From positions 806,001-870,000 of the forward strand of contig NZ_CP042808.1 of the NCBI RefSeq assembly GCF_004014775.2: 64,000 bases of DNA, read 5' to 3'. The position numbers and the translations under genes were made by a program. The notes beneath the pieces were generated by a model that was not told the DNA's origin, did not search any database, and saw only the letters and a list, made by a program, of their open reading frames with translations. The stretch comes from Acetobacter oryzoeni (GTDB lineage Bacteria > Pseudomonadota > Alphaproteobacteria > Acetobacterales > Acetobacteraceae). Shown in pieces: positions 1-64,000 of the stretch (position 1 is the first letter of the stretch; every line of letters starts with the position of its first letter).

Positions 1-220
1 TGGCTTCATCATCCTTGGAGATAATGCCCACATGCGCCAGCATGGCGGCATGGGCGAGGGAGCCGGCAATATCCTGCTTCCACATCACCTTATCAAAGCC
101 GATGGAGGCATTAATGGCCTGCATGATCTCAGAAGGGCCACCGGCAAACCGCCCGCCCCACTGGACATTGGCGTTTTTCTGGTTTTCCGTTTCCGTGCTG
201 TTCTGGCTGTTCAGAGACAT
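1..220 (-). CDS. argH: Argininosuccinate lyase, N-terminal fragment
   Basis: The reverse strand encodes the first 73 residues of a protein starting [10 protein letters not shown]; the rest lies beyond the window edge. The segment contains [15 protein letters not shown] and later [12 protein letters not shown], the characteristic N-terminal signature of argininosuccinate lyase (fumarase/aspartase superfamily). The enzyme cleaves argininosuccinate to arginine and fumarate in the cytoplasm, the last step of arginine synthesis. The ATG at 218-220 is the first in frame. The gene is divergent from the small gene at 466, so 221-465 should hold its promoter. Nothing odd is visible in the part present. 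Confidence 0.88.
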
Positions 221-465
221 TTTAGGCCCTAATTCCGTCCTGCTGCGTAAGATGTGCTCAGGCGTTGGCTTATACTGCCGCGGCGCGGATGCAAAGATGC
301 CACAGTAATGTTGCGCGCCCTAGGGCGCAAATGCCGGTTTTGGCAAAGGGTGTGGCAGGGCCGATCCTGCGGCGGGGCTGTTCTGTGTGCTGCTGTGCGG
401 GAAAGGGCTGTGCCCGGCGGCATTTCTCTGCTTAAAAGCAAGTGAAATTCAGGGAGTTCATGAAC

Positions 466-780
466 ATGACAACACCACATAAGCTTACAACCTTTGCCGT
501 GATTGATCCCGGCCCGAATGTGCTTTTGGAAGTTATTCGCGCAGAAAGCCCTGTTGTGGCTGTTGAGCGCCTGGAAGGTAAAATGCGTGGGCCGGAATAT
601 GTGGCAGCCCGTAGCTACGATGTTGGCGGCGAAGAATCGCTTGATGGCGCAGATCCGGCTTATCTGGTGTACGAACTGGATGATAGCGGGCTGGATGCAG
701 AAGGCCTGACGGGGGAAGACGCAGGGCAGGTGCGTGCACAGGCAGATCTGGCTGCTGTTGTGGTATCTTCCGCCAAATAA
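466..780 (+). CDS. Small acidic protein of unknown function
   Basis: A 104-residue protein that I do not recognise. I chose the ATG at 466 because an AGGGAG at 451-456 sits nine bases ahead of it; in-frame GTG 442 and ATG 460 are poorer. The protein has no membrane segment or signal peptide. Its C-terminal half is acidic (DGADPAYLVYELDDSGLDAE and onwards), while the N-terminal half (FAVIDPGPNVLLEVI) looks like a beta-strand-rich fold. It lies between divergent argH and the FGase-aroE-coaE-dnaQ run, about 100 bases upstream of the latter, and may be the first gene of that transcript. Confidence 0.6.
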   Translation: MTTPHKLTTFAVIDPGPNVLLEVIRAESPVVAVERLEGKMRGPEYVAARSYDVGGEESLDGADPAYLVYELDDSGLDAEGLTGEDAGQVRAQADLAAVVVSSAK

Positions 781-882
781 GTTTTCAAACCCGAACACGA
801 GTGTTCTGCGGCATGGCGCAAAGGGTGGGGCGTTACCCTGCTTTTTCCGCACCATGCCGCGCGATGCAGGAGGTGGAAAGGC

Positions 883-1662
883 ATGTCTGTTGATCAGGTG
901 CTGATGGCAGAAAGTTTTGTGGTGCATGGCCGGGATGAAGGTGGCCCCTTTGTGCTGGTAAGTGACCATGCAGGCCGTGCCATTCCGCCTGAACTGGGTG
1001 ATCTGGGGCTAAGTGCGCAGGAACGTGCGCGCCATATCGGTTGGGATATCGGCATAGATGGTGTGGGCCGCAAACTGGCTGACCTGCTGCCCGCTGTGTT
1101 GATTGAGCAGGTCTATTCCCGCTTGGTGATAGATTGTAACCGTGCCCCCGGCCACCCAACCTCCATCGTCCAGGTGAGCGATGGCACAACAGTGCCGCGC
1201 AACCAGAATATCTCGGCGCAGGACCGGGAATGGCGGCAGCAGACAATTCTGCACCCCTATCACGCCCGTATCCGGCAGGAACTGGATGCCCATGTGGCCG
1301 CTGGCCGCCAGACAGTGGTTGTGGCGCTACACAGTTTTACGCCATTCATGCACGGCAAACAGCGCCCATGGCATGCCGGGCTTTTGCATAATCATGATTC
1401 CCGGCTGGCCCGTATCATGATCGCTCTTTTGCAAAAGGATGGCTTGGTGGTGGGGGATAACGAGCCCTACGCCCTTACAGATACATCAGACTACACTATT
1501 CCCCAGCATGGTGAGCAGCGCGAACTGCCACATATTGAAATTGAAATCCGGCAGGATCTGATAGCCGATGATGCCGGGCAGACCGAATGGGCAAACCGTC
1601 TGGCCCGTTTGCTGCCACAGGCATGGCAGCAGTTTTGTGAACAGTATGGAGAAAACGCATGA
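883..1662 (+). CDS. N-formylglutamate amidohydrolase family protein
   Basis: A 259-residue cytoplasmic protein of the N-formylglutamate amidohydrolase (FGase) family, which hydrolyses N-formyl-L-glutamate to formate and glutamate and is related to zinc aminoacylases. Visible family features are LVSDHAGRAIPPEL near the N-terminus, GWDIGIDGVG, the arginine-rich YSRLVIDCNR, and VALHSFTPFM followed by PWHAGLLHNHD and HIEIEIRQDL. A strong AGGAGG precedes the ATG. The stop overlaps the aroE start by four bases, indicating translational coupling. No hut genes are nearby, so a role in histidine breakdown is not supported; members of this family in such housekeeping operons are generally uncharacterised. 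Confidence 0.85.
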   Translation: MSVDQVLMAESFVVHGRDEGGPFVLVSDHAGRAIPPELGDLGLSAQERARHIGWDIGIDGVGRKLADLLPAVLIEQVYSRLVIDCNRAPGHPTSIVQVSDGTTVPRNQNISAQDREWRQQTILHPYHARIRQELDAHVAAGRQTVVVALHSFTPFMHGKQRPWHAGLLHNHDSRLARIMIALLQKDGLVVGDNEPYALTDTSDYTIPQHGEQRELPHIEIEIRQDLIADDAGQTEWANRLARLLPQAWQQFCEQYGENA

Positions 1663-2525
1663 CCGCCACAGATACAGCCAAGCCGCAGATTATTACGGGC
1701 AAGGCCAAGCTGGCGGGTGTTCTGGGCTGGCCCGTTGCGCATTCGCGCTCCCCCGTGCTGCACAATTACTGGTTGTGGCGGTACGGTGTGGATGGCGCTT
1801 ATGTGCCGCTGCCGGTTGAGCCAGATGCGTTTGTGGCAGCCGTTCTGGGCCTACAGGCAGCAGGCTTTCGGGGCGCGAATGTAACTATTCCGCACAAGGA
1901 AGCCGCTTTTAAAATTGCCGATGTGCTGGACCATTCCGCCCAGCGCGCAGGGGCCGTGAACACGCTTGTGTTTGAAGATGACGGCAAAATTCATGGTTAC
2001 TCCACCGATGGCGCAGGGTTTGTAGCCAGCATGGAAGCCGCAGGCTTAAACCCACCCAAACAGGCACAGGCTCTGCTACTGGGTGCGGGCGGTGCTGCGC
2101 GGTCTGTTGCCGCGGCTTTGCAGGATTGTGGCCTGCGTGTTGCCGTAACCAACCGCACCCAAGGACGGGCAGAAGAACTGGCAAAAGCCTTGCCGGGGCT
2201 GGACGTGGTGCCATGGAATGCGTGGGAAGAACGCCTTGGCGCGTTTAGCCTGCTGGTCAACACCACGTCTTTGGGGATGGAAGGTGGCCCAGATGCTGCG
2301 TTTCGGCCTTCCTTGGCGCATGCAGCCAAGGAACTGGTGGTGGCAGATATTGTATATGTGCCCCGCGTAACACCTTTGTTGGCCGAGGCTCAGTCTGCTG
2401 GTCTGCGCACTTTGGGCGGGCTTGGTATGCTGTTGCATCAGGCACGGCTGGGTTTTGAAAAATGGTATGGCGTGAACCCGGAAGTGGATGCCGCCACGGA
2501 AGCTTTTGTGCAGGAAAGTTTCTGA
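1659..2525 (+). CDS. aroE: Shikimate dehydrogenase (NADP+)
   Basis: A 288-residue enzyme reducing 3-dehydroshikimate to shikimate with NADPH, the fourth step toward chorismate and the aromatic amino acids. The shikimate pocket is visible in GWPVAHSRSP (about residues 24-33) and NVTIPHKEA with the catalytic lysine, then AVNTLV and the nucleotide loop LLLGAGGAARSV, with NRT downstream for NADP phosphate recognition. Length is normal for AroE (about 270-290). It overlaps the FGase gene by four bases and is followed 16 bases later by coaE, so it is in the middle of a run FGase-aroE-coaE-dnaQ. Confidence 0.96.
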   Translation: MTATDTAKPQIITGKAKLAGVLGWPVAHSRSPVLHNYWLWRYGVDGAYVPLPVEPDAFVAAVLGLQAAGFRGANVTIPHKEAAFKIADVLDHSAQRAGAVNTLVFEDDGKIHGYSTDGAGFVASMEAAGLNPPKQAQALLLGAGGAARSVAAALQDCGLRVAVTNRTQGRAEELAKALPGLDVVPWNAWEERLGAFSLLVNTTSLGMEGGPDAAFRPSLAHAAKELVVADIVYVPRVTPLLAEAQSAGLRTLGGLGMLLHQARLGFEKWYGVNPEVDAATEAFVQESF

Positions 2526-2541
2526 GGGTTACAGCAAGGGC

Positions 2542-3129
2542 ATGAAAATTCTGGGCCTTACCGGCGGTATGGGCATGGGCAAAAGCACCGTGGCCACATT
2601 GTTGCAGCGTGCGGGCTTGCCGGTGTTTGATGCCGATGCCGAAGTGCGCCGCCTGCAGGCAGATCATGGGGCCGCTTTGCCTGCCATCGCCCAACTGGTG
2701 CCGCATGCCGTGCAAAACGGGCATTTGGATAGAGCCGTATTGCGGCAGGCTGTGATAAAACAACCGGCGTTGCTGAAAAAACTGGAACACATCATCCACC
2801 CCATGGTGCGGGCTGCGCGTACACGGTTTTTACGCACGCAACGCTTGCAGGGCGCGCGTTGTGTGGTGCTGGATATTCCGCTGCTGTATGAAACAGGCGC
2901 CCAGCGTGAATGTGATGATGTGCTGGTGGTATCTGCCCCACATTGGGTGCAGGCGCGGCGCGTGGCCAAAAGGCGCGGCATGCCACCTGCCGAAGCCCGC
3001 AAGCTGATAGCCCGGCAAATGCCAGATGCCCAACGCGTGCGCCAGGCTGGCAAGGTTATCCGCACCGGTGGCAGTATGCGAGAAACAGAACGGCAGGTAC
3101 GCCAGTTCATCAGGAGCCTGAGGGCATGA
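2542..3129 (+). CDS. coaE: Dephospho-CoA kinase
   Basis: A 195-residue P-loop kinase that phosphorylates the 3'-hydroxyl of dephospho-CoA, completing coenzyme A synthesis. It begins MKILGLTGGMGMGKST, giving a Walker A loop at residues 8-16, followed by FDADAEVRRL and the CoA-binding region with LDIPLLYETG. The start at 2542 is preferred over an upstream in-frame start at 2488 because it places the P-loop at the usual N-terminal position. The second position of the loop carries GM where many homologues have GI or GS. Its stop overlaps the dnaQ start (ATGA), a common alphaproteobacterial arrangement. Confidence 0.95.
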   Translation: MKILGLTGGMGMGKSTVATLLQRAGLPVFDADAEVRRLQADHGAALPAIAQLVPHAVQNGHLDRAVLRQAVIKQPALLKKLEHIIHPMVRAARTRFLRTQRLQGARCVVLDIPLLYETGAQRECDDVLVVSAPHWVQARRVAKRRGMPPAEARKLIARQMPDAQRVRQAGKVIRTGGSMRETERQVRQFIRSLRA

Positions 3130-3800
3130 AAAGATCCATTCTGTTTGATACGGAAACCACGGGGCTGGACCCGGCCACGGGTGACAGGGTGATTGAAATT
3201 GCGGCCCTTGAGCTGGTGGGAGACTTGCCAACCGGGCGGAACTTTCACACGCTGATAGACCCTGAGCGCGATGTGCCGGAGGAGGCTTCCCGCGTGCATG
3301 GCTTCACGCGGGCAGATCTGGAAGGCAAACCCAAATTTGCCGAAATTGCAGATGATTTTCTGGCCTTTGTGGGGGATGATCCGCTTATTGCGCACAATGC
3401 CCGGTTTGACTTTGGCTTTATGAATGCGGAGCTGAAACGCGCTGGCAAGAAAACGCTGGGTCTGGACCGTATGGTGGATACGCTGGATATGGCGCGTGAG
3501 CGCTTTCCCGGCATGCCCAACAGTTTGGATGCCTTGTGCCGCCGCTTTGGCGTAGATCTTTCAGCCCGAACCACCCATAACGCGCTGCTGGACTGCAAAT
3601 TGCTGGCCGATGTGTATGTGGAGCTTATGGGCGGCCGCCAGCATGGGCTGGGGTTGATGGCGGAAGATGGGCAGCTGCCTTCTGTCATGTATGAAGGCCC
3701 CGTGAACCGCAAGGTTGTGCGTGTGCAGCCAACGGCAGAAGAACTGGCAGCGCATGCGGCATTTGTTGCGGGTTTGAAAGAGCCTGTCTGGGAGCTCTGA
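3126..3800 (+). CDS. dnaQ: DNA polymerase III epsilon subunit (3'-5' proofreading exonuclease)
   Basis: A 224-residue DEDDh exonuclease that proofreads for DNA polymerase III. Exo I is LFDTETTGLDP with both acidic residues, Exo II is AHNARFDFGFM, and Exo III carries the histidine and aspartate in THNALLDCKLLADVY. The C-terminal tail after residue 180 is the likely link to the alpha subunit. The start is set by the four-base overlap with coaE; a longer reading from 2943 would add 61 residues that belong to coaE in another frame. It appears to be the last gene of its operon. No clear terminator is seen in the gap before 3981. Confidence 0.95.
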   Translation: MKRSILFDTETTGLDPATGDRVIEIAALELVGDLPTGRNFHTLIDPERDVPEEASRVHGFTRADLEGKPKFAEIADDFLAFVGDDPLIAHNARFDFGFMNAELKRAGKKTLGLDRMVDTLDMARERFPGMPNSLDALCRRFGVDLSARTTHNALLDCKLLADVYVELMGGRQHGLGLMAEDGQLPSVMYEGPVNRKVVRVQPTAEELAAHAAFVAGLKEPVWEL

Positions 3801-3980
3801 CCGCACATTCAAACCGTGTCGTCAATTCTTGCGAAAAGGGCTTTGCAGGGGCGGGTGGGTATGCCATCCTTGATTCTATAAAACGTGACGAAATGTACAA
3901 AAATGTTTTGTCAGCCGTTTCCACCGCTTTTCACGCAACGGAAAAGGTAAGTTGTTTCAATGAATTCGGGGAGCCCTTTG

Positions 3981-4478
3981 ATGCGTTCTGCATCCCGCCA
4001 TTTTGCTGCTGCCTTGGCGCTGTGCGGAGCATGGTTCATGCCTGCGGGCGCAGAAACCATGCTCGGTCCAGTTACGGCAACAGTTACATTTAATACGCGT
4101 TCGGCGGATCTGGGCGTAGGATATACATGGGGCCGGGGTGTGCTGACATATGGCGGCCGCCAGTATCCGTTCGAAATCAAGGGGGCTTCCGCCATTGCTG
4201 TTGGGTATTCCTCTGGCCACAGTGTGGGCAAGGTGTACAACCTTCAGCGTATTGAAGATTTTGAAGGTACCTTCTGGGCACTTTCTGGTGAGGCCACAGT
4301 TGGCCGTGGCGTTGGCGGCCTGCTGATGGAAAATAATGATGGCGTGCGCATCCGGCTGGATGAATGTCGTTCAGGTGGGCGTATTGCGGCATCGCCTTCC
4401 CGCCTGACAATTCATTTGCTGAATAAGGTCGGCACCCCTGTTGCAACCGCACCGGTTGATCAGAAATCAGCCCACTAA
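3981..4478 (+). CDS. Exported protein of unknown function
   Basis: A 165-residue protein with a clear signal peptide (RSASRHFAAALALCGAWF, likely cut after PAGA). The start at 3981 is preferred to ATG 3960 because GGGGAG at 3968-3973 is well spaced and the signal peptide then starts normally. The mature part is a compact, glycine-rich, probably all-beta domain: VGYTWGRGVLTYGGRQYPF, then VGKVYNLQRIEDFEGTF and ATVGRGVGG. I recall short alphaproteobacterial exported proteins with this pattern, but no function is established. It is convergent with the glycosyltransferase gene and probably has its own promoter in 3801-3980. Confidence 0.7.
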   Translation: MRSASRHFAAALALCGAWFMPAGAETMLGPVTATVTFNTRSADLGVGYTWGRGVLTYGGRQYPFEIKGASAIAVGYSSGHSVGKVYNLQRIEDFEGTFWALSGEATVGRGVGGLLMENNDGVRIRLDECRSGGRIAASPSRLTIHLLNKVGTPVATAPVDQKSAH

Positions 4479-4504
4479 ATACATTACTCCCGCGCTTGCT
4501 GGTT

Positions 4505-5614
4505 TTAGTGGGTCAGCAGGCGCGTGGTGGTTTGTAGAATTGTTTTTTCATCAAACAGGCGCAAGGCGCGTTTCAGCCCGGCAGCGCCCATGCGCTGGCG
4601 CAAGCTTGGGTTCTGCACCAGCGTTGTAAGGGCTTCTGCCAGTTCTGCCGTGGTGCCGGGTGGTACAAGCAGCCCTGTTTCATGCGGTACAACCTGCTCG
4701 CGCGAGCCCCGAATATTGGTGGCCACAACAGGCAGCCCGCATAGCATGGCTTCGATAATAGACATGGGCAGGCCCTCAAAATGGCTGGGCAGCACAAAAA
4801 TGTCTGCTGCTGCCAGTAAGGCCGGAATATCTGCCCGATAACCAAGGCATTTTAGCCGTGGGCCAAGTGCCACACGTGCTTTGGCGAGGTATTCCGCCAT
4901 ATTGGCACCGTGGTCCGATGCCAGCCTTTCCCCCACAATCCATAACTCTGCATCTGGCACCTGCTCCATGGCGGCCAGGAGTTCTGGATACCCTTTGTGG
5001 CGCACAAGGCGAGAGACAACAATAATTACGGGTGTTTGCGCAGGTGTGCCCAGTTCTATGCGGATCCGGGTTCTGGCTTGCGCATCTGGGTGAAAGCGGG
5101 CCGGGTCTCGCCCATTGCCAATAGCAACCGGGTGGGGGTGAATATGCAGGCGTTTGGCATCCTGCGCTTCTTCACGGCTGACGGTCAGGTACACATCGGT
5201 TATGCGCCCACACAAAACTTCTAGCACCAATGCCAATCCGCGCCGTAGGCGGGAGCCGGGCTGGTTGAACAAAAAGCCGTGGCACGTATAGGCAATGCGC
5301 GGCACGCCGCACAATTTGGCTGCCGCACGCGCCAGAATGCCGCTAATGGGCATATGTGCGTGCACCAGATCCGGCTTTTCTTTTTTTATAAGCTGCACAA
5401 GCGCCCAAAAGGCTCGTAGCTGCGCGGGCACGGAAAATGAACGCGCAAAGGGCAGTGTTTCAACCCGAAACCCCTCGTTTCTGGGGTGTTGAAGCAAAGG
5501 GCCATCTGCACAAACGCCGATTACTTCGTGCCCTTCAGCCCGTAACTCCCGCATGAGGGGCAGTAGAAAATGGGTGAGTGAAAAATCGACGTTTGTAATT
5601 TCCAGAATTTTCAC
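4505..5614 (-). CDS. GT4-type glycosyltransferase
   Basis: A 369-residue retaining glycosyltransferase of the GT-B fold, family 4. The N-terminal acceptor domain starts MKILEITNVDFSLTHFLLPL and contains DLVHAHMPISGILAR. The C-terminal donor domain has VVSRLVRHKGYPELLAAM and the E-x7-E motif in FEGLPMSIIEAMLCGLPVVA. There is no signal peptide, so it acts at the cytoplasmic face, probably transferring a nucleotide-sugar residue to a lipid-linked glycan; the substrate cannot be told. It follows the heparinase-like gene by nine bases, so the two are almost certainly cotranscribed. The closest named types are capsule or exopolysaccharide transferases, an inference only. Confidence 0.86.
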   Translation of the reverse strand: MKILEITNVDFSLTHFLLPLMRELRAEGHEVIGVCADGPLLQHPRNEGFRVETLPFARSFSVPAQLRAFWALVQLIKKEKPDLVHAHMPISGILARAAAKLCGVPRIAYTCHGFLFNQPGSRLRRGLALVLEVLCGRITDVYLTVSREEAQDAKRLHIHPHPVAIGNGRDPARFHPDAQARTRIRIELGTPAQTPVIIVVSRLVRHKGYPELLAAMEQVPDAELWIVGERLASDHGANMAEYLAKARVALGPRLKCLGYRADIPALLAAADIFVLPSHFEGLPMSIIEAMLCGLPVVATNIRGSREQVVPHETGLLVPPGTTAELAEALTTLVQNPSLRQRMGAAGLKRALRLFDEKTILQTTTRLLTH

Positions 5615-5623
5615 GTCAGCCCA

Positions 5624-7411
5624 TTACGCGTTCTTGAGGGAAAGCGACCAGCGGATAGGCGGTTTGCTTGGGGCCTGCGGCACAGGCGGGGGGGGCAGCA
5701 AGGTGTTTTCCAACCCGTGCGCCTTTGGGGTGGAAGGATCAGCCAACAGGCCAGAACCAACTTCTGGCACTACGGGCATCTGTTCTTCTGGCATATCGGG
5801 GGGCGTGGCGAATTCGGTGTCTTCTTCCGGTTCACTTTCGGGAGAAGAGTGTACATCTTCATCGTTCTGATCGGGCTGTGCAGGGGTAAGCACGAATTGC
5901 CGCGTGGCCTCGCATTTTCCCTGCCCCAGATAAACGCTTTCTTCTATTTCAATATGCGCGTCAGACCAGAAGAACCATGTTTCTTCCGGCGTGTGCAGCA
6001 GGTAGCCATCTTCTTCCTGCTCAATGCTGACATCAGGATGCAGATGGAAGCGGATGCAAAGCGGCACCGGAATACTCACATCTTCCAGCTTTTCAATGCC
6101 TTGCAGAACCGTGCCGTCTTTATCCAGATAAATCTTGCGAGAATACAGGCCACCGCCTTGGGGCTTGTAGCCATCATGCGTCATGCTCAGGCAATGCACA
6201 CCATCCTGCACGGATGTTTGGCGTGTAACCTGTGGTTTTTGAGAAATACCGCCATTGGCATCAAACCGCATGGGGGTAAGGTCAGCCAGTTCCAGAACAG
6301 AATGTGCAGCCGGGTAACGCAAGGCTTCCGCCCAACCGCGCTGGATACTGCTGCCGCAATTTACAATCAGCCGTTGCCTGCCGGATGAAAATTCAAAGGA
6401 CAACATGCCCGCATGCGCGCTGCCATCATAACCCGCAGGGGCGGCAGAGGCAGCATCAGCAATCAGCAAGGCGCGGCCATTATTAAGGCGTGCAAAGCCA
6501 GATTCTGGCAGGCCAGCCGCCACAACGCGGGTGCGGGATGCGCGGCTCAGCACGTGTTCGATAAACTGGGGGTTTTGTTCACAACTGCCATTAAACAGGG
6601 CCAGCCCACCATCTCCATGCCGCATGGCGCGCAGGGCCGGGGCGCTGCGGTTGGCGGCATCCAACACGCTGGTGGGCAACGGCACGCGGGCAACCTGCAG
6701 AATATACAGCATTTCAGCCAGCTCGCGCACGCACTGCAACAGGTCTTCCGGGCAGCGGGTAATGTGGCCGCCATCGGGCAAAATCTGTTGGCTGATGGTG
6801 CTATCAATCAGGCGCAGATAACGGGTTAGAAATTCTGGATAATCAGGCAGGGAAACCGCAACAGCCAGCAGCCCCTTAAGGGCGGTAAGGGCACGCCAGC
6901 CTTTGGCTTCCTCTGGCATGAGCGCCATGATGGAGCGGGCTTCCATAATCAGCGATGCCATAAGCTGCTGGCGGAAGGAATCATCTGCCGATGCAGCAAA
7001 AAATTCGTAACAACCCAGCCAAGCCGCCAAGCGCGCACCCGTTATGGATGGGTCTGAAATAGGCCGTTCTGCCGGGGTTTGCTCCATCCACTGTGCCACC
7101 AGCGTACGGGCCTTGATGCGGGCAGATTCAGCCCCCAGTTCACGCAGATCCTGCAACCACGTAAAACCCTGCAACCAACGGCGGTAGGCTTCTGGCCATT
7201 GCGGGTTATCCCATTCCCCTTCAATCAGAGGGCGTTGGGTGCCTTCAAAAAGTGTCTGGTTGCGAACAAGCTGTTCACCCCCAGCAGCGTTTCCGGACCA
7301 CAGATCCCGCAAAGCAACGGCAGGGGCTGCCGGCACGCGGGCAAACCCTCCCAAGGGGTTGCGCATGGCATAGGCAAGGCGGGCTCCGCGGGTCCAGCGA
7401 CGCAGGGGCAT
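5624..7411 (-). CDS. Heparinase II/III family protein with a disordered C-terminal insertion
   Basis: A 595-residue protein. Residues 1 to about 320 form the helical toroid typical of polysaccharide lyase-like heparinase II/III proteins (PQWPEAYRRWLQGFTWLQDL). Residues about 320-505 form the beta-sandwich, with DGSAHAGMLSFEFSSGRQ and RYPAAHSVLEL carrying the usual histidines. No signal peptide is seen, which is normal for the alphaproteobacterial branch of this family; that branch is conserved next to rsmB and rpe but has no proven substrate. Residues about 510-585 are acidic and proline-rich, without predicted order, and split the conserved last strand (IRWSLSLKN) from the domain. It is downstream of rpe and nine bases upstream of the glycosyltransferase gene. 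Confidence 0.82.
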   Translation of the reverse strand: MPLRRWTRGARLAYAMRNPLGGFARVPAAPAVALRDLWSGNAAGGEQLVRNQTLFEGTQRPLIEGEWDNPQWPEAYRRWLQGFTWLQDLRELGAESARIKARTLVAQWMEQTPAERPISDPSITGARLAAWLGCYEFFAASADDSFRQQLMASLIMEARSIMALMPEEAKGWRALTALKGLLAVAVSLPDYPEFLTRYLRLIDSTISQQILPDGGHITRCPEDLLQCVRELAEMLYILQVARVPLPTSVLDAANRSAPALRAMRHGDGGLALFNGSCEQNPQFIEHVLSRASRTRVVAAGLPESGFARLNNGRALLIADAASAAPAGYDGSAHAGMLSFEFSSGRQRLIVNCGSSIQRGWAEALRYPAAHSVLELADLTPMRFDANGGISQKPQVTRQTSVQDGVHCLSMTHDGYKPQGGGLYSRKIYLDKDGTVLQGIEKLEDVSIPVPLCIRFHLHPDVSIEQEEDGYLLHTPEETWFFWSDAHIEIEESVYLGQGKCEATRQFVLTPAQPDQNDEDVHSSPESEPEEDTEFATPPDMPEEQMPVVPEVGSGLLADPSTPKAHGLENTLLPPPPVPQAPSKPPIRWSLSLKNA

Positions 7412-7510
7412 TGGAAGTTCAGAACTCCATCAAGGCAGGTGTGGAAAAAGTTGTGATCGGGTTATGGCAGAATATTCATGCAAGGAATGACTTATTTGCC
7501 GGATGTGGCT

Positions 7511-8188
7511 TTATTTTGGCTTGGCAACATGTGGGCGCAAGGCAGCAATGGCGGCTGTATAGTCTTTTTTGCCATATACGGCGCTCCCGGCAATCAGCAC
7601 ATCGGCGCCGGCTTCTATGGCCAGTGGGGCGGTTGCGGCATCTATACCGCCATCAACAGCCAGCCGGATATCGCGTCCGCTTTGGGTGATCATATCCCGA
7701 ATACGCCGGATTTTGGGGAGCTGGCTGGACAGGAACTTCTGCCCGCCAAACCCGGGGTTAACAGTCATCACCAGAATAATATCTACCAGATCCAGCACTT
7801 CACTAATGGCTTCTGGCGGTGTCGCGGGGCACAGCACAATGCCCGGCTTGGCTCCCAAATCCCGAATGCGCTGTAAGGAGCGATGAGTATGCGGCCCGGC
7901 TTCAATGTGAATTAAAATCTGGTCTGCCCCGGCTTGTGCAAAAGCTTCCAGATACGGATCCACCGGTGCAATCATCAGGTGCACATCAAATGGCAGATCA
8001 GAGCAGGGGCGCAGCGCTTTCACCACAGCAGGGCCGAACGAAATGTTGGGCACAAAATGCCCATCCATCACATCCAGATGCACCCAGTCTGCCCCAGCCT
8101 GCTTGAGTGCTGAAACTTCCTCTCCCAACCGTGTAAAATCGGCAGCGAGAACACTTGGGGCGATAAGGGGATAAGATACAGGGCGCAT
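7511..8188 (-). CDS. rpe: Ribulose-phosphate 3-epimerase
   Basis: A 225-residue TIM-barrel enzyme interconverting ribulose 5-phosphate and xylulose 5-phosphate in the pentose phosphate pathway, the main sugar route in acetic acid bacteria. Metal and catalytic motifs are present: IAPSVLAADF, HLDVMDGHFVPNISFGP, FDVHLMI, then VMTVNPGFGGQKF and AVDGGID with the C-terminal phosphate-binding VLIAGSAVYG. Length is normal. It lies 73 bases after rsmB on the same strand. The gap carries a strong hairpin (8203-8234) that may affect expression. Confidence 0.96.
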   Translation of the reverse strand: MRPVSYPLIAPSVLAADFTRLGEEVSALKQAGADWVHLDVMDGHFVPNISFGPAVVKALRPCSDLPFDVHLMIAPVDPYLEAFAQAGADQILIHIEAGPHTHRSLQRIRDLGAKPGIVLCPATPPEAISEVLDLVDIILVMTVNPGFGGQKFLSSQLPKIRRIRDMITQSGRDIRLAVDGGIDAATAPLAIEAGADVLIAGSAVYGKKDYTAAIAALRPHVAKPK

Positions 8189-8202
8189 ACCCTGTTTATC
8201 GG

Positions 8203-8240
8203 CAATCCTACGCTTGTGCGCAACCGTAGGATTGGTATTT
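8203..8240 (+). terminator. Hairpin with plus-strand T-tract in the rsmB-rpe gap
   Basis: CAATCCTACG at 8203-8212 is exactly complementary to CGTAGGATTG at 8225-8234, with a 12-base loop. On the plus strand the stem is followed by GTATTTTTT, as in an intrinsic terminator, yet both flanking genes are on the minus strand. On the minus strand it forms a stem just upstream of the rpe start. It could stop antisense transcription or act as a 5' leader structure for rpe. Confidence 0.5.
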
Positions 8241-8261
8241 TTTCAAACAGTTTTGCAAATG

Positions 8262-9584
8262 TTATGGGCGAATAAAGCGTGCGGCAAAAAATCCATCCAT
8301 GCTGCCTTTGTCTGCCCACATTCCGGGGTGGGTGCGCAGCCAGCCTTCGGGGGTTCTGGCTTCTGGCAGAAAGGCCAGTTCTTCTGGCGTAAACGGGTCT
8401 GGCACCAGCCCCATGGCTTCTGCGGCGCGGGCGCGGTCTGGCCCTTCTTCCTGCTGCAAGGAGCACACGGCGTAAACCAGCCGGCCACCGGGGCGCAGCA
8501 TGTTTTTGGCGGCTTCCAGCAAACGATCCTGCCCGGCGGTGAGTGTTGTTAAATCACGCGGTCGTTTCACCCATAAAACATCTGGGTGGCGGCGTGCCGT
8601 GCCTGTAGCGGAGCAAGGGGCATCCAGCAAAATGGCATCAAGCGGGGCATCAGGTTGCCACGTGCCTGCATCTGCTTGCAGGGTAGCAACATTGCCAAGG
8701 CCCAGGCGCGCCATATTTTCCTTGAGTCGCGCCATGCGGTTGGGGTTGTTTTCAATAGCGGCAACCTGCGCGCCGGTGACAGCAAGCTGTGCGGTTTTGC
8801 CACCTGGTGCTGCGCACAAATCTGCGACTTTTTCACCTTCCTTCACGTTCAGGAGGCGCGCAGGAAGAGTGGCTGCTGCATCCTGAACCCAAAAAGCGCC
8901 TTCTTCATATCCAGCCAGATCAGCAACGCGTGTGCCAGCCGGATAACGCACAGACCCGTTGGGTAGAACACTTCCCCCCTCCGGCGCTGTGGCGCCGGGG
9001 CGCAGGGTAATATCCAGCGGGGCTTCATGGCTGATTCCCTCAGCTATGGCGCGGGGCACGCCACGGCCTAGCACGCTCCATGAACTCCATAGCCATGCGG
9101 GAATGTTCAACCGCGCCTGATCCAGCCCTTCCAGCACGTTTTGCCCTTCTGCCGCTACCTTGCGCAGCACGGCATTGGCCAGCCCGGCAAATGGGGCCAG
9201 CTTACGCCGACGCAGCAGGGAAACAGTGGTGCCAACAGCAGCATGCGGAGGTGTTTCTAAAAACAGAAGCTGCGCGCAGCCAATCATCAGCGCCACACGT
9301 ACGGGTTCTGGCGGTTCCTTGCGTAAAAACGGTTCTAGCACAGTGCGCAGCGTGCCCATGTGGCGCAACGTGGCTGCGGCCAAGCGGTGTGCTGCGGCTC
9401 TGTCTCTCGGTTCGGCCTTATGTGCTTCGGCAGAGCGAGACAGGCTGTTTTCCAGCATGCGCCGGTGTTCCACCACGCCGCACAGAATATCAAAGGCGAT
9501 ATCGCGCGTAGGATCAGGCTGCGGAGGGGCAGGGCGGCCTTTTCCACGTTTTGGGGAACGGGGGGCGCGTGCTGGTGTGTTCAT
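8262..9584 (-). CDS. rsmB: 16S rRNA (cytosine-967-C5)-methyltransferase
   Basis: A 440-residue NusB-fold plus SAM-dependent methyltransferase (NOL1/NOP2/Sun family) that methylates C967 of 16S rRNA. The N-terminal RNA-binding part runs to about residue 150. The Rossmann domain has VADLCAAPGGKTAQL for SAM, LLDAPCSATGTARRHPDVLW with the catalytic cysteine, and VYAVCSLQQEEG with the second cysteine. The first 25 residues are basic and proline-rich. It heads the minus-strand run rsmB-rpe-heparinase-GT4, an arrangement known in alphaproteobacteria, although purH, often the next gene, is absent here. Confidence 0.93.
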   Translation of the reverse strand: MNTPARAPRSPKRGKGRPAPPQPDPTRDIAFDILCGVVEHRRMLENSLSRSAEAHKAEPRDRAAAHRLAAATLRHMGTLRTVLEPFLRKEPPEPVRVALMIGCAQLLFLETPPHAAVGTTVSLLRRRKLAPFAGLANAVLRKVAAEGQNVLEGLDQARLNIPAWLWSSWSVLGRGVPRAIAEGISHEAPLDITLRPGATAPEGGSVLPNGSVRYPAGTRVADLAGYEEGAFWVQDAAATLPARLLNVKEGEKVADLCAAPGGKTAQLAVTGAQVAAIENNPNRMARLKENMARLGLGNVATLQADAGTWQPDAPLDAILLDAPCSATGTARRHPDVLWVKRPRDLTTLTAGQDRLLEAAKNMLRPGGRLVYAVCSLQQEEGPDRARAAEAMGLVPDPFTPEELAFLPEARTPEGWLRTHPGMWADKGSMDGFFAARFIRP

Positions 9585-9629
9585 AAGACTGTCAGAACCG
9601 TTCAGGAAAACAGAAAGAGAAAAAGCGCC

Positions 9630-10253
9630 TTACCCAACAAGCAGGGCGCACTCTGCCGGAGCAGAAACAGGGCGTTGAAGCAGAAAGTGGCGGAGCACTT
9701 GCGGGTAAAGCTGGTGTTCCTGCCGCAGAACGCGGGCCCCAAGTGTATCTGCGGTATCACCCGGCAGAACAGGCACAGCGGCCTGGCCCAGAATAGGCCC
9801 TTCATCCATGCCTTCTGTTACCAGATGCACAGTGCATCCATGCACGCGCACGCCCGCTTGCAGCGCACGTTCATGCGTATGCAGGCCAGGGAACACAGGC
9901 AGCAGGCTAGGGTGGATGTTCAGCATCCGGCCAGCCCATGCGCCGGTTAAAAACGGGGTGAGCAGACGCATATAACCCGCAAGGCAGATAGCCTGAGCAC
10001 CAGCTTCTGTCAGGGCCGCATGCACTGCGCGCTCATGCGCTTCACGGTCTTTGCCAAAATCGCGATGGTTGATGGCCAGCGTGCGCAGGCCCGCTTTTTT
10101 AGCCATTTCCAGCCCCGGTGCATCCGGGTTGTTGCTTAAAACAAGGCAGATGCGGGCAGGAAAGGAAGGATCTTCACACGCGCGGATCAAGGCCGTGGCA
10201 TTGCTGCCCCGGCCGCTGATCAAAATGGCAATGGGTGTTTTTTCAACGCTCAT
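9630..10253 (-). CDS. purN: Phosphoribosylglycinamide formyltransferase
   Basis: A 207-residue folate-dependent GAR transformylase, the third step of purine synthesis. Visible features are [17 protein letters not shown] for phosphate binding, [14 protein letters not shown], the catalytic run [18 protein letters not shown] with asparagine and histidine, and the [19 protein letters not shown] loop with the catalytic aspartate. Its start overlaps the end of purM by four bases, so the two are translationally coupled on the minus strand. The C-terminus ends in a short extension ([13 protein letters not shown]). Confidence 0.95.
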
Positions 10254-11332
10254 GCTGCGCGAAAATCCGGCGTGGCCTGCATTTTCAGATCAGGCTTGGC
10301 AGTGGGGGAGGCTGCTTTGGCAATATGGCCAATGCGTACGGCCGGTTCACCCATATCATGCAGGCGGGCCAGAACGGCATCGGGTTCTGGGGTAATCAGG
10401 ATCATGCCGATACCGCAGTTGAACACACGCAGCATTTCTTCTGTATCCACATTGCCGGTACGGGCCAGCCATTTGAATACAGGTGCCACAGGCCATTCCT
10501 GATCAATCACGGCATCCAAACCATCAGGCAGCACGCGGGGCAGATTGCCGGGTAGGCCACCGCCAGTAATGTGAGCCGCACCATGCAGCAGGCCTGCTTT
10601 ATGCAAAGCCAGAACCGGGCGCACATACAGGCGTGTGGGTTCTAAAAATGCTTCACCAAGGGTTTTGCCCGGAGCAAAGGCTGCGGGGTCTGTCCATGCT
10701 AGATGGGCGTCTGCCACAATGCGCCGCACCAAAGAGAAGCCATTGGAATGCACGCCAGAGGAGGGCAGCGCAATAAGCGCATCACCTTCTGCAATGCCTG
10801 CGGGCAGGAGCGCGCCGCGTTCTGCCGCACCAACGGAAAAACCAGCCAGATCATAGTGCCCATCGGCATACATGCCGGGCATTTCTGCTGTTTCACCGCC
10901 TACAAGGGCGCAGCCAGACTGTTCGCACCCGGTGGCAATACCGCGCACAACCTTGGTAGCGCTGTTAACAGACAGACGGCCCGTGGCGAAGTAATCCAGA
11001 AAGAACAGAGGTTCAGCCCCCTGCACGATCAGATCGTTCACACACATGGCTACCAGATCAATGCCCACGGTTTCGTGCAGGTCATTATCAATGGCCAGTG
11101 TCAGCTTGGTGCCTACGCCATCTGTGCAGGAAACAAGCACGGGGTCTTTAAAGCCGGCGGCCTTCAGATCAAACAGTGCGCCAAATCCGCCAAGGCCCCC
11201 CATTGTGCCGGGGCGGTCTGTGGCTTTGGCCGCCGGGCGAATGGCGTCAACAAGGGCTTCGCCTGCTTCAATGTCCACGCCGGAATCACGGTAAGTGAGG
11301 CCGGAGGAAGGGGTGCTAGGTGAAGACGTCAT
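10250..11332 (-). CDS. purM: Phosphoribosylformylglycinamidine cyclo-ligase (AIR synthetase)
   Basis: A 360-residue ATP-dependent enzyme that closes FGAM to AIR, the fifth purine step. It begins with [16 protein letters not shown] and contains [26 protein letters not shown] with the metal and substrate aspartate, and [12 protein letters not shown], followed by [13 protein letters not shown] and FNCGIGM. Length is usual. It is divergent from hdaA, with a 111-base shared control region. Its stop is coupled with purN. The purM/hdaA pairing is conserved across alphaproteobacteria. Confidence 0.96.
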
Positions 11333-11443
11333 GCGCGTGCTCTTGGTCCGAATGAGAATAAGGGTCGATGTGCGGGACAGGGTGGGTTAGGATTCCCGCT
11401 CGAGGACAGTCTTTACGGCAGGAGAAGCGGCGCGCAAAGCGGC

Positions 11444-12211
11444 ATGACACGGATTGATGAAACAAAAAGCCCCTTAAACGCGCCTTCGGGTGGGCAAAAG
11501 CGCCAAAATGAGGCCAACGAGGCAGAACAGATTGCCTTGCCTTTTGCGCATCGCCCCCGATTCGGAAGGTCGGACTTTGTGGCAGCACCCTCCAATGCGG
11601 CGGCACGGGCATGGGTGTTGGATGCAGAAGCCGCTGCGCGTTGGCCAGAAGGCCGCATGGCCCTGTGGGGAGAAAGTGGCACGGGCAAAACGCATCTTCT
11701 TTCCATTTGGGCGGGCCGTTATGGCGCACCCATTATGGAGGGCAGCCGCCTGAACACGCATGAAGCCGCAATGCTGTTTGAGGATGGCGGGTTTCGTGCC
11801 GCTGCATTGGATAATGCCGATAAAGTGCCCAATGAGCGAGACCTGCTGCACCTTATCAATCTGGCGCGGGAGCGGCGTGTGGCCTTGTTAATGGCAGCGC
11901 GCAGGCCACCAGCCCGCTGGCCGGTTGTGCTGCCAGATTTGGCAAGCCGTCTGCGGGCCACCGCGTCCGTACCGTTGGGCCCGGCGGAAGAGGGGCTGTT
12001 GCACCGCCTTTTGCTGCGGCTGTTGGCTGAACGCCAGATTGTGGTGGGGGCGCAGGTTACAGAATGGCTGTTGCGCCGCCTGCCACGCCGGGCAAGTGCT
12101 GTGCGCGATTGTGTGGCCATGCTGGACCAGGCCGCATTAGAATCGGGCGGGCGCATTACGCGCGCCTTGGCTGCGAATGTGCTGGAAAGTCTGCTGGCAC
12201 GGGAAGAATAA
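11444..12211 (+). CDS. hdaA: DnaA-related regulator Hda/HdaA
   Basis: A 255-residue AAA+ protein related to DnaA domain III. In alphaproteobacteria HdaA, with the sliding clamp, promotes hydrolysis of DnaA-bound ATP and so prevents re-initiation of replication. An N-terminal clamp-binding motif is visible (QIALPF, about residues 29-34), as is an intact Walker A, WGESGTGKTHL. Walker B-like and sensor regions are EDGGFRAAALDNAD and DLASRLRATASVPL. There is no DnaA domain IV, which separates it from dnaA. It is divergent from purM and followed by ppk after 161 bases. The GGAGAAG upstream is rather far from the ATG, so the start is fairly but not fully certain. Confidence 0.84.
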   Translation: MTRIDETKSPLNAPSGGQKRQNEANEAEQIALPFAHRPRFGRSDFVAAPSNAAARAWVLDAEAAARWPEGRMALWGESGTGKTHLLSIWAGRYGAPIMEGSRLNTHEAAMLFEDGGFRAAALDNADKVPNERDLLHLINLARERRVALLMAARRPPARWPVVLPDLASRLRATASVPLGPAEEGLLHRLLLRLLAERQIVVGAQVTEWLLRRLPRRASAVRDCVAMLDQAALESGGRITRALAANVLESLLAREE

Positions 12212-12241
12212 TGAATATATTCGCTTCAGACGTGTTGTGAT

Positions 12242-12259
12242 GTTTCAGTTTTATGACAT
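12242..12259 (-). promoter_or_regulatory. Pho-box-like sequence upstream of ppk
   Basis: On the minus strand these 18 bases read ATGTCATAAAACTGAAAC. The PhoB consensus is two CTGTCAT-like heptamers separated by four A/T bases. The first heptamer matches at six of seven positions, the spacer is AAAA, and the second starts CTG but is degenerate. It is about 115 bases before the ppk start, but in the opposite orientation. An 8-bp inverted repeat (12257-12264 with 12269-12276) overlaps its edge. Regulation of ppk by phosphate is known in other bacteria; here it is inferred. Confidence 0.38.
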
Positions 12260-12372
12260 CATTCATCAGAATGATGAGCTGAACTTTTCGCGCCAGCCGT
12301 GTTTGCGTAAAGCTTTGCTTGCCCCAAGGCGGGAAACGGGGCGCATGATGCAGCACAAGGAAAGGAAGAAAC

Positions 12373-14658
12373 GTGACGGCGCAGGATAAAAAAGAGCAGG
12401 CCCCTGTAAAAGCTCGTTCACCAGCCCGAAAAGCAGCGCCCAGAAAACCGTCTACCCGCCAACCGCGCCAGAGCAGAAAAACGGCAGAGCGGAAGATCAC
12501 TCTGGAAATGCCGGAACGGTTTATTAACCGCGAGCTATCTTGGCTGGATTTCAACCAGCGTGTGGTGGAAGAGGCCGATAACGCCCGCAACCCCTTGCTG
12601 GAACGCCTGCGCTTTTTATCTATCAGCGCCAGCAATCTGGATGAGTTCTATTCCGTCCGTGTGGCCGGGCTTGTCGGACAGGTGCGTGAGGGGCTGACCA
12701 AACTCTCACCCGATGGCCGTACTCCAGCCCAACAGCTTGAGGCTGTGCGTGAACGCTGCGCCCGCCTGCTGCGTGAACAGCAGCGAATCTGGACAGAACT
12801 GCGCGGCCTGCTGGCAGAAGCTGGCGTAGAGCTGTGTGAGCCAGATGCGCTGACGGATGCTGATAAGGAGCATCTGGCCAAAATCTTTATGGACAGGGTG
12901 TTCCCGGTTCTTACACCTCTTGCAGTGGACCCGGCACATCCTCTGCCGTTTATCCCCAATATGGGTTTGGCACTGGGTTTGCGCCTGCTTTATGCAGATA
13001 CGGGCCTGTTCGCCATGAACGCCCTTATTCTGCTGCCTGCGCAGATAGAGCGTTTTATTCGTCTGCCATCTCCCACTCCGGCAACGGATGCCGCAACCCC
13101 GCCAAAGGTGCGCTTCTTCCGTCTGGAAGATCTGATTACCCTGTTTATTGACCGTCTGTTTGATGGTCTGGAAGTGGGTGAAAGCGGCGTGCTGCGCGTG
13201 GTGCGTGACACCGACGTGGAATTTGAAGACGAGGCAGAAGACCTTGTCCGCTCCTATGAAACAGCATTGAAGCGCCGCCGCCGTGGTGTGGTGATCCATC
13301 TGGATATGGAAAAGCGGGTGCCGACGGAACTGGCAGAAGCCATTGCCTCGGACCTTGATTTGCCGCCCGATGAAATTGCCGTGCATTCCGGCATGATCGG
13401 GGTGGTGGATCTGAAGCAGATGATTGTGGATGATCGGCCGGATCTGCTGTTCCCGCCCTACACCCCGCGCTTTCCCGAACGTATCCGGGATTTTAATGGT
13501 GATTGCTTTGCCGCCATTCGCGCCAAAGATCTGCTGGTGCATCACCCGTTTGAAAGCTTTGATGTGGTGGTGCAGTTCCTGCGGCAGGCTGCGCTGGACC
13601 CCAACGTAATTGCCATTAAGCAGACGCTGTATCGCACCTCGCGCGATTCACCTATTGTGAAAGCGCTGATTGAGGCGGCAGAAGCCGGCAAGTCCGTTAC
13701 CGCCATGGTGGAATTGCGCGCCCGGTTTGATGAGGAAGCCAATATTCGCCTTTCCCGCGCGCTGGAAGCTGCGGGCGTGCAGGTGGTGTTTGGTTTTGCG
13801 GATTTGAAAACCCACGCCAAGCTCAGCCTTGTGGTGCGGCGTGAAGGCGGGCTTGTGCGCTCTTACGCACATTTTGGCACGGGCAATTATCACCCCATCA
13901 CCGCCCGTATTTATACAGATCTTTCCTTCTTTACGTGTGATCCGGCATTGGCGCGGGATTCTGCACGCCTGTTCAATTACGTAACAGGCTACGCCATGCC
14001 TGCGCAGATGGAGAAAATTGCTTTTTCCCCCATCACCATCCGCAGCACGTTGAAGGAACTGATTCAGGAAGAAATTGATCACGTTAAGGCAGGTAAACCG
14101 GGCAGCATCTGGCTGAAGATGAATGCGCTGGTGGACCCGGAACTGATTGATTGCCTGTACAAAGCCTCCTGCGCAGGGGTGAAGATTGTAGGTGTTATCC
14201 GCGGCATCTGCTGCCTGCGGCCCGGCGTGCCGGGGCTTTCAGAAAATATCCGCATTAAATCCATTGTCGGGCGCTTTTTGGAACATTCGCGCATTTTTGT
14301 GTTTGGGAACGAACATCGCCTGCCATCGCGCTATGCCAAGGTCTTTATTTCCTCGGCAGACTGGATGACGCGGAACATGGACTGGCGTGTGGAAAGCATG
14401 GTGCCCATTACCAACCCGACTGTGCACGCGCAGGTTTTGGGCCAGATCATGGTGTCCAACATTCGCGATACCCTACAATCATGGATGCTGGAACAGAATG
14501 GAGAATGGCGGCGCGTAAACCCCGGAAACCGACCTTTTTCCGCGCATGAATGGTTTATGACACATCCTTCACTTTCCGGACGCGGCTCCGCCGCGCATGA
14601 CACACCCATCCGGGCCCCGGCATCTTTGACCTCTTCACAGGACTTGCTGATAGATTGA
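12373..14658 (+). CDS. ppk: Polyphosphate kinase 1
   Basis: A 761-residue enzyme that reversibly transfers the gamma phosphate of ATP to inorganic polyphosphate. The four-domain PPK1 architecture is complete: [20 protein letters not shown], the catalytic regions [18 protein letters not shown] and [14 protein letters not shown], whose histidine is the expected autophosphorylation site, and the conserved GTGNYHP and [14 protein letters not shown] segment ([10 protein letters not shown]). The first 40 residues are a lysine/arginine/proline-rich tail not part of the fold. The GTG start has a GGAAAGGAAG ribosome site. The next gene is ppx, so synthesis and breakdown of polyphosphate are encoded together. 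Confidence 0.96.
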
Positions 14659-14755
14659 TGTCTGAAATCATGAGCTTTTTTCTTGCGTCGGGATTATCTC
14701 ATCCCCGTTGTTCCAAGCTGCGCAGTCAGTTTTTGCAAACGGGGAGGGGCTTCTG

Positions 14756-16246
14756 ATGGAGGCTGATCAACCGTGCCGTTCCGCAGTGGTGGATCTTGGC
14801 TCCAATTCCGTAAGGCTTGTGGTTTTTGAAGGGCGTTCGCGCAATCCACTTCCCATTTTCAATGAAAAAGCCGTGCTGCGTTTGGGGCGTGGGCTGACCG
14901 AAACCGGGAAGCTGAATGAAGAAGGCGTGGAAATGGCCAAGGAAGTGCTCAGCCGCTTCCATGCCATTGCCCGCGCCATGAAGGCCGATCCGTTTGAAAT
15001 TCTGGCAACCGCCGCTGTGCGGGATGCCAGCAATGGCCCAGCTTTTGTGCAAACCCTGCGTGAAAGCATGCCCGGTGTGCCTATCCGCATTCTTTCCGGT
15101 AAGGAAGAAGCCGATCATTCCGCCATAGGCGTTATGTGCGGTATTCCCGGTGCATCCGGATTGGTGGCCGATGTGGGCGGTGGCTCTTTGGAGCTTATTC
15201 ACCTGACGCCACAAGGGCGGCATGATGCCACAACCCTGCCACTGGGGATGATCCGGCTGGCAGACCGTTCTGGCCGAGATCTGGATAAAGCCAAAACACT
15301 GGCAGATAAGGATATTGGCGGCGTAGAATGGCTGCCCAAGGTAAAAGGCAGCACGCTTTATCTGGTGGGTGGGGCTTTTCGTGCGTTGGCGCGGCTTCAG
15401 ATTGCGCGCACGCAATATCCGCTCAACATCGTGCACTATTATACAATGGATGTGCAGGAAGCGCGGGAGATGACGGGCTGGCTGCAAAACAGCTCGCGCC
15501 GCAGTCTGGAACGTCTGCCCGGTGCGCCCCGCAAACGGTTGGATGATACACCTTTTGCCGCCATGGTATTGCGGCGGCTGATGAAAAAGGTGCAGCCGGA
15601 CAAGATCGTCTTTTGCGTGGATGGCCTGCGCGAGGGCTGGTACATGCTCAACGTTGCGCCGGATATTCTGGCCCAGAACCCGATGGACGTGGTGGCGCGT
15701 GAAATGTGCGCCCGTTTTGGGCGCAGCAACTCGCTTCCCTATGCCTTGATGCAGTGGACAGATTTTTTGCGGCCGGAGGAAACGGCGGAAGAAAAATATC
15801 TGCGTCATCTGGCATGTTATCTGTCTGATATCGGCAGCCACGATCACCCGGAATATCGGGCCGAGCAGACATATTGGCGTATCCTGCGAGTGCAAAGTGG
15901 TGGGTTTGATCATCCTTCCCGCGCATGGTTGGCGCTGGCGCTGGCTGTCCGTTATGCCGCAGATCAGCAGGCCCCTTTTCTGGCAACATCTCGTGCATTA
16001 TTGAGTGATCAGGACTGGAAAAGTGCTGTGGTGCTGGGGTTGGCCCTGCGTCTGGCGTATTCTCTTTCCGGCGGTGCCGGGCGGTTGCTGGAAGGCACAT
16101 CCCTTGAATGGGAAGAAGATGCGCTGGTGCTTATTCTGACATCTGCCCGCGTGGCGGTAAAAGGGGAAAGCGTGCGCCGCGGGTTGGAACGTCTGGGCCA
16201 GGCCTTGGGTGTTGCAACACGTTTCGAGATTGAACTGCTTGGTTGA
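14756..16246 (+). CDS. ppx: Exopolyphosphatase / Ppx-GppA phosphatase
   Basis: A 496-residue ASKHA-fold phosphatase releasing phosphate from polyphosphate, or converting pppGpp to ppGpp. It starts with AVVDLGSNSVRLVVFEG (phosphate 1 motif), then ATAAVRDASNG, GKEEADHSAIGVMCG and VADVGGGSLELI (phosphate 2). The C-terminal half carries the HD-like helical domain seen in Ppx. ATG 14756 is chosen because GGGGAGGGG lies six bases upstream; a TTG at 14708 would add 16 residues with no supporting site. It follows ppk by 97 bases on the same strand. Ppx and GppA activities cannot be separated from sequence alone; context favours Ppx. Confidence 0.92.
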   Translation: MEADQPCRSAVVDLGSNSVRLVVFEGRSRNPLPIFNEKAVLRLGRGLTETGKLNEEGVEMAKEVLSRFHAIARAMKADPFEILATAAVRDASNGPAFVQTLRESMPGVPIRILSGKEEADHSAIGVMCGIPGASGLVADVGGGSLELIHLTPQGRHDATTLPLGMIRLADRSGRDLDKAKTLADKDIGGVEWLPKVKGSTLYLVGGAFRALARLQIARTQYPLNIVHYYTMDVQEAREMTGWLQNSSRRSLERLPGAPRKRLDDTPFAAMVLRRLMKKVQPDKIVFCVDGLREGWYMLNVAPDILAQNPMDVVAREMCARFGRSNSLPYALMQWTDFLRPEETAEEKYLRHLACYLSDIGSHDHPEYRAEQTYWRILRVQSGGFDHPSRAWLALALAVRYAADQQAPFLATSRALLSDQDWKSAVVLGLALRLAYSLSGGAGRLLEGTSLEWEEDALVLILTSARVAVKGESVRRGLERLGQALGVATRFEIELLG

Positions 16247-16265
16247 TATGCCCTAGACAGGATAC

Positions 16266-16291
16266 AGGTGCGGGGTGGACAACCCCCACCT
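16266..16291. other. Hairpin between ppx and the receptor gene
   Basis: AGGTG (16266-16270) pairs with CACCT (16287-16291), and GGGGT (16272-16276) with ACCCC (16282-16286), with one bulged C and a five-base loop. It follows ppx by 20 bases, but no T-tract follows on the plus strand. It may be a weak or factor-assisted terminator separating ppx from the next operon. Confidence 0.4.
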
Positions 16292-16417
16292 ATCGGGGCA
16301 CATTACGGTTTATACATCCTGATATGGTGCAGTGGCGCGGTGGGTTGGCCGGTTTTGCTGTAACTGTCCGCCAGAATCAGGTTTTGAATAACCGGTAAAG
16401 CAGCGGAACCTTATCTC

Positions 16418-18736
16418 GTGGCTTCTGAAGAGATCATAGATCCCACAGTCCAACACGATGCTTCTGTCCGAAGAGTTCTGCTGCATCTTGTTCTACCCTT
16501 TGTTGTTACGGTTATGGCCGTGCTGGCCATTGCGCTGGTAGGTGTCAATTCATACCGTACCACCAAGGAGGGTGTTTCTACCCTTACGCACCAGCTTATG
16601 GGTGCTGTGCAGCAATATATTGTGCAGCAGGTTACAGATTACATTCTGCCAGCCGCTACCGGTAACCTGATTGCCTCTGGCATGATCGAACATGCCCCTG
16701 CGCAGGTGGAAGACAAGGTTTTCTATTCCTACGGCAGCACCATGCTGCGCAAGATCCCGCAGCTTCAGTCCTTTTATCTGGCGGATGATGAAGGGCATTT
16801 CATGCTCATCGCCCGTGCAGCGCAAAAGGGCGTGCAGGAACATGTGCGTCTGATTGAAAAAAACGGCCACACATATTTCCATCATGCGTTCTGGGATGAT
16901 AGCGGGCAGAAAATTTCCGAAACGGAAGAAGATGCCAAGGGGTATGACCCACGCACGCGTGATTGGTACAAGAATACAGCCGGAACAGATAAGGTAACAT
17001 GGACCAAGCCGCATCTGTTCCCCACCACCAGCCAGTTTGTCATGACCAGTTCCTTACGGTTCAAGACAGATGCTGGCCATACAATGGTGTTTGCGACCAA
17101 TATTTCGCTCAACGAACTCAGCTCGTATCTGGATCAGATCAAGGTTGGTAAGACCGGCTCCGCTATGATTGTGGATAGCCGGGGCCTGTTTATTGCCGGC
17201 AAAAATCTTACGCAGCAGGCCAAGGCCGCCGGGTGGGACCCGGATAAAATGGTGCTGGACCGCAAAGCCTACCCGGTGTTTGCATTGGGGTATGATCACT
17301 ACCGTGTGCGTGGTGTTGGGCCGCGGCATGTTACGTGGGATGGCACAGATTACATCACCATTGCCGCAGCTTTGCCGCGCTATTCTGATAGCTGGATTTT
17401 GCTGATGGCCGCTCCCGAAAGTGATTTCGGGTCCTTTGCACGCCAAAGCAGCCACCAGAGCTTGCAGTTTTTGGCCATTATCACGGTTTTCTCGCTTGTG
17501 CTTGCAGGGTTGCTGGTGCGGCAGGTGCGGCGCACAGAGTCCAGCACGCGCCTGTTGGTGAAGCAGAAAGAGCAGATTCAGCGCGAAAGTTCTGCTGTGC
17601 AGCAGGTGGCCGTTGCCCCGCGTCTGTTTGACCCCACTGTGGAACCCCTGAGCCTGACAGAGCAGCTAACGCTTGTAACAGGTGCCCGGCGTGCCACGCT
17701 TTGGCGCTTTTTGCACGATGGTGCGGCAATGGTGTGTGAAGATGCGTATGACCAAACGCAAAACACACATTCCGGCGGGTTTGAAATGGCCCGTACAGAA
17801 CTGGGACCATTCTTTTCCGCCATTGAAGAAGGCAATGCGTTCTCGGTTGAAAATGCAGCCGTAGATCCGCGCACCACGCGGTTTGAACGTTTGACCATGC
17901 GTGAGTTGGGCACAAAGGCATTGGCCGTTTGCCCCGTACATGGCCCGCATGGGGTGGAAGGTGCGATCATGCTGGAAGATCCGCATCTGCAGCCGCATCT
18001 GCTGTACTTCCTTGATCTGATGGCCGGCGTGGCCGCCCTGCGTTTTGCGGCACAGGCACAATTGCTGAATACGCAAACTGGCAAGATTGTAGATGCCGGG
18101 CAGCAGGTGGCTACGCTGGATGTGCCCGCGCCCAAATCTGATAATATGCTGATGAAGGCGCCAGAAGCCGCTGCCGTTACATCTGCCAGCATTTATCCAT
18201 CTGTTGCTGTGTTGGTCATCACGTTCTCTGATCCCGTGGTGGAAGGGGAAAAAGAAACTGAGGCCCTGATTGCACTTATCAATCAGCTGGCGGCAGATGT
18301 GCAGTCCGTCGCGCAGGAAGAAAAACTGTTTGCCGTGGAAGTGGCCGGCCACCGTATGATCTGCATGGCAGGCTGTCTGCCCACGCCAGATGTTACGGCC
18401 ATTGTGCGCGTTGCAGATGCTGCACTTAAAATGCGTGAAATCTTTATGGCATCACTGGCCGCAGCAGATCTGGAGCCGGTGTTTACCATGGGTATTGATT
18501 ACGGCCCGGCATTTGGTGGTGCGGTAGGGAACGAACCCAAGGTGTTTAACCTGTGGGGGCAAACGGTCTCTCTGGCCGAGCTGATGGCACAGGGCGCGGC
18601 AGACCCCGGCACCATTCAGGTAACAGAGCGTGTTTATGGCGTGCTGCGTGACAGATACCTGTTCCGTAGCCGTGGGTCCTTCTTTGCGCCGCATCTGGGG
18701 CTGGGGCGTGCCTATACATTGGCGGCAAGGCGATGA
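16418..18736 (+). CDS. Membrane receptor with Cache, GAF and degenerate adenylate-cyclase-like domain
   Basis: A 772-residue protein starting at GTG. Residues about 20-43 and 350-367 are membrane helices flanking a periplasmic double-Cache sensor (for example DPRTRDWYKNT at 178-188). A GAF domain covers about 410-548 and a class III nucleotide cyclase-like domain about 594-771. In the last, NLWGQTVSLAELM (711-723) aligns with the family's LWGDTVNLAARM: the base-recognising D is Q715, the transition-state N is S718 and the R is L722. Both metal-binding aspartates also appear lost (T602 and H645). It is therefore probably a pseudo-cyclase that senses rather than makes a nucleotide. Its stop overlaps the MlaE-like gene by four bases, tying it to the transporter. 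Confidence 0.8.
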   Translation: MASEEIIDPTVQHDASVRRVLLHLVLPFVVTVMAVLAIALVGVNSYRTTKEGVSTLTHQLMGAVQQYIVQQVTDYILPAATGNLIASGMIEHAPAQVEDKVFYSYGSTMLRKIPQLQSFYLADDEGHFMLIARAAQKGVQEHVRLIEKNGHTYFHHAFWDDSGQKISETEEDAKGYDPRTRDWYKNTAGTDKVTWTKPHLFPTTSQFVMTSSLRFKTDAGHTMVFATNISLNELSSYLDQIKVGKTGSAMIVDSRGLFIAGKNLTQQAKAAGWDPDKMVLDRKAYPVFALGYDHYRVRGVGPRHVTWDGTDYITIAAALPRYSDSWILLMAAPESDFGSFARQSSHQSLQFLAIITVFSLVLAGLLVRQVRRTESSTRLLVKQKEQIQRESSAVQQVAVAPRLFDPTVEPLSLTEQLTLVTGARRATLWRFLHDGAAMVCEDAYDQTQNTHSGGFEMARTELGPFFSAIEEGNAFSVENAAVDPRTTRFERLTMRELGTKALAVCPVHGPHGVEGAIMLEDPHLQPHLLYFLDLMAGVAALRFAAQAQLLNTQTGKIVDAGQQVATLDVPAPKSDNMLMKAPEAAAVTSASIYPSVAVLVITFSDPVVEGEKETEALIALINQLAADVQSVAQEEKLFAVEVAGHRMICMAGCLPTPDVTAIVRVADAALKMREIFMASLAAADLEPVFTMGIDYGPAFGGAVGNEPKVFNLWGQTVSLAELMAQGAADPGTIQVTERVYGVLRDRYLFRSRGSFFAPHLGLGRAYTLAARR

Positions 18737-19629
18737 GTGGGAGCCAGCAGACAGGCGGCCCCAACACGCCGTCGGATGATGAACCAGATCTGATTCTGCA
18801 AACAGATGCGCACAAGCCCGCCAAGCGCGTTCCGTTGCATGAATGGATACGCAGGAAGCTGGCATGGATCGGCCGGCTTGTGCGTAGGCAGGCCCGGTTT
18901 TTTCTGGTTGTTCTGGGGGCAGGCTGGGGCGTTATTTTTGAGAGCTTCCGCTCTCACGCATGGCGCCGCACCGTGCGGTACGAATTTGTAACCACCATGA
19001 ACAACATTATCGGCGGTGGTGTTAGCGCTTCACTGTTTGCCGGTATGCTTACAGGTGTGGCGGCTGTTTCTCAGGTCATTTACTGGTTGGGTCTTACGGG
19101 CCTTGCCAAAATGACAGGCTCCATTCTGGTAAATGTGGTTATCCGTGAAATTGCGCCCATTCTGGTCGGTATTCTGCTGCTGGGGCGCAATGGCATGCTG
19201 TCTGCCACAGAGCTGGGGCTGCTGACCATTGGTGGGCAGGTGCGCTCCATGCAGTCTGTGGGGATGGACCCGTTCCTGATGCTGGTGCTGCCACGCACGC
19301 TGGCGTTTACCGTGGCCGGGTTTACGCTGGGTATTCTGTTCTCCATGTCATCGCTGATAACCGGGTATGTGATGAGCCGTATTTCCGGCGTGATCACCAA
19401 CCCGATCTGGACATTTCTGGATGATGTGGCTGCGGCCATGTCTGTCACGGATTATGCCGTTATTCCGCTTAAGTTCATCATGGTTGGTTTTGTGGTGGGG
19501 CTTGGCGGCTGCCTGACGGGCCTGACCGCCACCAACGAAGATTCACTGCGCACCTTGCTGCCACGCGGTTTTTCCCGCGGGATGCTGATTGTGATGATGG
19601 TGAGCGTTCTGTTCAGTCTGGATCTGTAA
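18733..19629 (+). CDS. MlaE-type ABC permease
   Basis: A 298-residue inner-membrane permease of the MlaE/YrbE family, the membrane core of MCE phospholipid transporters. The first 60 residues are polar, then about five or six hydrophobic helices follow. The conserved core EIAPILVGILLLGRNGM, ATELGLLTIGGQVRSMQSVG and MDPFLMLVLPRTLA matches the family's LAPVLTGLL...AELGTMRVTEQIDAL...VPR region, though the coupling segment differs from the usual MRVTEQ. It overlaps the receptor gene by four bases and is one base ahead of the ABC protein. The altered coupling segment fits with a degenerate partner ATPase. Confidence 0.86.
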   Translation: MSGSQQTGGPNTPSDDEPDLILQTDAHKPAKRVPLHEWIRRKLAWIGRLVRRQARFFLVVLGAGWGVIFESFRSHAWRRTVRYEFVTTMNNIIGGGVSASLFAGMLTGVAAVSQVIYWLGLTGLAKMTGSILVNVVIREIAPILVGILLLGRNGMLSATELGLLTIGGQVRSMQSVGMDPFLMLVLPRTLAFTVAGFTLGILFSMSSLITGYVMSRISGVITNPIWTFLDDVAAAMSVTDYAVIPLKFIMVGFVVGLGGCLTGLTATNEDSLRTLLPRGFSRGMLIVMMVSVLFSLDL

Positions 19630-19630
19630 G

Positions 19631-20332
19631 ATGGAGACGTATTCAGCAGGCCCACTTCTGGAACTGAATAAGGCAGTGCCCTCATTTGAGGATAGCGGCT
19701 TGCCGCCAGTGCCCTTCAACATGAAGCTGATGCCCGGCGAATGTATGATTGTGGAAGCGCGAGACCCAAGCCGCGCCACCATGTTTGCAGATTTGTGCAG
19801 CGGCATGGTGGAATTGGAAAGCGGGCAGGTCAGCTTTATGGGGCTGGATTGGGCCAACCTGCAGGATCGGGAGCTTAACGCTCTGCGCGGGCGTATCGGG
19901 CGCATTACCCGCCGCGCCAGTTGGGCGGAGTTTATGCCCACACATCTGGGTATTATTTTGCAGCAGTTGCACCACACCACCCGCACTTTGGATGATCTGG
20001 TGGCAGAGGCTGTGCGGCGTTCAGAAAGTTTTGGTCTGCCGGGTGTGCCCACGGTCAGCCCATCCCTGCTTTCAGATACGGATCTTACGCGCGTTTCATG
20101 CGTGCGGGCTTTTATGGGGCAGCCGCATCTGCTGCTTTTGGAAGACCCGCTGGAGGGTGGCCCGCCCGAACTGTACACCTCTTTCCTGTCTTCAATTACA
20201 GAAGCGCGGGATAGAGGGGCAGGCGTAATCTGGCTGGTGCGCAGCAATGCCGTTTGGCAAAGTTACCGGCAGGGTATTACCTCCACATGGCGTCTTGCTG
20301 ATGATGGCCTAGTAGCAGTACGGATGGCATAA
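19631..20332 (+). CDS. MlaF-position ABC protein with all catalytic motifs degenerate
   Basis: A 233-residue protein with the fold pattern of an ABC nucleotide-binding domain (PGECMIVEARDP...SGQVSFMGLDW), positioned between MlaE and MlaD genes exactly as MlaF is. The motifs are lost: Walker A reads EARDPSRATM (42-51), with alanine for the lysine at 49. The Q-loop position reads TRR (93-95). The signature region is SDTDLTR (148-154) instead of LSGG. Walker B ends LLLLED (167-172) instead of DE. The D-loop is GGPP and the switch histidine is R204. The reading frame is open and coupled to both neighbours, so it is not a decayed pseudogene. ATP hydrolysis is not expected; a scaffold role is inferred. 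Confidence 0.83.
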   Translation: METYSAGPLLELNKAVPSFEDSGLPPVPFNMKLMPGECMIVEARDPSRATMFADLCSGMVELESGQVSFMGLDWANLQDRELNALRGRIGRITRRASWAEFMPTHLGIILQQLHHTTRTLDDLVAEAVRRSESFGLPGVPTVSPSLLSDTDLTRVSCVRAFMGQPHLLLLEDPLEGGPPELYTSFLSSITEARDRGAGVIWLVRSNAVWQSYRQGITSTWRLADDGLVAVRMA

Positions 20333-21282
20333 TGTTCCAGCTCCGCTTAAGACAGAAAGTGAAACCTCTTATTTCTCTGCGTTATGCAGATGAATGGGTT
20401 GGATTTCTTGTTCTTCTCAGCCTTGTTATTTTTGCAGGCGCGGTGATTGAAGCCGGCGTGCTGCGAGATTGGCTTACCCCACCTGCGCGCTTGCGTGTGG
20501 TGCTGCCAGCTTCTGGCGTGGGTGGCCTTACGGTTGGGGGCGATGTGCAGCTTATGGGTGCCCATGCCGGCACCATTCGTTCCATCAAGCTCAACCCATC
20601 GGGCAACATGTATGCCTTGGTGGATCTGGACCCGCAGGCCAAGCCATTTATCCGGCGTGATAGTTCGGCCATTATCCGTAAACAGCTTATTGTAACCGGC
20701 GCCGCTTATCTGGACCTCAGCCGTGGGCATGGGGAGCCTATGGATTGGAGCTACGCTGTTGTAAGCGCAACGCCAGCCCCCAACCCGGCAGACCAGATTA
20801 CCGCCACGCTTAACAGTATTCAGGCAGAAATTATGCCCGCACTGGCAAGTGCGCGGCATATGATGGCGCAGCTTGATGGCACCATTAGCGATATGCACGC
20901 AGGCAAAGGCACCGTTGGGCAGTTGATGACGAATGATCAGCTGATCAAACAGGCCGAAGCTACCATTGTTTCGCTCAATGGGGTGATTGACCGTCTGAAA
21001 CCGATTGAAAACCAGATTTCCGGCATCATGAACAAAACCGATGCCACGGTGGCAAACCTGAAAGGGGCCTCGCGCGATCTGAAGGGGGCCACACCGCATC
21101 TGCCGGGTATTGCGGCTAATCTGGATGCCAGCACCGCAGATCTGCCAGCATTGCTGGCGCAGGCGCAAACCACACTTTATGGGCTGGAAAAACTAACAGA
21201 CCAACTGCGCGGCATGTGGCTGCTGGGGGGGCAAAAAGTGGTACGGCATAACCGTCTGTCACCAAAGCAGGTGCGGCCATGA
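20332..21282 (+). CDS. MlaD-like MCE domain protein
   Basis: A 316-residue protein with one N-terminal membrane helix (about residues 22-44, WVGFLVLLSLVIFAGAVIEA) followed by a single MCE domain, recognisable from LRVVLPASGVGGLTVGGDVQLMG and AGTIRSIKL. Such proteins form hexameric rings in the periplasm that bind phospholipids for transfer between membranes. Residues about 150-290 are helical with low-complexity spacing (TLNSIQAEIMPALASARHMMAQL), as in MCE proteins that form a needle or tunnel. The start codon shares one base with the preceding stop. It completes an MlaE-F-D core; MlaB and MlaC are not present here. Confidence 0.85.
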   Translation: MFQLRLRQKVKPLISLRYADEWVGFLVLLSLVIFAGAVIEAGVLRDWLTPPARLRVVLPASGVGGLTVGGDVQLMGAHAGTIRSIKLNPSGNMYALVDLDPQAKPFIRRDSSAIIRKQLIVTGAAYLDLSRGHGEPMDWSYAVVSATPAPNPADQITATLNSIQAEIMPALASARHMMAQLDGTISDMHAGKGTVGQLMTNDQLIKQAEATIVSLNGVIDRLKPIENQISGIMNKTDATVANLKGASRDLKGATPHLPGIAANLDASTADLPALLAQAQTTLYGLEKLTDQLRGMWLLGGQKVVRHNRLSPKQVRP

Positions 21283-22217
21283 GGTATTTTTCTTCCGCTG
21301 CGGCTGTTTTGTGCCTGCCTTTACTGCTGGCCGGGTGCGGTGGCGCTGCACAGGATAAACCCACCGCGCAGGATGATGCCGCGTGGGATCAGGCCATGAC
21401 AGCCGGGCGAGATTCCTTTGAGCTCGGGCGTTATACCGTAGCCGTTACGCAGTATCGCAAAGCCGCAGATCTGGCTTTGCTGCGGGATGATGTAAGCGCG
21501 ATAACCGAGGCCGGGTATGATCTGGCCGTGGCGCAACTGGCTGCAAACACGCCGGATAAAGCGTTGCAAACAGCACAGGCCACACGGCAGGCCGCCGGTG
21601 TGCGTGGGCAAACGCAGCTTTATTCGCTTGATCTGGTAGAGGCTGCTGCCCATTACAGGTTGGGCCATTACAGTTCGGCCATATCATCTGCCACGCAGGC
21701 TATGCAGTCATCCGATAGTGCTTTGGCAGGCAGGGCGGCTTTGGTGCTGGGGCTGGCGGCAGATGCGCAATCCGATAGCGCCAATCTGCAAAAAGCTGCG
21801 GCCTATCTTGGCAGCCTTAAAAAGCCGCTTTCTGCCACGCAGCAGGCAGATCAGGCGGAAATTCAGGCCCGTGTATTGCGCCAATCCGCACCACAGCAGG
21901 CAGAAGCCTTGGCCGTGCAGGCAGCAGATCTGCGGCGTAACGATGGATCTTACCGTGATATGGCACGTGCACTGGCACTTGCTGCGCGCATTGCTTCTGC
22001 TCAGGGTGATCAGCAAAAGGCCCGTGCGTTGTGGGAGCGTGCAGCACAAAGTGCAGCAGCGCAGTCTAGCGGCTTGAACCGGATGGATGCGCAAACACTG
22101 GCGCATGGTTCCATCAACAAAGGCAATTACGTACCGCCTGAAGATGAAGCCGCTGCATGGGCGCGCGATGCCGGGGGTGTGTCCCTCCGTCCGTTTGAAG
22201 ATAAAGACGCACAGTAA
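21279..22217 (+). CDS. TPR-like lipoprotein of the Mla-type operon
   Basis: A 312-residue lipoprotein: LPLLLAGC gives a lipobox with the modified cysteine at residue 20. The rest is alanine- and glutamine-rich helical sequence with TPR-like pairs such as SFELGRYTVAVTQYRKAADL and HYRLGHYSSAISSATQAM. It overlaps the MCE gene by four bases, so its product probably joins the same envelope complex, possibly at the outer membrane side. It is not the ABC-type auxiliary lipoprotein (PqiC/MlaA type) usually found with MCE operons; I know no named family for it. Confidence 0.72.
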   Translation: MRYFSSAAAVLCLPLLLAGCGGAAQDKPTAQDDAAWDQAMTAGRDSFELGRYTVAVTQYRKAADLALLRDDVSAITEAGYDLAVAQLAANTPDKALQTAQATRQAAGVRGQTQLYSLDLVEAAAHYRLGHYSSAISSATQAMQSSDSALAGRAALVLGLAADAQSDSANLQKAAAYLGSLKKPLSATQQADQAEIQARVLRQSAPQQAEALAVQAADLRRNDGSYRDMARALALAARIASAQGDQQKARALWERAAQSAAAQSSGLNRMDAQTLAHGSINKGNYVPPEDEAAAWARDAGGVSLRPFEDKDAQ

Positions 22218-22233
22218 AACGTGTAAGGCGTAA

Positions 22234-23622
22234 GTGGCTGGGGCAATGCAGCGGAACCTGATGATTGCACGCTGTGGTGCCCATTCCCTGCACCCGGAAT
22301 GGCTGAAAGGGGGCGCGCCAGAATGGGATCTGGTTTTATGCCCCTTTCAACCGGTGGATATGCAGGGCCATACCGGCCAGATGGTGCCGGGCCATAAATG
22401 GGATGGCCTGTATCGTTTTCTAACAGAATGGGATGGCTGGAAGCAGTACGACTATATCTGCTTCCCGGATGATGATCTGCGCGCCACGGCAGAAACGTGG
22501 AACCGCTTTTTTGCAACCTGCAAACAGTATAACGCCAAATTGGCAGCGCCGGCGCTTACCCCGGGTTCTTTCTGTAGCCACCTTTCCACATTGCAGAATA
22601 CAAACTTTGTGGCCCGTGCCTCTACATTTGCAGAAATCATGGCCCCTTGCATGCAGCGGGATTTTTTGCATCAGGCACTGCCAACTTTTCGCTTTTCACG
22701 CGCAGGCACAGGGTTCGGGCTTGATCTGCTGTGGCCCATGATGCTGGGTTGGCGCGATATATGGATCATGGATGCCACCCCGGTAGAACATACACGCCCG
22801 GTAGGGCAGCAGCGCTCTTCCGCATTGGGGGAAATCAGCCAGTATGATTTTCGTTTTATAGCGGGTTTGGGCGTTGTGGGGGCTACGTGGTCTTACAGTG
22901 GATATACCCCACAGGGCACGTATCTGGATTATCGTGATAGCTGTTTTGCCGAACTTTATCGGCAAGGTTATGCCTATGTGCAGCAGCACTATCCGCAATA
23001 TTGGGCGGAGGTTTGTGCGTTTCAGCCCAGCGCACCCCCGCAGGTAAGTGCGCAGGCGCTTGATAAGCTGGAACAGGCCTTGTTTCATTTAAACAAGGAT
23101 ACCGGGAATATTCTTTCTCGCCATCGGCCAGCCATGTTGTCCACCGTATCTCAATGGTCATGGTCTCATGATGCCGCGCGTGAAGCCTCTGGTGGCAACG
23201 ATGGGCTGATAAACGGCGGCTATGGTTTTCATACAGATTTTGAAGATGATCCGTGGTGGCAGGTTGATCTGGAGCAGATGTGCAACGTGCAGGAAGTTGT
23301 GCTGTACAATCGGCTGGATCAGAAAGAATGCTGTGTGCAGCTGAATATTCTTGTTTCTCATAATGGCACGGATTGGCGCACGGTTTTTGCCAAACGGGAT
23401 GATACGCATTTTGGCGGGGCGGATTCCCAGCCTTTGCGTGTGGTTTTGCCCAAACCTGTTATGGCGCGTTTTGTGCGTGTGCAGGCGCTTGGGCACACGG
23501 TGCTGCATCTGGATCAGGTAGAAGTGATAGGCGCGCGCGGCAGTATGAGAGCGCAAAACGGTTTTTTTGAAAAACTTATCTATAAAACCACACGTTTTCT
23601 AAACGCGCGGCGTTCTGAATAA
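22234..23622 (+). CDS. DUF707-like protein with C-terminal discoidin (F5/8 type C) domain
   Basis: A 462-residue protein without signal peptide. The N-terminal part (about 1-270) resembles the DUF707 group, which looks glycosyltransferase-like: a DxD-type triplet in YICFPDDDLRA, and GFGLDLLWPMML. The C-terminal part (about 290-455) has the features of a discoidin/F5-8C carbohydrate-binding domain: WSWSHDAAREASGGNDG, DPWWQVDLEQ, VVLYNRLDQ and ARFVRVQALG. The GTG at 22234 or the ATG at 22246 could be the start. It follows the lipoprotein gene by 16 bases and is probably the last gene of the operon; its link to lipid transport is unknown. Confidence 0.7.
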   Translation: MAGAMQRNLMIARCGAHSLHPEWLKGGAPEWDLVLCPFQPVDMQGHTGQMVPGHKWDGLYRFLTEWDGWKQYDYICFPDDDLRATAETWNRFFATCKQYNAKLAAPALTPGSFCSHLSTLQNTNFVARASTFAEIMAPCMQRDFLHQALPTFRFSRAGTGFGLDLLWPMMLGWRDIWIMDATPVEHTRPVGQQRSSALGEISQYDFRFIAGLGVVGATWSYSGYTPQGTYLDYRDSCFAELYRQGYAYVQQHYPQYWAEVCAFQPSAPPQVSAQALDKLEQALFHLNKDTGNILSRHRPAMLSTVSQWSWSHDAAREASGGNDGLINGGYGFHTDFEDDPWWQVDLEQMCNVQEVVLYNRLDQKECCVQLNILVSHNGTDWRTVFAKRDDTHFGGADSQPLRVVLPKPVMARFVRVQALGHTVLHLDQVEVIGARGSMRAQNGFFEKLIYKTTRFLNARRSE

Positions 23623-23762
23623 AAGCGTGGCATTTTATTATGTTTTTTATGGGAACTTGCAGGGGTTCCATGCAGAAATGTTGAGGCACACTCAAGCTGT
23701 GCCGTGTATCACCGCACTATAGGGCGCATCCCCATACCGGGCCGGTGCGTGGAGCGGTGATT

Positions 23763-24779
23763 ATGAAAAGACTATTGCGAAGGTACAGAAAGAAAAGCCA
23801 GCTTGATAAGGAAATTCGCCACACGCCGCTGGAGGATGTGGGCGGATCTTCCACAGCGCAGAAAAAGAAGGAAGGCGGGCGTTTTTCCTTAAGCACGCGT
23901 GAAGCCGCCAAGCGTTTTAGAGCCCACGCGCTGGTGGAAGAAAAAGGCCACCACGATGTTGTGCGTGTGGGGCTGAAAGATAGCGTATGGACAGATCTGT
24001 ACCATCACGCCCTGACAGCAAGCTGGCCTGCATTTACGGCTGTGGCTGTGTTTTCTTACCTGCTTATCAATTTTATATTTGCGCTGCTGTATATGGTCGC
24101 ACCAGACCAGATTACGAGTGATAGCCAGCATACGTTGCTTTCACTGTTCTTTTTCAGTGTGCAAACACTTTCCACCGTGGGTTACGGGGGCATGACACCC
24201 GTAGGCATTTACGCCAATGCCATTGTCTCATTGGAAGTGTTTATCGGCATGATGCTGACAGCCGTGGCAACGGGGTTGCTCTTTGCCCGTTTTGCCCGGC
24301 CGCGTGCGCGTATCATGTTCAGTAATACCGCTGTTGTCAGCAGTGAAAGTGGTATTCCCGCGCTGTGTATTCGCATTGCCAATTTGCGTGTCAGCGTCAT
24401 TCTTTCTGTGGATGTAGAAGTAGCGCTTTCCCGCTTGGTTATGGGGGAAAATGGGCATCTGGTGCGCAAGTTTGATCAGCTCTTGCTTGTGCAGTCTCAT
24501 GTGCCAGTGTTGCGGTTTGCTTTTGTTATGGCGCATGTGATCGGGCCGGACAGCCCCTTACACGGCAAGACAATGGCAGAACTGGAGGCCGAAGAAGCCG
24601 AAATTATTGTAACAGTGACCGGCACGGATGAAGCCTTGGGCCAAACCGTATTTGCCAGAACGGCTTACAGGTTTGACCGTGTGCGCAATAACCATCGGTT
24701 TGTAGATATTGTGGTGTCCCGCCCTGATGGTCGCATTGCCGTGGATTACACACGCTTCCATGATGTAGAGCAGCACTAA
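23763..24779 (+). CDS. Inward rectifier-type potassium channel (KirBac)
   Basis: A 338-residue inner-membrane channel. Two transmembrane helices (about 90-111 and 151-172) flank a pore helix and the selectivity filter TVGYG at 138-142, preceded by FSVQTLS. The C-terminal 165 residues form the cytoplasmic immunoglobulin-like Kir domain (RPRARIMFSNTAVVSS, LCIRIANLRV, VVSRPDGRIAVDYTRFHDVE). The basic N-terminal tail (RLLRRYRKK) is longer than in most KirBac proteins. ATG 23763 is favoured by GGAG at 23751-23754. It is convergent with the first FUSC gene, only five bases apart, and likely transcribed alone. Bacterial Kir channels pass K+ and are gated by lipids and ligands. Confidence 0.93.
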   Translation: MKRLLRRYRKKSQLDKEIRHTPLEDVGGSSTAQKKKEGGRFSLSTREAAKRFRAHALVEEKGHHDVVRVGLKDSVWTDLYHHALTASWPAFTAVAVFSYLLINFIFALLYMVAPDQITSDSQHTLLSLFFFSVQTLSTVGYGGMTPVGIYANAIVSLEVFIGMMLTAVATGLLFARFARPRARIMFSNTAVVSSESGIPALCIRIANLRVSVILSVDVEVALSRLVMGENGHLVRKFDQLLLVQSHVPVLRFAFVMAHVIGPDSPLHGKTMAELEAEEAEIIVTVTGTDEALGQTVFARTAYRFDRVRNNHRFVDIVVSRPDGRIAVDYTRFHDVEQH

Positions 24780-24784
24780 GGGTT

Positions 24785-26989
24785 TTAGGCTGCCAGCCGG
24801 TCTGGGGCGTTGGTAAGATGAAAGCGCCGGGTTACATCCATAAATGTGGCATGGGCTGTAAACTCATGCCGCAAGACTTCCAGCGCCCCGATGGCCCGCA
24901 CAAGATCTATTTGTTGAGAGAGATTTCGTTCTGCCATGGCAGCCGGTAACAGGGCCTGCATGGCTTGGGCAGAAGCAAGGGCAGGAGCCTGCGTGTAGCC
25001 TTTTATGTGGCTGATTGTTTCCAATACATGTGTAATCTGCTGGCATTGATTGGCAGATAAAAGCTTGTGAGACAGCACATTGTGCAGGCGCAAAATCAGC
25101 AGGCCGGTTGTCATCGCGCTCATGGCGCCTGTCAGATAGGCTTCCACCAAAGCGTTTGGATGGGTGCCAGCATGGCGAATAATCTGGGCTAGCCTATCGC
25201 CCGAACGGGCAATCCACTGGGCAGATGTAAAGGTCATGCGGCCTTTGGCCATCAGGCGCAGATCACGCACCATTCTGCGGCGGAGCCTCCACCGTTCTCC
25301 TGCAGGATCAAACGGCAACACAAGGCGGAAAGCCCATATCCCCAGCCCAATACCCAGAACAACAGCGGGGGTGGTGTTAAACCACGTTATTTCATCCATG
25401 CGGGTGTGGTTGGCTGGCCCCACCATAAAGGGCAGGAAGTTATTATAGGCCGCCGCTGTGCCTGCAATGCTGCCTGGGGCACGTAAGGCCAGCCCGCCCA
25501 CCAGCATGGGAAAAAAGAGTGATGCCAGCAGAGTTTCCACCCCAGATTGCTGAGGCAGTACCACAAAGCTGAGAATGAACGAAATAACAGCCGCCCATAC
25601 CGCGCCACGGAAAAAGCCGCTGGCCGCATGTACCGGGTCTTCAAATGAAGAAAAGCGTGTGGTGGTTACAGCCACAAACATGGCAAGGGTAGAACCATCG
25701 GGCCATGCTGTTACTTCCCATAACAAGCCACCTGCGCAAATGGCAGCTGCAGAGCGGATGCCATTATTGGTGGCCAGCAGCACATCTTTTTCAGGGTGAC
25801 GGTCAAATCGAAAGTGGTCGGCTCTGCTGGGGGCTTGGGTGGCAATAAAGTGTTCCAGAACGAGGTCTAGTTCCATCAGCAGTTTGGCGAGGGCAGATTC
25901 CAGAATACGCCCTTCCAGCAGGTCGCGCCGTTGCTGCTGGGTGGCGGGCGCATCCTGCTGTTGCAGGAGTTGAAACCGTATGAGCCTCTCAATGCCGCGT
26001 TGTTGGCTGCGGGTGCGGTAAAGCCGGATTTGCGCGCGCGCCCGTGTGGCAGAGCTTATGGTGGCATCTTGTTCCAGCTCTGCCGGTAAGGAGGTGAGAA
26101 GCGCGCAAATATCATCAATAGCCTGCTGGAAGTCTGGCGGTACGGGGGCGGCGGCCTGCATGTGAATATGCAGTGTCATCCCACGGGCCAGAAAGGCAGA
26201 AACGGCATTCAGGCTGGCGCGTGCGTGGTCTCCCGCATGGTTGTGGGGGCCCATTTCAATTTCACTGAATTCTGTCTGATCTGCCAGTGAAGGAATACTT
26301 CCCAACAAGGCGCGGGAGCGTAACAGCCCATCGGGCTGGTTGCGCAACAGCCCTTGCACACCTGCACATGCTCCTTGTAGCGCGCCCAGTAGGCGCTCTC
26401 GCATTTCCTGTTGGGCCACGTGTTCAAGGCGCGGGGCAAACAGGGCGGCCAGCAGGCTTTCACACACAATACCCAGCGTAATGTAAGTGGTGCGGGAAAG
26501 CGCAATCATAAACACGTTGTCGGGCTGATTAGCTGCGCTTAGCACAATAATGGTGGTGGTGAAGGACACCAGAACCAGCGCGTAAGACCGAAAGTTGCGC
26601 AGGAATGTTGCAATGGCACAGCAACCACCTGCCCATAGGGCAAGAAACGGAAAAACAAGCCCCGGCTCCTGCGGAAGCGCAGCCAGAAACGCAATGCCGG
26701 CTACTGCGCCAATACAGGTACCAATTAATCGCCATTTGGCTTTGGAAAGACTTTGCCCGCGAGAGTTCTGAGCCACAATCCATGTGGTCATGGCGGCCCA
26801 TTGGGGGCTGTCCATTTCCATCCACAGGGCCAGGCTTAAGGCAATAAAGGCCGCTACGGTGGTGCGGAGGGCAAAGCCCAGATCAGCCGGGGCCGGGGCA
26901 ATCAGCCATGCCAGCGGAAAGGATGAGCCGCTGTGTATTCTGGCATGCAGGCCGCGATACCACTGTAATGGAAATGAAAATGAAACCAC
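24785..26989 (-). CDS. FUSC-family membrane transporter, copy 1
   Basis: A 734-residue protein of the fusaric acid resistance/aromatic acid exporter group (AaeB/YccS-like). An N-terminal block of about six helices begins LGFALRTTVAAFIALSLALW, followed by the family motif DSPQWAAMTTWIVAQ and SKAKWRLIGTCIGA. A long soluble part (about 190-390) and a second helical block with ITAWPDGSTLAMFVAV-like sequence follow. The start is a GTG. The family exports aromatic acids or related toxic compounds; no adaptor gene lies beside it. It is transcribed after its paralogue at 27101, from which a terminator separates it. Confidence 0.87.
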   Translation of the reverse strand: MVSFSFPLQWYRGLHARIHSGSSFPLAWLIAPAPADLGFALRTTVAAFIALSLALWMEMDSPQWAAMTTWIVAQNSRGQSLSKAKWRLIGTCIGAVAGIAFLAALPQEPGLVFPFLALWAGGCCAIATFLRNFRSYALVLVSFTTTIIVLSAANQPDNVFMIALSRTTYITLGIVCESLLAALFAPRLEHVAQQEMRERLLGALQGACAGVQGLLRNQPDGLLRSRALLGSIPSLADQTEFSEIEMGPHNHAGDHARASLNAVSAFLARGMTLHIHMQAAAPVPPDFQQAIDDICALLTSLPAELEQDATISSATRARAQIRLYRTRSQQRGIERLIRFQLLQQQDAPATQQQRRDLLEGRILESALAKLLMELDLVLEHFIATQAPSRADHFRFDRHPEKDVLLATNNGIRSAAAICAGGLLWEVTAWPDGSTLAMFVAVTTTRFSSFEDPVHAASGFFRGAVWAAVISFILSFVVLPQQSGVETLLASLFFPMLVGGLALRAPGSIAGTAAAYNNFLPFMVGPANHTRMDEITWFNTTPAVVLGIGLGIWAFRLVLPFDPAGERWRLRRRMVRDLRLMAKGRMTFTSAQWIARSGDRLAQIIRHAGTHPNALVEAYLTGAMSAMTTGLLILRLHNVLSHKLLSANQCQQITHVLETISHIKGYTQAPALASAQAMQALLPAAMAERNLSQQIDLVRAIGALEVLRHEFTAHATFMDVTRRFHLTNAPDRLAA

Positions 26990-27044
26990 GCAGCCAGATG
27001 CCCCAGATTGAAGATGTTGTTATAACAATTTCTTGAGCATCTGA

Positions 27045-27078
27045 CAAAAAAAGAGCCGGAACAAAAGCCCGGCTCTTT
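27045..27078 (-). terminator. Intrinsic terminator downstream of FUSC copy 2
   Basis: AAAGAGCCGG at 27050-27059 is complementary to CCGGCTCTTT at 27069-27078, with a nine-base loop. Read on the minus strand, the stem is followed by a run of T (A-run at 27045-27052 on the plus strand), just past the stop of the gene at 27101. It is a good rho-independent terminator and implies that the upstream FUSC copy 1 gene has its own promoter. Confidence 0.85.
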
Positions 27079-27100
27079 AACAGCTTGATTTGAAGGATGT

Positions 27101-29287
27101 TTATACAGCGCGATAGGGCTTGGAGGCATCCAAAAACACGGCGTTGGCGTCCAATTCGTGCGAGACCACAATTAGATATGCAATTGCGCGTGTCAGTTCG
27201 ATACGGGTGGAAATATTGGGTTCCATGGCTTCCATGCGGCGCAGGGCAGATGTTGCAACCCGTGCAGCGTGTGCCGTGTGGCCATATTTACCTGTAAAGC
27301 GGCTCATACGTTTCATAACAATTTCGATGGCGCGCTTGGCTGGTGGCGGAATCTGGTTGCGCTTCAGCAGCATACGCAAACGGATAATATTCAGCCCGAT
27401 GGTCATGGCTGCCAGTGTGCCCTGCAAACACCCTTCAATAGTGGGGGAAGGCGTGGGGCCAGCATGGCGGATTAGGCGGGCAAACCTATCAATATTGCGG
27501 CCAATCCAGTCTCGCGTTTCGGGCATGGGCTCGGCCGATGCCAATGTGCGCAGATCATGCAGCATGGTGCGGCGCATGCGCCAGCGTTCTGCATTATTGT
27601 TAAAGGGCAGCACGGCCCGGAAAATCAGCACAGCAAAAAACACGCCCAACAACACAGCCGCAGTGGAGTTAAACCACGCCACTTCGTTCTGCCGGCCTTG
27701 GTTGAGCGGATGCACAAAGTTGGGCAGCAGCAGCGTATAGGCCGCAGAATGCAGTGCTGTGCCAGCATTACGGGCAGCAAGGCCGCCGGCAATCATGGGC
27801 AGGGCGAGTGAGCCCACCAGCATTTCGTAATCTGCCTCTGTGGGCAGTACAAGAAACACCAGAAAGAATGAAACAATAGCCGCCCATATGCCACCCACCA
27901 TGAATTGTGAAGAGGCAACAACAGGGTTTTCTCGGGTTGCAAACAGCCCGCAAACAATGGCCACAAAGGTAATAAAGCCCAAACCAGCGGGCCACGCCGT
28001 ACACTCCCACACCAGCCCGGCAGCCGTAATGGCCACCATGGCACGCACGCCATTATAAACGGCTTCGCGCTTATCTACGTGGGCTTGCAGACGGAAGTGG
28101 AAGTGATCCCCACGGATAAAGTGCTGGCTGGCATCATATTCCCGGATAGCCTGTTCCAGTTCACCCAGCAGTTCATCCAGTGCGTTGTGCAGGATGCGGC
28201 CATCCAGCAGGGCGGGAATATCTGTATCGTTTGCGGGGTTGTCATCAAACGCCGTGTCAATTTCCTGCGAAAGCGCATCCACCACACGTTGATGGCATTC
28301 AGCGCGCAGTAATTGCAGATCATGCAGCAATTCCTGCACGCTTTCATCGGAATCCAGCCGGTTGGGAACGGTTGTCAGAAACTCGCTCACATGGGCTGCG
28401 GTCTCGCGGAAAGCGGGCTGGTCTGTCTGCACATATTGCAGGCGCACAGCCATACCCAAACCGCGCGAAAGCAATACGGAAACCGCAGCCAGTGCGGCAC
28501 GCGCGTGGTCCCCTTCATGCCCGTGCGGGCCCATTTCCACTTCGGAAAACTCGATCTGGTCATTAATCGAAATCAGCGGGCCAAACATGGCGCGGGAACG
28601 CACCAGAGCTTCCTCATCCCCCGCCAGCAGGCTGGAAACCGAGGTGGACACGTTGGAAAGTGCTGTGCGCAGTTTATCGCGCATGTTGCGGCGTGCTGTT
28701 TCTGCCAGATTATGGGCAAACAGGCCTGCCAGCGTGCCCTCACACACAATGCCCAGCACAATGTAAGATGCGCGGGACATGGCTGTCATAAACACGTTTT
28801 CTGGGTGCGGAATGGCGCCAATGGCAATAATGGCGGTGGTATAACCGGCCAGCACCAGTGCGTAGGAACGAAAGTTACGCACCAATGTGGCCATGGTGCA
28901 GCATACGCCAACCCAGATGGACAGAATGGGGAAGAACAGCCACGCATTCTGGTTAAAGGCCGAAATAAGGGTAATGGACATCACCACCCCTATGGCCGTG
29001 CCCACCAGACGCCATCGGGCTTTGGAAAGACTTTCCCCGCGGGAGCCTTGGGCCACAATCCAGACAGTCATGGCGGCCCATTGTGGGTCATCCAGTTCCA
29101 TCCACAGGGCAATCACCAACGCCAGAAGGGCTGCGGCCGTGGTGCGCACGGCAAAACCGATAGCGGCAGGGGTGGGGGAGATCAGCCAAGCAAAGGGCAT
29201 TTTTCCGCGTTCACCCGGCCTGTGCAGGGGGCGGAAATTGCGCAGGGGGCCGATCCGGTCAAGGATAAACAGAGGGAGACTGGGCAC
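27101..29287 (-). CDS. FUSC-family membrane transporter, copy 2
   Basis: A 728-residue FUSC/AaeB-like protein clearly paralogous to the one at 24785: it shares AWLISPTPAAIGFAVRTT, ELDDPQWAAMTVWIVAQ and SLSKARWRLVGTAIG at the same relative positions. Two helical blocks flank a soluble domain. A GTG at 29287 gives an N-terminal extension; an ATG 29 codons in (29200), with GCGGA upstream, is an alternative start. The product is likely an exporter of aromatic or organic acids, a plausible trait for an acid-producing organism. Divergent from the YidB-like gene across 241 AT-rich bases that should contain both promoters. Confidence 0.86.
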   Translation of the reverse strand: MPSLPLFILDRIGPLRNFRPLHRPGERGKMPFAWLISPTPAAIGFAVRTTAAALLALVIALWMELDDPQWAAMTVWIVAQGSRGESLSKARWRLVGTAIGVVMSITLISAFNQNAWLFFPILSIWVGVCCTMATLVRNFRSYALVLAGYTTAIIAIGAIPHPENVFMTAMSRASYIVLGIVCEGTLAGLFAHNLAETARRNMRDKLRTALSNVSTSVSSLLAGDEEALVRSRAMFGPLISINDQIEFSEVEMGPHGHEGDHARAALAAVSVLLSRGLGMAVRLQYVQTDQPAFRETAAHVSEFLTTVPNRLDSDESVQELLHDLQLLRAECHQRVVDALSQEIDTAFDDNPANDTDIPALLDGRILHNALDELLGELEQAIREYDASQHFIRGDHFHFRLQAHVDKREAVYNGVRAMVAITAAGLVWECTAWPAGLGFITFVAIVCGLFATRENPVVASSQFMVGGIWAAIVSFFLVFLVLPTEADYEMLVGSLALPMIAGGLAARNAGTALHSAAYTLLLPNFVHPLNQGRQNEVAWFNSTAAVLLGVFFAVLIFRAVLPFNNNAERWRMRRTMLHDLRTLASAEPMPETRDWIGRNIDRFARLIRHAGPTPSPTIEGCLQGTLAAMTIGLNIIRLRMLLKRNQIPPPAKRAIEIVMKRMSRFTGKYGHTAHAARVATSALRRMEAMEPNISTRIELTRAIAYLIVVSHELDANAVFLDASKPYRAV

Positions 29288-29528
29288 GGCGACTATTTTA
29301 TCCTGACAACGAAAAACAGGGAGGAACGCCGCACAGGGTAGCCTGATTCCCTGCTTTTTCCTTGTGGGTTCAGACGCATATCAGCTATCAGTCTTCCGGC
29401 GATGAACGCGCGTGGGATCGGAAATTATTTATAAATCTTGCGCATATAAGCTATCATGTTCCCAGATAGAAAAATACTGTGAATATACTATGTTCGCAGT
29501 AGAGGTAAGATAAACGAAAGTAGGCGCG

Positions 29529-29903
29529 ATGTCTGATTTCCTTCAAAACATTCTTGGTAAGGTAGAAAGCGCTCTGGGCGTAGATGTGCAGGGGGCATTG
29601 CAGCAGCAGTTGCAATCTTTGCTACAGCCGCAGAATCTGGAAGCGCTGCTTACGCGGGCAGATCAGGCCGGTCTGGGTGATAAAGTGCGTTCATGGGTAA
29701 GCCAGGGTGGCAACGTGCCTGCCACGCCAGATGAAATTCGCGCCATTCTGGGCAGCGATATGGTGCATAACCTGATTGAAAAAACCGGCCTGCCAGCAGA
29801 TACCGTGCTGACAGCTCTGGCACATTTTCTGCCAGCCGCCGTAGATAAGCAGACCCCACAGGGCGTGCTGCCAGAAACTGGTGCAGAAACCAAACAGGCG
29901 TAA
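29529..29903 (+). CDS. YidB-like DUF937 protein
   Basis: A 124-residue soluble helical protein starting MSDFLQNILGKVESALG. The segments ADQAGLGDKVRSWVSQG, ATPDEIRAILGSDMVHNL and TVLTALAHFLPAAVDKQTP are characteristic of the YidB/DUF937 family. No function is established for this family. The protein has no cysteine and no membrane helix. A 9-bp inverted repeat follows the stop. The gene is divergent from FUSC copy 2. Confidence 0.84.
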   Translation: MSDFLQNILGKVESALGVDVQGALQQQLQSLLQPQNLEALLTRADQAGLGDKVRSWVSQGGNVPATPDEIRAILGSDMVHNLIEKTGLPADTVLTALAHFLPAAVDKQTPQGVLPETGAETKQA

Positions 29904-29910
29904 TATTTTC

Positions 29911-29946
29911 TGCACGCCTGCAATGCGCATGTGTTGAAGGCGTGCA
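29911..29946. repeat. Inverted repeat after the YidB-like gene
   Basis: TGCACGCCT at 29911-29919 is exactly complementary to AGGCGTGCA at 29938-29946, with an 18-base loop containing the palindrome TGCGCA. It lies between the YidB-like stop and the next gene start, without a T-tract. It may be a terminator or mRNA-stabilising hairpin. Confidence 0.4.
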
Positions 29947-29976
29947 TCCTGCGTATGAATCCGGTAGAATTACGCC

Positions 29977-30504
29977 ATGGATTTGGGCGAACGCATTAAA
30001 CGCATGGATAGCTGGCTGCTGGATGATGTCTGCCAGCCTTTGGCAGATAAGCTGCCAGAACGTCTGACCGCTTTTGAAGTGGGGATGAGCTGCCAGCTCG
30101 GCTCTTTGCTGTTATCTGCCGTTTCCATTATTGCCGTGTTTGTTGTGACAGGCATGAATGATTTTGGAAACATGATCTTCAACGTGCTGGTCTGGGCGTT
30201 GTGCGTTACGTTTTTTATTGGGTTGGGCCGCTTGCGTGTATTGGTGCAGCCGGGCAAAGCCAACCCCTTGCGCTACATGCTGATTAGCGTGCGCATTATC
30301 TCTATTCCGTTTACATTTTACGTGATTTATCAAGCCATTACATCGCCGGTCACGTTTAGTTCGGCTATGTGGTTTAACGCGTTTTCCAATATTGTTTTTG
30401 TAGTGGGGCTGTATTTTATTTCCTGCCAGCCCCGTCCGCCCCAGCGCCGGGCGAAGGAAGAAATCTGGAGCCGTGTTATGGCCCCAGAAGGCAGCGGTCT
30501 TTAA
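29977..30504 (+). CDS. Integral membrane protein of unknown function
   Basis: A 175-residue protein with four hydrophobic segments at about 35-57, 62-82, 95-118 and 128-147. A short cytoplasmic N-terminus (GERIKRMDSWLLDDVCQPL) precedes them and a basic C-terminal tail (RPPQRRAKEEIW) follows. I do not recognise a family. It is 73 bases after the YidB-like gene on the same strand and is convergent with ccmI. The composition, strongly hydrophobic with few charged residues inside the core, supports a real membrane protein. Confidence 0.65.
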   Translation: MDLGERIKRMDSWLLDDVCQPLADKLPERLTAFEVGMSCQLGSLLLSAVSIIAVFVVTGMNDFGNMIFNVLVWALCVTFFIGLGRLRVLVQPGKANPLRYMLISVRIISIPFTFYVIYQAITSPVTFSSAMWFNAFSNIVFVVGLYFISCQPRPPQRRAKEEIWSRVMAPEGSGL

Positions 30505-30532
30505 CGCTTAAAATGTAATGGGAAACAGCCGA

Positions 30533-31264
30533 TCAGGGGGTATCCTGATCGTGCTCTCCCTGTGCAATACGTGCCTGCACGGCACTGCGCCATGTTGCAT
30601 CCTGCGGGGCGGTATCCAGTGCCTTGCGGAAAAGGGCGAGCGCTTGCGGCGTAACCTGATGATTGGTGCGCGTAATGGCTTCTGCCGTGCGGGCAGCCAG
30701 TTCAGCATCAAAACCCATATCTAAGGCATGGTTCCACGCATCCGCAGCTTCAGCATAATGCTCGCGGGAGGCCTCAACCTGCCCAAGCAGCAGATACCCT
30801 TGGCGCAAAGCGGGGTCACCGGGTGGCAGTGTGGCCAATGTCTGCTTTAGGCGAGCCACCAGCATGTCATTTTTTGTGTCCTGCATATGCTCGGCAGCAA
30901 GGCGAGGCCCAAGTGGCTGCGCAGGCAGGGAAGGCACGCCGTTTGTCAGATACAGGCCTACGGCCAGCACAGGGGCAAGCCCAAGGCCAATCCAACCCAC
31001 CGTGGCGGCGCGAGAATTATCGGCGGAGGATGGTGCCTTATCCGCCGCCAGAATACGGCGCTGAATTTCCAACCGTGCAATTTCATGCTCCGCCGGGGCT
31101 ATCAGCCCGATTGTGAGGTCACGATCCACCTCAGCCAACTGGGCTTCGTGCAGGGCAAGGGCGGCGCTGCGTTCATCCCGCACGGTGCGGGTACGTTTCC
31201 ATAAAGTAGCGCAGGCAGGAGCCAGAGCCAGCAGGCTGAGCAGGGCAATGGAAAGCCAGATCAT
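30533..31264 (-). CDS. ccmI: Cytochrome c biogenesis protein CcmI
   Basis: A 243-residue membrane-anchored apocytochrome c chaperone, last gene of the ccm cluster. Two membrane helices (about 2-20 and 90-110) flank a cytoplasmic segment with RDERSAALALHEAQLAEVDRD typical of CcmI. The C-terminal periplasmic part has TPR features (LLLGQVEASREHYAEAADAW). CcmI holds apocytochrome c for haem ligation by CcmF/H. Its start overlaps ccmH by four bases. The TPR part is shorter than in some alphaproteobacteria. Confidence 0.86.
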   Translation of the reverse strand: MIWLSIALLSLLALAPACATLWKRTRTVRDERSAALALHEAQLAEVDRDLTIGLIAPAEHEIARLEIQRRILAADKAPSSADNSRAATVGWIGLGLAPVLAVGLYLTNGVPSLPAQPLGPRLAAEHMQDTKNDMLVARLKQTLATLPPGDPALRQGYLLLGQVEASREHYAEAADAWNHALDMGFDAELAARTAEAITRTNHQVTPQALALFRKALDTAPQDATWRSAVQARIAQGEHDQDTP

Positions 31265-31752
31265 GGGGCGTTATCCTTATCCTTTGTCAGCTGGGCCAGC
31301 CGGGTTTTTTCTTCTTCTGTCAGCGGAGGCGGAGAGGGCGGAGCAGCTGCACGACGGCGATAAAAGATAAAGGCCGAGACAAGCCCCAACAGCAACGCCA
31401 GAACGGGCATGCTCCATAACAACAAGGTGCTGAACGAAAACGCTGGTTTCAGACGGATGAAGTTGCCATAGCGGTTTACCATCCAATCCATGATCTGCTG
31501 GTTGTTTTCACCTTTGGCAACGTGTTCACGCACCACGCGGCGCAGGTCTCGCGCCAAGCCGGCACTGCTGTCCTCAATGGATTCATTCTGGCAGACAAGG
31601 CAGCGCAGTTGCGAGCCAATGGCCTCGGCCCGTGCTTCATCCTTGGGGTTGGGCAGCATTTCCATGGGGTCATCCACCGCCAGCACCAGCGCAGGTGCCG
31701 CAATAAGGGAGAACCCAACGCAGGAGGCTGCCAGAAAACGGCGCATGTTCAT
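31261..31752 (-). CDS. ccmH: Cytochrome c maturation protein CcmH
   Basis: A 163-residue protein with an N-terminal signal/anchor (FLAASCVGFSLIAAPALVLA), the redox motif LRCLVCQNESIEDSSAGLA (reactive CxxC) and DLRRVVREHVAKGENNQQI, then a C-terminal helix and charged tail. CcmH reduces apocytochrome c cysteines and forms the haem ligation complex with CcmF and CcmI. It overlaps its neighbours ccmG and ccmI by four bases each. Length fits the single-domain CcmH type, with CcmI separate. Confidence 0.93.
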   Translation of the reverse strand: MNMRRFLAASCVGFSLIAAPALVLAVDDPMEMLPNPKDEARAEAIGSQLRCLVCQNESIEDSSAGLARDLRRVVREHVAKGENNQQIMDWMVNRYGNFIRLKPAFSFSTLLLWSMPVLALLLGLVSAFIFYRRRAAAPPSPPPLTEEEKTRLAQLTKDKDNAP

Positions 31753-32330
31753 GGCGTTTTCAACTTTTCAACCAAGGGTAGGAGTGTCTGGCTCAGAATA
31801 TCGTCCGTAAGAGGGGCCGCCGTGTGCCAGCGGATAACGCCGCCGGGGCCAATCAGGAATGTTTCCGGCACGCCAGAAATACCCCATTCAATTCCCACAC
31901 GTCCTTCATGGTCACTCCCAAGGCGGGAGAACGGGTTGCCGGAATGTTTAAGAAAGTTTTCTGCGTTTTCTGACCTGTCCTTGTAGGCAATGCCCCACAT
32001 GGTCAGCTTGTCTTTCAGCGTCATCAGGGTTGGCATTTCCGCAAGGCAGGGAATGCACCATGAGGCAAAAAAGTTCACCAGCACAGGCTGCGTCAGGTTA
32101 CGTAAATCCTGCGTATTAAAGCCCTGCATGGGGGCCTGATCTGGCAGCGTAAAATCCGGCACCGGGCGGTTCAGTACCGGTGCGTTGATATCATGCGGGT
32201 TGAAGGAACCATGCTCCATGCCGGAAAGCATTTTCCAAAACGCAACGCCAACAACGCCAGCCCCTGCCAATGGCAAAGCCATAAGTAGCCGACGGCGGGA
32301 TGCATTGGGAGGTGTTTCTGAATTGCTCAT
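31749..32330 (-). CDS. ccmG: Thiol:disulfide oxidoreductase CcmG/DsbE
   Basis: A 193-residue periplasmic thioredoxin-like protein anchored by an N-terminal helix (LLMALPLAGAGVVGVAF). The active site is FFASWCIPCLAEMP (WCxxC), with VLVNFFASW before it and the cis-proline region GVPETFLIGPGG. It reduces the haem-binding cysteines in cytochrome c maturation. It overlaps ccmF and ccmH by four bases, so the operon is tightly coupled. Confidence 0.94.
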   Translation of the reverse strand: MSNSETPPNASRRRLLMALPLAGAGVVGVAFWKMLSGMEHGSFNPHDINAPVLNRPVPDFTLPDQAPMQGFNTQDLRNLTQPVLVNFFASWCIPCLAEMPTLMTLKDKLTMWGIAYKDRSENAENFLKHSGNPFSRLGSDHEGRVGIEWGISGVPETFLIGPGGVIRWHTAAPLTDDILSQTLLPLVEKLKTP

Positions 32331-34312
32331 GATGCTGCACTCATTTCGGCAGAAGATTTGGCACGCTGCGGCGCACCCACACGCACACGACGGTCAGATA
32401 GCGAAAGCGCGCCACCAAACGCCATAACCAGTGCACCCAGCCACATCCATGGGGCCAGCGGGTTGTAATGCAGGCGCAGCACGTAGGTGGGGTTGCTATC
32501 CGGCCCGTGTTTGTCACCCAGCACACCATACAGATCTGCCAACAGGTTGGTATGGATGGCAACATCGGTTGTGGTCTGATTTTGCGTATTAAAGCTGCGT
32601 TTGGAAGGGTGCATAACGGTAATAAGGTGCCCGTTACGCCGCACTTCCAGCGTGCCCACCATGGCAGTGTAGTTTGGCCCCGGTTCCTGCTTTACGTTTG
32701 TCAGTGTCCAGTCATACCCAGCTAGATGTTCTGTGGTGCCAATGGGCACTTCCACAATTTTATGCTGGGCCTGAGACATGGCAGAAAGCCCAAGCACCGT
32801 AATGCCCACGCCAATATGTGCAATGGCCGTGCCAATAATGGCACGCGGCAACATGCGCGCACGCTGCACGCTTGTGGCAAACGGCGCACGGAACAGGCGC
32901 ACACGTTCCACAACATCCGTAATGGTGGATGCAATAATCCAGATAGCTGCCGCTGCGCACAGAATGGGCAGAACGCCAGAAAGCTTAAAGGCCGCAACGG
33001 CGCAGGCAATGGCGGTGATAACAGCCGCCACCCATAGCTTTTGCAAAATGGGCCAAAGCTGCGCGCGCTTCCACGGTAGCATGGGGCCAAACCCCATGAA
33101 GATGAACAGCGGCAATGCCAGCGGAATGGTGGTGGCATCAAAAAACGGCTTGCCCACAGAAATGGTGCGGTCAAACAGCAGAGACATAAATGGCGGATAC
33201 ATTGTACCCGTGAGCACCACAGCGCAGAGCGAACACAGCAGAATGTTGTTCAGCACCAATGCCCCTTCGCGCGAGACCGGGGCAAACAGCCCGCCGGAAG
33301 TAAGGGATGGCGCGCGGTAGGCAAACAGCGCCAGAGAACCCCCAATGACCACTGCCAGCAGGCCCAGAATGAACACGCCACGCGCAGGATCGTTTGCAAA
33401 GGCATGCACGGAGTTCAGGATGCCCGAACGCACAAGGAAGGTGCCGGAAAGCGAGAACGAGAACGTGCCAATAGCCAGCAGCACGGTCCAGATTTTAAGG
33501 GCTTCGCGCTTTTCCACCACAATGGCGGAGTGAATAAGGGCGGTACCTGTCAGCCACGGAATGAGGGAGGCATTTTCCACCGGGTCCCAAAACCAGTAAC
33601 CACCCCAACCCAGCACGTAATAAGACCACCAGGACCCCATGGCGATCCCGCAGGTAAGAAAGCACCAAGCGGCCACGGCCCACGGGCGCACCCACCGGCC
33701 CCATGCAGCATCCACCCGGCCTTCCAGCAGGGCAGCAATGGCAAAGGCAAATGGCACGGCAAAACCCACATAACCCGTGTAGAGAATAGGTGGATGAAAA
33801 GCCAAGCCGGGGTCTTGCAGCAGGGGGTTCATGCCTTGCCCATCCATGGGGGCAGGCCAGATGCGGGCAAACGGATCAGACGTGGTCAGGCAGAACAATT
33901 CAAACCCGGTAGCCACCAGCCCCAGCACGCCAATAACGCGGGCACGCAAAGCGGAAGGCAGGTTGCGCCCAAAAGCCGCAACAGCTGCGCCGCACAGGCC
34001 CAGAATAAGCGCCCATAAAAGAATGGAGCCTTCGTGGTTCCCCCATACGCCGGTAATCTTATACAGCAGCGGTTTGGAAACCGCGCTGTTGGCCGCAATG
34101 TTCTGGACAGAAAAATCATCCGTAACAGCGGCGTAAACCAGACAGAGGAAAGAGGTTAGCAGCGCAATAAGCTGGCCAATGGCAAGGCCGGGGGCCAGTG
34201 CCATTAGCCGCACATCGCGGCGGCGTGCACCCATAAGGGGGAGAATACCTTGTATGGCAGCAAGCACGCAGGCCAGCGCAAGGGCGTAGTGTCCGAGTTC
34301 GGGGCTCAGCAT
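32327..34312 (-). CDS. ccmF: Haem lyase subunit CcmF
   Basis: A 661-residue polytopic membrane protein that ligates haem to apocytochrome c. The tryptophan-rich WWD motif is SWWSYYVLGWGGYWFWDPVEN, preceded by GVWGNHEGSILLW with a haem-ligand histidine, and followed by VEKREALKIW. There are about 13-15 membrane helices. A periplasmic C-terminal domain near residues 510-600 ends in a final helix. Length is normal. It starts 37 bases after ccmE, the only visible gap in the cluster. Confidence 0.95.
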   Translation of the reverse strand: MLSPELGHYALALACVLAAIQGILPLMGARRRDVRLMALAPGLAIGQLIALLTSFLCLVYAAVTDDFSVQNIAANSAVSKPLLYKITGVWGNHEGSILLWALILGLCGAAVAAFGRNLPSALRARVIGVLGLVATGFELFCLTTSDPFARIWPAPMDGQGMNPLLQDPGLAFHPPILYTGYVGFAVPFAFAIAALLEGRVDAAWGRWVRPWAVAAWCFLTCGIAMGSWWSYYVLGWGGYWFWDPVENASLIPWLTGTALIHSAIVVEKREALKIWTVLLAIGTFSFSLSGTFLVRSGILNSVHAFANDPARGVFILGLLAVVIGGSLALFAYRAPSLTSGGLFAPVSREGALVLNNILLCSLCAVVLTGTMYPPFMSLLFDRTISVGKPFFDATTIPLALPLFIFMGFGPMLPWKRAQLWPILQKLWVAAVITAIACAVAAFKLSGVLPILCAAAAIWIIASTITDVVERVRLFRAPFATSVQRARMLPRAIIGTAIAHIGVGITVLGLSAMSQAQHKIVEVPIGTTEHLAGYDWTLTNVKQEPGPNYTAMVGTLEVRRNGHLITVMHPSKRSFNTQNQTTTDVAIHTNLLADLYGVLGDKHGPDSNPTYVLRLHYNPLAPWMWLGALVMAFGGALSLSDRRVRVGAPQRAKSSAEMSAAS

Positions 34313-34349
34313 GTCAGGGGGTAGGCTCCCGCTTTTTCAGGTCTGTATA

Positions 34350-34880
34350 TTAGTTGGTGGCAGGCTGGGTGGCGGTGTTTTTGCGGGCATCCTGCACCGT
34401 CATTTTGTTCCAGCTATCCGCACTGGGTGGCGGGCCAAAGCGTGGGTCCCACTTTCCGGCCTTTTTCAGGGCCTCGGCCACTTCCTTGGGCATGTAGGTT
34501 TCGTCATGCTTGGCCAGCACTTCGGTGGCGGCAAAATCATGCGAGGGCTGCACCGTGCCAATGGCCACAACGCTTTGGCCTTCACGGAACAGGTCTGGCA
34601 AAATACCTTCGTAATGCACGGTTACTGCGGCTTGACCATCGGTCACGTTAAACGTGGCAACAGGTGTTTCACCCTTGCGCTCACGATGGACAGACCCAGC
34701 CACCACCATGCCGCCCAGCTTGACGGTTCTATCCTTGGGCGGAGGTGAGGCCATAACCTGCGAAGGTGTTACAAAAAATACGATATCGGAAGAAAAAGCC
34801 CGCAGGATCAAAGCTGCGGCAGTGCCAAGGCACGCCACGCAGGCAATGACAAGCCAGAGGCGACGGGTTTTGCGGGTCAT
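34350..34880 (-). CDS. ccmE: Haem chaperone CcmE
   Basis: A 176-residue periplasmic haem carrier with an N-terminal anchor (LWLVIACVACLGTAAALIL) and an OB-fold. The covalently haem-binding histidine lies in EVLAKHDETYMP, the family motif. VAIGTVQPSHDFAATEV precedes it. CcmE takes haem from CcmC and delivers it to CcmF. It overlaps ccmD by four bases. Confidence 0.94.
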   Translation of the reverse strand: MTRKTRRLWLVIACVACLGTAAALILRAFSSDIVFFVTPSQVMASPPPKDRTVKLGGMVVAGSVHRERKGETPVATFNVTDGQAAVTVHYEGILPDLFREGQSVVAIGTVQPSHDFAATEVLAKHDETYMPKEVAEALKKAGKWDPRFGPPPSADSWNKMTVQDARKNTATQPATN

Positions 34881-35038
34881 GATTGTGGAGCGGCTCCTGC
34901 CTTGCGGGGGGCTTTTTGTTCAAGGGTGGCCAGCCGGATGCGGTCTCGCTTCAGGCGCAGGGCGGCGCCAACGGAAAACACAAGCGCCATAATGGCAAAC
35001 AGGCCGTAGCTGGCGGCAATATAAGGCAGATGGGTCAT
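34877..35038 (-). CDS. ccmD: Haem exporter protein CcmD (53 residues)
   Basis: A short reverse-strand gene reading MTHLPYIAASYGLFAIMALV, one hydrophobic helix, then a basic tail (LRLKRDRIRLATLEQKAP). This is the usual CcmD layout: a small membrane protein bridging CcmC and CcmE in release of holo-CcmE. It is below a 60-residue cut-off and easily missed. Its start overlaps ccmC and its stop overlaps ccmE, each by four bases, which together with position in the cluster makes the call firm. Confidence 0.92.
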   Translation of the reverse strand: MTHLPYIAASYGLFAIMALVFSVGAALRLKRDRIRLATLEQKAPRKAGAAPQS

Positions 35039-35808
35039 GCAGCGTTGCCTCTACGGCGGGGGGAGGACAGCAGGGCGCGAATACGGCTTTCCATTACGGC
35101 GGCGCGGGTGCGGGCCACAACAATGGCAGCAAAGCCAAGCCCCATGCCCAAGGCAGACAAAGCCAGAGGCCACAGCATGGAAGAAGACATGGTGGGCGCG
35201 CCCGTAAGGGTAATGCTGTCTGGCTGGTGCAGGGTATTCCACCACTGCACACTAAACTTGATAATGGGCAGATCAACCGCACCGGCAAGGGCCAGAATGG
35301 CGGCGGCCTTATAGCCACGCTGCGGATCATCAAACGCCCGAATAAGCGCGATATGGCCCAGATACAGAAAAAACAGCACCAGAACGGAGGTCAGCCGTGC
35401 ATCCCATACCCACCACGTGCCCCACATGGGCTTGCCCCAAAGGGACCCCGTAGCAAGGCAAAGTGCGGTGATGGAAGCGCCCACAGGCCCAATTTCCACC
35501 GCAGCCAGATCAGCCAGCGGGTGCCGCCATACAAGGGAGAGTAGGCCGCATATGGCCAACCCGGCATATCCGGCAGAAGCCAGCATGGCGGCAGGCACAT
35601 GCACATACATGATGCGCACGGAATCGCCCTGCTGCCAGTCTGCGGGGGAGAAAAATAGCCCCCAGCCCAGCCCCGTAAGGGTAAGAATTATAGCAGGCCA
35701 CGTAAGCCACGGCTGAAGGCGTGCCCCCAGCTTAAGAAACTGGCCGGGATTGGCATACCGATGGAAAAAATTGCCGGTACGCGCGACAAAGGTCGGAGAG
35801 GCGCTCAA
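35035..35808 (-). CDS. ccmC: Haem exporter/haem-handling protein CcmC
   Basis: A 257-residue membrane protein with six helices and a WWD-type haem motif, WGKPMWGTWWVWDARLTS. The N-terminal FFHRYANPGQFLKL and VRIMYVHVPAAMLASAGY are characteristic. CcmC loads haem on CcmE with CcmD. The start is probably the TTG at 35808; no convincing ribosome site is visible. It is the first gene of this ccm cluster: ccmA and ccmB are not upstream, where yciI is divergent, so they must lie elsewhere. Confidence 0.93.
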   Translation of the reverse strand: MSASPTFVARTGNFFHRYANPGQFLKLGARLQPWLTWPAIILTLTGLGWGLFFSPADWQQGDSVRIMYVHVPAAMLASAGYAGLAICGLLSLVWRHPLADLAAVEIGPVGASITALCLATGSLWGKPMWGTWWVWDARLTSVLVLFFLYLGHIALIRAFDDPQRGYKAAAILALAGAVDLPIIKFSVQWWNTLHQPDSITLTGAPTMSSSMLWPLALSALGMGLGFAAIVVARTRAAVMESRIRALLSSPRRRGNAA

Positions 35809-35979
35809 AAGTCAGTCCGTTCCATCTGTATCTGGTTCAATCCTGTGGTCTTCCTCTTTCACCTCCCGTGTGGAAGTGGGAAAAGGACTACCTGTGTCCC
35901 CTTTTACAACATTCCGTGCCTCTTGACACGATGCAGTTGTTCATGGGCGTCTTGCCCACACAACACAACGGAGGAAATT

Positions 35980-36273
35980 ATGCTGTTTGCCATTACCTGT
36001 ACGGATCGCCCCGGCGCGCTGGAACTGCGCAAGGCTACACGTGCGCAGCATCTGGCATTTCTGGAAGCCCATAAAGACGGTATCCTGTTTGCAGGCCCGC
36101 AGTTAGATGCCAACGGCAACCCCTGCGGCAGCCTTGTTTTGCTGGAAGCGCCAGACCGCGCCACGGCAGAAGGTTTTGCGGCGGCAGACCCGTATGCAAA
36201 GGTAAACCTGTTTGAAAGCGTGATTATTCGCCCGTTGCGGACCGTGTTCCGTGATGGCCAGATGGCCGAATAA
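35980..36273 (+). CDS. YciI-like protein
   Basis: A 97-residue ferredoxin-like alpha+beta protein of the YciI/YCII group, starting MLFAITCTDRPGALELRK with the conserved arginine-histidine pair in TRAQHLAFLEAHKDGIL and DPYAKVNLFE. A GGAGGA at 35970-35975 sets the ATG at 35980; upstream in-frame codons back to 35761 lack support. The biochemical role of the family is unresolved (possibly dehydration or lyase-like). Followed two bases later by the EVE-domain gene, a pairing conserved in alphaproteobacteria. Confidence 0.87.
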   Translation: MLFAITCTDRPGALELRKATRAQHLAFLEAHKDGILFAGPQLDANGNPCGSLVLLEAPDRATAEGFAAADPYAKVNLFESVIIRPLRTVFRDGQMAE

Positions 36274-36275
36274 TC

Positions 36276-36695
36276 ATGGCCTATTGGCTGGTGAAAAGTG
36301 AGCCAGATGCCTTTAGCTGGGATGAGCAGGTGGCCAATGGCGTGGAGCCATGGACAGGCGTGCGCAACCATCAGGCTAAAAAGAACCTGGCGGCCATGAA
36401 GGCGGGAGACCGCGCTTTTTTCTACCATTCCAACGTGCAGCGCGCCATTGTTGGCGTGGTGGAAGTGGTGCGTGAAGGCTACCCGGACCCAACGGCAGAA
36501 ACCGATAAATGGGTATGTGTGGATGTAAAAGCCATAGCCCCCATGCCCACGCCGGTAACGCTGGCGCAAATCAAGGCAGAACCTACGCTGGAAGATCTGG
36601 CTTTGGTGCGGCAGTCCCGCTTGTCTGTCTGCCCCGTATCGGCAGAACACTGGCAGATTTTGTGCGACATGGGCGGGTGGCAGGAGCCAACCTGA
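36276..36695 (+). CDS. EVE domain protein
   Basis: A 139-residue EVE domain (PUA-like fold) starting YWLVKSEPDAFSWDEQ, with the aromatic/basic pocket residues in WTGVRNHQAKKNL, DRAFFYHSNV and VGVVEVVREGYPDPTA. EVE domains bind modified bases in DNA or RNA. It directly follows yciI. A bidirectional terminator lies downstream at 36749-36782. Confidence 0.93.
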   Translation: MAYWLVKSEPDAFSWDEQVANGVEPWTGVRNHQAKKNLAAMKAGDRAFFYHSNVQRAIVGVVEVVREGYPDPTAETDKWVCVDVKAIAPMPTPVTLAQIKAEPTLEDLALVRQSRLSVCPVSAEHWQILCDMGGWQEPT

Positions 36696-36748
36696 AACAC
36701 AGCCCGTGTTCACGATATTTTGTAGTGTGTGGGTCAATACAAACCAAC

Positions 36749-36782
36749 AAAAAAGGCCGCTCCATAAAGGGCGGCCTTTTTT
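36749..36782. terminator. Bidirectional intrinsic terminator
   Basis: AAAAAAGGCCGC at 36749-36760 pairs perfectly with GCGGCCTTTTTT at 36771-36782, with a ten-base loop. T-tracts are present in both readings. It sits between the convergent EVE-domain gene and the TIGR01244 gene and can serve both. Confidence 0.92.
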
Positions 36783-36803
36783 GCAAACAGAGCAGAGCAG
36801 AAA

Positions 36804-37139
36804 TTAGCTCTGAGTTGCCAGTGTCCATGCCTGAGCAGAGCGGTTGCCAGAACGGCAATAGGCAAAAATCGGGCCCGGCAGGGTGTTGATGGCTTCCTGC
36901 GTTTCAATCACGGCATCGGAAGAAGGCGTGAGCGGTGCAGAAACCGGAATGGCAATAAAGGAAAGACCAGCCTTGCGTGCGGCTTCACCAATGGTTTCAG
37001 CAGAAGGCTGACCGGCTTCTTCGCCATCCGGGCGGTTGCAGATAATGGTTTTGAACCCTGCATCCCGAATAAGCGGAATATCTTCCACCGTAATCTGGGG
37101 GGAAACTGCAAAATCGGGGGAAACAGAATGATACTGCAT
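36804..37139 (-). CDS. TIGR01244-type phosphatase/sulfurtransferase-like protein
   Basis: A 111-residue protein with DUF442 features: HSVSPDFAVSPQITVEDIP at the start, FKTIICNRPDGEE, then the P-loop YCRSGNRSAQAW with a reactive cysteine of the protein-tyrosine-phosphatase/rhodanese kind. The family includes the N-terminal domain of beta-lactamase hydrolase-like proteins implicated in sulfide handling. Its true substrate here is unknown. The gene is convergent with the EVE gene and its promoter must lie in 37140-37254. Confidence 0.86.
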   Translation of the reverse strand: MQYHSVSPDFAVSPQITVEDIPLIRDAGFKTIICNRPDGEEAGQPSAETIGEAARKAGLSFIAIPVSAPLTPSSDAVIETQEAINTLPGPIFAYCRSGNRSAQAWTLATQS

Positions 37140-37169
37140 GAGACTATATATCCTAAAAGCTAAGCTAAA

Positions 37170-37192
37170 AAGAACAGCCGCAGAATGCGGCT
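37170..37192 (-). terminator. Possible terminator downstream of the lipoprotein gene
   Basis: AGCCGC at 37176-37181 pairs with GCGGCT at 37187-37192 around a five-base loop. On the minus strand the stem is followed by GTTCTTTTTAGC, an imperfect T-tract. It lies about 60 bases past the stop of the minus-strand lipoprotein gene at 37255. Confidence 0.4.
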
Positions 37193-37254
37193 TTTGGGCC
37201 TGAATGCAAGATCAAAGCAGCTAGACCCAAAAGCGTAGGCGCTGGGTATCTGTT

Positions 37255-37932
37255 TTAGCGGTGAATGAAGTACATATCGGAATACAGGTTTTTCAGCGCA
37301 GCATGGTCTGCCAGACAGTGGCGCACCAATAGGGCGCGCAGGCTGATAGCGGCCTGCTGCACGGCTGGGTCTGTGCTATTTGGGTGCAGGGCTGGGTAAT
37401 GCTGCATACAGGCTTTTAGCGTGGGGTTGTTCATATCCACGCCAGAGCGGATCTTTTCTTTCAGCTCGTTATAGTAATCGGAAACTTCTTTATCAGAATC
37501 CCACAGCGGCACGGAGGTATCCACCTTTCCGTTGTGCATAAAGTAAGCCACCGTGAAAAAGCCTGTTTCAGGCGCTGCCGTGCCGGATTGAACTGTCATG
37601 CGGCAAGAGCGTTGTGAATATGGCGGGAAGCTTACGTCCGGCATGGCGGAAGAAGCCTGCACCTGTATGGCTGGCGCAGGGGTGTTGGGGTTGGGAGAGG
37701 CATCCTCAACATCAGCACCACCGGCTTCATGTGCCTTTTCCCATGCTTTGGCCACCAGAACGTGGAAACGGTCAGACTGGCACAGATCTGGTGCAGTGCG
37801 TGCTTCAGCCAGCCGGGTTTCATATGTCTGTTCCTGCGGGGTGGCGCAGGCTGCGGTTGCAACAACAGCCGCCAGCGGTGCCAGCCGCAGAAAGCGCCGT
37901 ACAGAACGCTGGATGGATGAAGGATCGGTCAT
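37255..37932 (-). CDS. Lipoprotein of unknown function
   Basis: A 225-residue protein with a basic N-terminus (RSVRRFLRLAPLAAVVATAAC) and a lipobox ending at Cys29. The mature part has several cysteines (APDLCQSDRF, QRSCRMTVQ, KACMQHYPAL, VRHCLADH), suggesting disulfide bonds, and a central linker with DASPNPNTPAPA. I do not recognise a family. It is divergent from the EcsC gene (gap 250 bases). An imperfect terminator follows at 37170-37192. Confidence 0.66.
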   Translation of the reverse strand: MTDPSSIQRSVRRFLRLAPLAAVVATAACATPQEQTYETRLAEARTAPDLCQSDRFHVLVAKAWEKAHEAGGADVEDASPNPNTPAPAIQVQASSAMPDVSFPPYSQRSCRMTVQSGTAAPETGFFTVAYFMHNGKVDTSVPLWDSDKEVSDYYNELKEKIRSGVDMNNPTLKACMQHYPALHPNSTDPAVQQAAISLRALLVRHCLADHAALKNLYSDMYFIHR

Positions 37933-38182
37933 ATCAGGATACTCCGCAATAAGGTGTGCGCCTGGATGGAGAACGGTATTTCTGCTTTGGAGTGTGTAAG
38001 GGCTTTATGCAAGCCTTACAACGGCGCGGGCCGCGTATGCAGGGCGGATAAGGTGCTGGGTGCTGTTTTTCGTGCCCTGTGCCTGTTATGATTATAACGG
38101 AATAGAGAAAAATAAGGCGCCAGAGTGCGTCGCTGCTTCGTTCGCAAACGGGCGTGGCATGCAGCAGGCAGGAGAGGCACGG

Positions 38183-39016
38183 ATGAGCACACAAAAAACA
38201 GCAGGGAATGCCCTGGCCCCCATGCTTTTGGATGGGCACGAACTGGCAGAACTGGAACAGGCTCTGGCCGATGTGGAATCTGGCCGGGGCGTTCTGGTGC
38301 GTCTGGCAGACCTTATGGGCGGTGCCGTTGGGCATGCCGCACGTTTGGGCCTGCGCGGTTTGGGCATGGCCCCCAATATGGAAGAAAAAATGCGCGGGCT
38401 GGCAGAAACAGCCATTGCGCGTGCGTTTGATGTGGCCATTGTGGGCATGAAAGGCCCTGCAGATAGCCAGATGGCAGAAGCCCGCTGGCGTGGCCCGGCC
38501 TTGCAGGCCGCGGTAGCTGTTTCTGGCGCAGTGGGTGGCTTTAGCGGTTTGGCTGGTCTGGCCCCGGATATTGGTTTTACAACGCTGACAATCATGCGTG
38601 AAATTGCACGCGTTGCGCGGGAGGAAGGGGAAGACCTATCAGACCCGGATGCCCGCCGCGCCTGTCTGGAAGTGTTTGCGCTTAAAGCCTTCCCTAACAG
38701 CAGAACAGGCGAAGAAAGCGAACTGGGCTATTTCTCGGCCCGCGCCGTGCTGCGTGGCCGCCCGGTTGTGATGCTGATTGCCGAAGTGGCCTCTCATTAC
38801 GGTTTGGCGCTTGGGCAGAAAATTTCTCTCCAGCTTATGCCTGTAGCAGGTGCGCTGTGTGGGGCCTCTTTGAACACGGCGTTCTTCAACCATTACCGTG
38901 CGCTGGCCCGTGCGCATTTCACCATTCGTCGGCTGGAGCGGGAACATGGGCCGGTTGTGCGTGATACCGCCATGTCCATGCGTGAAGATCTGGCTGAACG
39001 AGGGGCAGAGGCCTAA
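38183..39016 (+). CDS. EcsC family protein
   Basis: A 277-residue protein of the EcsC family. Visible motifs are ALAVAVSGAVGGFSGLAGLA-like sequence (QAAVAVSGAVGGFSGLAG), DIGFTTLTIMREIARVAREEGEDL and LEVFALKAFPNSRTGEESE, with glycine-rich hydrophobic stretches but no clear signal peptide. EcsC was named from the Bacillus Ecs operon, but its function is unknown. GGAGAGG at 38171-38177 supports the ATG at 38183; an upstream reading from 38060 is not supported. A bidirectional terminator follows. Confidence 0.85.
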   Translation: MSTQKTAGNALAPMLLDGHELAELEQALADVESGRGVLVRLADLMGGAVGHAARLGLRGLGMAPNMEEKMRGLAETAIARAFDVAIVGMKGPADSQMAEARWRGPALQAAVAVSGAVGGFSGLAGLAPDIGFTTLTIMREIARVAREEGEDLSDPDARRACLEVFALKAFPNSRTGEESELGYFSARAVLRGRPVVMLIAEVASHYGLALGQKISLQLMPVAGALCGASLNTAFFNHYRALARAHFTIRRLEREHGPVVRDTAMSMREDLAERGAEA

Positions 39017-39043
39017 GCCATTTTGAGCGCAGGCTAGAGAGCT

Positions 39044-39081
39044 GCAAAAAGGCCAGCACCTTTACGGGCTGGCCTTTTTGC
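39044..39081. terminator. Bidirectional intrinsic terminator
   Basis: GCAAAAAGGCCAGC at 39044-39057 pairs perfectly with GCTGGCCTTTTTGC at 39068-39081, ten-base loop, with T-tracts inside the stem base in both readings. It separates the EcsC gene from the convergent 58-residue membrane protein gene. Confidence 0.92.
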
Positions 39082-39084
39082 TGG

Positions 39085-39261
39085 TCAGGCGGGTTTTTTC
39101 TGCACCTTGCGGGGCGGTTCGCCCTCCAAAAACGTGGTGAGAATGGCAAACCCAAGCAGGGTGATGCCAATAACCTCGGCCGCCAGATGGTAATGCGGTG
39201 CCCAAAAGATGACGGCAAAGCACACCGCAATGCCAATCAGGCAAGACAGACGCATGTTCAT
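39085..39261 (-). CDS. Small two-helix membrane protein (58 residues)
   Basis: A reverse-strand gene starting MNMRLSCLIGIAVCFAVIFW, with a first hydrophobic helix, a short loop with APHYHLAAE, a second helix (VIGITLLGFAILTTF) and a basic, proline-containing tail (EPPRKVQKKPA). It is too short for a 60-residue cut-off. Its support is a GGAG before the ATG, position 15 bases after the dehydrogenase stop, and a terminator directly after its stop. No family is recognised. Confidence 0.62.
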   Translation of the reverse strand: MNMRLSCLIGIAVCFAVIFWAPHYHLAAEVIGITLLGFAILTTFLEGEPPRKVQKKPA

Positions 39262-39276
39262 GGCAAAAGCGGCTCC

Positions 39277-40251
39277 TTACGGCGTAACGGGGGAAGGCAT
39301 GGGCAAGCCTTTTGCCAGAGCCTCCACATTGTCTAGCGCCAGCATACACATGGCGGTGCGTGTTTCTATGGTGGCGCTGCCTGCGTGTGGTGTCATGAAG
39401 ATATTGGGCAGCGCTGTCAGCCGTGGGTTGGGGTTTGGTTCCTGCCGGTAAACATCCAGCCCAGCCCCAAACAGATGCCCAGATTCCAAAGCCTCTATCA
39501 GCGCATCTTCATCTACCAAGGAGCCGCGCGCCGCATTTACAAACACACTGCCCTTGGGCAGCAGGGAAAATGTCTGGCTGTTCATGAGAGGAGGCGCGGA
39601 AGGTGAGCCCGGCATGTGCAGAGTCAGCACATCGCAATGGGGCAGCATGTCTTCCAGCTTTTCAAAATAGGTGGCGCCGGCTTCTTCCGCGGCAGAAAGG
39701 CGGCTGCGGTTGTGGTAGAGAATGGTCATGTCAAAGCCGCGCGCGCGCTTTGCCACGGCCTGCCCAATGCGGCCCATGCCCACAATGCCCAGGCGCTTGC
39801 CGGTAACACGGTGGCCCAACATGCCGCCCATACCAAGGCCATGATGCCAGCCGTTTTTCATGAGCGTATAATATTCGGCAGCCCTACGGCAGGCGGCCAG
39901 AATCAGCATCATGCTTAAATCAGCGTTACAGTCTGTCAGCACATTTGGAGTGTTGGAAACAGCAATGCCGCGTTCATGCAGGGCGGGAAGGTCCAGATGG
40001 TCCAGCCCAACGCTTACGGTAGAAACCAGTTTTACGCAGTCTGGCAGCGCTTCCACATCCTTGCCTTTAAGGGGGGCATTATTGGTAACCACAACAGCAA
40101 AAGGCTGAAATTCTTTGGCTAATTCCAGAAGGGCCGGTGTTTTCAGGCTTCTTTCTGGCGGGAGCGGGGCTGTAAATTCTGCTTTAATACGATCTTCCGC
40201 AGCATCTAACAGGCGGATGGAGCGGATAAGGCGAGGTGCTTCTGTGCTCAC
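39277..40251 (-). CDS. D-2-hydroxyacid dehydrogenase (NAD(P)-dependent)
   Basis: A 324-residue enzyme of the D-isomer-specific 2-hydroxyacid dehydrogenase family. The nucleotide fold is GKRLGIVGMGRIGQAVAKRA, the catalytic arginine is in VNAARGSLVDED, the glutamate in VYRQEPNPNP and the histidine in TPHAGSAT. HNRSRL after the second strand suggests NADP preference (Arg-Ser-Arg). GTG 40251 has GGAG six bases upstream, and is better than the TTG at 40257. Probable substrates are glyoxylate/hydroxypyruvate or a 2-keto sugar acid such as 2-ketogluconate, which would fit an acetic acid bacterium. Confidence 0.88.
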   Translation of the reverse strand: MSTEAPRLIRSIRLLDAAEDRIKAEFTAPLPPERSLKTPALLELAKEFQPFAVVVTNNAPLKGKDVEALPDCVKLVSTVSVGLDHLDLPALHERGIAVSNTPNVLTDCNADLSMMLILAACRRAAEYYTLMKNGWHHGLGMGGMLGHRVTGKRLGIVGMGRIGQAVAKRARGFDMTILYHNRSRLSAAEEAGATYFEKLEDMLPHCDVLTLHMPGSPSAPPLMNSQTFSLLPKGSVFVNAARGSLVDEDALIEALESGHLFGAGLDVYRQEPNPNPRLTALPNIFMTPHAGSATIETRTAMCMLALDNVEALAKGLPMPSPVTP

Positions 40252-40428
40252 AGGCAACTCCGTAGGCTGGTGAGTCGGTGGTTGTCTGGCGCAAGTTTGT
40301 GCCCAATGCGGGGTGGCATCAAGCGGGGGCAGACAACATATGGGCTATGACACTCCATAACGGCATGCAAAGCCAGAGGTTGCCTTGCCGTGCGGGATGA
40401 TGGGTTGCAGGAAGGGAGCACGCAGCAG

Positions 40429-41070
40429 ATGACACAGGAACTTACCCCCCAGATCATGCTGGGTGCATATGCGGCGGGGCTGTTCCCTATGGCATCTGGT
40501 GCAGCGGATACTACCCTGCGGTGGTATGACCCGGACCCACGCGGTATTTTGCCGCTGGATGGCTTTCATCTCCCGCGCCGTTTGCGCCGCACCGTGTTGT
40601 CTGGCCAGTTTGACGTGTGTGTGGATCGGGATTTTCCTGCCGTTATGCGTGCTTGCGCAGCCCCTGCACCGGGGCGAGAAACCACATGGATAAATGGTGA
40701 TATCTACCGCCTGTTCTGTGCCTTGCATGACATGGGCTTTAGCCACAGTGTGGAATGCTGGCAGAACGGTGAACTTGTGGGCGGCCTGTATGGCGTAGCC
40801 CTTGGCGGTGCCTTTTTTGGGGAAAGCATGTTCAGCCGCACAACAGATGCCTCCAAAGTCGCCTTGGTGCATTTGGTGGCACGCTTGCGCCTGTGCGGGT
40901 TTGTTGTGCTGGATACACAATTTGGCACCGAACACCTTGCCCGCTTTGGGGGTGAGGAAATACCGGCAGCCGACTATAAAGCCATGCTGGAAAAGGCTGT
41001 AAGCATGCAGCCGCGCTGGCAGGAGAATATTCCGCCTGATGTGCTGGCAGCAGAAATCCGAAACATGTAA
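40429..41070 (+). CDS. aat: Leucyl/phenylalanyl-tRNA-protein transferase
   Basis: A 213-residue enzyme that adds Leu or Phe to N-terminal Lys/Arg of proteins, marking them for ClpAP. Features are LGAYAAGLFPMA, RWYDPDPRGILPLDGFH, SVECWQNGELVGGLYGVALGGAFFGESMFS, LDTQFGTEHLARFGGEEI. GGGAG at 40414-40418 sets the ATG at 40429. It is divergent from the dehydrogenase gene. Length matches the alphaproteobacterial form. Confidence 0.95.
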   Translation: MTQELTPQIMLGAYAAGLFPMASGAADTTLRWYDPDPRGILPLDGFHLPRRLRRTVLSGQFDVCVDRDFPAVMRACAAPAPGRETTWINGDIYRLFCALHDMGFSHSVECWQNGELVGGLYGVALGGAFFGESMFSRTTDASKVALVHLVARLRLCGFVVLDTQFGTEHLARFGGEEIPAADYKAMLEKAVSMQPRWQENIPPDVLAAEIRNM

Positions 41071-41184
41071 GTAACTGCCATATTCCGGCCCGTGGCATGC
41101 CCTAGTGTTGCAGCATGTTGCTTGCGCTCAAGGTATATAGCCACGCGCGGGCCCGTAATTTGAATGACTGGAATGGATGATATC

Positions 41185-41979
41185 ATGAGCACACGCCTGT
41201 ATGGTCGTATGCGTTTTTTTTGCCTGATGGGTGTTCTGGGGGCGGCTGTGCCTGTTGTGGGCACGGTGTTTTCCGGGCAGGCACAGGCACAGGTTGCGCT
41301 GGACCATCCGCGTTTAACGCCCGCGCGTGATGCCATTATTGATTACAGCTTTCAGCCCCAGCCCACAGCGCAGGATTTGCAAAACGGCGCCAAGCCGGAC
41401 ACCCCCGTGCCAACGCGCCATGTGCAGGTCATGTTTTCTGGTGATGGTGGGCTTATGCGCATCAACTACATGACAAGCATGGAAGGGGATGAAAGCCGCG
41501 GGGCCGTGATTATCAACCGTGCCTCGCAGGAGGTGCTGGTGATTTTGAATGACCGGCACATCTACACCCGCCTTGTGCAGCAGGAAGGCATCCGCAACCC
41601 GTTTTTGCTTGATCTGTCCATGCAGTTTACGCGTAAGGGGAGTGATGTTGTGGCCGGGCAACCTTGCACCGTCTGGGCGGCACAATCTGCCCAAGGGCAG
41701 GCCACGGCCTGCGTCACGGATGATGGTTTTATTCTTTCCCAAACCGGTATTGATGTGGATGGGTTGAATGGCCGTATCCGCGCCATGAAGGTATCTTACG
41801 AGCCTGTGCCAGACAGCGTGTTTCAGCCACCTGCAGGCTTTCAGGAAGTTAACCCGCATAGTGGCAACAAGAACAATGAAGGTTCGGCAGGTGCTGCACC
41901 AGCACAGCCTGCAGCACCCTCTGGCGTAGGGCCGATGATATCTGCCCCAGCTACAAATGGTACGGAAGGAACTCCGTAA
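41185..41979 (+). CDS. Exported protein of unknown function, paralogue A
   Basis: A 264-residue exported protein with a signal peptide (RLYGRMRFFCLMGVLGAAV, cut near AQAQ). The core (about 55-215) is beta-rich with two cysteines in GQPCTVWAAQ and ATACVTDDG, and PVPDSVFQPPAGFQEV at its end. The C-terminus is a disordered Ala/Pro/Gly tail. It resembles DUF4412-like exported proteins, uncertainly. It shares its core pattern with the next gene. Starts at 41164, 41173 or 41185 are possible; 41185 gives the most ordinary signal peptide. The stop is one base before the next ATG. Confidence 0.66.
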   Translation: MSTRLYGRMRFFCLMGVLGAAVPVVGTVFSGQAQAQVALDHPRLTPARDAIIDYSFQPQPTAQDLQNGAKPDTPVPTRHVQVMFSGDGGLMRINYMTSMEGDESRGAVIINRASQEVLVILNDRHIYTRLVQQEGIRNPFLLDLSMQFTRKGSDVVAGQPCTVWAAQSAQGQATACVTDDGFILSQTGIDVDGLNGRIRAMKVSYEPVPDSVFQPPAGFQEVNPHSGNKNNEGSAGAAPAQPAAPSGVGPMISAPATNGTEGTP

Positions 41980-41980
41980 G

Positions 41981-42610
41981 ATGGTTGCAAAACGTTTGTT
42001 TGCAGGTGTGGGGTTTGTGCTGTTGGCAACTGCGGTGTCTGGCACAGTCGCCCACGCCCAGATACAGCCCCAGACACCAGAGCCAACACAGATAACCCCA
42101 GCTGATGCACCAGTGGTAACGCCATCTGTTGATGCAGATGTGTTGTATGAGCTCAACTCCGCCCAAGGTGATGCCCACACCCAGCAGCGTATGCGCTGGC
42201 AGGTCAGTTCCCTACGCCAGCGGCTGGACCCGCAGAATTCTGATGTGTTCATGATTACATCATGGACAGATCACACCCTTACGGTGGTGGATACCGCACG
42301 CAAGCGTGCCAGTGTCATGCCCGTGCCCGGCCCACAGCAGATTACACCCCCAGGGCAGCCCGCAGCGGCTGGCACCTATGCACGATTGGGGAATTCCGTT
42401 GTGGCGGGTGAACAGTGCACATTATGGCGCACAACGGATGCCGATGGGCACCCAACAGATGCATGCTATACGCCAGACGGCCTGCTTTTGCAGGTTGCAC
42501 AGCAGGGGCAGGTTACGGTGCGCGCGCTGAGTGTAAGCCGAGCCACCCAGCCAGATAGCGTGTTTGCCATTCCGTCCGGGCTGAAGCGGGAAGCCCCTGC
42601 ACACCCATAA
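41981..42610 (+). CDS. Exported protein of unknown function, paralogue B
   Basis: A 209-residue exported protein with a signal peptide (KRLFAGVGFVLLATAVSG, cut near AHAQ). The core has VVAGEQCTLWRTTDADG, DACYTPDGLLLQVAQQG and TQPDSVFAIPSGL, matching the cysteine pair and C-terminal motif of the preceding protein, so the two are diverged tandem duplicates. The N-terminal part is proline-rich (QIQPQTPEPTQITPADAP). GGAAGGA at 41964-41970 supports the start. It is translationally coupled to the preceding gene. Confidence 0.66.
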   Translation: MVAKRLFAGVGFVLLATAVSGTVAHAQIQPQTPEPTQITPADAPVVTPSVDADVLYELNSAQGDAHTQQRMRWQVSSLRQRLDPQNSDVFMITSWTDHTLTVVDTARKRASVMPVPGPQQITPPGQPAAAGTYARLGNSVVAGEQCTLWRTTDADGHPTDACYTPDGLLLQVAQQGQVTVRALSVSRATQPDSVFAIPSGLKREAPAHP

Positions 42611-42656
42611 GGTTTGATGTTTCGGGCGGCAGAAAACGGAAAAAGAGAACGTCGCC

Positions 42657-43208
42657 ATGAAAATCCGCCCCAGCATTGCACTTTTTTATCTGTTTTTAGC
42701 TGGGGTAAGCCTGCCTGTGTTTGCGCTGGCGGATGATGGAAGTTCCGGCACGGTTTCCGTATGTTTGCGCGCAGATATTGCGCAGCCCCCACAAGCCATG
42801 CAGGTGGTGGCATCCGGCACCGTGTTTACAGCACAAACCAAAGCCGGTGGCCGCAAAGGTGGGGAAGAAAATGAGGCGCTGGTTACCACTGAAACCGTAA
42901 CCCTTACCCATATGCAGCCATGTATGGATGCAGATGCCTCCTCCGTTATCTCGCACACGCGGCACTGGCTGGTTTCCCCCGTGCAGCCGCAATCTGGCGT
43001 GGTGTTTCATGCAGTGGGGGAAGTCAGCGGCAATGGTCTGGACACCGCGTTTGATGATGAAGGCACATCTTTTCGCGATATCGTGCGGGCAGGGGGCATT
43101 ACCGCTACAGTGCACAGCCCGCTGACAGATGCCGTATCCCTGATGGAAGGGGCGGCTGATCTTCCACCCAATGCGGATGGAGAAGACCCCGCTATTGATG
43201 ATAAATAA
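42657..43208 (+). CDS. Exported protein of unknown function
   Basis: A 183-residue protein with a signal peptide (KIRPSIALFYLFLAGVSLPVFA). The mature region starts ADDGSSGTVSVCLRAD and has two cysteines (VCLRAD, MQPCMDADA) and an acidic C-terminus (PPNADGEDPAIDDK). I see no similarity to the two preceding paralogues and do not recognise a family. It follows paralogue B by 46 bases and is likely cotranscribed with it; it is convergent with the AsmA-like gene. Confidence 0.6.
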   Translation: MKIRPSIALFYLFLAGVSLPVFALADDGSSGTVSVCLRADIAQPPQAMQVVASGTVFTAQTKAGGRKGGEENEALVTTETVTLTHMQPCMDADASSVISHTRHWLVSPVQPQSGVVFHAVGEVSGNGLDTAFDDEGTSFRDIVRAGGITATVHSPLTDAVSLMEGAADLPPNADGEDPAIDDK

Positions 43209-43237
43209 CGCAGTCTTCTAAAGGGGCTGCCTCCGGG

Positions 43238-46200
43238 TTAAAAAATCCGGCGCAGCGCCCCGGGCAGGAAGATGGAATAGGGGTTTACGTGCAGGGACGG
43301 ATTGTTCATCTGCCCAGCCACGCCAAACGTTACGGCAACAAGCCCGCCATCTTTTTCCGGGCTGAACATCCAGCCAATGCCCGGCAGCTTTCCGGGTAGT
43401 TTGTTAATGGCAAAAATAGGCACCACAGTGCCGCGTAAATCTATGCTGTTCTTATCCAGATTTACGTCGCCTTCAAGCGTTGCGCCCAGCGCGTTGTTGC
43501 CGGTTCTGCCATCGTGAATATTCAGCACGCCATCTTTGAAGGTTACGGGTAGCACAAGGTGTGTCACCATGAATTCCGATGTCTTGTGCGCTGCCAGCCA
43601 ACCGTAAAACGAAATATTTCGTGCCATACGCAAGGCCGTTGGGGCTTTTTTAAGCACAAATGGCGTAACCGTTATGCGGCCATTAAACGGGGCAGAGGCC
43701 TCTGTATCATCAAAAGATCCGCTAAGAACGGCATGGCCGCCTTCAATATCTGGCAGAATGTTAAAGTCAGACAAAAATGCGCCCATGTCCGGGATGGAAA
43801 CGCGCAGGTCTCGCCCCGCACCTTTGGGCGTAAGTGTCATGCTAACGGGGGTTGGCCCGTGCATGGCAAAGTACATTTTTTCCAGCCGCTGACCGTTATC
43901 CTCAAAATAGGCTTTAACAGCTTTTAAGGAGGGCTTTTCCGGGTTGTAGCGCAGTGTGTTGGCTGTCAGGTCAATCGCCCAAGCTGTTCCCGGCGGGCCG
44001 TGCAGTTTGCCTGTTGCAGCCTCTGGCACATGGTAGCCAGTGCTGGCGGGCTGTGCGGGTTTGGGGTCTGATGGATCACCCGTCACCAAAGGGGAAAGGT
44101 CTAGCATGTCTGCATATACGCCAACATGAATGACCGAGCCCGTTACACCTTTTTGCGGCAGTTCCAACATGGCGTGGCCGGTGGAATTGGCTACGCGGAA
44201 GGAAGATATAATCAGTTGGGGGGCATGGTTGGGGCGCAGGCGGGCCTTGCCGCGCACATCCAGATCCGGCCCAGTGGCCAGAATACGATCTACCGCAACA
44301 ATCTGGCCATTCTTTAGCCCCAGCGTGGCATTGGCCTGCGCTGCACGGCCCGGTGCCTTGTGCCACAGTGGAATACGGATTTGGGAGTTCTTGAGGTTGA
44401 GGTTGATATCCACCAGCCCGTGGTGATCTCCATACTGGCGATAATCCACCACAGCATCAGCCGAACCACCAAAGTGGTCTCCCGTTGCAAAACCAGCGGC
44501 TGTTGCGGTTTGCGGCGTGATGCGAGATGTCAGATGCGCCTGTTCTAACAGCCCGGTGGGCGGCACCTGCCGGAAATCTGTTGAATAGGAGATATTGGAG
44601 GGCAGGCCACCTAATACACCATGCCCGGCAAGGGAAAGGCCATCTGCCGTGGCATCCAGCTTGATATCAGCACGTCTGACACCACGCCCAGCCACCACAT
44701 TATCAAGCGATGCCTGTGTAATATCGGCATGGCCCTTAATTTCCATGTCATCAATGCTGACATCGTCTTTCAAGGGTAGGCTGAGCATGAGCTGAAGTTT
44801 GGCGCGCCCGCGCGGGTTACGAATATCCAGCGGGTGGCGGGCAAGCAGATGCAGGCGTGGTTCGGCCAGAAGGGACATAACATCCTGCAACTTGCCATCC
44901 AGCTGCGTGTTGATAATGCCGGTCTGGTCTTTTTTGGTCAGGCCCACAATGTCCATGCTGCCGGGGCCTGCGGCAATGCGGCCCGTGCCATTTTGGCCCA
45001 CATTTTTGCCAGCACGGTCAACAAGCTGATAGCCGTGGTCAAACTTGATGCTCAGCTTGTCCAGTCCATCCACGTCCATATGGGCGTCCATACCCCGAAG
45101 CGGAGAAATGGGCCGCAGCCAGTGGATGGTCAGCCCCTTGGCATCTAGCCCGCCAGCAATGTTGCTAACATCCACACCATTCCAGCCCGTTTTGCTGGAT
45201 AGGGAAACAACGGTGTGCAGGTTGTAGGCCACACCATCTGTAATGTTTTTGGTTACCCACTTTTTGCCGCCCTTGGCCGCCTTGTCTGGCCAGTAATAAA
45301 CCAGATCAGGAAAGTACACCTGCGGAATATCGGCAGTAACCTGTCCGGAAACGGTGGTGGGGTTTATCAGATCCGTGGCATCCACTTGCCCGGATACGGC
45401 CAGATTAAGCCCTCTGGATTCATCTTCCGGAAGGTCTGGATTGCGCAGGTTTGCGGTAATGTTATGGACAATAATATGCGCAGGTGTGCTGCCATCCTTA
45501 AGATGGTCCAGCCGTAGGGTAATATTGGCAGAACCACCGTTTAAAAAGTAACGCGCCCCGGCGGCGGTTACCTTGCCGCTTTGTGCATCTGCATGCAGGT
45601 CCATTGCTCCCGGCATCAGCCAATCCGAACCCGGCGCAGGCAGGAAATTGACATCAGACGTAACCGCTATAGGCGTTCTGATGTGTTGCAGATCATGCGA
45701 GATATGGGAAAAGCTGGAAGGCTTAACGGCATTGGTTGCCAGATGCCATGTAATGCCCTTGCCATCTGAATCTGGCAGGCTGTTGGCTTTTACCTCTATG
45801 TGGCAATCAGGGTTTTCTTCCCCCGTTACGGCAAATTGCACGGCACCTGTCAGGCCCTTTTTGCCTTGGGCCGAGGCCATATGCAGCGTGGCATCTAGCG
45901 GAGAAGCTACCCAGTGCGTGCCAGTTAACTGGTCATTCATGCGCACAATGGCGTGGGAGATAACGGCACGGTCCAGCCCGGCGGTATCTACGCTTCCGCT
46001 ATCACTTGCCCCAGCAGAAGGCGGGGTATCAAAATCAAACCCCACAGCCCCGTTTTTGCCGCGGCGGAGGGCAAGGTTTACGCCTTCCAATTCCACTGCG
46101 CGCAGGGCAATGCCGCCGTGCACCAAGGCTAGTGTATCCAGCGTAACGTGGGCCTCATGCACGGTATCAACAACTGTGCGGTCCGGCCCTTTAACCGCAA

Positions 46201-46501
46201 TATCCTGCAGAACAAGCATGAGCGGCGATGTAAGGCCATCGCGCATACCGTTCCATTCCAGATAAGCGCGGCTAAGCCCCAATGTGGCAACAGGAGGCTG
46301 CTTTTTGCCGCCAGAAATAACGGTAACAGGCAAAAAGGGGCGCGCCAGTGGCGTAACATTTACTGGCCCCAGCGCCATGCGCGCAAACAGCAAGGCTGTA
46401 CCCACAAGCGGCAGCCCAACCATGGCATAGGCACCATAGACCAGAAATCGCCGGGTTTTTGTGCGCCGTGGGCGCGTGGTGTCTTGACCGTTGGAAGTCA
46501 A
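43238..46501 (-). CDS. AsmA/YhdP-like giant envelope protein
   Basis: A 1087-residue protein with one N-terminal membrane helix (RFLVYGAYAMVGLPLVGTALLF-like, about residues 18-40) and a very long periplasmic beta-rich region. The C-terminal stretch (PFNGRITVTPFVLKKAPTAL, GDVNLDKNSIDLRGTVVP, GQMNNPSLHVNP) is typical of AsmA-like C-terminal and DUF3971 domains. Proteins of this group form long grooves bridging inner and outer membrane for phospholipid transfer. It is divergent from glnE and ends convergently with the exported proteins. It is not part of the Mla-like operon, but may serve a related lipid role. Confidence 0.8.
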   Translation of the reverse strand: MTSNGQDTTRPRRTKTRRFLVYGAYAMVGLPLVGTALLFARMALGPVNVTPLARPFLPVTVISGGKKQPPVATLGLSRAYLEWNGMRDGLTSPLMLVLQDIAVKGPDRTVVDTVHEAHVTLDTLALVHGGIALRAVELEGVNLALRRGKNGAVGFDFDTPPSAGASDSGSVDTAGLDRAVISHAIVRMNDQLTGTHWVASPLDATLHMASAQGKKGLTGAVQFAVTGEENPDCHIEVKANSLPDSDGKGITWHLATNAVKPSSFSHISHDLQHIRTPIAVTSDVNFLPAPGSDWLMPGAMDLHADAQSGKVTAAGARYFLNGGSANITLRLDHLKDGSTPAHIIVHNITANLRNPDLPEDESRGLNLAVSGQVDATDLINPTTVSGQVTADIPQVYFPDLVYYWPDKAAKGGKKWVTKNITDGVAYNLHTVVSLSSKTGWNGVDVSNIAGGLDAKGLTIHWLRPISPLRGMDAHMDVDGLDKLSIKFDHGYQLVDRAGKNVGQNGTGRIAAGPGSMDIVGLTKKDQTGIINTQLDGKLQDVMSLLAEPRLHLLARHPLDIRNPRGRAKLQLMLSLPLKDDVSIDDMEIKGHADITQASLDNVVAGRGVRRADIKLDATADGLSLAGHGVLGGLPSNISYSTDFRQVPPTGLLEQAHLTSRITPQTATAAGFATGDHFGGSADAVVDYRQYGDHHGLVDINLNLKNSQIRIPLWHKAPGRAAQANATLGLKNGQIVAVDRILATGPDLDVRGKARLRPNHAPQLIISSFRVANSTGHAMLELPQKGVTGSVIHVGVYADMLDLSPLVTGDPSDPKPAQPASTGYHVPEAATGKLHGPPGTAWAIDLTANTLRYNPEKPSLKAVKAYFEDNGQRLEKMYFAMHGPTPVSMTLTPKGAGRDLRVSIPDMGAFLSDFNILPDIEGGHAVLSGSFDDTEASAPFNGRITVTPFVLKKAPTALRMARNISFYGWLAAHKTSEFMVTHLVLPVTFKDGVLNIHDGRTGNNALGATLEGDVNLDKNSIDLRGTVVPIFAINKLPGKLPGIGWMFSPEKDGGLVAVTFGVAGQMNNPSLHVNPYSIFLPGALRRIF

Positions 46502-46539
46502 CGCAGCAAGCCTTTATTGTTCACAGCACGGGCCAGATC

Positions 46540-49500
46540 ATGACGCAGGCAGACCATTCCCTTTTTCGAGACGTAAGGCAACCTAGAGGGCATGGTTCCC
46601 GCATGTGGCCAGATGCAGACTGGCCCGCCCCGGCTGATAAACGTGCGGCCGAACTGTTTACGCAGGATATGCTGGCTCTGGCGCAGGAAGCGGGCATTGC
46701 AGAATCCGTCATGATACAGCCTGGCGCGCGGGAACTGCTGGCCTGCCTTGGGGGCAACAGCCCGTATCTGGCTGATCTGGCGCGTGAAGATGTTCTGGCC
46801 TTTGCAGCCCTGCTGGAACAGGGGCCGGACATTTGTGTGCAGGATGCGTTTGCAACATGCGCGGAGTTTGACACAACATCGGGGCGAGAGTGTGTCGCTG
46901 CTTTTTTGCGGCATACAAAAAAACGCATAGCTTTTATTTGCGCTGTGGCGGATCTGGGCGGCTTCTGGTCTTTGGAAGAAGTTACGCATGCTCTTAGCCG
47001 TCTGGCTGATACCGCGCTGGATCTGGCTGTCAGGCATTTGCTGTGGTGTGCCTTTCAGGCTGGGCAGCTGGCTTTACCAAACCCGGAACAGCCCGCGCAG
47101 GGCTGCGGCTTTGTAATTCTGGCCATGGGCAAGTTGGGCGCGCGGGAGCTGAATTTTTCATCCGATATAGACCTGATGGTGCTGTATGATCCCACAGCGT
47201 ACCCTCAGTCGGACACAGTGCGGCGTGTGTTCGTGCGTATGACTAGCGATCTTGTCAGCCTGATGGAAGCACGAGATGCCAATGGATACGTTTTTCGCAC
47301 AGATTTAAGATTACGGCCCGATCCATCCTCCACCCCTCCGGCTGTAACAGTGCAGGCGGCCACCCTATATTATGAAAGCCTTGGCCAAACGTGGGAGCGC
47401 GCGGCCATGACAAAAGCGCGCCCCGTGGCGGGGGATCTTACGCTGGGGCGGCGTTTTTTGGCGGCTATTCGGCCATTCATCTGGCGCAGACATCTGGATT
47501 TTGCGCTGATTGATGATCTGCATGACATGAAGGCCCGGATTGACCGTTACCGTAAGGCGGGCCGCACAGATTTAAGTACCCTGCCAGATGCCGTGCTGGC
47601 AGATCCTTCCGCCAGCATAGAATGGCTGCTGGGCCATAACCTCAAGCTGGGGCAGGGCGGTATTCGTGAAATTGAATTTATTGCGCAGGCCATGCAGCTT
47701 GTCTGGGGTGGGCGCGAGCCTGCATTGCGGGACAAAACCACCTTTGGCGCACTTAAAAAACTTGTAGGTTCAGGCCGCTTGCCACGGGAAGAAGCTGAGG
47801 TTCTGGCCCGCACCTATCGCTTTTTGCGTGATGCAGAGCACCGCTTGCAAATGCGGGCCGACCACCAAACCCACAGTCTGCCAGAGACGCGGGAAGGGTT
47901 TGAGGCTTTTGCCATCTTCATGAATTATCCAGACGCCGAAGTTCTGGCGCTGGATATGTTGCCCCGTATGCGTAAGGCACGGCGTATTTTTGAACGCCAT
48001 TTTGTGTTGCATTCCGCCCAGCCGGAAGAAGTGGAAGGCAGTGTGCTGGTGCCCGGCCCGGAAGATGGGCAAACGGCAGAACTGTTGCAAAAGCACGGCT
48101 TCCCGCCCGAACAGGTGGAGGAAGCCACACAGGTGCTCACCCGCTGGCGCGGTAATGGCTTGCGGGCCCTGCGGTCTGAGCGTGCACATGCGTTGTTGCG
48201 TGTGTTGTTGCCAACATTGCTGGCCAGTTTTGGTGCACGCAGCAATCCGCTGGCCTGTTTACGCCGGTTTGATGCCTTGCTGGCGCGGCAACACGCCGGG
48301 GTGCAGCTTCTTTCCCTGTTTGAACGCAATCCGGCGTTGGTGGACCGTATTGCCAATATCTTTGATGCCTCGGTTTTTCTGGCAGATTATCTGGCAGACA
48401 AGCCCTCTGCGCTGGAAGGGCTGTTGGAATCCGAGCCAGAGGAAGGGCGCACGGTTGTGGCGCGCCTTCAGCATCTGGCGGAGGAAATGGCAGATGTTGA
48501 AGAGTTGGTAACAGCTCTGCGCCCGCTTTTGCGTGGTGAGGAATTCCGCCTTTCCGTTGCCTTGCTGGAAGGCCGCATGACGGAAAACGAGGCCGAAAAG
48601 CAGCGCACGGTGCTGGCAGATACCATTATCACCATTGTGAAACATGCAGTGGAGGTCGAGCACACGCGCCGCTACGGGCATGTTCCGGGTGGTGGCATGG
48701 CCATTGTGGCACTCGGCAAAGCCGGCTCGCGCGAGATGATGCCGCGGTCGGACCTTGATTTGCTGATGGTGTTTGATCACCCCGAAGATGTACAGGCCAG
48801 CGAGGTGCCGCAGGCCGATACAAAAGCAGAGCGCCCGCTATTTTCTGCCCTACGGTCTGTAGGGGTGGCGCAGTATTACACGCGGCTTGCCCATGCCTTT
48901 ATTGCCGCGCTGACAGCTCCGGGGCCAGAAGGGCCCTTATACGCGGTGGATATGCGGTTGCGTCCCTCCGGTGCAGCGGGGCCGGTTGCTGTCTCACGCC
49001 CTGCTTTTTTGCGTTACCACACAGAATCCGCATGGACATGGGAGTGCATGGCTCTCACCCGTGCGCGTATTGTAGCGGCTCCAGTAGAATTGAAGCGTGT
49101 TTTACGGCAAGATCTGGAGGCCATTCTGGATGGCCGTTTGCGCGCCCAGCCAGCATCTCGCGCAACACTGCTGAAAGATGCCTGCGCCATGCGCGCACGT
49201 TTGGCGCGAGACCTGCCCGCATCTTCTGTGTGGGATGTAAAACGGCGGCTGGGTGGGCTGATAGATGTGGAGTTTATTGCCCAGATTTATCAGCTGATTG
49301 GCGCAAATGGTGCTGTGCGGGATGTAAGCACGCGTTTGGCGTTGGGGCGGCTGGAAAAGGCAGGGTTGCTGGGTGCTGAAGATGCCCAGTTCTTAAAGCA
49401 GGCCGAGTTGTTCTGGCGTCAGCTTCAGGCCGTGTTGCGGCTGCTGTGTGGGGCAACGCCGCCAGTTGATCTGGAGCGAGATCTGGCCTCGGCATCGTTA

Positions 49501-49617
49501 AACGTGCTGCTGAAAGCCATGAAACTGGAAACCCTGCCGGATCTGATTGAAAAGGCAAACATTCTGGCGCGTGATGTGCATGCAGTTTTTGCCCGGCTGG
49601 TTGGCCCGGTGGAATAA
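46540..49617 (+). CDS. glnE: Bifunctional glutamine synthetase adenylyltransferase/adenylyl-removing enzyme
   Basis: A 1025-residue enzyme that adenylylates or deadenylylates glutamine synthetase in response to nitrogen status. Two nucleotidyltransferase domains are visible: MGKLGARELNFSSDIDLMVLYD (N-terminal, deadenylylation) and LGKAGSREMMPRSDLDLLMVFD (C-terminal, adenylylation). Both have linked helical domains (GQGGIREIEFIAQAMQLVWG; GGLIDVEFIAQIYQL). The start chosen is the ATG at 46540; upstream frame from 46459 overlaps the divergent AsmA-like gene. Length is as expected. Confidence 0.94.
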   Translation: MTQADHSLFRDVRQPRGHGSRMWPDADWPAPADKRAAELFTQDMLALAQEAGIAESVMIQPGARELLACLGGNSPYLADLAREDVLAFAALLEQGPDICVQDAFATCAEFDTTSGRECVAAFLRHTKKRIAFICAVADLGGFWSLEEVTHALSRLADTALDLAVRHLLWCAFQAGQLALPNPEQPAQGCGFVILAMGKLGARELNFSSDIDLMVLYDPTAYPQSDTVRRVFVRMTSDLVSLMEARDANGYVFRTDLRLRPDPSSTPPAVTVQAATLYYESLGQTWERAAMTKARPVAGDLTLGRRFLAAIRPFIWRRHLDFALIDDLHDMKARIDRYRKAGRTDLSTLPDAVLADPSASIEWLLGHNLKLGQGGIREIEFIAQAMQLVWGGREPALRDKTTFGALKKLVGSGRLPREEAEVLARTYRFLRDAEHRLQMRADHQTHSLPETREGFEAFAIFMNYPDAEVLALDMLPRMRKARRIFERHFVLHSAQPEEVEGSVLVPGPEDGQTAELLQKHGFPPEQVEEATQVLTRWRGNGLRALRSERAHALLRVLLPTLLASFGARSNPLACLRRFDALLARQHAGVQLLSLFERNPALVDRIANIFDASVFLADYLADKPSALEGLLESEPEEGRTVVARLQHLAEEMADVEELVTALRPLLRGEEFRLSVALLEGRMTENEAEKQRTVLADTIITIVKHAVEVEHTRRYGHVPGGGMAIVALGKAGSREMMPRSDLDLLMVFDHPEDVQASEVPQADTKAERPLFSALRSVGVAQYYTRLAHAFIAALTAPGPEGPLYAVDMRLRPSGAAGPVAVSRPAFLRYHTESAWTWECMALTRARIVAAPVELKRVLRQDLEAILDGRLRAQPASRATLLKDACAMRARLARDLPASSVWDVKRRLGGLIDVEFIAQIYQLIGANGAVRDVSTRLALGRLEKAGLLGAEDAQFLKQAELFWRQLQAVLRLLCGATPPVDLERDLASASLNVLLKAMKLETLPDLIEKANILARDVHAVFARLVGPVE

Positions 49618-49697
49618 GCCGGGTTGGGAGCCGGAACAGCTTGCTGATCTGGCACGTTCACTCTGGCGTAAGAGCTTTTAAAAGAAGGAAACCAAGC

Positions 49698-50186
49698 ATG
49701 ACGGAAAAACACACGCTTAAGGTAGGGGACGCTGCTCCGGCATTTAATATGGAAGCAAGTGGTGGCCGTAAGGTGACGTTGGCAGATTTTAAGGGCAAGC
49801 CGTTTGTTCTGTATTTCTACCCCAAGGCAGACACACCCGGATGCACAAAGGAAGCCTGCGGATTTAATGAGGCCCTAAAGGATTTTGATAAGGCTGGCCT
49901 GACCGTTATTGGCGTTTCGCGCGATCCGGTAAAAAAGCTGGATGCCTTTGCAGCCAAATATGACCTGACATTTCCCTTGGCATCAGATGAATCTGGCAGC
50001 GTGACAGAGGCCTACGGCGTGTGGGTGGAAAAAACCAATTATGGCCGCCAGTATATGGGTATTGAGCGCACAACTTTCCTGATTGGGGCGGATGGTAAAA
50101 TTGCGCATATCTGGCCCAAGGTGAAAGTGCCGGGCCATGTTGAAGCTGTGCTAGAAGCTGCCCGCGCATTGGCGGGCAGCGCCTGA
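49698..50186 (+). CDS. bcp: Thioredoxin-dependent peroxiredoxin (Bcp/PrxQ type)
   Basis: A 162-residue peroxiredoxin reducing hydroperoxides. The peroxidatic motif is ADTPGCTKEACGFNEAL, with a second cysteine five residues later as in PrxQ, and YGRQYMGIERTTFLIGADGKI near the C-terminus. AAGGAA before the ATG supports the start; the upstream frame to 49641 is not needed. It follows glnE by 80 bases. Confidence 0.94.
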   Translation: MTEKHTLKVGDAAPAFNMEASGGRKVTLADFKGKPFVLYFYPKADTPGCTKEACGFNEALKDFDKAGLTVIGVSRDPVKKLDAFAAKYDLTFPLASDESGSVTEAYGVWVEKTNYGRQYMGIERTTFLIGADGKIAHIWPKVKVPGHVEAVLEAARALAGSA

Positions 50187-50225
50187 TTTTTTGGTTTCAG
50201 GCTTCAGCTGTAATCGTCTGGCAGA

Positions 50226-50624
50226 TTACCATGTCTGGTAATATCCACGGGGGCCGTAATAGCCATAACCCGGGCCGGGCATAACAGGTACGGCGGGTAC
50301 CACGTAAGCTGGTGGCGGAGGTGGTGGCGGCGGTGCGTAAGCTACCGGCGGCCCGCCAGCCATTGTGGCGCCTGCCAGGGCCCCTACGGCCAATCCGCCA
50401 ATAAGAGCCCCGGCAATAGCACCACCACCGGGGCCACGATGATGATAATAGCCGCCTCTGGGGCCACCCCAACCGGGGCCACCCGGCCCGCCACGCGGGC
50501 CACCGCCCCAACCAGGGCCGCCCATCATATGTGGGCCGGGTTGCGCCTGCGCCGCGGGCACGCTTGCCAAGCCAAGACCGGCAATAACGGGCAGGGCCAT
50601 CAGAAGTTTGGTTATCTGGCGCAT
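50226..50624 (-). CDS. Glycine/proline-rich exported protein with a glycine-zipper segment
   Basis: A 132-residue exported protein with a signal peptide (KLLMALPVIAGLGLASVPA, cut near AQAQ). The mature part has Gly/Trp/Pro-rich repeats (GGPGWGGGPRGG), a glycine-zipper helix (AIAGALIGGLAVGALAGAT) and a run of nine prolines, then tyrosine-rich ends. It resembles glycine-zipper envelope proteins of alphaproteobacteria. The composition is low-complexity, but the signal peptide and ribosome site (AGGAGG) support a real gene. Function unknown. Confidence 0.68.
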   Translation of the reverse strand: MRQITKLLMALPVIAGLGLASVPAAQAQPGPHMMGGPGWGGGPRGGPGGPGWGGPRGGYYHHRGPGGGAIAGALIGGLAVGALAGATMAGGPPVAYAPPPPPPPPAYVVPAVPVMPGPGYGYYGPRGYYQTW

Positions 50625-50777
50625 GAAATGAGCCTCCTTGAAACAGGATTACACCTGCGTTCTTTGTCTCATCTCAAATAATGGCGCGTCTTATGGCAAA
50701 TTAAAGGCGTATCCGCGGCGTTATTTTGTATGCTTATTTTATGAAACCCCAAGGTACGTACTTGGAGTGCTCATAAT

Positions 50778-50812
50778 CGGCATACTGCATATTCAACGTA
50801 AGCAGTATGCCG
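50778..50812. repeat. 11-bp perfect inverted repeat
   Basis: CGGCATACTGC at 50778-50788 is exactly complementary to GCAGTATGCCG at 50802-50812, with a 13-base loop. It lies just past the stop of the MHS permease gene, on its downstream side. No T-tract is present, so it may be a terminator of weaker type, a stabilising hairpin, or a binding site. Confidence 0.5.
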
Positions 50813-50823
50813 TGTGCAAGGTT

Positions 50824-52092
50824 TTAGTGGGCTGGGGTGGTAATGCGGTCTGCCAGTTTCAGGCGTAAAACTGTAAACAGGGTAACCGCTGCGCAAATGG
50901 AAACATAACCGGCAAACCAGCTTTCATGGCCGATCTGCTTGCACCACAGGGCAATATATTCCGTGGTGCCCCCAAAAATGGAAACCGTAAGTGCATAAGG
51001 CAGAGCCACCCCTAAAGCGCGAATACGGGTTGGAAACAGTTCTGCCTTAACAATGGCGTTAATGGATGTGTAGCCAGACGCAATAAACAGCGCCGTAACA
51101 ATCAGGCCAAAAGCCACCCATGGGGATGAAGCAGTGGCGAGCACATGCAGTAGCGGAATGGTGCCAAAAGTGGCGCCAAAGCCAAAAAACAACAGCAGCG
51201 GCTTGCGGCCAATCTTATCGGAAATGGCGCCAAAAACAGGTTGCATGGCGGCAAAAACAACCAGACTGGCGGTAGAAATAAGGGTTGCCGTTTCCTTGGG
51301 AAAGCCCAGCGTGTTGGCTAGATATTTCTGCATGTAAATGGTGTAGGTATAAAACGCTACGGTGCCCCCAAGTGTTAGGCCGCATACTGTCAGCACCGCC
51401 CGCCAATGGTGCAGAAGAACGCGAATACCGCCTTTTTCTTCTTCCGTGTGTGCGCTTTTAAAGCTGTCGCTTTCTGTCATCTGGCGGCGCAGCCAGAACA
51501 CCAGCACAGCGCCCAAGGCACCGATCAGAAACGGCACGCGCCAGCCCCAGCTTGCAATCTGCTGTGGTGTCAGCAGCACGTATTGCATGAGCAGGAGCAG
51601 GACAAGCGCTAAAAGCTGGCCCATAACCAGCGTGACATACAAAAAGCCAGACCAGAATCCGCGATGTTCCGGTGTAGCTACTTCTGCCAGATAGGTGGCA
51701 GATGCCCCGTATTCGCCACCAAGGCTCAGGCCTTGCAGCAGGCGCGCAATTAACAGTAGCAGCGGGGCGGCAAGGCCGATTTGGTCATAAGTCGGGCACA
51801 CGGCAATGGCCAAGGACCCTAAACACATAGTGAGCACGGAAATGGTGAGCGCACTGCGCCGGCCATATCGATCCGCCGCCATGCCCAAAAGCCACCCGCC
51901 CACAGGGCGCATGAAAAAACCCACAGCAAATACTGCGGCTGCATTTAACAGTTCTACGGTAGGATTTCCGTGCGGGAAAAAGGCATGCGCAAAGTAAATG
52001 GTAAAAGAGGAATAAACATACCAATCAAAATATTCCAGCAGGTTACCTGCGGAACCTGCCACAATGCCGCGAATGCGCTGTGCCGTGTTCAC
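50824..52092 (-). CDS. MHS-family major facilitator (metabolite:H+ symporter)
   Basis: A 422-residue permease with 12 helices, of the metabolite:H+ symporter branch of the MFS. It resembles KgtP/ShiA-type carriers: GNLLEYFDWYVYSSF at the start, FFMRPVGGWLLGMAADRYGRR with the loop 2-3 motif, GLSLGGEYGASATYLAE, and ISDKIGRKPLL for the loop 8-9 motif. A GTG at 52092 is chosen because AGGAG is present seven or eight bases upstream; extending to 52320 would add 76 residues from non-coding sequence. Likely substrates are dicarboxylates or similar organic acids. Confidence 0.9.
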   Translation of the reverse strand: MNTAQRIRGIVAGSAGNLLEYFDWYVYSSFTIYFAHAFFPHGNPTVELLNAAAVFAVGFFMRPVGGWLLGMAADRYGRRSALTISVLTMCLGSLAIAVCPTYDQIGLAAPLLLLIARLLQGLSLGGEYGASATYLAEVATPEHRGFWSGFLYVTLVMGQLLALVLLLLMQYVLLTPQQIASWGWRVPFLIGALGAVLVFWLRRQMTESDSFKSAHTEEEKGGIRVLLHHWRAVLTVCGLTLGGTVAFYTYTIYMQKYLANTLGFPKETATLISTASLVVFAAMQPVFGAISDKIGRKPLLLFFGFGATFGTIPLLHVLATASSPWVAFGLIVTALFIASGYTSINAIVKAELFPTRIRALGVALPYALTVSIFGGTTEYIALWCKQIGHESWFAGYVSICAAVTLFTVLRLKLADRITTPAH

Positions 52093-52328
52093 TCTTATTG
52101 TTCTCCTGTCTGGAAAAGGCACGGTGTTATTTAAACCCGCCACCTGAATGATATGTTTTAAATGGCCTGCCACGCAGCGCATGTTCTGCACGCAGGGCAG
52201 GCGAAGGGGCAGGTCATACCACTGCCTGTGGTCGATTGTCATTACGGTGCCGCGATAAAGCTGTTCTGGTGGGCAATCTATGCGTTTCTGGTGCTTGCTC
52301 TTGCTGCGGACATAAGACAAAACGAGGC

Positions 52329-53600
52329 ATGAGTTCCATAATTGTTCTTTTGAGTGTTGCTGTGTGCGCCCTGTTGCTTGGGGCGGGCCTTACCATTTTG
52401 CTACGCCCTAAATCCGGTGGTGGCACGGATGCAGACCTGCTGGCGCGGTTGTATGTTCTGGTAGAGCGGGAGGCCGCAACTGCGCGTTCTGATATTGCGG
52501 CCCAGCGCAACAGCATGGTGGAAATGGAACGCGCCATGGGTGGGCGCATTGAACGCATGCGCACGGAGTTGGCAGAACAGCTTGGCGCGCTGGCCGGAGG
52601 GCTGGGCCGAGAACAGGCCGAAGCCCGCGCTGCACAGGCCGAAGCCCTGCGTAATCTGGCAGATACATCTGCCCAGCAGCTTGCCTCTATCCGCCGTGCC
52701 GTTACGGAACAGTTGCACGAAGCTGTAGAGCAGCAGATGCAAACATCGTTCCAGCGTGTGCTGGAGCAGTTTTCTGCCATGCAGAAGGCCATGGGTGAGG
52801 TAAGGGCCATGACAGGCCAGATAGGAGACCTCAAACGCCTGTTCAGCAATGTCAAAACCCGTGGCGGGTGGGGGGAAGCCCAGTTACGCGCCATTCTGGA
52901 TGATGTGCTGCCGCCCGGTACGTATGAAAGCAATGTGCGGATTGGTAACGGGAATGACGTGGTGGAATTTGCCATACGCATGCCGGTTAAATCCAGCACG
53001 CCGCCCTTGTTGCCAGTAGATAGCAAGTTTCCCACAGAAGCCTATGAGCGGTTGTTAAATGCTGCAGATGAAGGCGATACAGCAGCAGAAAAGGCGGCCC
53101 GCAAATCTCTGGAAAACACCATGCGGCTAGAGGCGCGCAAGATTTCCAGCAAATATATTCACCCGCCTAAAACGGTGGAGTTTGCGGTACTATATCTGCC
53201 CACAGATGGGTTATATACAGAAGTGGCACGTATGCCGGGGCTTATTGATGATCTGGGGCGGCAGTTTCGGGTTATGGTTATGGGGCCTGCCCTTATGCCA
53301 GCCATGTTGCGCACAATCCATTTGGGGTACGTTACACTTGCGCTGGAAGAGCGGACAGAAACCATAGCGCGCCTGCTGGGGGCCACGCGGCAGGAAATGA
53401 TCAAGATGGATGGCGTGCTGGATAAACTGGCGCGCAATGCACAGGCTATGTCCTTTTCTATCGAGGAAGCCCGCAGGCGTACACGTTCGGTCAGCCGCAA
53501 GTTGCGTGAACTGGATGAACCGGAAGACAATGCCGCCGGAACGGAAGAGTCTGAAATTGAATTTACTGGTGTTGATTCAAATGGGACGGCATCAGGGTAA
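52329..53600 (+). CDS. rmuC: DNA recombination protein RmuC
   Basis: A 423-residue protein with an N-terminal membrane helix (IIVLLSVAVCALLLGAGL), a long coiled coil (about 35-160) and the RmuC nuclease-like domain: TRGGWGEAQLRAILDDVLPPG, LLPVDSKFPTEAYERL, and AVLYLPTDGLYTEVA. RmuC limits certain DNA rearrangements in bacteria. Its start is set by homology; no clear ribosome site is visible. The stop is three bases from the response regulator start, so the genes are probably coupled. Confidence 0.9.
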   Translation: MSSIIVLLSVAVCALLLGAGLTILLRPKSGGGTDADLLARLYVLVEREAATARSDIAAQRNSMVEMERAMGGRIERMRTELAEQLGALAGGLGREQAEARAAQAEALRNLADTSAQQLASIRRAVTEQLHEAVEQQMQTSFQRVLEQFSAMQKAMGEVRAMTGQIGDLKRLFSNVKTRGGWGEAQLRAILDDVLPPGTYESNVRIGNGNDVVEFAIRMPVKSSTPPLLPVDSKFPTEAYERLLNAADEGDTAAEKAARKSLENTMRLEARKISSKYIHPPKTVEFAVLYLPTDGLYTEVARMPGLIDDLGRQFRVMVMGPALMPAMLRTIHLGYVTLALEERTETIARLLGATRQEMIKMDGVLDKLARNAQAMSFSIEEARRRTRSVSRKLRELDEPEDNAAGTEESEIEFTGVDSNGTASG

Positions 53601-53603
53601 CAG

Positions 53604-54335
53604 ATGAATGGAACAGCAGATATGCTCAAGGAAGATACCGATTTTTTCTCACCCAATGGGAAAACGGTGCTTCTGGTAGAAGATGATGGCACCATAGCCG
53701 AAGAAATTGCAGCTGAACTGACAGCCCGCGGTTTTAAGGTGCTGCATGAAGCCACAGGAGATGCCGGGCTGGAAGCCGCCTTACGGCTAGAGGCCGATGT
53801 TATGGTGGTGGATCGTCTTTTGCCCGGTCTGGATGGTTTGAGCGTTATAGAAACCATGCGCCAGCAGGGCATACGCCTGCCGGTTCTGGTGCTTTCTGCC
53901 CTTTCTGCGGTGGATGATCGGGTAACCGGCCTTAAGGCCGGTGGGGATGATTATCTTACCAAGCCTTTTGCCATAGAAGAGCTGGTGGCCCGTATAGAGG
54001 CCCTGTTGCGCCGGCCGGATGATACGCGCAGCACCAAGCTGCATCTGGGCCCAATTGATATGGACCTGATAGAACGCCGTGTCTGGCGCGATGGGCGGGA
54101 AATTGAGCTGCTGCCGCGTGAATTCCGCTTGCTTGAATACCTTATGCGCAGGCCGGGGCAGGTGCTCACACGGTCCATGTTGCTGGAAGATGTGTGGCAG
54201 TATCGGTTTATTCCGCGCACCAATCTGGTGGATGTGCATATCGGCAAGCTGCGGCGGAAAATTGATGGGCCGGGAGAGGAACCGTTGATCGAGAGTATTC
54301 GCGGAACGGGATTCCGGCTGCGTGTTCCTGACTGA
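53604..54335 (+). CDS. OmpR-family response regulator
   Basis: A 243-residue response regulator. The receiver has LLVEDDGTIAEE, the phosphorylatable aspartate in VMVVDRLLPGLDG, and the lysine in YLTKPFAIEEL. The C-terminal winged helix (EIELLPREFRLLEYLMRRPGQ, DVHIGKLRRKI) is OmpR/PhoB type. It overlaps the histidine kinase gene by 14 bases. Located directly before the RND efflux operon, it is a likely regulator of those genes. Confidence 0.93.
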   Translation: MNGTADMLKEDTDFFSPNGKTVLLVEDDGTIAEEIAAELTARGFKVLHEATGDAGLEAALRLEADVMVVDRLLPGLDGLSVIETMRQQGIRLPVLVLSALSAVDDRVTGLKAGGDDYLTKPFAIEELVARIEALLRRPDDTRSTKLHLGPIDMDLIERRVWRDGREIELLPREFRLLEYLMRRPGQVLTRSMLLEDVWQYRFIPRTNLVDVHIGKLRRKIDGPGEEPLIESIRGTGFRLRVPD

Positions 54336-55713
54336 GCTTTTTCGCACAGCTACCTTCCGTATCACCCTTATGGCGCTGGCTGCCATGGCGGGGGTGATGG
54401 TCATGCAGTTTGGCTTGGTTTACGCGCAGCTTGAGGCTGTGGAATCTCGCCGTTCCACCGAGTTGCTGAAAGGTGAGGCCGAACTGCTGGCCCAGATGTC
54501 TCCCGAACATCTGGAATATGTGATTCGCCGCCGCGCCACGGATGATCTGCGGCTTATCATTAACAGTGCCGGGCTGTTTGATTCTGGCCATGCCCTTATT
54601 GCAGGGGATCTGCGTACGTGGCCAAAGGGGCTGAAGGCTGATGGCAAGCCCCATAACGTAGAAATCTACCCCGAAGAAGGGGATTCGTACCCCTTACGTG
54701 TGTTGGCAGAAACACTGCCAGATGGCACCATTTTGGTGTTGGGGCGCAGTTTCCATCTGCTTTCCGAACAAAAGCTTATGCTGCGCCACACCATGTTGGT
54801 GGCGGCTATTCCCACTTTTGTGTTCGCGCTGTTTCTGGGAATTGTGCTCAGCCACCGTGCACTTTCCCGCGTAAAGGAAATGCACGAAGCCATAGACCGC
54901 ATTATGGCCGGTGATATCCATGAACGTCTGCCCGCCGCCAAGGAGCGGGATGATCTGGAGCGCCTGGCAGGCAGTGTGAACCGCATGTTGGACCGGCTGG
55001 AGCGGCTGATGGACGATATGCGGGAGGTGGGAAACGATATCGCGCATGATTTGCGCACCCCTCTTTCCCGCGTGCGTGCCAGATTGGAGCGCGCCCTTTC
55101 TGCAGGCACAGACCCGGTGGCGTTAGAGGCCGCGGTAGGGCGCGCGGTGGATGATCTGGACCAGTGTTTGGGTATTATCACCGCATTATTGCGCATTGCA
55201 GAAATAGAGAATAGCCGCAGAAAAGCGGGCTTTGGGCAGGTTCTTTTAGCCGATTTGGTGGCAGACGTATTTGATTTGTATGAACCCATAGCTGAAATGG
55301 AAGATAAAGTGCTGGTTGCAAAGGAGGGTGAAGCCCCCTGCTTTGTATGGGGAGACCGGCACTTGTTGATCGAGCTTTTGGCCAATCTGGTTGATAACGC
55401 CATCAAATTCACACCAGAAGGTGGGCGCATTGTTTTGGGTTCACAGCGTATCAACGGGGCGGCAACCCTGTTTGTTATGGATACGGGTGTAGGTATTGCC
55501 CCGACAGAAAGAGAAGCTGTGCTTTCACGCTTTTATCGGTCGGACAAAAGCCGCCATGTGCCGGGTAGCGGGCTGGGGCTTAGCCTTGTGTGTGCCATTG
55601 CGCATCTGCACGAAGCCCACCTTACCATTGAAACAGGGGCGCAGGGTGTTGGCACCTGTTTCAGAATTACCTTTCCATCCGCTTTTTTACAAAAGGTTGA
55701 AGATTGCACGTAA
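54322..55713 (+). CDS. Sensor histidine kinase
   Basis: A 463-residue inner-membrane kinase. Two helices (about 10-32 and 155-180) flank a periplasmic sensor region; a HAMP domain follows (about 180-235). The H-box is DIAHDLRTPLSRVRARLE, and ATP-binding motifs are NLVDNAIKFTPEGG, DTGVGIA and GSGLGLSLV. The GTG start lies within the regulator gene, giving translational coupling. It pairs with the preceding response regulator. Confidence 0.92.
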   Translation: MFLTELFRTATFRITLMALAAMAGVMVMQFGLVYAQLEAVESRRSTELLKGEAELLAQMSPEHLEYVIRRRATDDLRLIINSAGLFDSGHALIAGDLRTWPKGLKADGKPHNVEIYPEEGDSYPLRVLAETLPDGTILVLGRSFHLLSEQKLMLRHTMLVAAIPTFVFALFLGIVLSHRALSRVKEMHEAIDRIMAGDIHERLPAAKERDDLERLAGSVNRMLDRLERLMDDMREVGNDIAHDLRTPLSRVRARLERALSAGTDPVALEAAVGRAVDDLDQCLGIITALLRIAEIENSRRKAGFGQVLLADLVADVFDLYEPIAEMEDKVLVAKEGEAPCFVWGDRHLLIELLANLVDNAIKFTPEGGRIVLGSQRINGAATLFVMDTGVGIAPTEREAVLSRFYRSDKSRHVPGSGLGLSLVCAIAHLHEAHLTIETGAQGVGTCFRITFPSAFLQKVEDCT

Positions 55714-55810
55714 TGATGTTGGCGGGCCGCAGATATGTATGTAACGATAAAACCATGCCAAATCTGCCTGTCTGCAATGCAGCGTCTCTAACCGTGCAAG
55801 GTTGGAGCGC

Positions 55811-58800
55811 ATGAACGAAATTGTCGTTACCGCGCTTAAAAAGCCGTATACGTTTGTGGTGCTTTCCATCCTGATTCTGGTGTTCGGAATCAGGGGGATC
55901 TTCAACACGCCTACAGACGTATTCCCCAGCATTCGTATTCCTGTTGTGGCGGTGGTCTGGACGTATACGGGCCTGATGCCCGAGGATATGTCTGGCCGCG
56001 TGGTGTATTATTACGAGCGCGCCCTGACCGCGACCGTGAATAATATCGAGCATATCGAGAGCCAGTCGTATTACGGCCGTGGGATTGTGAAGATCTACTT
56101 CCAGCCCGGTACGGATACATCTGTGGCGCAAACCCAGATTACCTCGGTATCGCAGACAGTTATCAAGCAGATGCCCACAGGCTCTACGCCACCGCTGGTG
56201 CTGGCTTATAACGCGTCCTCTGTGCCGGTTGTGACGTTGCAGGTGTCTTCCACCTCCATGACGGCCTCACAGATTTACGACATGTCCTCCAACCTTATCC
56301 GCCCGGCGCTTGTTTCGGTGGCGGGGGCTGCCATTCCCAACCCTTACGGGGGGCAGCCGGGCAATATCATGGTGGATCTGGACCCGGTTAAGCTGCTGGC
56401 GCATCGGCTTTCTCCGGTAGATGTCTCACGCGCGCTGAACAGCCAGAACATTGTGCTGCCAGCGGGTGACCAGCGCATTGGTCCGTTTGACTGGATGGTT
56501 CAGACCAACGCCTCTCCCAAAAACATGGAAGAGCTGAACATGATCCCCATCAAACAGGTGGGGGATGCCGTGGTGCGCTTGCAGGATGTGGCATGGGTGC
56601 ATGCAGGTGGGCCGCCACAAACCAACCTTGTGCTGGTTAAAGGGCAGCAGGGCGTTCTGATCGTTATTATGAAAAGCGGTGATGCCTCTACGCTGGATGT
56701 TGTGGCGGGGGTTAAAAAGCTGCTGCCGGGCATTGTAAAAACCCTGCCTGAAGGTGTGAGCATCAAGATCCTGAATGATGCCTCCACCTTCGTGAAGGAA
56801 TCCGTGCAGGACGTGGTGCGCGAAATGCTGACCGCCGCCTGCCTGACCGGACTTGTGGTGCTGCTGTTTCTGGGCTCCTGGCGTTCCACCGTTATTATTG
56901 CCACCTCCATTCCGCTGGCCATGCTGTGCTCTGTTATCGGGCTGGGCTGGGCTGGGCAGACCATCAACGTCATGACACTGGGTGGCCTGGCGCTGGCCGT
57001 GGGTATTTTGGTGGATGATGCCACGGTGATGATCGAAAATATCGATGCACACCTTGAGATGGAGAAGGATCTGGAGACGGCCATTATTGATGCCGCCAAC
57101 CAGATTGTTATTCCCACCTTTGTGTCCACCATGTGCATTTGTATTGTGTGGATGCCGCTGTTCCAGCTGACGGGCGTTGCAGGCTGGCTGTTCATGCCAA
57201 TGGCAGAAGCCATCATTTTTGCCATGATCGCCTCTTTCATTCTGTCCCGAACACTGGTGCCCACCATGGCCAAATACATGCTGGCGGCACAGGTGGCGGC
57301 CCATGCACATGGCCCGCAGGAACCCAAAACCATTTTTGGCCGCTTTCAGCGTGGGTTTGAGCACAAGTTTGAGCAGTTCCGGTATCGCTATCACGAACTG
57401 CTTTCGCATCTGGTGGCAACGCGTGGCACTTTTGTGCCGGTGTTTGTGCTGTGCTCGCTTGGCTCTCTGGGGCTGCTGTTCTTTGTGGGGCAGGATTTCT
57501 TCCCCGAAGTAAACTCCGATGCCATTGCCCTGCATATGCGTGCGCCTATTGGCACAAGGCTGGAGGAATCCGGCAAGATTTCTCAGTTGGTGAATGATGA
57601 GATCGAACGCACACTGCCGGGGCAGGTGGAAGGGCTGGTTGATAACTGCGGCCTACCATTCAGCCCGCTGAATCAGGCTTATATTCCAACGCCAACCGTG
57701 GGCACGCAGGATTGCGATATTACGGTTTCGCTTAAAAATCCGGCATCCCCTGTGGCGGAATATCGGCGGCTTTTGCGTCATAACCTCAACATGAAGTTCC
57801 CTGGCACGCAGTTCTCCTTCCTGCCGGGGGATCTGACAGCCAAAATCCTGAACTTCGGTCTGCCATCTCCTATTGATGTGCAGGTGGTTGGGCGCAACCT
57901 GTCGGAAAACTTCCGTTTTGCAAACCGTCTGGCAGAACGCCTGCGCCATGTTACGGGCCTGACAGACGTGTTTGTGCAACAGCCCATGACAACGCCAACC
58001 CTGATGGTGAATACCCGCCGCACCTATGCGTTGGGCACCGGCATTACAGAATCCGATGTGGCCAATAACGCGCTGGTTTCTCTGTCCGGCAGTTCTCAGG
58101 TCGGGCAGGTGTATTGGCTGGATACAAAAACAGGTGTCTCGCATCTGATCGATATTCAAACGCCAGCCCCCTTCCTCCAGACCATGAATGATCTGGAAAT
58201 CACGCCTGTTGATAAAGGGGATGGCAACCCATCTGGCCAAGACCCGCAGATTCTGGGTGGGCTCAGCAAGATCGACCAGATCGGCACCCCGGCGGAGGTG
58301 GCGCATTACAACATCATGCCGGTGTTTGATATTTACGCCACAAACGAAGGGATAGATCTTGGCACCGTCTCGCGCGAGGTGGCGCGTATTGTAGATGAGG
58401 CTCAGGGAAATCTGCCGCATGGTTCCTCCCTCAGCGTGCTGGGGCAGGCTGTCACCATGAACAGTGCCTATGTGCAGTTGCTGGGTGGCTTGGCCATGTC
58501 CGTGCTGCTGGTTTACCTGCTGATTGTGGTGAACTTTCAGTCCTGGTTGGACCCGTTCATCATCATCACCGCATTGCCCGGTGCGCTGGCTGGTATTTCA
58601 TGGAGCCTGTTTCTGACGCACACCACGCTTTCTGTGCCAGCACTTACAGGGGCCATTATGTGCATGGGCACGGCCACGGCCAACGCCATTTTGGTGGTGG
58701 CCTTTGCGCGTGAACGGCTGGAAGAGCACGGTGATGCCATTAAGGCTGCGCTGGAAGCCGGGTTTGAGCGTATTCGCCCCGTGCTGATGACAGCCTCCGC

Positions 58801-58984
58801 CATGATTATTGGCATGTTGCCCATGTCTTTAAGTAATTCGCAAAACGCACCCTTGGGTAAGGCGGTTATGGGCGGCCTGATGGTGGCAACTGTTGCCACG
58901 TTGCTGTTCGTGCCCTGCGTATTTGCCATGCTGCACACACGTAAAAAACCGCATGAAACCGAACAAGAGGAAGCTGCCGCATGA
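55811..58984 (+). CDS. RND efflux pump permease
   Basis: A 1057-residue resistance-nodulation-division transporter with 12 helices. Motifs are GILVDDATVMIENI with the proton-relay Asp pair in helix 4 and FVPCVFAML near the end. The helix 10 sequence reads GTATANAILVVAFARE where AcrB has a lysine (GLSAKN), so the coupling residue differs, as in some non-AcrB RND subgroups. ATG 55811 is preferred; TTG at 55802 is also in frame. It is 97 bases after the kinase gene and overlaps the adaptor gene by four bases. Confidence 0.93.
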   Translation: MNEIVVTALKKPYTFVVLSILILVFGIRGIFNTPTDVFPSIRIPVVAVVWTYTGLMPEDMSGRVVYYYERALTATVNNIEHIESQSYYGRGIVKIYFQPGTDTSVAQTQITSVSQTVIKQMPTGSTPPLVLAYNASSVPVVTLQVSSTSMTASQIYDMSSNLIRPALVSVAGAAIPNPYGGQPGNIMVDLDPVKLLAHRLSPVDVSRALNSQNIVLPAGDQRIGPFDWMVQTNASPKNMEELNMIPIKQVGDAVVRLQDVAWVHAGGPPQTNLVLVKGQQGVLIVIMKSGDASTLDVVAGVKKLLPGIVKTLPEGVSIKILNDASTFVKESVQDVVREMLTAACLTGLVVLLFLGSWRSTVIIATSIPLAMLCSVIGLGWAGQTINVMTLGGLALAVGILVDDATVMIENIDAHLEMEKDLETAIIDAANQIVIPTFVSTMCICIVWMPLFQLTGVAGWLFMPMAEAIIFAMIASFILSRTLVPTMAKYMLAAQVAAHAHGPQEPKTIFGRFQRGFEHKFEQFRYRYHELLSHLVATRGTFVPVFVLCSLGSLGLLFFVGQDFFPEVNSDAIALHMRAPIGTRLEESGKISQLVNDEIERTLPGQVEGLVDNCGLPFSPLNQAYIPTPTVGTQDCDITVSLKNPASPVAEYRRLLRHNLNMKFPGTQFSFLPGDLTAKILNFGLPSPIDVQVVGRNLSENFRFANRLAERLRHVTGLTDVFVQQPMTTPTLMVNTRRTYALGTGITESDVANNALVSLSGSSQVGQVYWLDTKTGVSHLIDIQTPAPFLQTMNDLEITPVDKGDGNPSGQDPQILGGLSKIDQIGTPAEVAHYNIMPVFDIYATNEGIDLGTVSREVARIVDEAQGNLPHGSSLSVLGQAVTMNSAYVQLLGGLAMSVLLVYLLIVVNFQSWLDPFIIITALPGALAGISWSLFLTHTTLSVPALTGAIMCMGTATANAILVVAFARERLEEHGDAIKAALEAGFERIRPVLMTASAMIIGMLPMSLSNSQNAPLGKAVMGGLMVATVATLLFVPCVFAMLHTRKKPHETEQEEAAA

Positions 58985-60333
58985 CCCAAGAGCATCCAGA
59001 CGCTTCAGGGCCTCAATCTCCCACGCCGGCTGGCAGCACACGTAAACGCAAGATCGGGTTTGTGGCTGTTGGCGGGGTTGCTATCCTGCTGGCAGTGGTG
59101 GGCATTGTTCAACGCCACACGCAGTATGTTAATCTGGCGCACGAAACGGCACATAACGCCATTCCATCTGTGCAGGTTATCTTTCCCCAGCCGGGGCCAG
59201 ATGAACGCACGCTTTCCCTGCCAGCCAATATAGCTGCATGGTATCAGGCGCCCATTTATGCGCAGGTCTCTGGCTATGTGAAAATGTGGTACAAAGACTT
59301 TGGCGCCAAGGTGAAGGCGGGCGATGTGCTGGCCGAAATTGATACGCCGGGGCTGGATGCTCAGTTTGCCGCTGCCAAAGCCAACCTGAATGTGGCGCTG
59401 GCGCGGTACAAGCTAGCCCAGATTACAGCAAAACGCTGGAAGGCCCTGCAGGGCACGCAAGCTGTTTCTCAGCAGGAAGTGGACGTGCAGGCGGCCAATG
59501 CCGAAGCCCAGAAGGCCGAGGTGGAAGCTGCCCAGCATGATGTGGAACGTTATGCTGCGTTGGAGGCGTTCAAAAAGATTGTTGCGCCGTTTGATGGTGT
59601 CGTCACATCGCGCCTGGCGGATGTGGGGGATTACGTCAACGCCGGGCGAGGGGATGTAGATGCCCACGGTAATGCCACTGAGCTGTTTAGTGTGGCAGAT
59701 GTGCATGCCATGCGTGTGTTTGTGGCCGTGCCGCAGGATTATGCAGATATTATCTCCCCTCGGCTGGAGGCAGATTTAAGTATCCCGCAATATCCTGAAC
59801 GCACATTCCGGGCACATTTTTTGGCCACGGCTTCGGCCTTTAATGCCTCTACCCGTACCGTCACCACAGAACTGACACTGGATAATAAATCAGGAGAGCT
59901 CTGGCCCAATTCCTACGCCACAGCCACGTTCCATGCTCCCGGTGATACGGATGAGCTGATTCTGCCGCTGGGCGCCATTGTGTTCAGGGCGGAAGGTACA
60001 CAGGTTGCATTGGTGGACGATACCAACCACGTGCATCTTGTCAGTGTCACGCTGGGCACCAATTTCGGCACAACGGTGCAGATTCTGCGCGGTGTGAAAA
60101 AAACGGATCGGGTTATTAACAACCCATCTGCTGGTCTGCTGGATGGGCAGGAGGTGCGCATTGTTAAAGGCACTCCCGGCTATAACATGCCCAGCACACC
60201 GCCTGCGGCCAAAAAGCAGGAACCCCAAAAGCCAGTTTCCCCCACAAAATCCTCCGAACAGGAAGAAGGGGATGATACCCGCGCGATGCCTGATGACAGT
60301 GCGGATGCATCTGAAGCCGGGGCCCGCCCATGA
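58981..60333 (+). CDS. RND efflux periplasmic adaptor
   Basis: A 450-residue membrane-fusion protein. An N-terminal helix (FVAVGGVAILLAVVGIV) anchors it. The biotinyl-lipoyl-like halves are ISGYVKMWYKDFGAKVKAGDVL-like sequence (VSGYVKMWYKDFGAKVKAG) and APFDGVVTSRLADVGDYV, separated by an alpha-hairpin of about 75 residues. The C-terminal 60 residues are a charged, Pro/Lys/Glu-rich tail with no clear fold. It overlaps the pump and outer membrane genes by four bases each. Confidence 0.93.
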   Translation: MTQEHPDASGPQSPTPAGSTRKRKIGFVAVGGVAILLAVVGIVQRHTQYVNLAHETAHNAIPSVQVIFPQPGPDERTLSLPANIAAWYQAPIYAQVSGYVKMWYKDFGAKVKAGDVLAEIDTPGLDAQFAAAKANLNVALARYKLAQITAKRWKALQGTQAVSQQEVDVQAANAEAQKAEVEAAQHDVERYAALEAFKKIVAPFDGVVTSRLADVGDYVNAGRGDVDAHGNATELFSVADVHAMRVFVAVPQDYADIISPRLEADLSIPQYPERTFRAHFLATASAFNASTRTVTTELTLDNKSGELWPNSYATATFHAPGDTDELILPLGAIVFRAEGTQVALVDDTNHVHLVSVTLGTNFGTTVQILRGVKKTDRVINNPSAGLLDGQEVRIVKGTPGYNMPSTPPAAKKQEPQKPVSPTKSSEQEEGDDTRAMPDDSADASEAGARP

Positions 60334-61940
60334 GGAAGGGAAACATTCTGCCGCGTCACGTTACGCATATTTTGTTGGTGGGGGTGGCCACATCAGCCTT
60401 GGCTGGGTGTGATATGGCCCCACGTTACAAGCCCGCGCAATTTGTGCTGCCCGATAACTGGAGCGGGCAGGGGGTGATGAAGCCCGCGCATCCATCGGAT
60501 GATGCCATTCGCCCAGATTGGTGGACAATGCTGGGTGACCCGGTGCTGAACCAGTTGGAAGATCAGGCCATGCGCCTGAACCCGGATTTGCAGGCGCAGG
60601 CTGAGGCGTTCATGCAATCGCGCGATATGGCGGCGGAGGCCAAATCCCACCTCTATCCGCAGTTGAATGGGGCTGCGAGCGGAGAAAAATATAAAGGCTC
60701 GCAACACAGGCTTTGGCGTGGGGCTGGGGCAACCGGGCCGATGTATATGTCGTCCGAGCAGTATTCAGCCACAGCCACGTGGGAGCCGGATTTCTGGTCT
60801 GCCATCCGTAACCGTATTCGTATGGCTAAGCAGGGCGTGCAGGAAAATGCTGCAAATTACGCCTCGGCACGATTGAGCCTACAGGCTGAACTGGCATCGG
60901 ATTACGTTATTCTGCGCGGGTTGGATGCGCAGGATGCGGTGTACAAGGATTCTATCCGGTATTACCAAACAGCCGTGCAGGTTACGCGCATGCGTCTGGC
61001 CGGAGCTATTGCACCGGGCATGGATGTCTCCCGCGCAGAAGCCCAGCTTTACACAACACAGGCGCAGGAAACAGATATTCGCACCCAGCGCGATGTGATG
61101 GAACATGCCATTGCCGTGCTGGTCAATCAGGCTCCGGCCTCGTTCCATATCGCGCCGGTTACCAAGCTGACATTTGCGGATAAAGAACCACCCGTGGCGC
61201 TGCCCTCTACCTTGCTGGAACGCCGGCCAGATATTGCCGCGGCAGAACGGCGTATGGCTCAGGCTAATAGGGCCATTGGTGTGTCCCGCGCGGCGTTTTA
61301 TCCGCACGTTACGTTTAACGCCATGACAGGCTTTATGGATAACGGGTTCGATCTGGCCTCATTGTACAACGCTATGTACCAGTTTGGGGCGCAAGCTGTG
61401 CTGCCGTTATTCCAGGGTGGCTTGCGGCGTGCAGAATTGCAGCGCACGTGGTCGGGCTATCGGCAAACGGAAGATCTTTACCGTGCCACGGTGCTGGATG
61501 CCTTTCAGGAAGTGGAAGATAACCTCACGCGCACCAATCGTTTAAAAACGCAGGTAAAGCAGGAAAGCAACGCCGTAGATGCCGCCTTGCGCACGCAGGG
61601 TATGACAATGGCGCTATATACCGGCGGGCTTACCAATTATCTGGATGTTGTGGTGGCACAGGTGGCGGCACTGAACGCGCGCATTTCATTGGTGCAGGCC
61701 CAAACCCGGCAGGTGGATGCACGTGTGCAGCTTGTGCGGGCCCTTGGGGGCGGGTGGTCTCGCAGCCAGTTGCCGCATGGTGAGGAAACCATCATGCCTT
61801 TCAAGCCCTTACAGTATGAAAATCTGCGCCATGCAGCGCCACTGGGCGGCATTAGCACCCAGACAGATCCGGTTTCCAATGATCTGACGGGCGGCATGAA
61901 AAACACACAACCACTTGACACACGGCCAACGCCCCGGTAA
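60330..61940 (+). CDS. Outer membrane efflux lipoprotein (NodT/OprM type)
   Basis: A 536-residue outer-membrane channel. A lipobox (SALAGC) ends at Cys27. The TolC-like repeat is visible: WWTMLGDPVLNQLEDQAM, PDLQAQAEAF, ATWEPDFWSAIRNRI, and ERRPDIAAAERRMAQANRAIG for the second repeat. The last 40 residues are a polar tail. It completes the tripartite RND system. A TTGACA element lies in its 3' end. Confidence 0.92.
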   Translation: MRKGNILPRHVTHILLVGVATSALAGCDMAPRYKPAQFVLPDNWSGQGVMKPAHPSDDAIRPDWWTMLGDPVLNQLEDQAMRLNPDLQAQAEAFMQSRDMAAEAKSHLYPQLNGAASGEKYKGSQHRLWRGAGATGPMYMSSEQYSATATWEPDFWSAIRNRIRMAKQGVQENAANYASARLSLQAELASDYVILRGLDAQDAVYKDSIRYYQTAVQVTRMRLAGAIAPGMDVSRAEAQLYTTQAQETDIRTQRDVMEHAIAVLVNQAPASFHIAPVTKLTFADKEPPVALPSTLLERRPDIAAAERRMAQANRAIGVSRAAFYPHVTFNAMTGFMDNGFDLASLYNAMYQFGAQAVLPLFQGGLRRAELQRTWSGYRQTEDLYRATVLDAFQEVEDNLTRTNRLKTQVKQESNAVDAALRTQGMTMALYTGGLTNYLDVVVAQVAALNARISLVQAQTRQVDARVQLVRALGGGWSRSQLPHGEETIMPFKPLQYENLRHAAPLGGISTQTDPVSNDLTGGMKNTQPLDTRPTPR

Positions 61941-61943
61941 GCG
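61915..61943 (+). promoter_or_regulatory. Possible promoter for the rplK-rplA operon
   Basis: TTGACA at 61915-61920 is a perfect -35 element, lying in the 3' end of the efflux lipoprotein gene. A poor -10 (TAAGCG, 61938-61943) follows after 17 bases. It is 101 bases before the rplK start. Because nusG is absent upstream, a promoter near here is expected. Confidence 0.3.
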
Positions 61944-62044
61944 CGGCACTTCTGATCGGAACGCGGGAGATTCTTGTCTGCGCCCTGTGCGTGGTGCGGA
62001 ATCGGAAGAACCGCGGTCCGGGTTCATTTTGAGGAGTCCCGGAT

Positions 62045-62479
62045 ATGGCCAAAAAAGTTGTTGGCTACATCAAACTTCAGATCCCCGCTGGTAAGGCTAA
62101 TCCTTCCCCGCCGGTTGGTCCGGCACTGGGTCAGCGCGGTCTGAACATCATGGAATTCTGTAAGGCATTTAACGCCAAGACCCAGGGTCTTGAGCCTGGT
62201 ATGCCGATTCCGGTGGTTATCACCGCATATGCAGACCGTACGTTCAGCTTCATCACCAAAACCCCGCCGAACACCTACTTCCTGCTCAAGGCCGCCAAGA
62301 TTTCCAAAGGCAGCCAGACAGTTGGTAAGGGTGGCAGCGTTGGTAAGGTGACCATGAGCCAGCTTCGTGAAATTGCTGAACAGAAACAGCAGGACATGAA
62401 CGCAAACGATCTGGATGGCGCAGTGCGCATGCTGATCGGCTCTGCCCGCTCCATGGGCATCGATGTGGTGGAGGGCTAA
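62045..62479 (+). CDS. rplK: 50S ribosomal protein L11
   Basis: A 144-residue L11, part of the GTPase-associated centre of the large subunit. It starts [20 protein letters not shown] and contains [22 protein letters not shown] and [19 protein letters not shown] at 62031-62036 sets the ATG. The next gene, rplA, follows after six bases. The upstream gene is an efflux lipoprotein, not nusG as in many bacteria. Confidence 0.98.
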
Positions 62480-62485
62480 TCTATC

Positions 62486-63178
62486 ATGGCAAAGAACAAG
62501 CGTCTCGCCGCTGCGCGTGCCAAGGTTGAAGCTGGTAAAGCTTACGGTGTTGATGAAGCTGTTGCGCTGGTAAAAAGCAACGCAACAGCCAAGTTTGACG
62601 AAACCGTTGAAATTGCACTGAACCTGGGTATTGACCCGCGTCATGCAGACCAGATGGTTCGTGGTTTTGTTTCCCTGCCGAACGGCACGGGCAAAACCTT
62701 GCGCGTTGCTGTATTTGCACGTGGCCCGAAAGCTGAAGAGGCTCAGGCTGCTGGTGCAGATATCGTGGGTGCAGAAGATCTGATGGAAAAAGTGCAGGCT
62801 GGCGAAATCAACTTCGACCGCTGCATTGCTACGCCTGACATGATGGCCCTGGTGGGTCGTCTGGGTAAGATCCTCGGCCCACGTGGGCTGATGCCGAACC
62901 CCAAGCTGGGCACCGTGACCATGAACGTAAAGGGCGCTGTTGAAGCGGCTAAGTCTGGTCAGGTTGAATATCGTGCTGAAAAGAGCGGTATCGTGCACGC
63001 TGGCGTTGGCAAGGCTTCCTTCAGCGAAGACAAGCTGGCTGAAAACGTACGTGCATTTATTGATGCCGTGCAGAAGGCTCGTCCGTCTGGCGCAAAAGGT
63101 GCTTACATGAAGAAGGGCGCTCTGTCCTCCACCATGGGCCCGGGCGTTCAGCTGGACCTCTCTGCCTTCGCTGGCTGA
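62486..63178 (+). CDS. rplA: 50S ribosomal protein L1
   Basis: A 230-residue L1 of the stalk region. It has [61 protein letters not shown] and the C-terminal [17 protein letters not shown]. The ribosome site GGAGGG is inside the end of rplK (62470-62475). L1 is a known repressor of its own operon in bacteria. The gene is followed by the 279-base rplJ leader. Confidence 0.98.
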
Positions 63179-63457
63179 GAAAGAATGACGCTGCGCCAGC
63201 TTTCGGGTTGGCGTGGTGCATGAAGGGGTGGTTACGGCTGCTCCTTCTTCCTGTCCGAGACCGTGCGCAACTGCGGTTTTAATCAACCTTCGGGTTGGCG
63301 AACGGTAAGACGGGAATGCTGGTTACAGGTCGTATTTACGGCACGCCAGATATTCCGTTTCAAGGACAGGCGAGCGGGTTCCGCTATGTATGGTGGAACC
63401 TAAAGGGCAACCCGTTCTGTTGGGCGTAAGCTTGATGGAACAAGACGGAGACGGGAT
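63179..63457 (+). promoter_or_regulatory. Probable ribosomal protein L10 leader
   Basis: A 279-base non-coding region between rplA and rplJ, in the position of the L10(L12)4-binding autoregulatory leader. It shows several hairpins: CGCCAGC (63194-63200) with GTTGGCG, and CAACC-UUCG-GGTTG at 63284-63297. The 12-base sequence TTCGGGTTGGCG occurs twice (63202-63213 and 63289-63300). Conservation cannot be verified here. Confidence 0.6.
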
Positions 63458-63976
63458 TTGAACCGTACGGAAAAGAAGGCCTTTATCGCCTCTCTGGCCG
63501 CCGTTTTCGCCCAGACGTCCATGGTTGTGGTCACCCGTAATGACGGGCTGACTGTGGCTGCTGTGACGGAACTGCGGCGTAAGGTGCGTGCAGCGGGTGC
63601 GAACTATAAGGTCGCTAAAAACCGGCTGGCAACTCTCGCCCTGGATGGGACCCAGTTCAACGGCATCGCACCGATGCTGCAGGGCCCGACCGCGCTTGCG
63701 TGGTCTGAAGACCCTGTGGCTGTGGCTAAGGCTGTCGTTGAGTTCGCCAAAACAAATGACAAGCTTGTGCTGCTTGGTGGTTCTCTTGGTTCTCAGGTGC
63801 TTGACGCCGATGGAATCAAGGCTCTGGCCGAGCTGCCGTCTCTTGATGCGCTGCGCGCGCAGCTCGTGGGTCTTATCTCCACGCCAGCTACGCGTATCGC
63901 CAGCGTTACTCAGGCGCCGGCAGGCCAGCTTGCACGTGTTTTTGGGGCCTATGCCAAAACGGGTGAAGCTGCCTGA
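63458..63976 (+). CDS. rplJ: 50S ribosomal protein L10
   Basis: A 172-residue L10 that anchors L7/L12 to the ribosomal stalk. It starts MNRTEKKAFIASLAAVFAQT from a TTG, with GGAG about eight bases upstream, and contains VTELRRKVRAAGANYKVAKNRLATLAL-type L10 sequence followed by GPTALAWSEDPVAVAK. The C-terminal tail for L7/L12 binding is ARVFGAYAKTGEAA. rplL is expected just past the window edge. Confidence 0.97.
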   Translation: MNRTEKKAFIASLAAVFAQTSMVVVTRNDGLTVAAVTELRRKVRAAGANYKVAKNRLATLALDGTQFNGIAPMLQGPTALAWSEDPVAVAKAVVEFAKTNDKLVLLGGSLGSQVLDADGIKALAELPSLDALRAQLVGLISTPATRIASVTQAPAGQLARVFGAYAKTGEAA

Positions 63977-63980
63977 TTTC

Positions 63981-64000
63981 ATTCCCTTGTATGAGGGAAT
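63981..64000 (+). other. Hairpin after rplJ at the window edge
   Basis: ATTCCCT at 63981-63987 is complementary to AGGGAAT at 63994-64000, with a six-base loop. It lies in the rplJ-rplL gap, as seen in other genomes, where it may process or attenuate the transcript. The downstream sequence is cut off. Confidence 0.45.

What the first reader, a model, noticed from the sequence alone, without database searches (positions are those of the whole stretch)
16418..23622. Candidate undescribed system: receptor plus Mla-like transporter built around two pseudoenzymes
Six co-directional genes are joined by overlaps of 1-4 bases or gaps of 1-16 bases. They encode a pseudo-cyclase receptor, MlaE permease, pseudo-ATPase, MCE protein, TPR-like lipoprotein and a DUF707/discoidin protein. 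The usual companions MlaB, MlaC and MlaA are missing. I know of no description of such an assembly. The inferred picture is a sensor-gated envelope lipid conduit whose energy source is not encoded here.
Basis: inference. Interest (0 to 1): 0.88.

Follow-up and report, generated by a model that had tools for sequence, protein, structure and literature searches.

The report
Receptor-linked lipid transporter with dead ATPase
Acetic acid bacteria and some unrelated bacteria share a five-gene set that looks like a machine for moving lipids between their two membranes, but its ATP-burning motor has lost its catalytic residues and a sensor protein is built in next to it, which suggests a lipid channel worked by a sensor instead of by ATP.

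Summary
Receptor, MlaE permease, ABC-like protein, MCE protein and TPR lipoprotein occur in the same order and strand in 115 of 120 fetched loci from Acetobacteraceae, other Alphaproteobacteria, Chromatiaceae and Desulfobacterales; four of the five exceptions are cut by contig ends and one is decayed. The DUF707/discoidin gene is in 0 of 120.

The ABC-like protein is a conserved pseudo-ATPase: 0 of 121 sequences have a Walker A motif. Its model is a confident ABC ATPase fold, and dN/dS is 0.006-0.135 in 12 informative pairs of 13. The receptor's cyclase-like domain looks dead too: 0 of 117 keep the four catalytic residues examined. All 46 of 150 genomes with the pseudo-ATPase have the receptor; the two other receptor genomes are cut at contig ends.

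Best reading: a receptor-gated, ATP-independent MCE lipid conduit. The conserved system is shown; the gating is inferred. Ten paper searches found no description. PqiABC and LetAB are precedents for MCE machines without an ATPase, but with a different membrane protein.

The parts
16418..18736 (+). Receptor, 772 aa: periplasmic dCache_1 between two predicted TM stretches, GAF, C-terminal class III cyclase-like domain without its catalytic residues
   Evidence: Pfam; PDB sequence hits to MCP Cache domains and adenylate cyclases; residues across 117 rows; TM stretches read by eye from the sequence
18733..19629 (+). MlaE-type permease, 298 aa; region aligned to the coupling helix kept (GRxG...E160xG)
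   Evidence: PF02405; A. baumannii MlaE alignment; conservation
19631..20332 (+). Pseudo-ABC ATPase (pABC), 233 aa; no Walker A, no LSGG, Walker B and H-loop altered, no MlaF-type C-terminal extension
   Evidence: AF2 model pLDDT 92.9; ABC NBD fold
20332..21282 (+). Single-MCE-domain protein, 316 aa, with a long C-terminal part
   Evidence: PF02470; TIGR00996 match over residues 27-282, below that model's cut-off (46.5 against 140.5 bits)
21279..22217 (+). TPR-type lipoprotein, 312 aa, lipobox LAGC with Cys20
   Evidence: lipobox search; AF2 model pLDDT 87.7 all-helical; TPR folds
22234..23622 (+). DUF707-like/discoidin protein, 462 aa: a neighbour, NOT part of the conserved unit
   Evidence: F5/8C; homologues with PF05212; absent from 40 of 40 and 80 of 80 loci

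Best explanation
The five genes make one machine: a trans-envelope MCE lipid conduit worked by a receptor instead of by ATP. MlaE and the MCE ring sit in the inner membrane, the long C-terminal part of the MCE protein reaches through the periplasm, and the TPR lipoprotein anchors or receives it, probably at the outer membrane. The pABC takes the place of MlaF under MlaE but cannot run an ATPase cycle; it serves as an adaptor. The receptor's periplasmic Cache domain senses a ligand, and its pseudo-cyclase is a protein-protein output that acts on pABC and so sets the state of MlaE, letting lipid flow downhill or closing the path. SHOWN by sequence: the conserved five-gene unit, co-occurrence of receptor and pABC, loss of catalytic residues in both pseudoenzymes, purifying selection, ABC fold of pABC (model), lipobox. 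INFERRED: complex formation, docking of receptor on pABC, gating, downhill flow, lipid as cargo, the periplasm-spanning needle, outer-membrane place of the lipoprotein.
Against: No experiment and no complex model. Two MlaE genes with intact ATPases are present in the same genome, and all 46 cassette genomes have 2-4 MlaE matches, so an ATPase could be borrowed. An acidic residue stays at the Walker B positions (E171 in 116 of 121). The C-terminal extension is also shorter in Veillonella MlaF (PMC10665443), so its lack alone does not mark a dead ATPase. The pseudo-cyclase could act on something other than pABC. Lipid as cargo is argued only from MlaE/MCE homology. Besides the decayed L075, four genomes (loci L042/L137, L052, L128, L156) have genes of the unit split over two frames: sequencing errors or decay.
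Confidence: 0.45

Rival explanations
1. Borrowed motor: pABC pairs with a normal ATPase (MlaF or MpcF) from elsewhere in the genome, or is swapped for it, and the receptor regulates this exchange.
For: Own genome has two intact MlaE-linked ATPases; all 46 cassette genomes have 2-4 MlaE matches.
Against: The pABC signature region is lost as well (Gly at positions 149 and 150 in 12 and 9 of 121), so both composite sites of a heterodimer would lack a residue set; pABC lacks the C-terminal extension that MlaF uses in its dimer handshake. The presence of other MlaE genes says little by itself, since 149 of 150 Acetobacteraceae have at least one. In G126, the genome with the decayed unit, all MlaE matches are weak (best 1.6e-30) and may be fragments.
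Confidence: 0.15
2. Transporter turned sensor: the MlaE-MCE-TPR part no longer moves lipid in bulk but reports the lipid state of the envelope to the receptor, whose output goes elsewhere.
For: A conserved receptor beside a dead motor fits a sensing complex.
Against: The receptor's own output domain looks dead too, and no output gene is conserved nearby across lineages (49 loci). The long MCE protein and the lipobox lipoprotein fit a conduit.
Confidence: 0.2
3. Non-canonical catalysis: pABC and/or the cyclase-like domain still binds or turns over a nucleotide by other residues.
For: Acidic residues stay at the Walker B positions (E171 in 116 of 121; position 172 Asp in 58, Glu in 17), a His lies at or beside the H-loop position in 12 of 121, and D605 stays in 93 of 117 receptor rows.
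Against: P-loop lysine absent in every row with a letter there, P-loop glycines and signature lost; cyclase D645 kept in only 15, N718 in 15, R722 in 6 of 117.
Confidence: 0.1
4. Decaying relic or chance gene neighbourhood.
For: One genome (G126, locus L075) has a broken copy of the unit, and four more have genes split over two frames.
Against: Order and strand conserved in 115 of 120 loci over several classes, with dN/dS well below 1.
Confidence: 0.02

Closest known systems
Mla system (MlaFEDB with MlaC, MlaA)
   Same: MlaE permease and MCE protein; the third protein has the ABC fold of MlaF
   Different: Dead ATPase without Walker A, signature or C-terminal extension; no MlaB in the unit; no MlaC in the locus; longer MCE protein; TPR lipoprotein; receptor gene included
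Mpc (mpcEFDA, Brucella, Hyphomicrobiales)
   Same: Elongated MCE protein, MlaE-type permease and ABC-fold protein in one operon; proposed bridge between the membranes (PMC12436622, passages)
   Different: Mpc has a STAS-bearing permease and a well-conserved ABC transporter; no receptor is mentioned in the passages seen. A locus with this layout is elsewhere in the same genome (L005), so the present unit is separate
PqiABC and LetAB
   Same: MCE machines without an ATPase; PqiC is an outer-membrane lipoprotein
   Different: Inner-membrane protein is PqiA/LetA, not MlaE; several MCE domains; no pseudo-ATPase or receptor known to me
Veillonella MlaEFD
   Same: Minimal unit without MlaABC, long MlaD as trans-envelope bridge (PMC10665443, passages)
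   Different: Its MlaF closely resembles that of model diderms; no receptor or TPR lipoprotein in the passages seen
Class III adenylate/guanylate cyclase receptors
   Same: Cyclase-like domain behind Cache and GAF domains
   Different: The four catalytic residues examined never occur together in 117 rows

Membership tests
Mla (MlaFEDB) lipid ABC transporter | MlaE-type permease | tested here: met
   PF02405 3.6e-32
Mla (MlaFEDB) lipid ABC transporter | MCE-domain MlaD protein | tested here: met
   PF02470 3.8e-11
Mla (MlaFEDB) lipid ABC transporter | ATPase with Walker A, signature, Walker B and H-loop | tested here: not met
   Walker A 0 of 62, 0 of 121; Walker lysine in none; direct comparison with the genome's own intact ATPases
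Mla (MlaFEDB) lipid ABC transporter | MlaF C-terminal extension | tested here: not met
   at most 18 residues after the last profile column in 120 of 120; role of the extension from PMC7367683; a shorter one is reported for Veillonella
Mla (MlaFEDB) lipid ABC transporter | MlaB STAS protein in the unit | tested here: not met
   no STAS match in the proteins of the unit at E<=1; no sixth neighbour conserved across lineages
Mla (MlaFEDB) lipid ABC transporter | MlaC periplasmic shuttle in the locus | tested here: not met
   not among the proteins of the locus; two copies elsewhere in the genome
Mla (MlaFEDB) lipid ABC transporter | MlaA outer-membrane lipoprotein | not tested
   not among the proteins of the unit; the genome was not searched for PF04333
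Mpc | STAS domain on the permease | tested here: not met
   P0002 has only PF02405; the other locus, L005, has a weak STAS_2 match before its MlaE domain (0.0027, below cut-off)
Mpc | Elongated MCE protein | tested here: met
   316 aa with one MCE domain at 55-132; MpcD is 331 aa
PqiABC/LetAB | PqiA/LetA inner-membrane protein | tested here: not met
   no such Pfam match; MlaE instead
Class III nucleotide cyclase | Metal-binding Asp pair and transition-state Asn and Arg | tested here: not met
   0 of 117 with all four; D645, N718 and R722 mapped by alignment to solved cyclases, D605 and the roles of the residues from recalled motif knowledge
dCache_1 amino-acid receptors | YxxxxRxWY motif with a later Asp (motif recalled) | tested here: inconclusive
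   Y176, R181, W183, Y184 present in the window's protein; the position I took for the later Asp (228) is Asn in 85 and Asp in 27 of 114

The most novel reading that the evidence does not exclude
A new class of ABC-fold transporter in which the ATPase pair has become a permanent, nucleotide-free adaptor and the driving conformational change comes from a periplasmic receptor through a dead cyclase: a ligand-gated, trans-envelope lipid channel made of ABC-transporter parts.
Probability: 0.35. Interest if true: 0.9.

Novelty: new variant of a known kind. Interest (0 to 1): 0.76.

Why it matters
MlaF loses function when its Walker lysine is changed (PMC7367683), yet here a whole protein family lacks that lysine and stays under purifying selection. 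If the gating reading is right, it shows how an ABC transporter can be uncoupled from ATP and placed under a sensor, and it makes testable the open question whether MCE conduits need energy or only a gate. It also gives a defined envelope system to study in industrial acetic acid bacteria.

Tried and rejected
Sixth member (DUF707/discoidin): rejected, 0 of 120 loci. PPK, PPX, Kir channel and FUSC neighbours: found only in Acetobacter loci among the 120, not part of the unit. A search for other conserved flanking genes in 49 chosen loci gave 14 ORF clusters present in 5 or more loci, none in more than 12 of 49; 13 hold no locus outside Acetobacteraceae and one holds three, at varied distances; some are probably spurious ORFs. 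An in-frame TGA reported for one genus: in the two loci looked at it is the stop codon at the gene's end. Structure of the TPR lipoprotein gave only TPR-type matches. A Gluconobacter paper with the words toluene tolerance (PMC9838050, one passage) was unrelated. A search for a genome with the unit as its only MlaE system found none among the 46: all have 2-4 matches, though in G126 all are weak.

Limits. The 40 unnamed and 80 named loci overlap (some are the same genomes); 109 distinct rows were left for the tree after dropping identical and incomplete ones. In one search, 117 candidate stretches were confirmed and only the best 80 were returned. Of the 46 genomes with pABC, 40 were fetched, the window's own is one more, and G032, G050, G054, G058 and G094 were not fetched: there receptor and pABC lie 0.8-0.95 kb apart by the coordinates, room for MlaE. 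Five of the 115 loci in order (L042 and L137, one genome; L052, L128, L156) have genes split over two frames. A lipobox was not found in 7 of 78 TPR proteins and in 4 of 33 in an earlier look at partly the same loci; the alignments in which the Cys is invariant were chosen among proteins with one. Of 83 pABC homologues, 62 were aligned. The pABC searches started from a pseudo-ATPase; the receptor search is the control for that bias. Class-level sampling used a strict E-value and scored at most 7 candidates a genome. Most of the Desulfobacterales, Deltaproteobacteria, gammaproteobacterial and some alphaproteobacterial loci are on MAG contigs. The tree is midpoint-rooted and the gamma/delta node has support 0.58. 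Paper searches: open-licence PMC papers only; I saw listings with abstract starts, and passages only of PMC7790496, PMC12436622, PMC9838050, PMC10665443 and PMC7367683.
Full report
THE OBSERVATION. Pfam gives a dCache_1-GAF-Guanylate_cyc receptor, an MlaE permease, an ABC protein below Pfam's cut-off (17.1 against 25 bits), an MCE protein, a weak TPR protein and an F5/8 type C protein. DUF707 is not matched by Pfam in the last protein, but homologues of part of it carry PF05212. The window belongs to an Acetobacter-like genome: a same-genus genome (G030) has a contig of the same length, 754452, as that of the named locus L151, Acetobacter farinalis.

A FIVE-GENE UNIT. Searching 150 Acetobacteraceae genomes with the ABC-like protein gave a clean split: 46 genomes with E of 7e-23 or better, then a gap to 9e-11, where ordinary ATPases begin (my count from the listing). 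A second, overlapping sample of 120 genomes of the order, all Acetobacteraceae, gave 84 with E of 3e-37 or better and the next match at 5e-25 (my count from the listing). I fetched regions around 40 of the 46 hits and 80 named loci from one genome-collection scan. Receptor, MlaE, pABC, MCE and TPR lipoprotein are all present, in the same order and strand, in 115 of 120 loci; four of the other five (L113, L131, L150, L185) are cut by contig ends and one (L075) is decayed. Five of the 115 (four genomes) have genes split over two frames. The named loci include Acetobacter, Gluconobacter, Komagataeibacter, Gluconacetobacter, Novacetimonas, Azospirillum, Skermanella, Elioraea, Chromatiaceae and Desulfobacterales, one of the last on a 6.8 Mb chromosome record (L106). 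The DUF707/discoidin gene is in none of the 120. The flanking PPK, PPX, Kir and FUSC genes were found only in Acetobacter loci. No sixth neighbour is conserved across lineages in the 49 loci looked at. In 385 genomes sampled over the class, six had the protein at E<=1e-26, two of them outside Acetobacteraceae, so outside that family it is patchy. In the midpoint-rooted tree the gamma and delta loci nest among alphaproteobacterial ones.

CONTROL FOR SEARCH BIAS. Because the search began with a pseudo-ATPase, I searched the same 150 genomes with the receptor: 48 have it, including all 46 with pABC; the other two (G091, G108) are fragments at contig ends. In the 40 fetched genomes and, by coordinates, in the five not fetched, pABC lies beside the receptor. 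So no receptor of this kind was seen with a different ATPase where the contig allows a check.

THE PSEUDO-ATPASE. No Walker A motif is present in the 62 homologues aligned of 83 found or in any of 121 cassette proteins; the lysine position holds no Lys and is Ala in 85 of 121. Side by side, the genome's own two intact ATPases read GGSGSGKS and GGSGCGKS, [LI]SGGM, FFDEP and [TS]H[DE], where the window's protein has EARDPSRAT in the P-loop region, LSDTD, LLEDP and no His. In the family, the Walker B Asp position is Glu in 116 of 121, the catalytic Glu position is Asp in 58 and Glu in 17, and the H-loop position is His in 2, with a His one place on in 8. The protein also stops short of the C-terminal extension. 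In E. coli MlaF, K47A, E170Q and loss of that extension fail to complement (PMC7367683, passages). The family is not decaying as a whole: dN/dS of pABC is 0.006-0.135 in 12 of 13 species pairs (the thirteenth has dS 0.01), in the range of its four neighbours. It has its own conserved residues: R86, G87, I89, G90, H115 and R159 are invariant in 62 homologues and 93-100% in the 121. The AF2 model is confident (pLDDT 92.9) and is an ABC nucleotide-binding-domain fold. MlaE keeps its coupling-helix region (G151, R152, G154 and G177 at 96-100%, E160 85%).

THE PSEUDO-CYCLASE AND THE REST. Of 117 receptor rows with this region aligned, none has D605, D645, N718 and R722 together; D605 is kept in 93, D645 in 15, N718 in 15, R722 in 6. 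The MCE protein matches the mycobacterial MCE model over residues 27-282, though below that model's cut-off. A lipobox was found in 71 of 78 TPR proteins of the named loci. The model of the TPR protein is all-helical and TPR-like.

HOW IT MOST LIKELY WORKS. Permease plus MCE ring plus long MCE tail plus lipoprotein is the layout of a trans-envelope lipid conduit, as argued for Mpc and Veillonella MlaD (PMC12436622, PMC10665443; passages). The motor looks dead and no other motor is in the unit. The one conserved extra part is a receptor whose own enzyme looks dead, so its output is most simply conformational or by contact. The simplest joint reading is that the receptor moves pABC, and pABC moves MlaE. 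I give this 0.45; a borrowed ATPase 0.15; a lipid sensor 0.2; odd catalysis 0.1. Against my reading: all 46 cassette genomes have 2-4 MlaE matches (in G126 all weak), so a partner ATPase may be available; acidic Walker B residues persist; and no complex could be modelled here.

NOVELTY. It fails the Mla membership test at the ATPase and at MlaB and MlaC in the locus, the Mpc test at the permease, and the Pqi/Let test at the membrane protein. Ten paper searches, in open-licence PMC papers only, showed no description of an MlaE system with a pseudo-ATPase or a coupled receptor in the listings and passages I saw. I file it as a new variant of the MCE transport kind; if gating by the receptor is shown, it would be a new kind.

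Noticed in passing
G000:C1:2525000-2537000 (locus L005, 4923-8414): A second MCE locus in the same genome: permease with a weak STAS_2 match before its MlaE domain, intact ATPase, 318-aa MCE protein and an ABC_trans_aux lipoprotein: the layout of the Brucella Mpc system, outside Hyphomicrobiales.
   Followed up: partly
G000:C1 at 249235, 826494, 1101885, 2532008, 2552852-2553910: Five places with MCE domains in one 3.15 Mb genome, one of them a 582-residue frame with three MCE matches; MlaC-like genes at 234132 and 406846 lie apart from the MlaE-MlaF pair at 664k.
   Followed up: no
locus L075 (genome G126): Receptor, MlaE and MCE frames broken and the TPR gene reduced to fragments, while its genus mate G046 (L071) is whole; its best MlaE match is also weak (1.6e-30). 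Loss or sequencing frameshifts could both explain it.
   Followed up: no
loci L042/L137, L052, L128, L156: Genes of the unit split over two reading frames in otherwise ordered loci; sequencing errors or recent decay.
   Followed up: no
window 43238-46501, -: Large protein with a YhdP match below Pfam's cut-off (2.1e-10, 39.6 against 46 bits), another lipid-transport family, beside a GlnE-type gene on the other strand.
   Followed up: no
window 23745-24779 + and 24785-29287 -: Inward-rectifier-type potassium channel (IRK_C) next to two FUSC-family genes; among the 120 loci this neighbourhood recurs in Acetobacter only.
   Followed up: no
window 22234-23622: DUF707-like/discoidin protein; several of its long relatives also carry methyltransferase domains (PF13578).
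   Followed up: no
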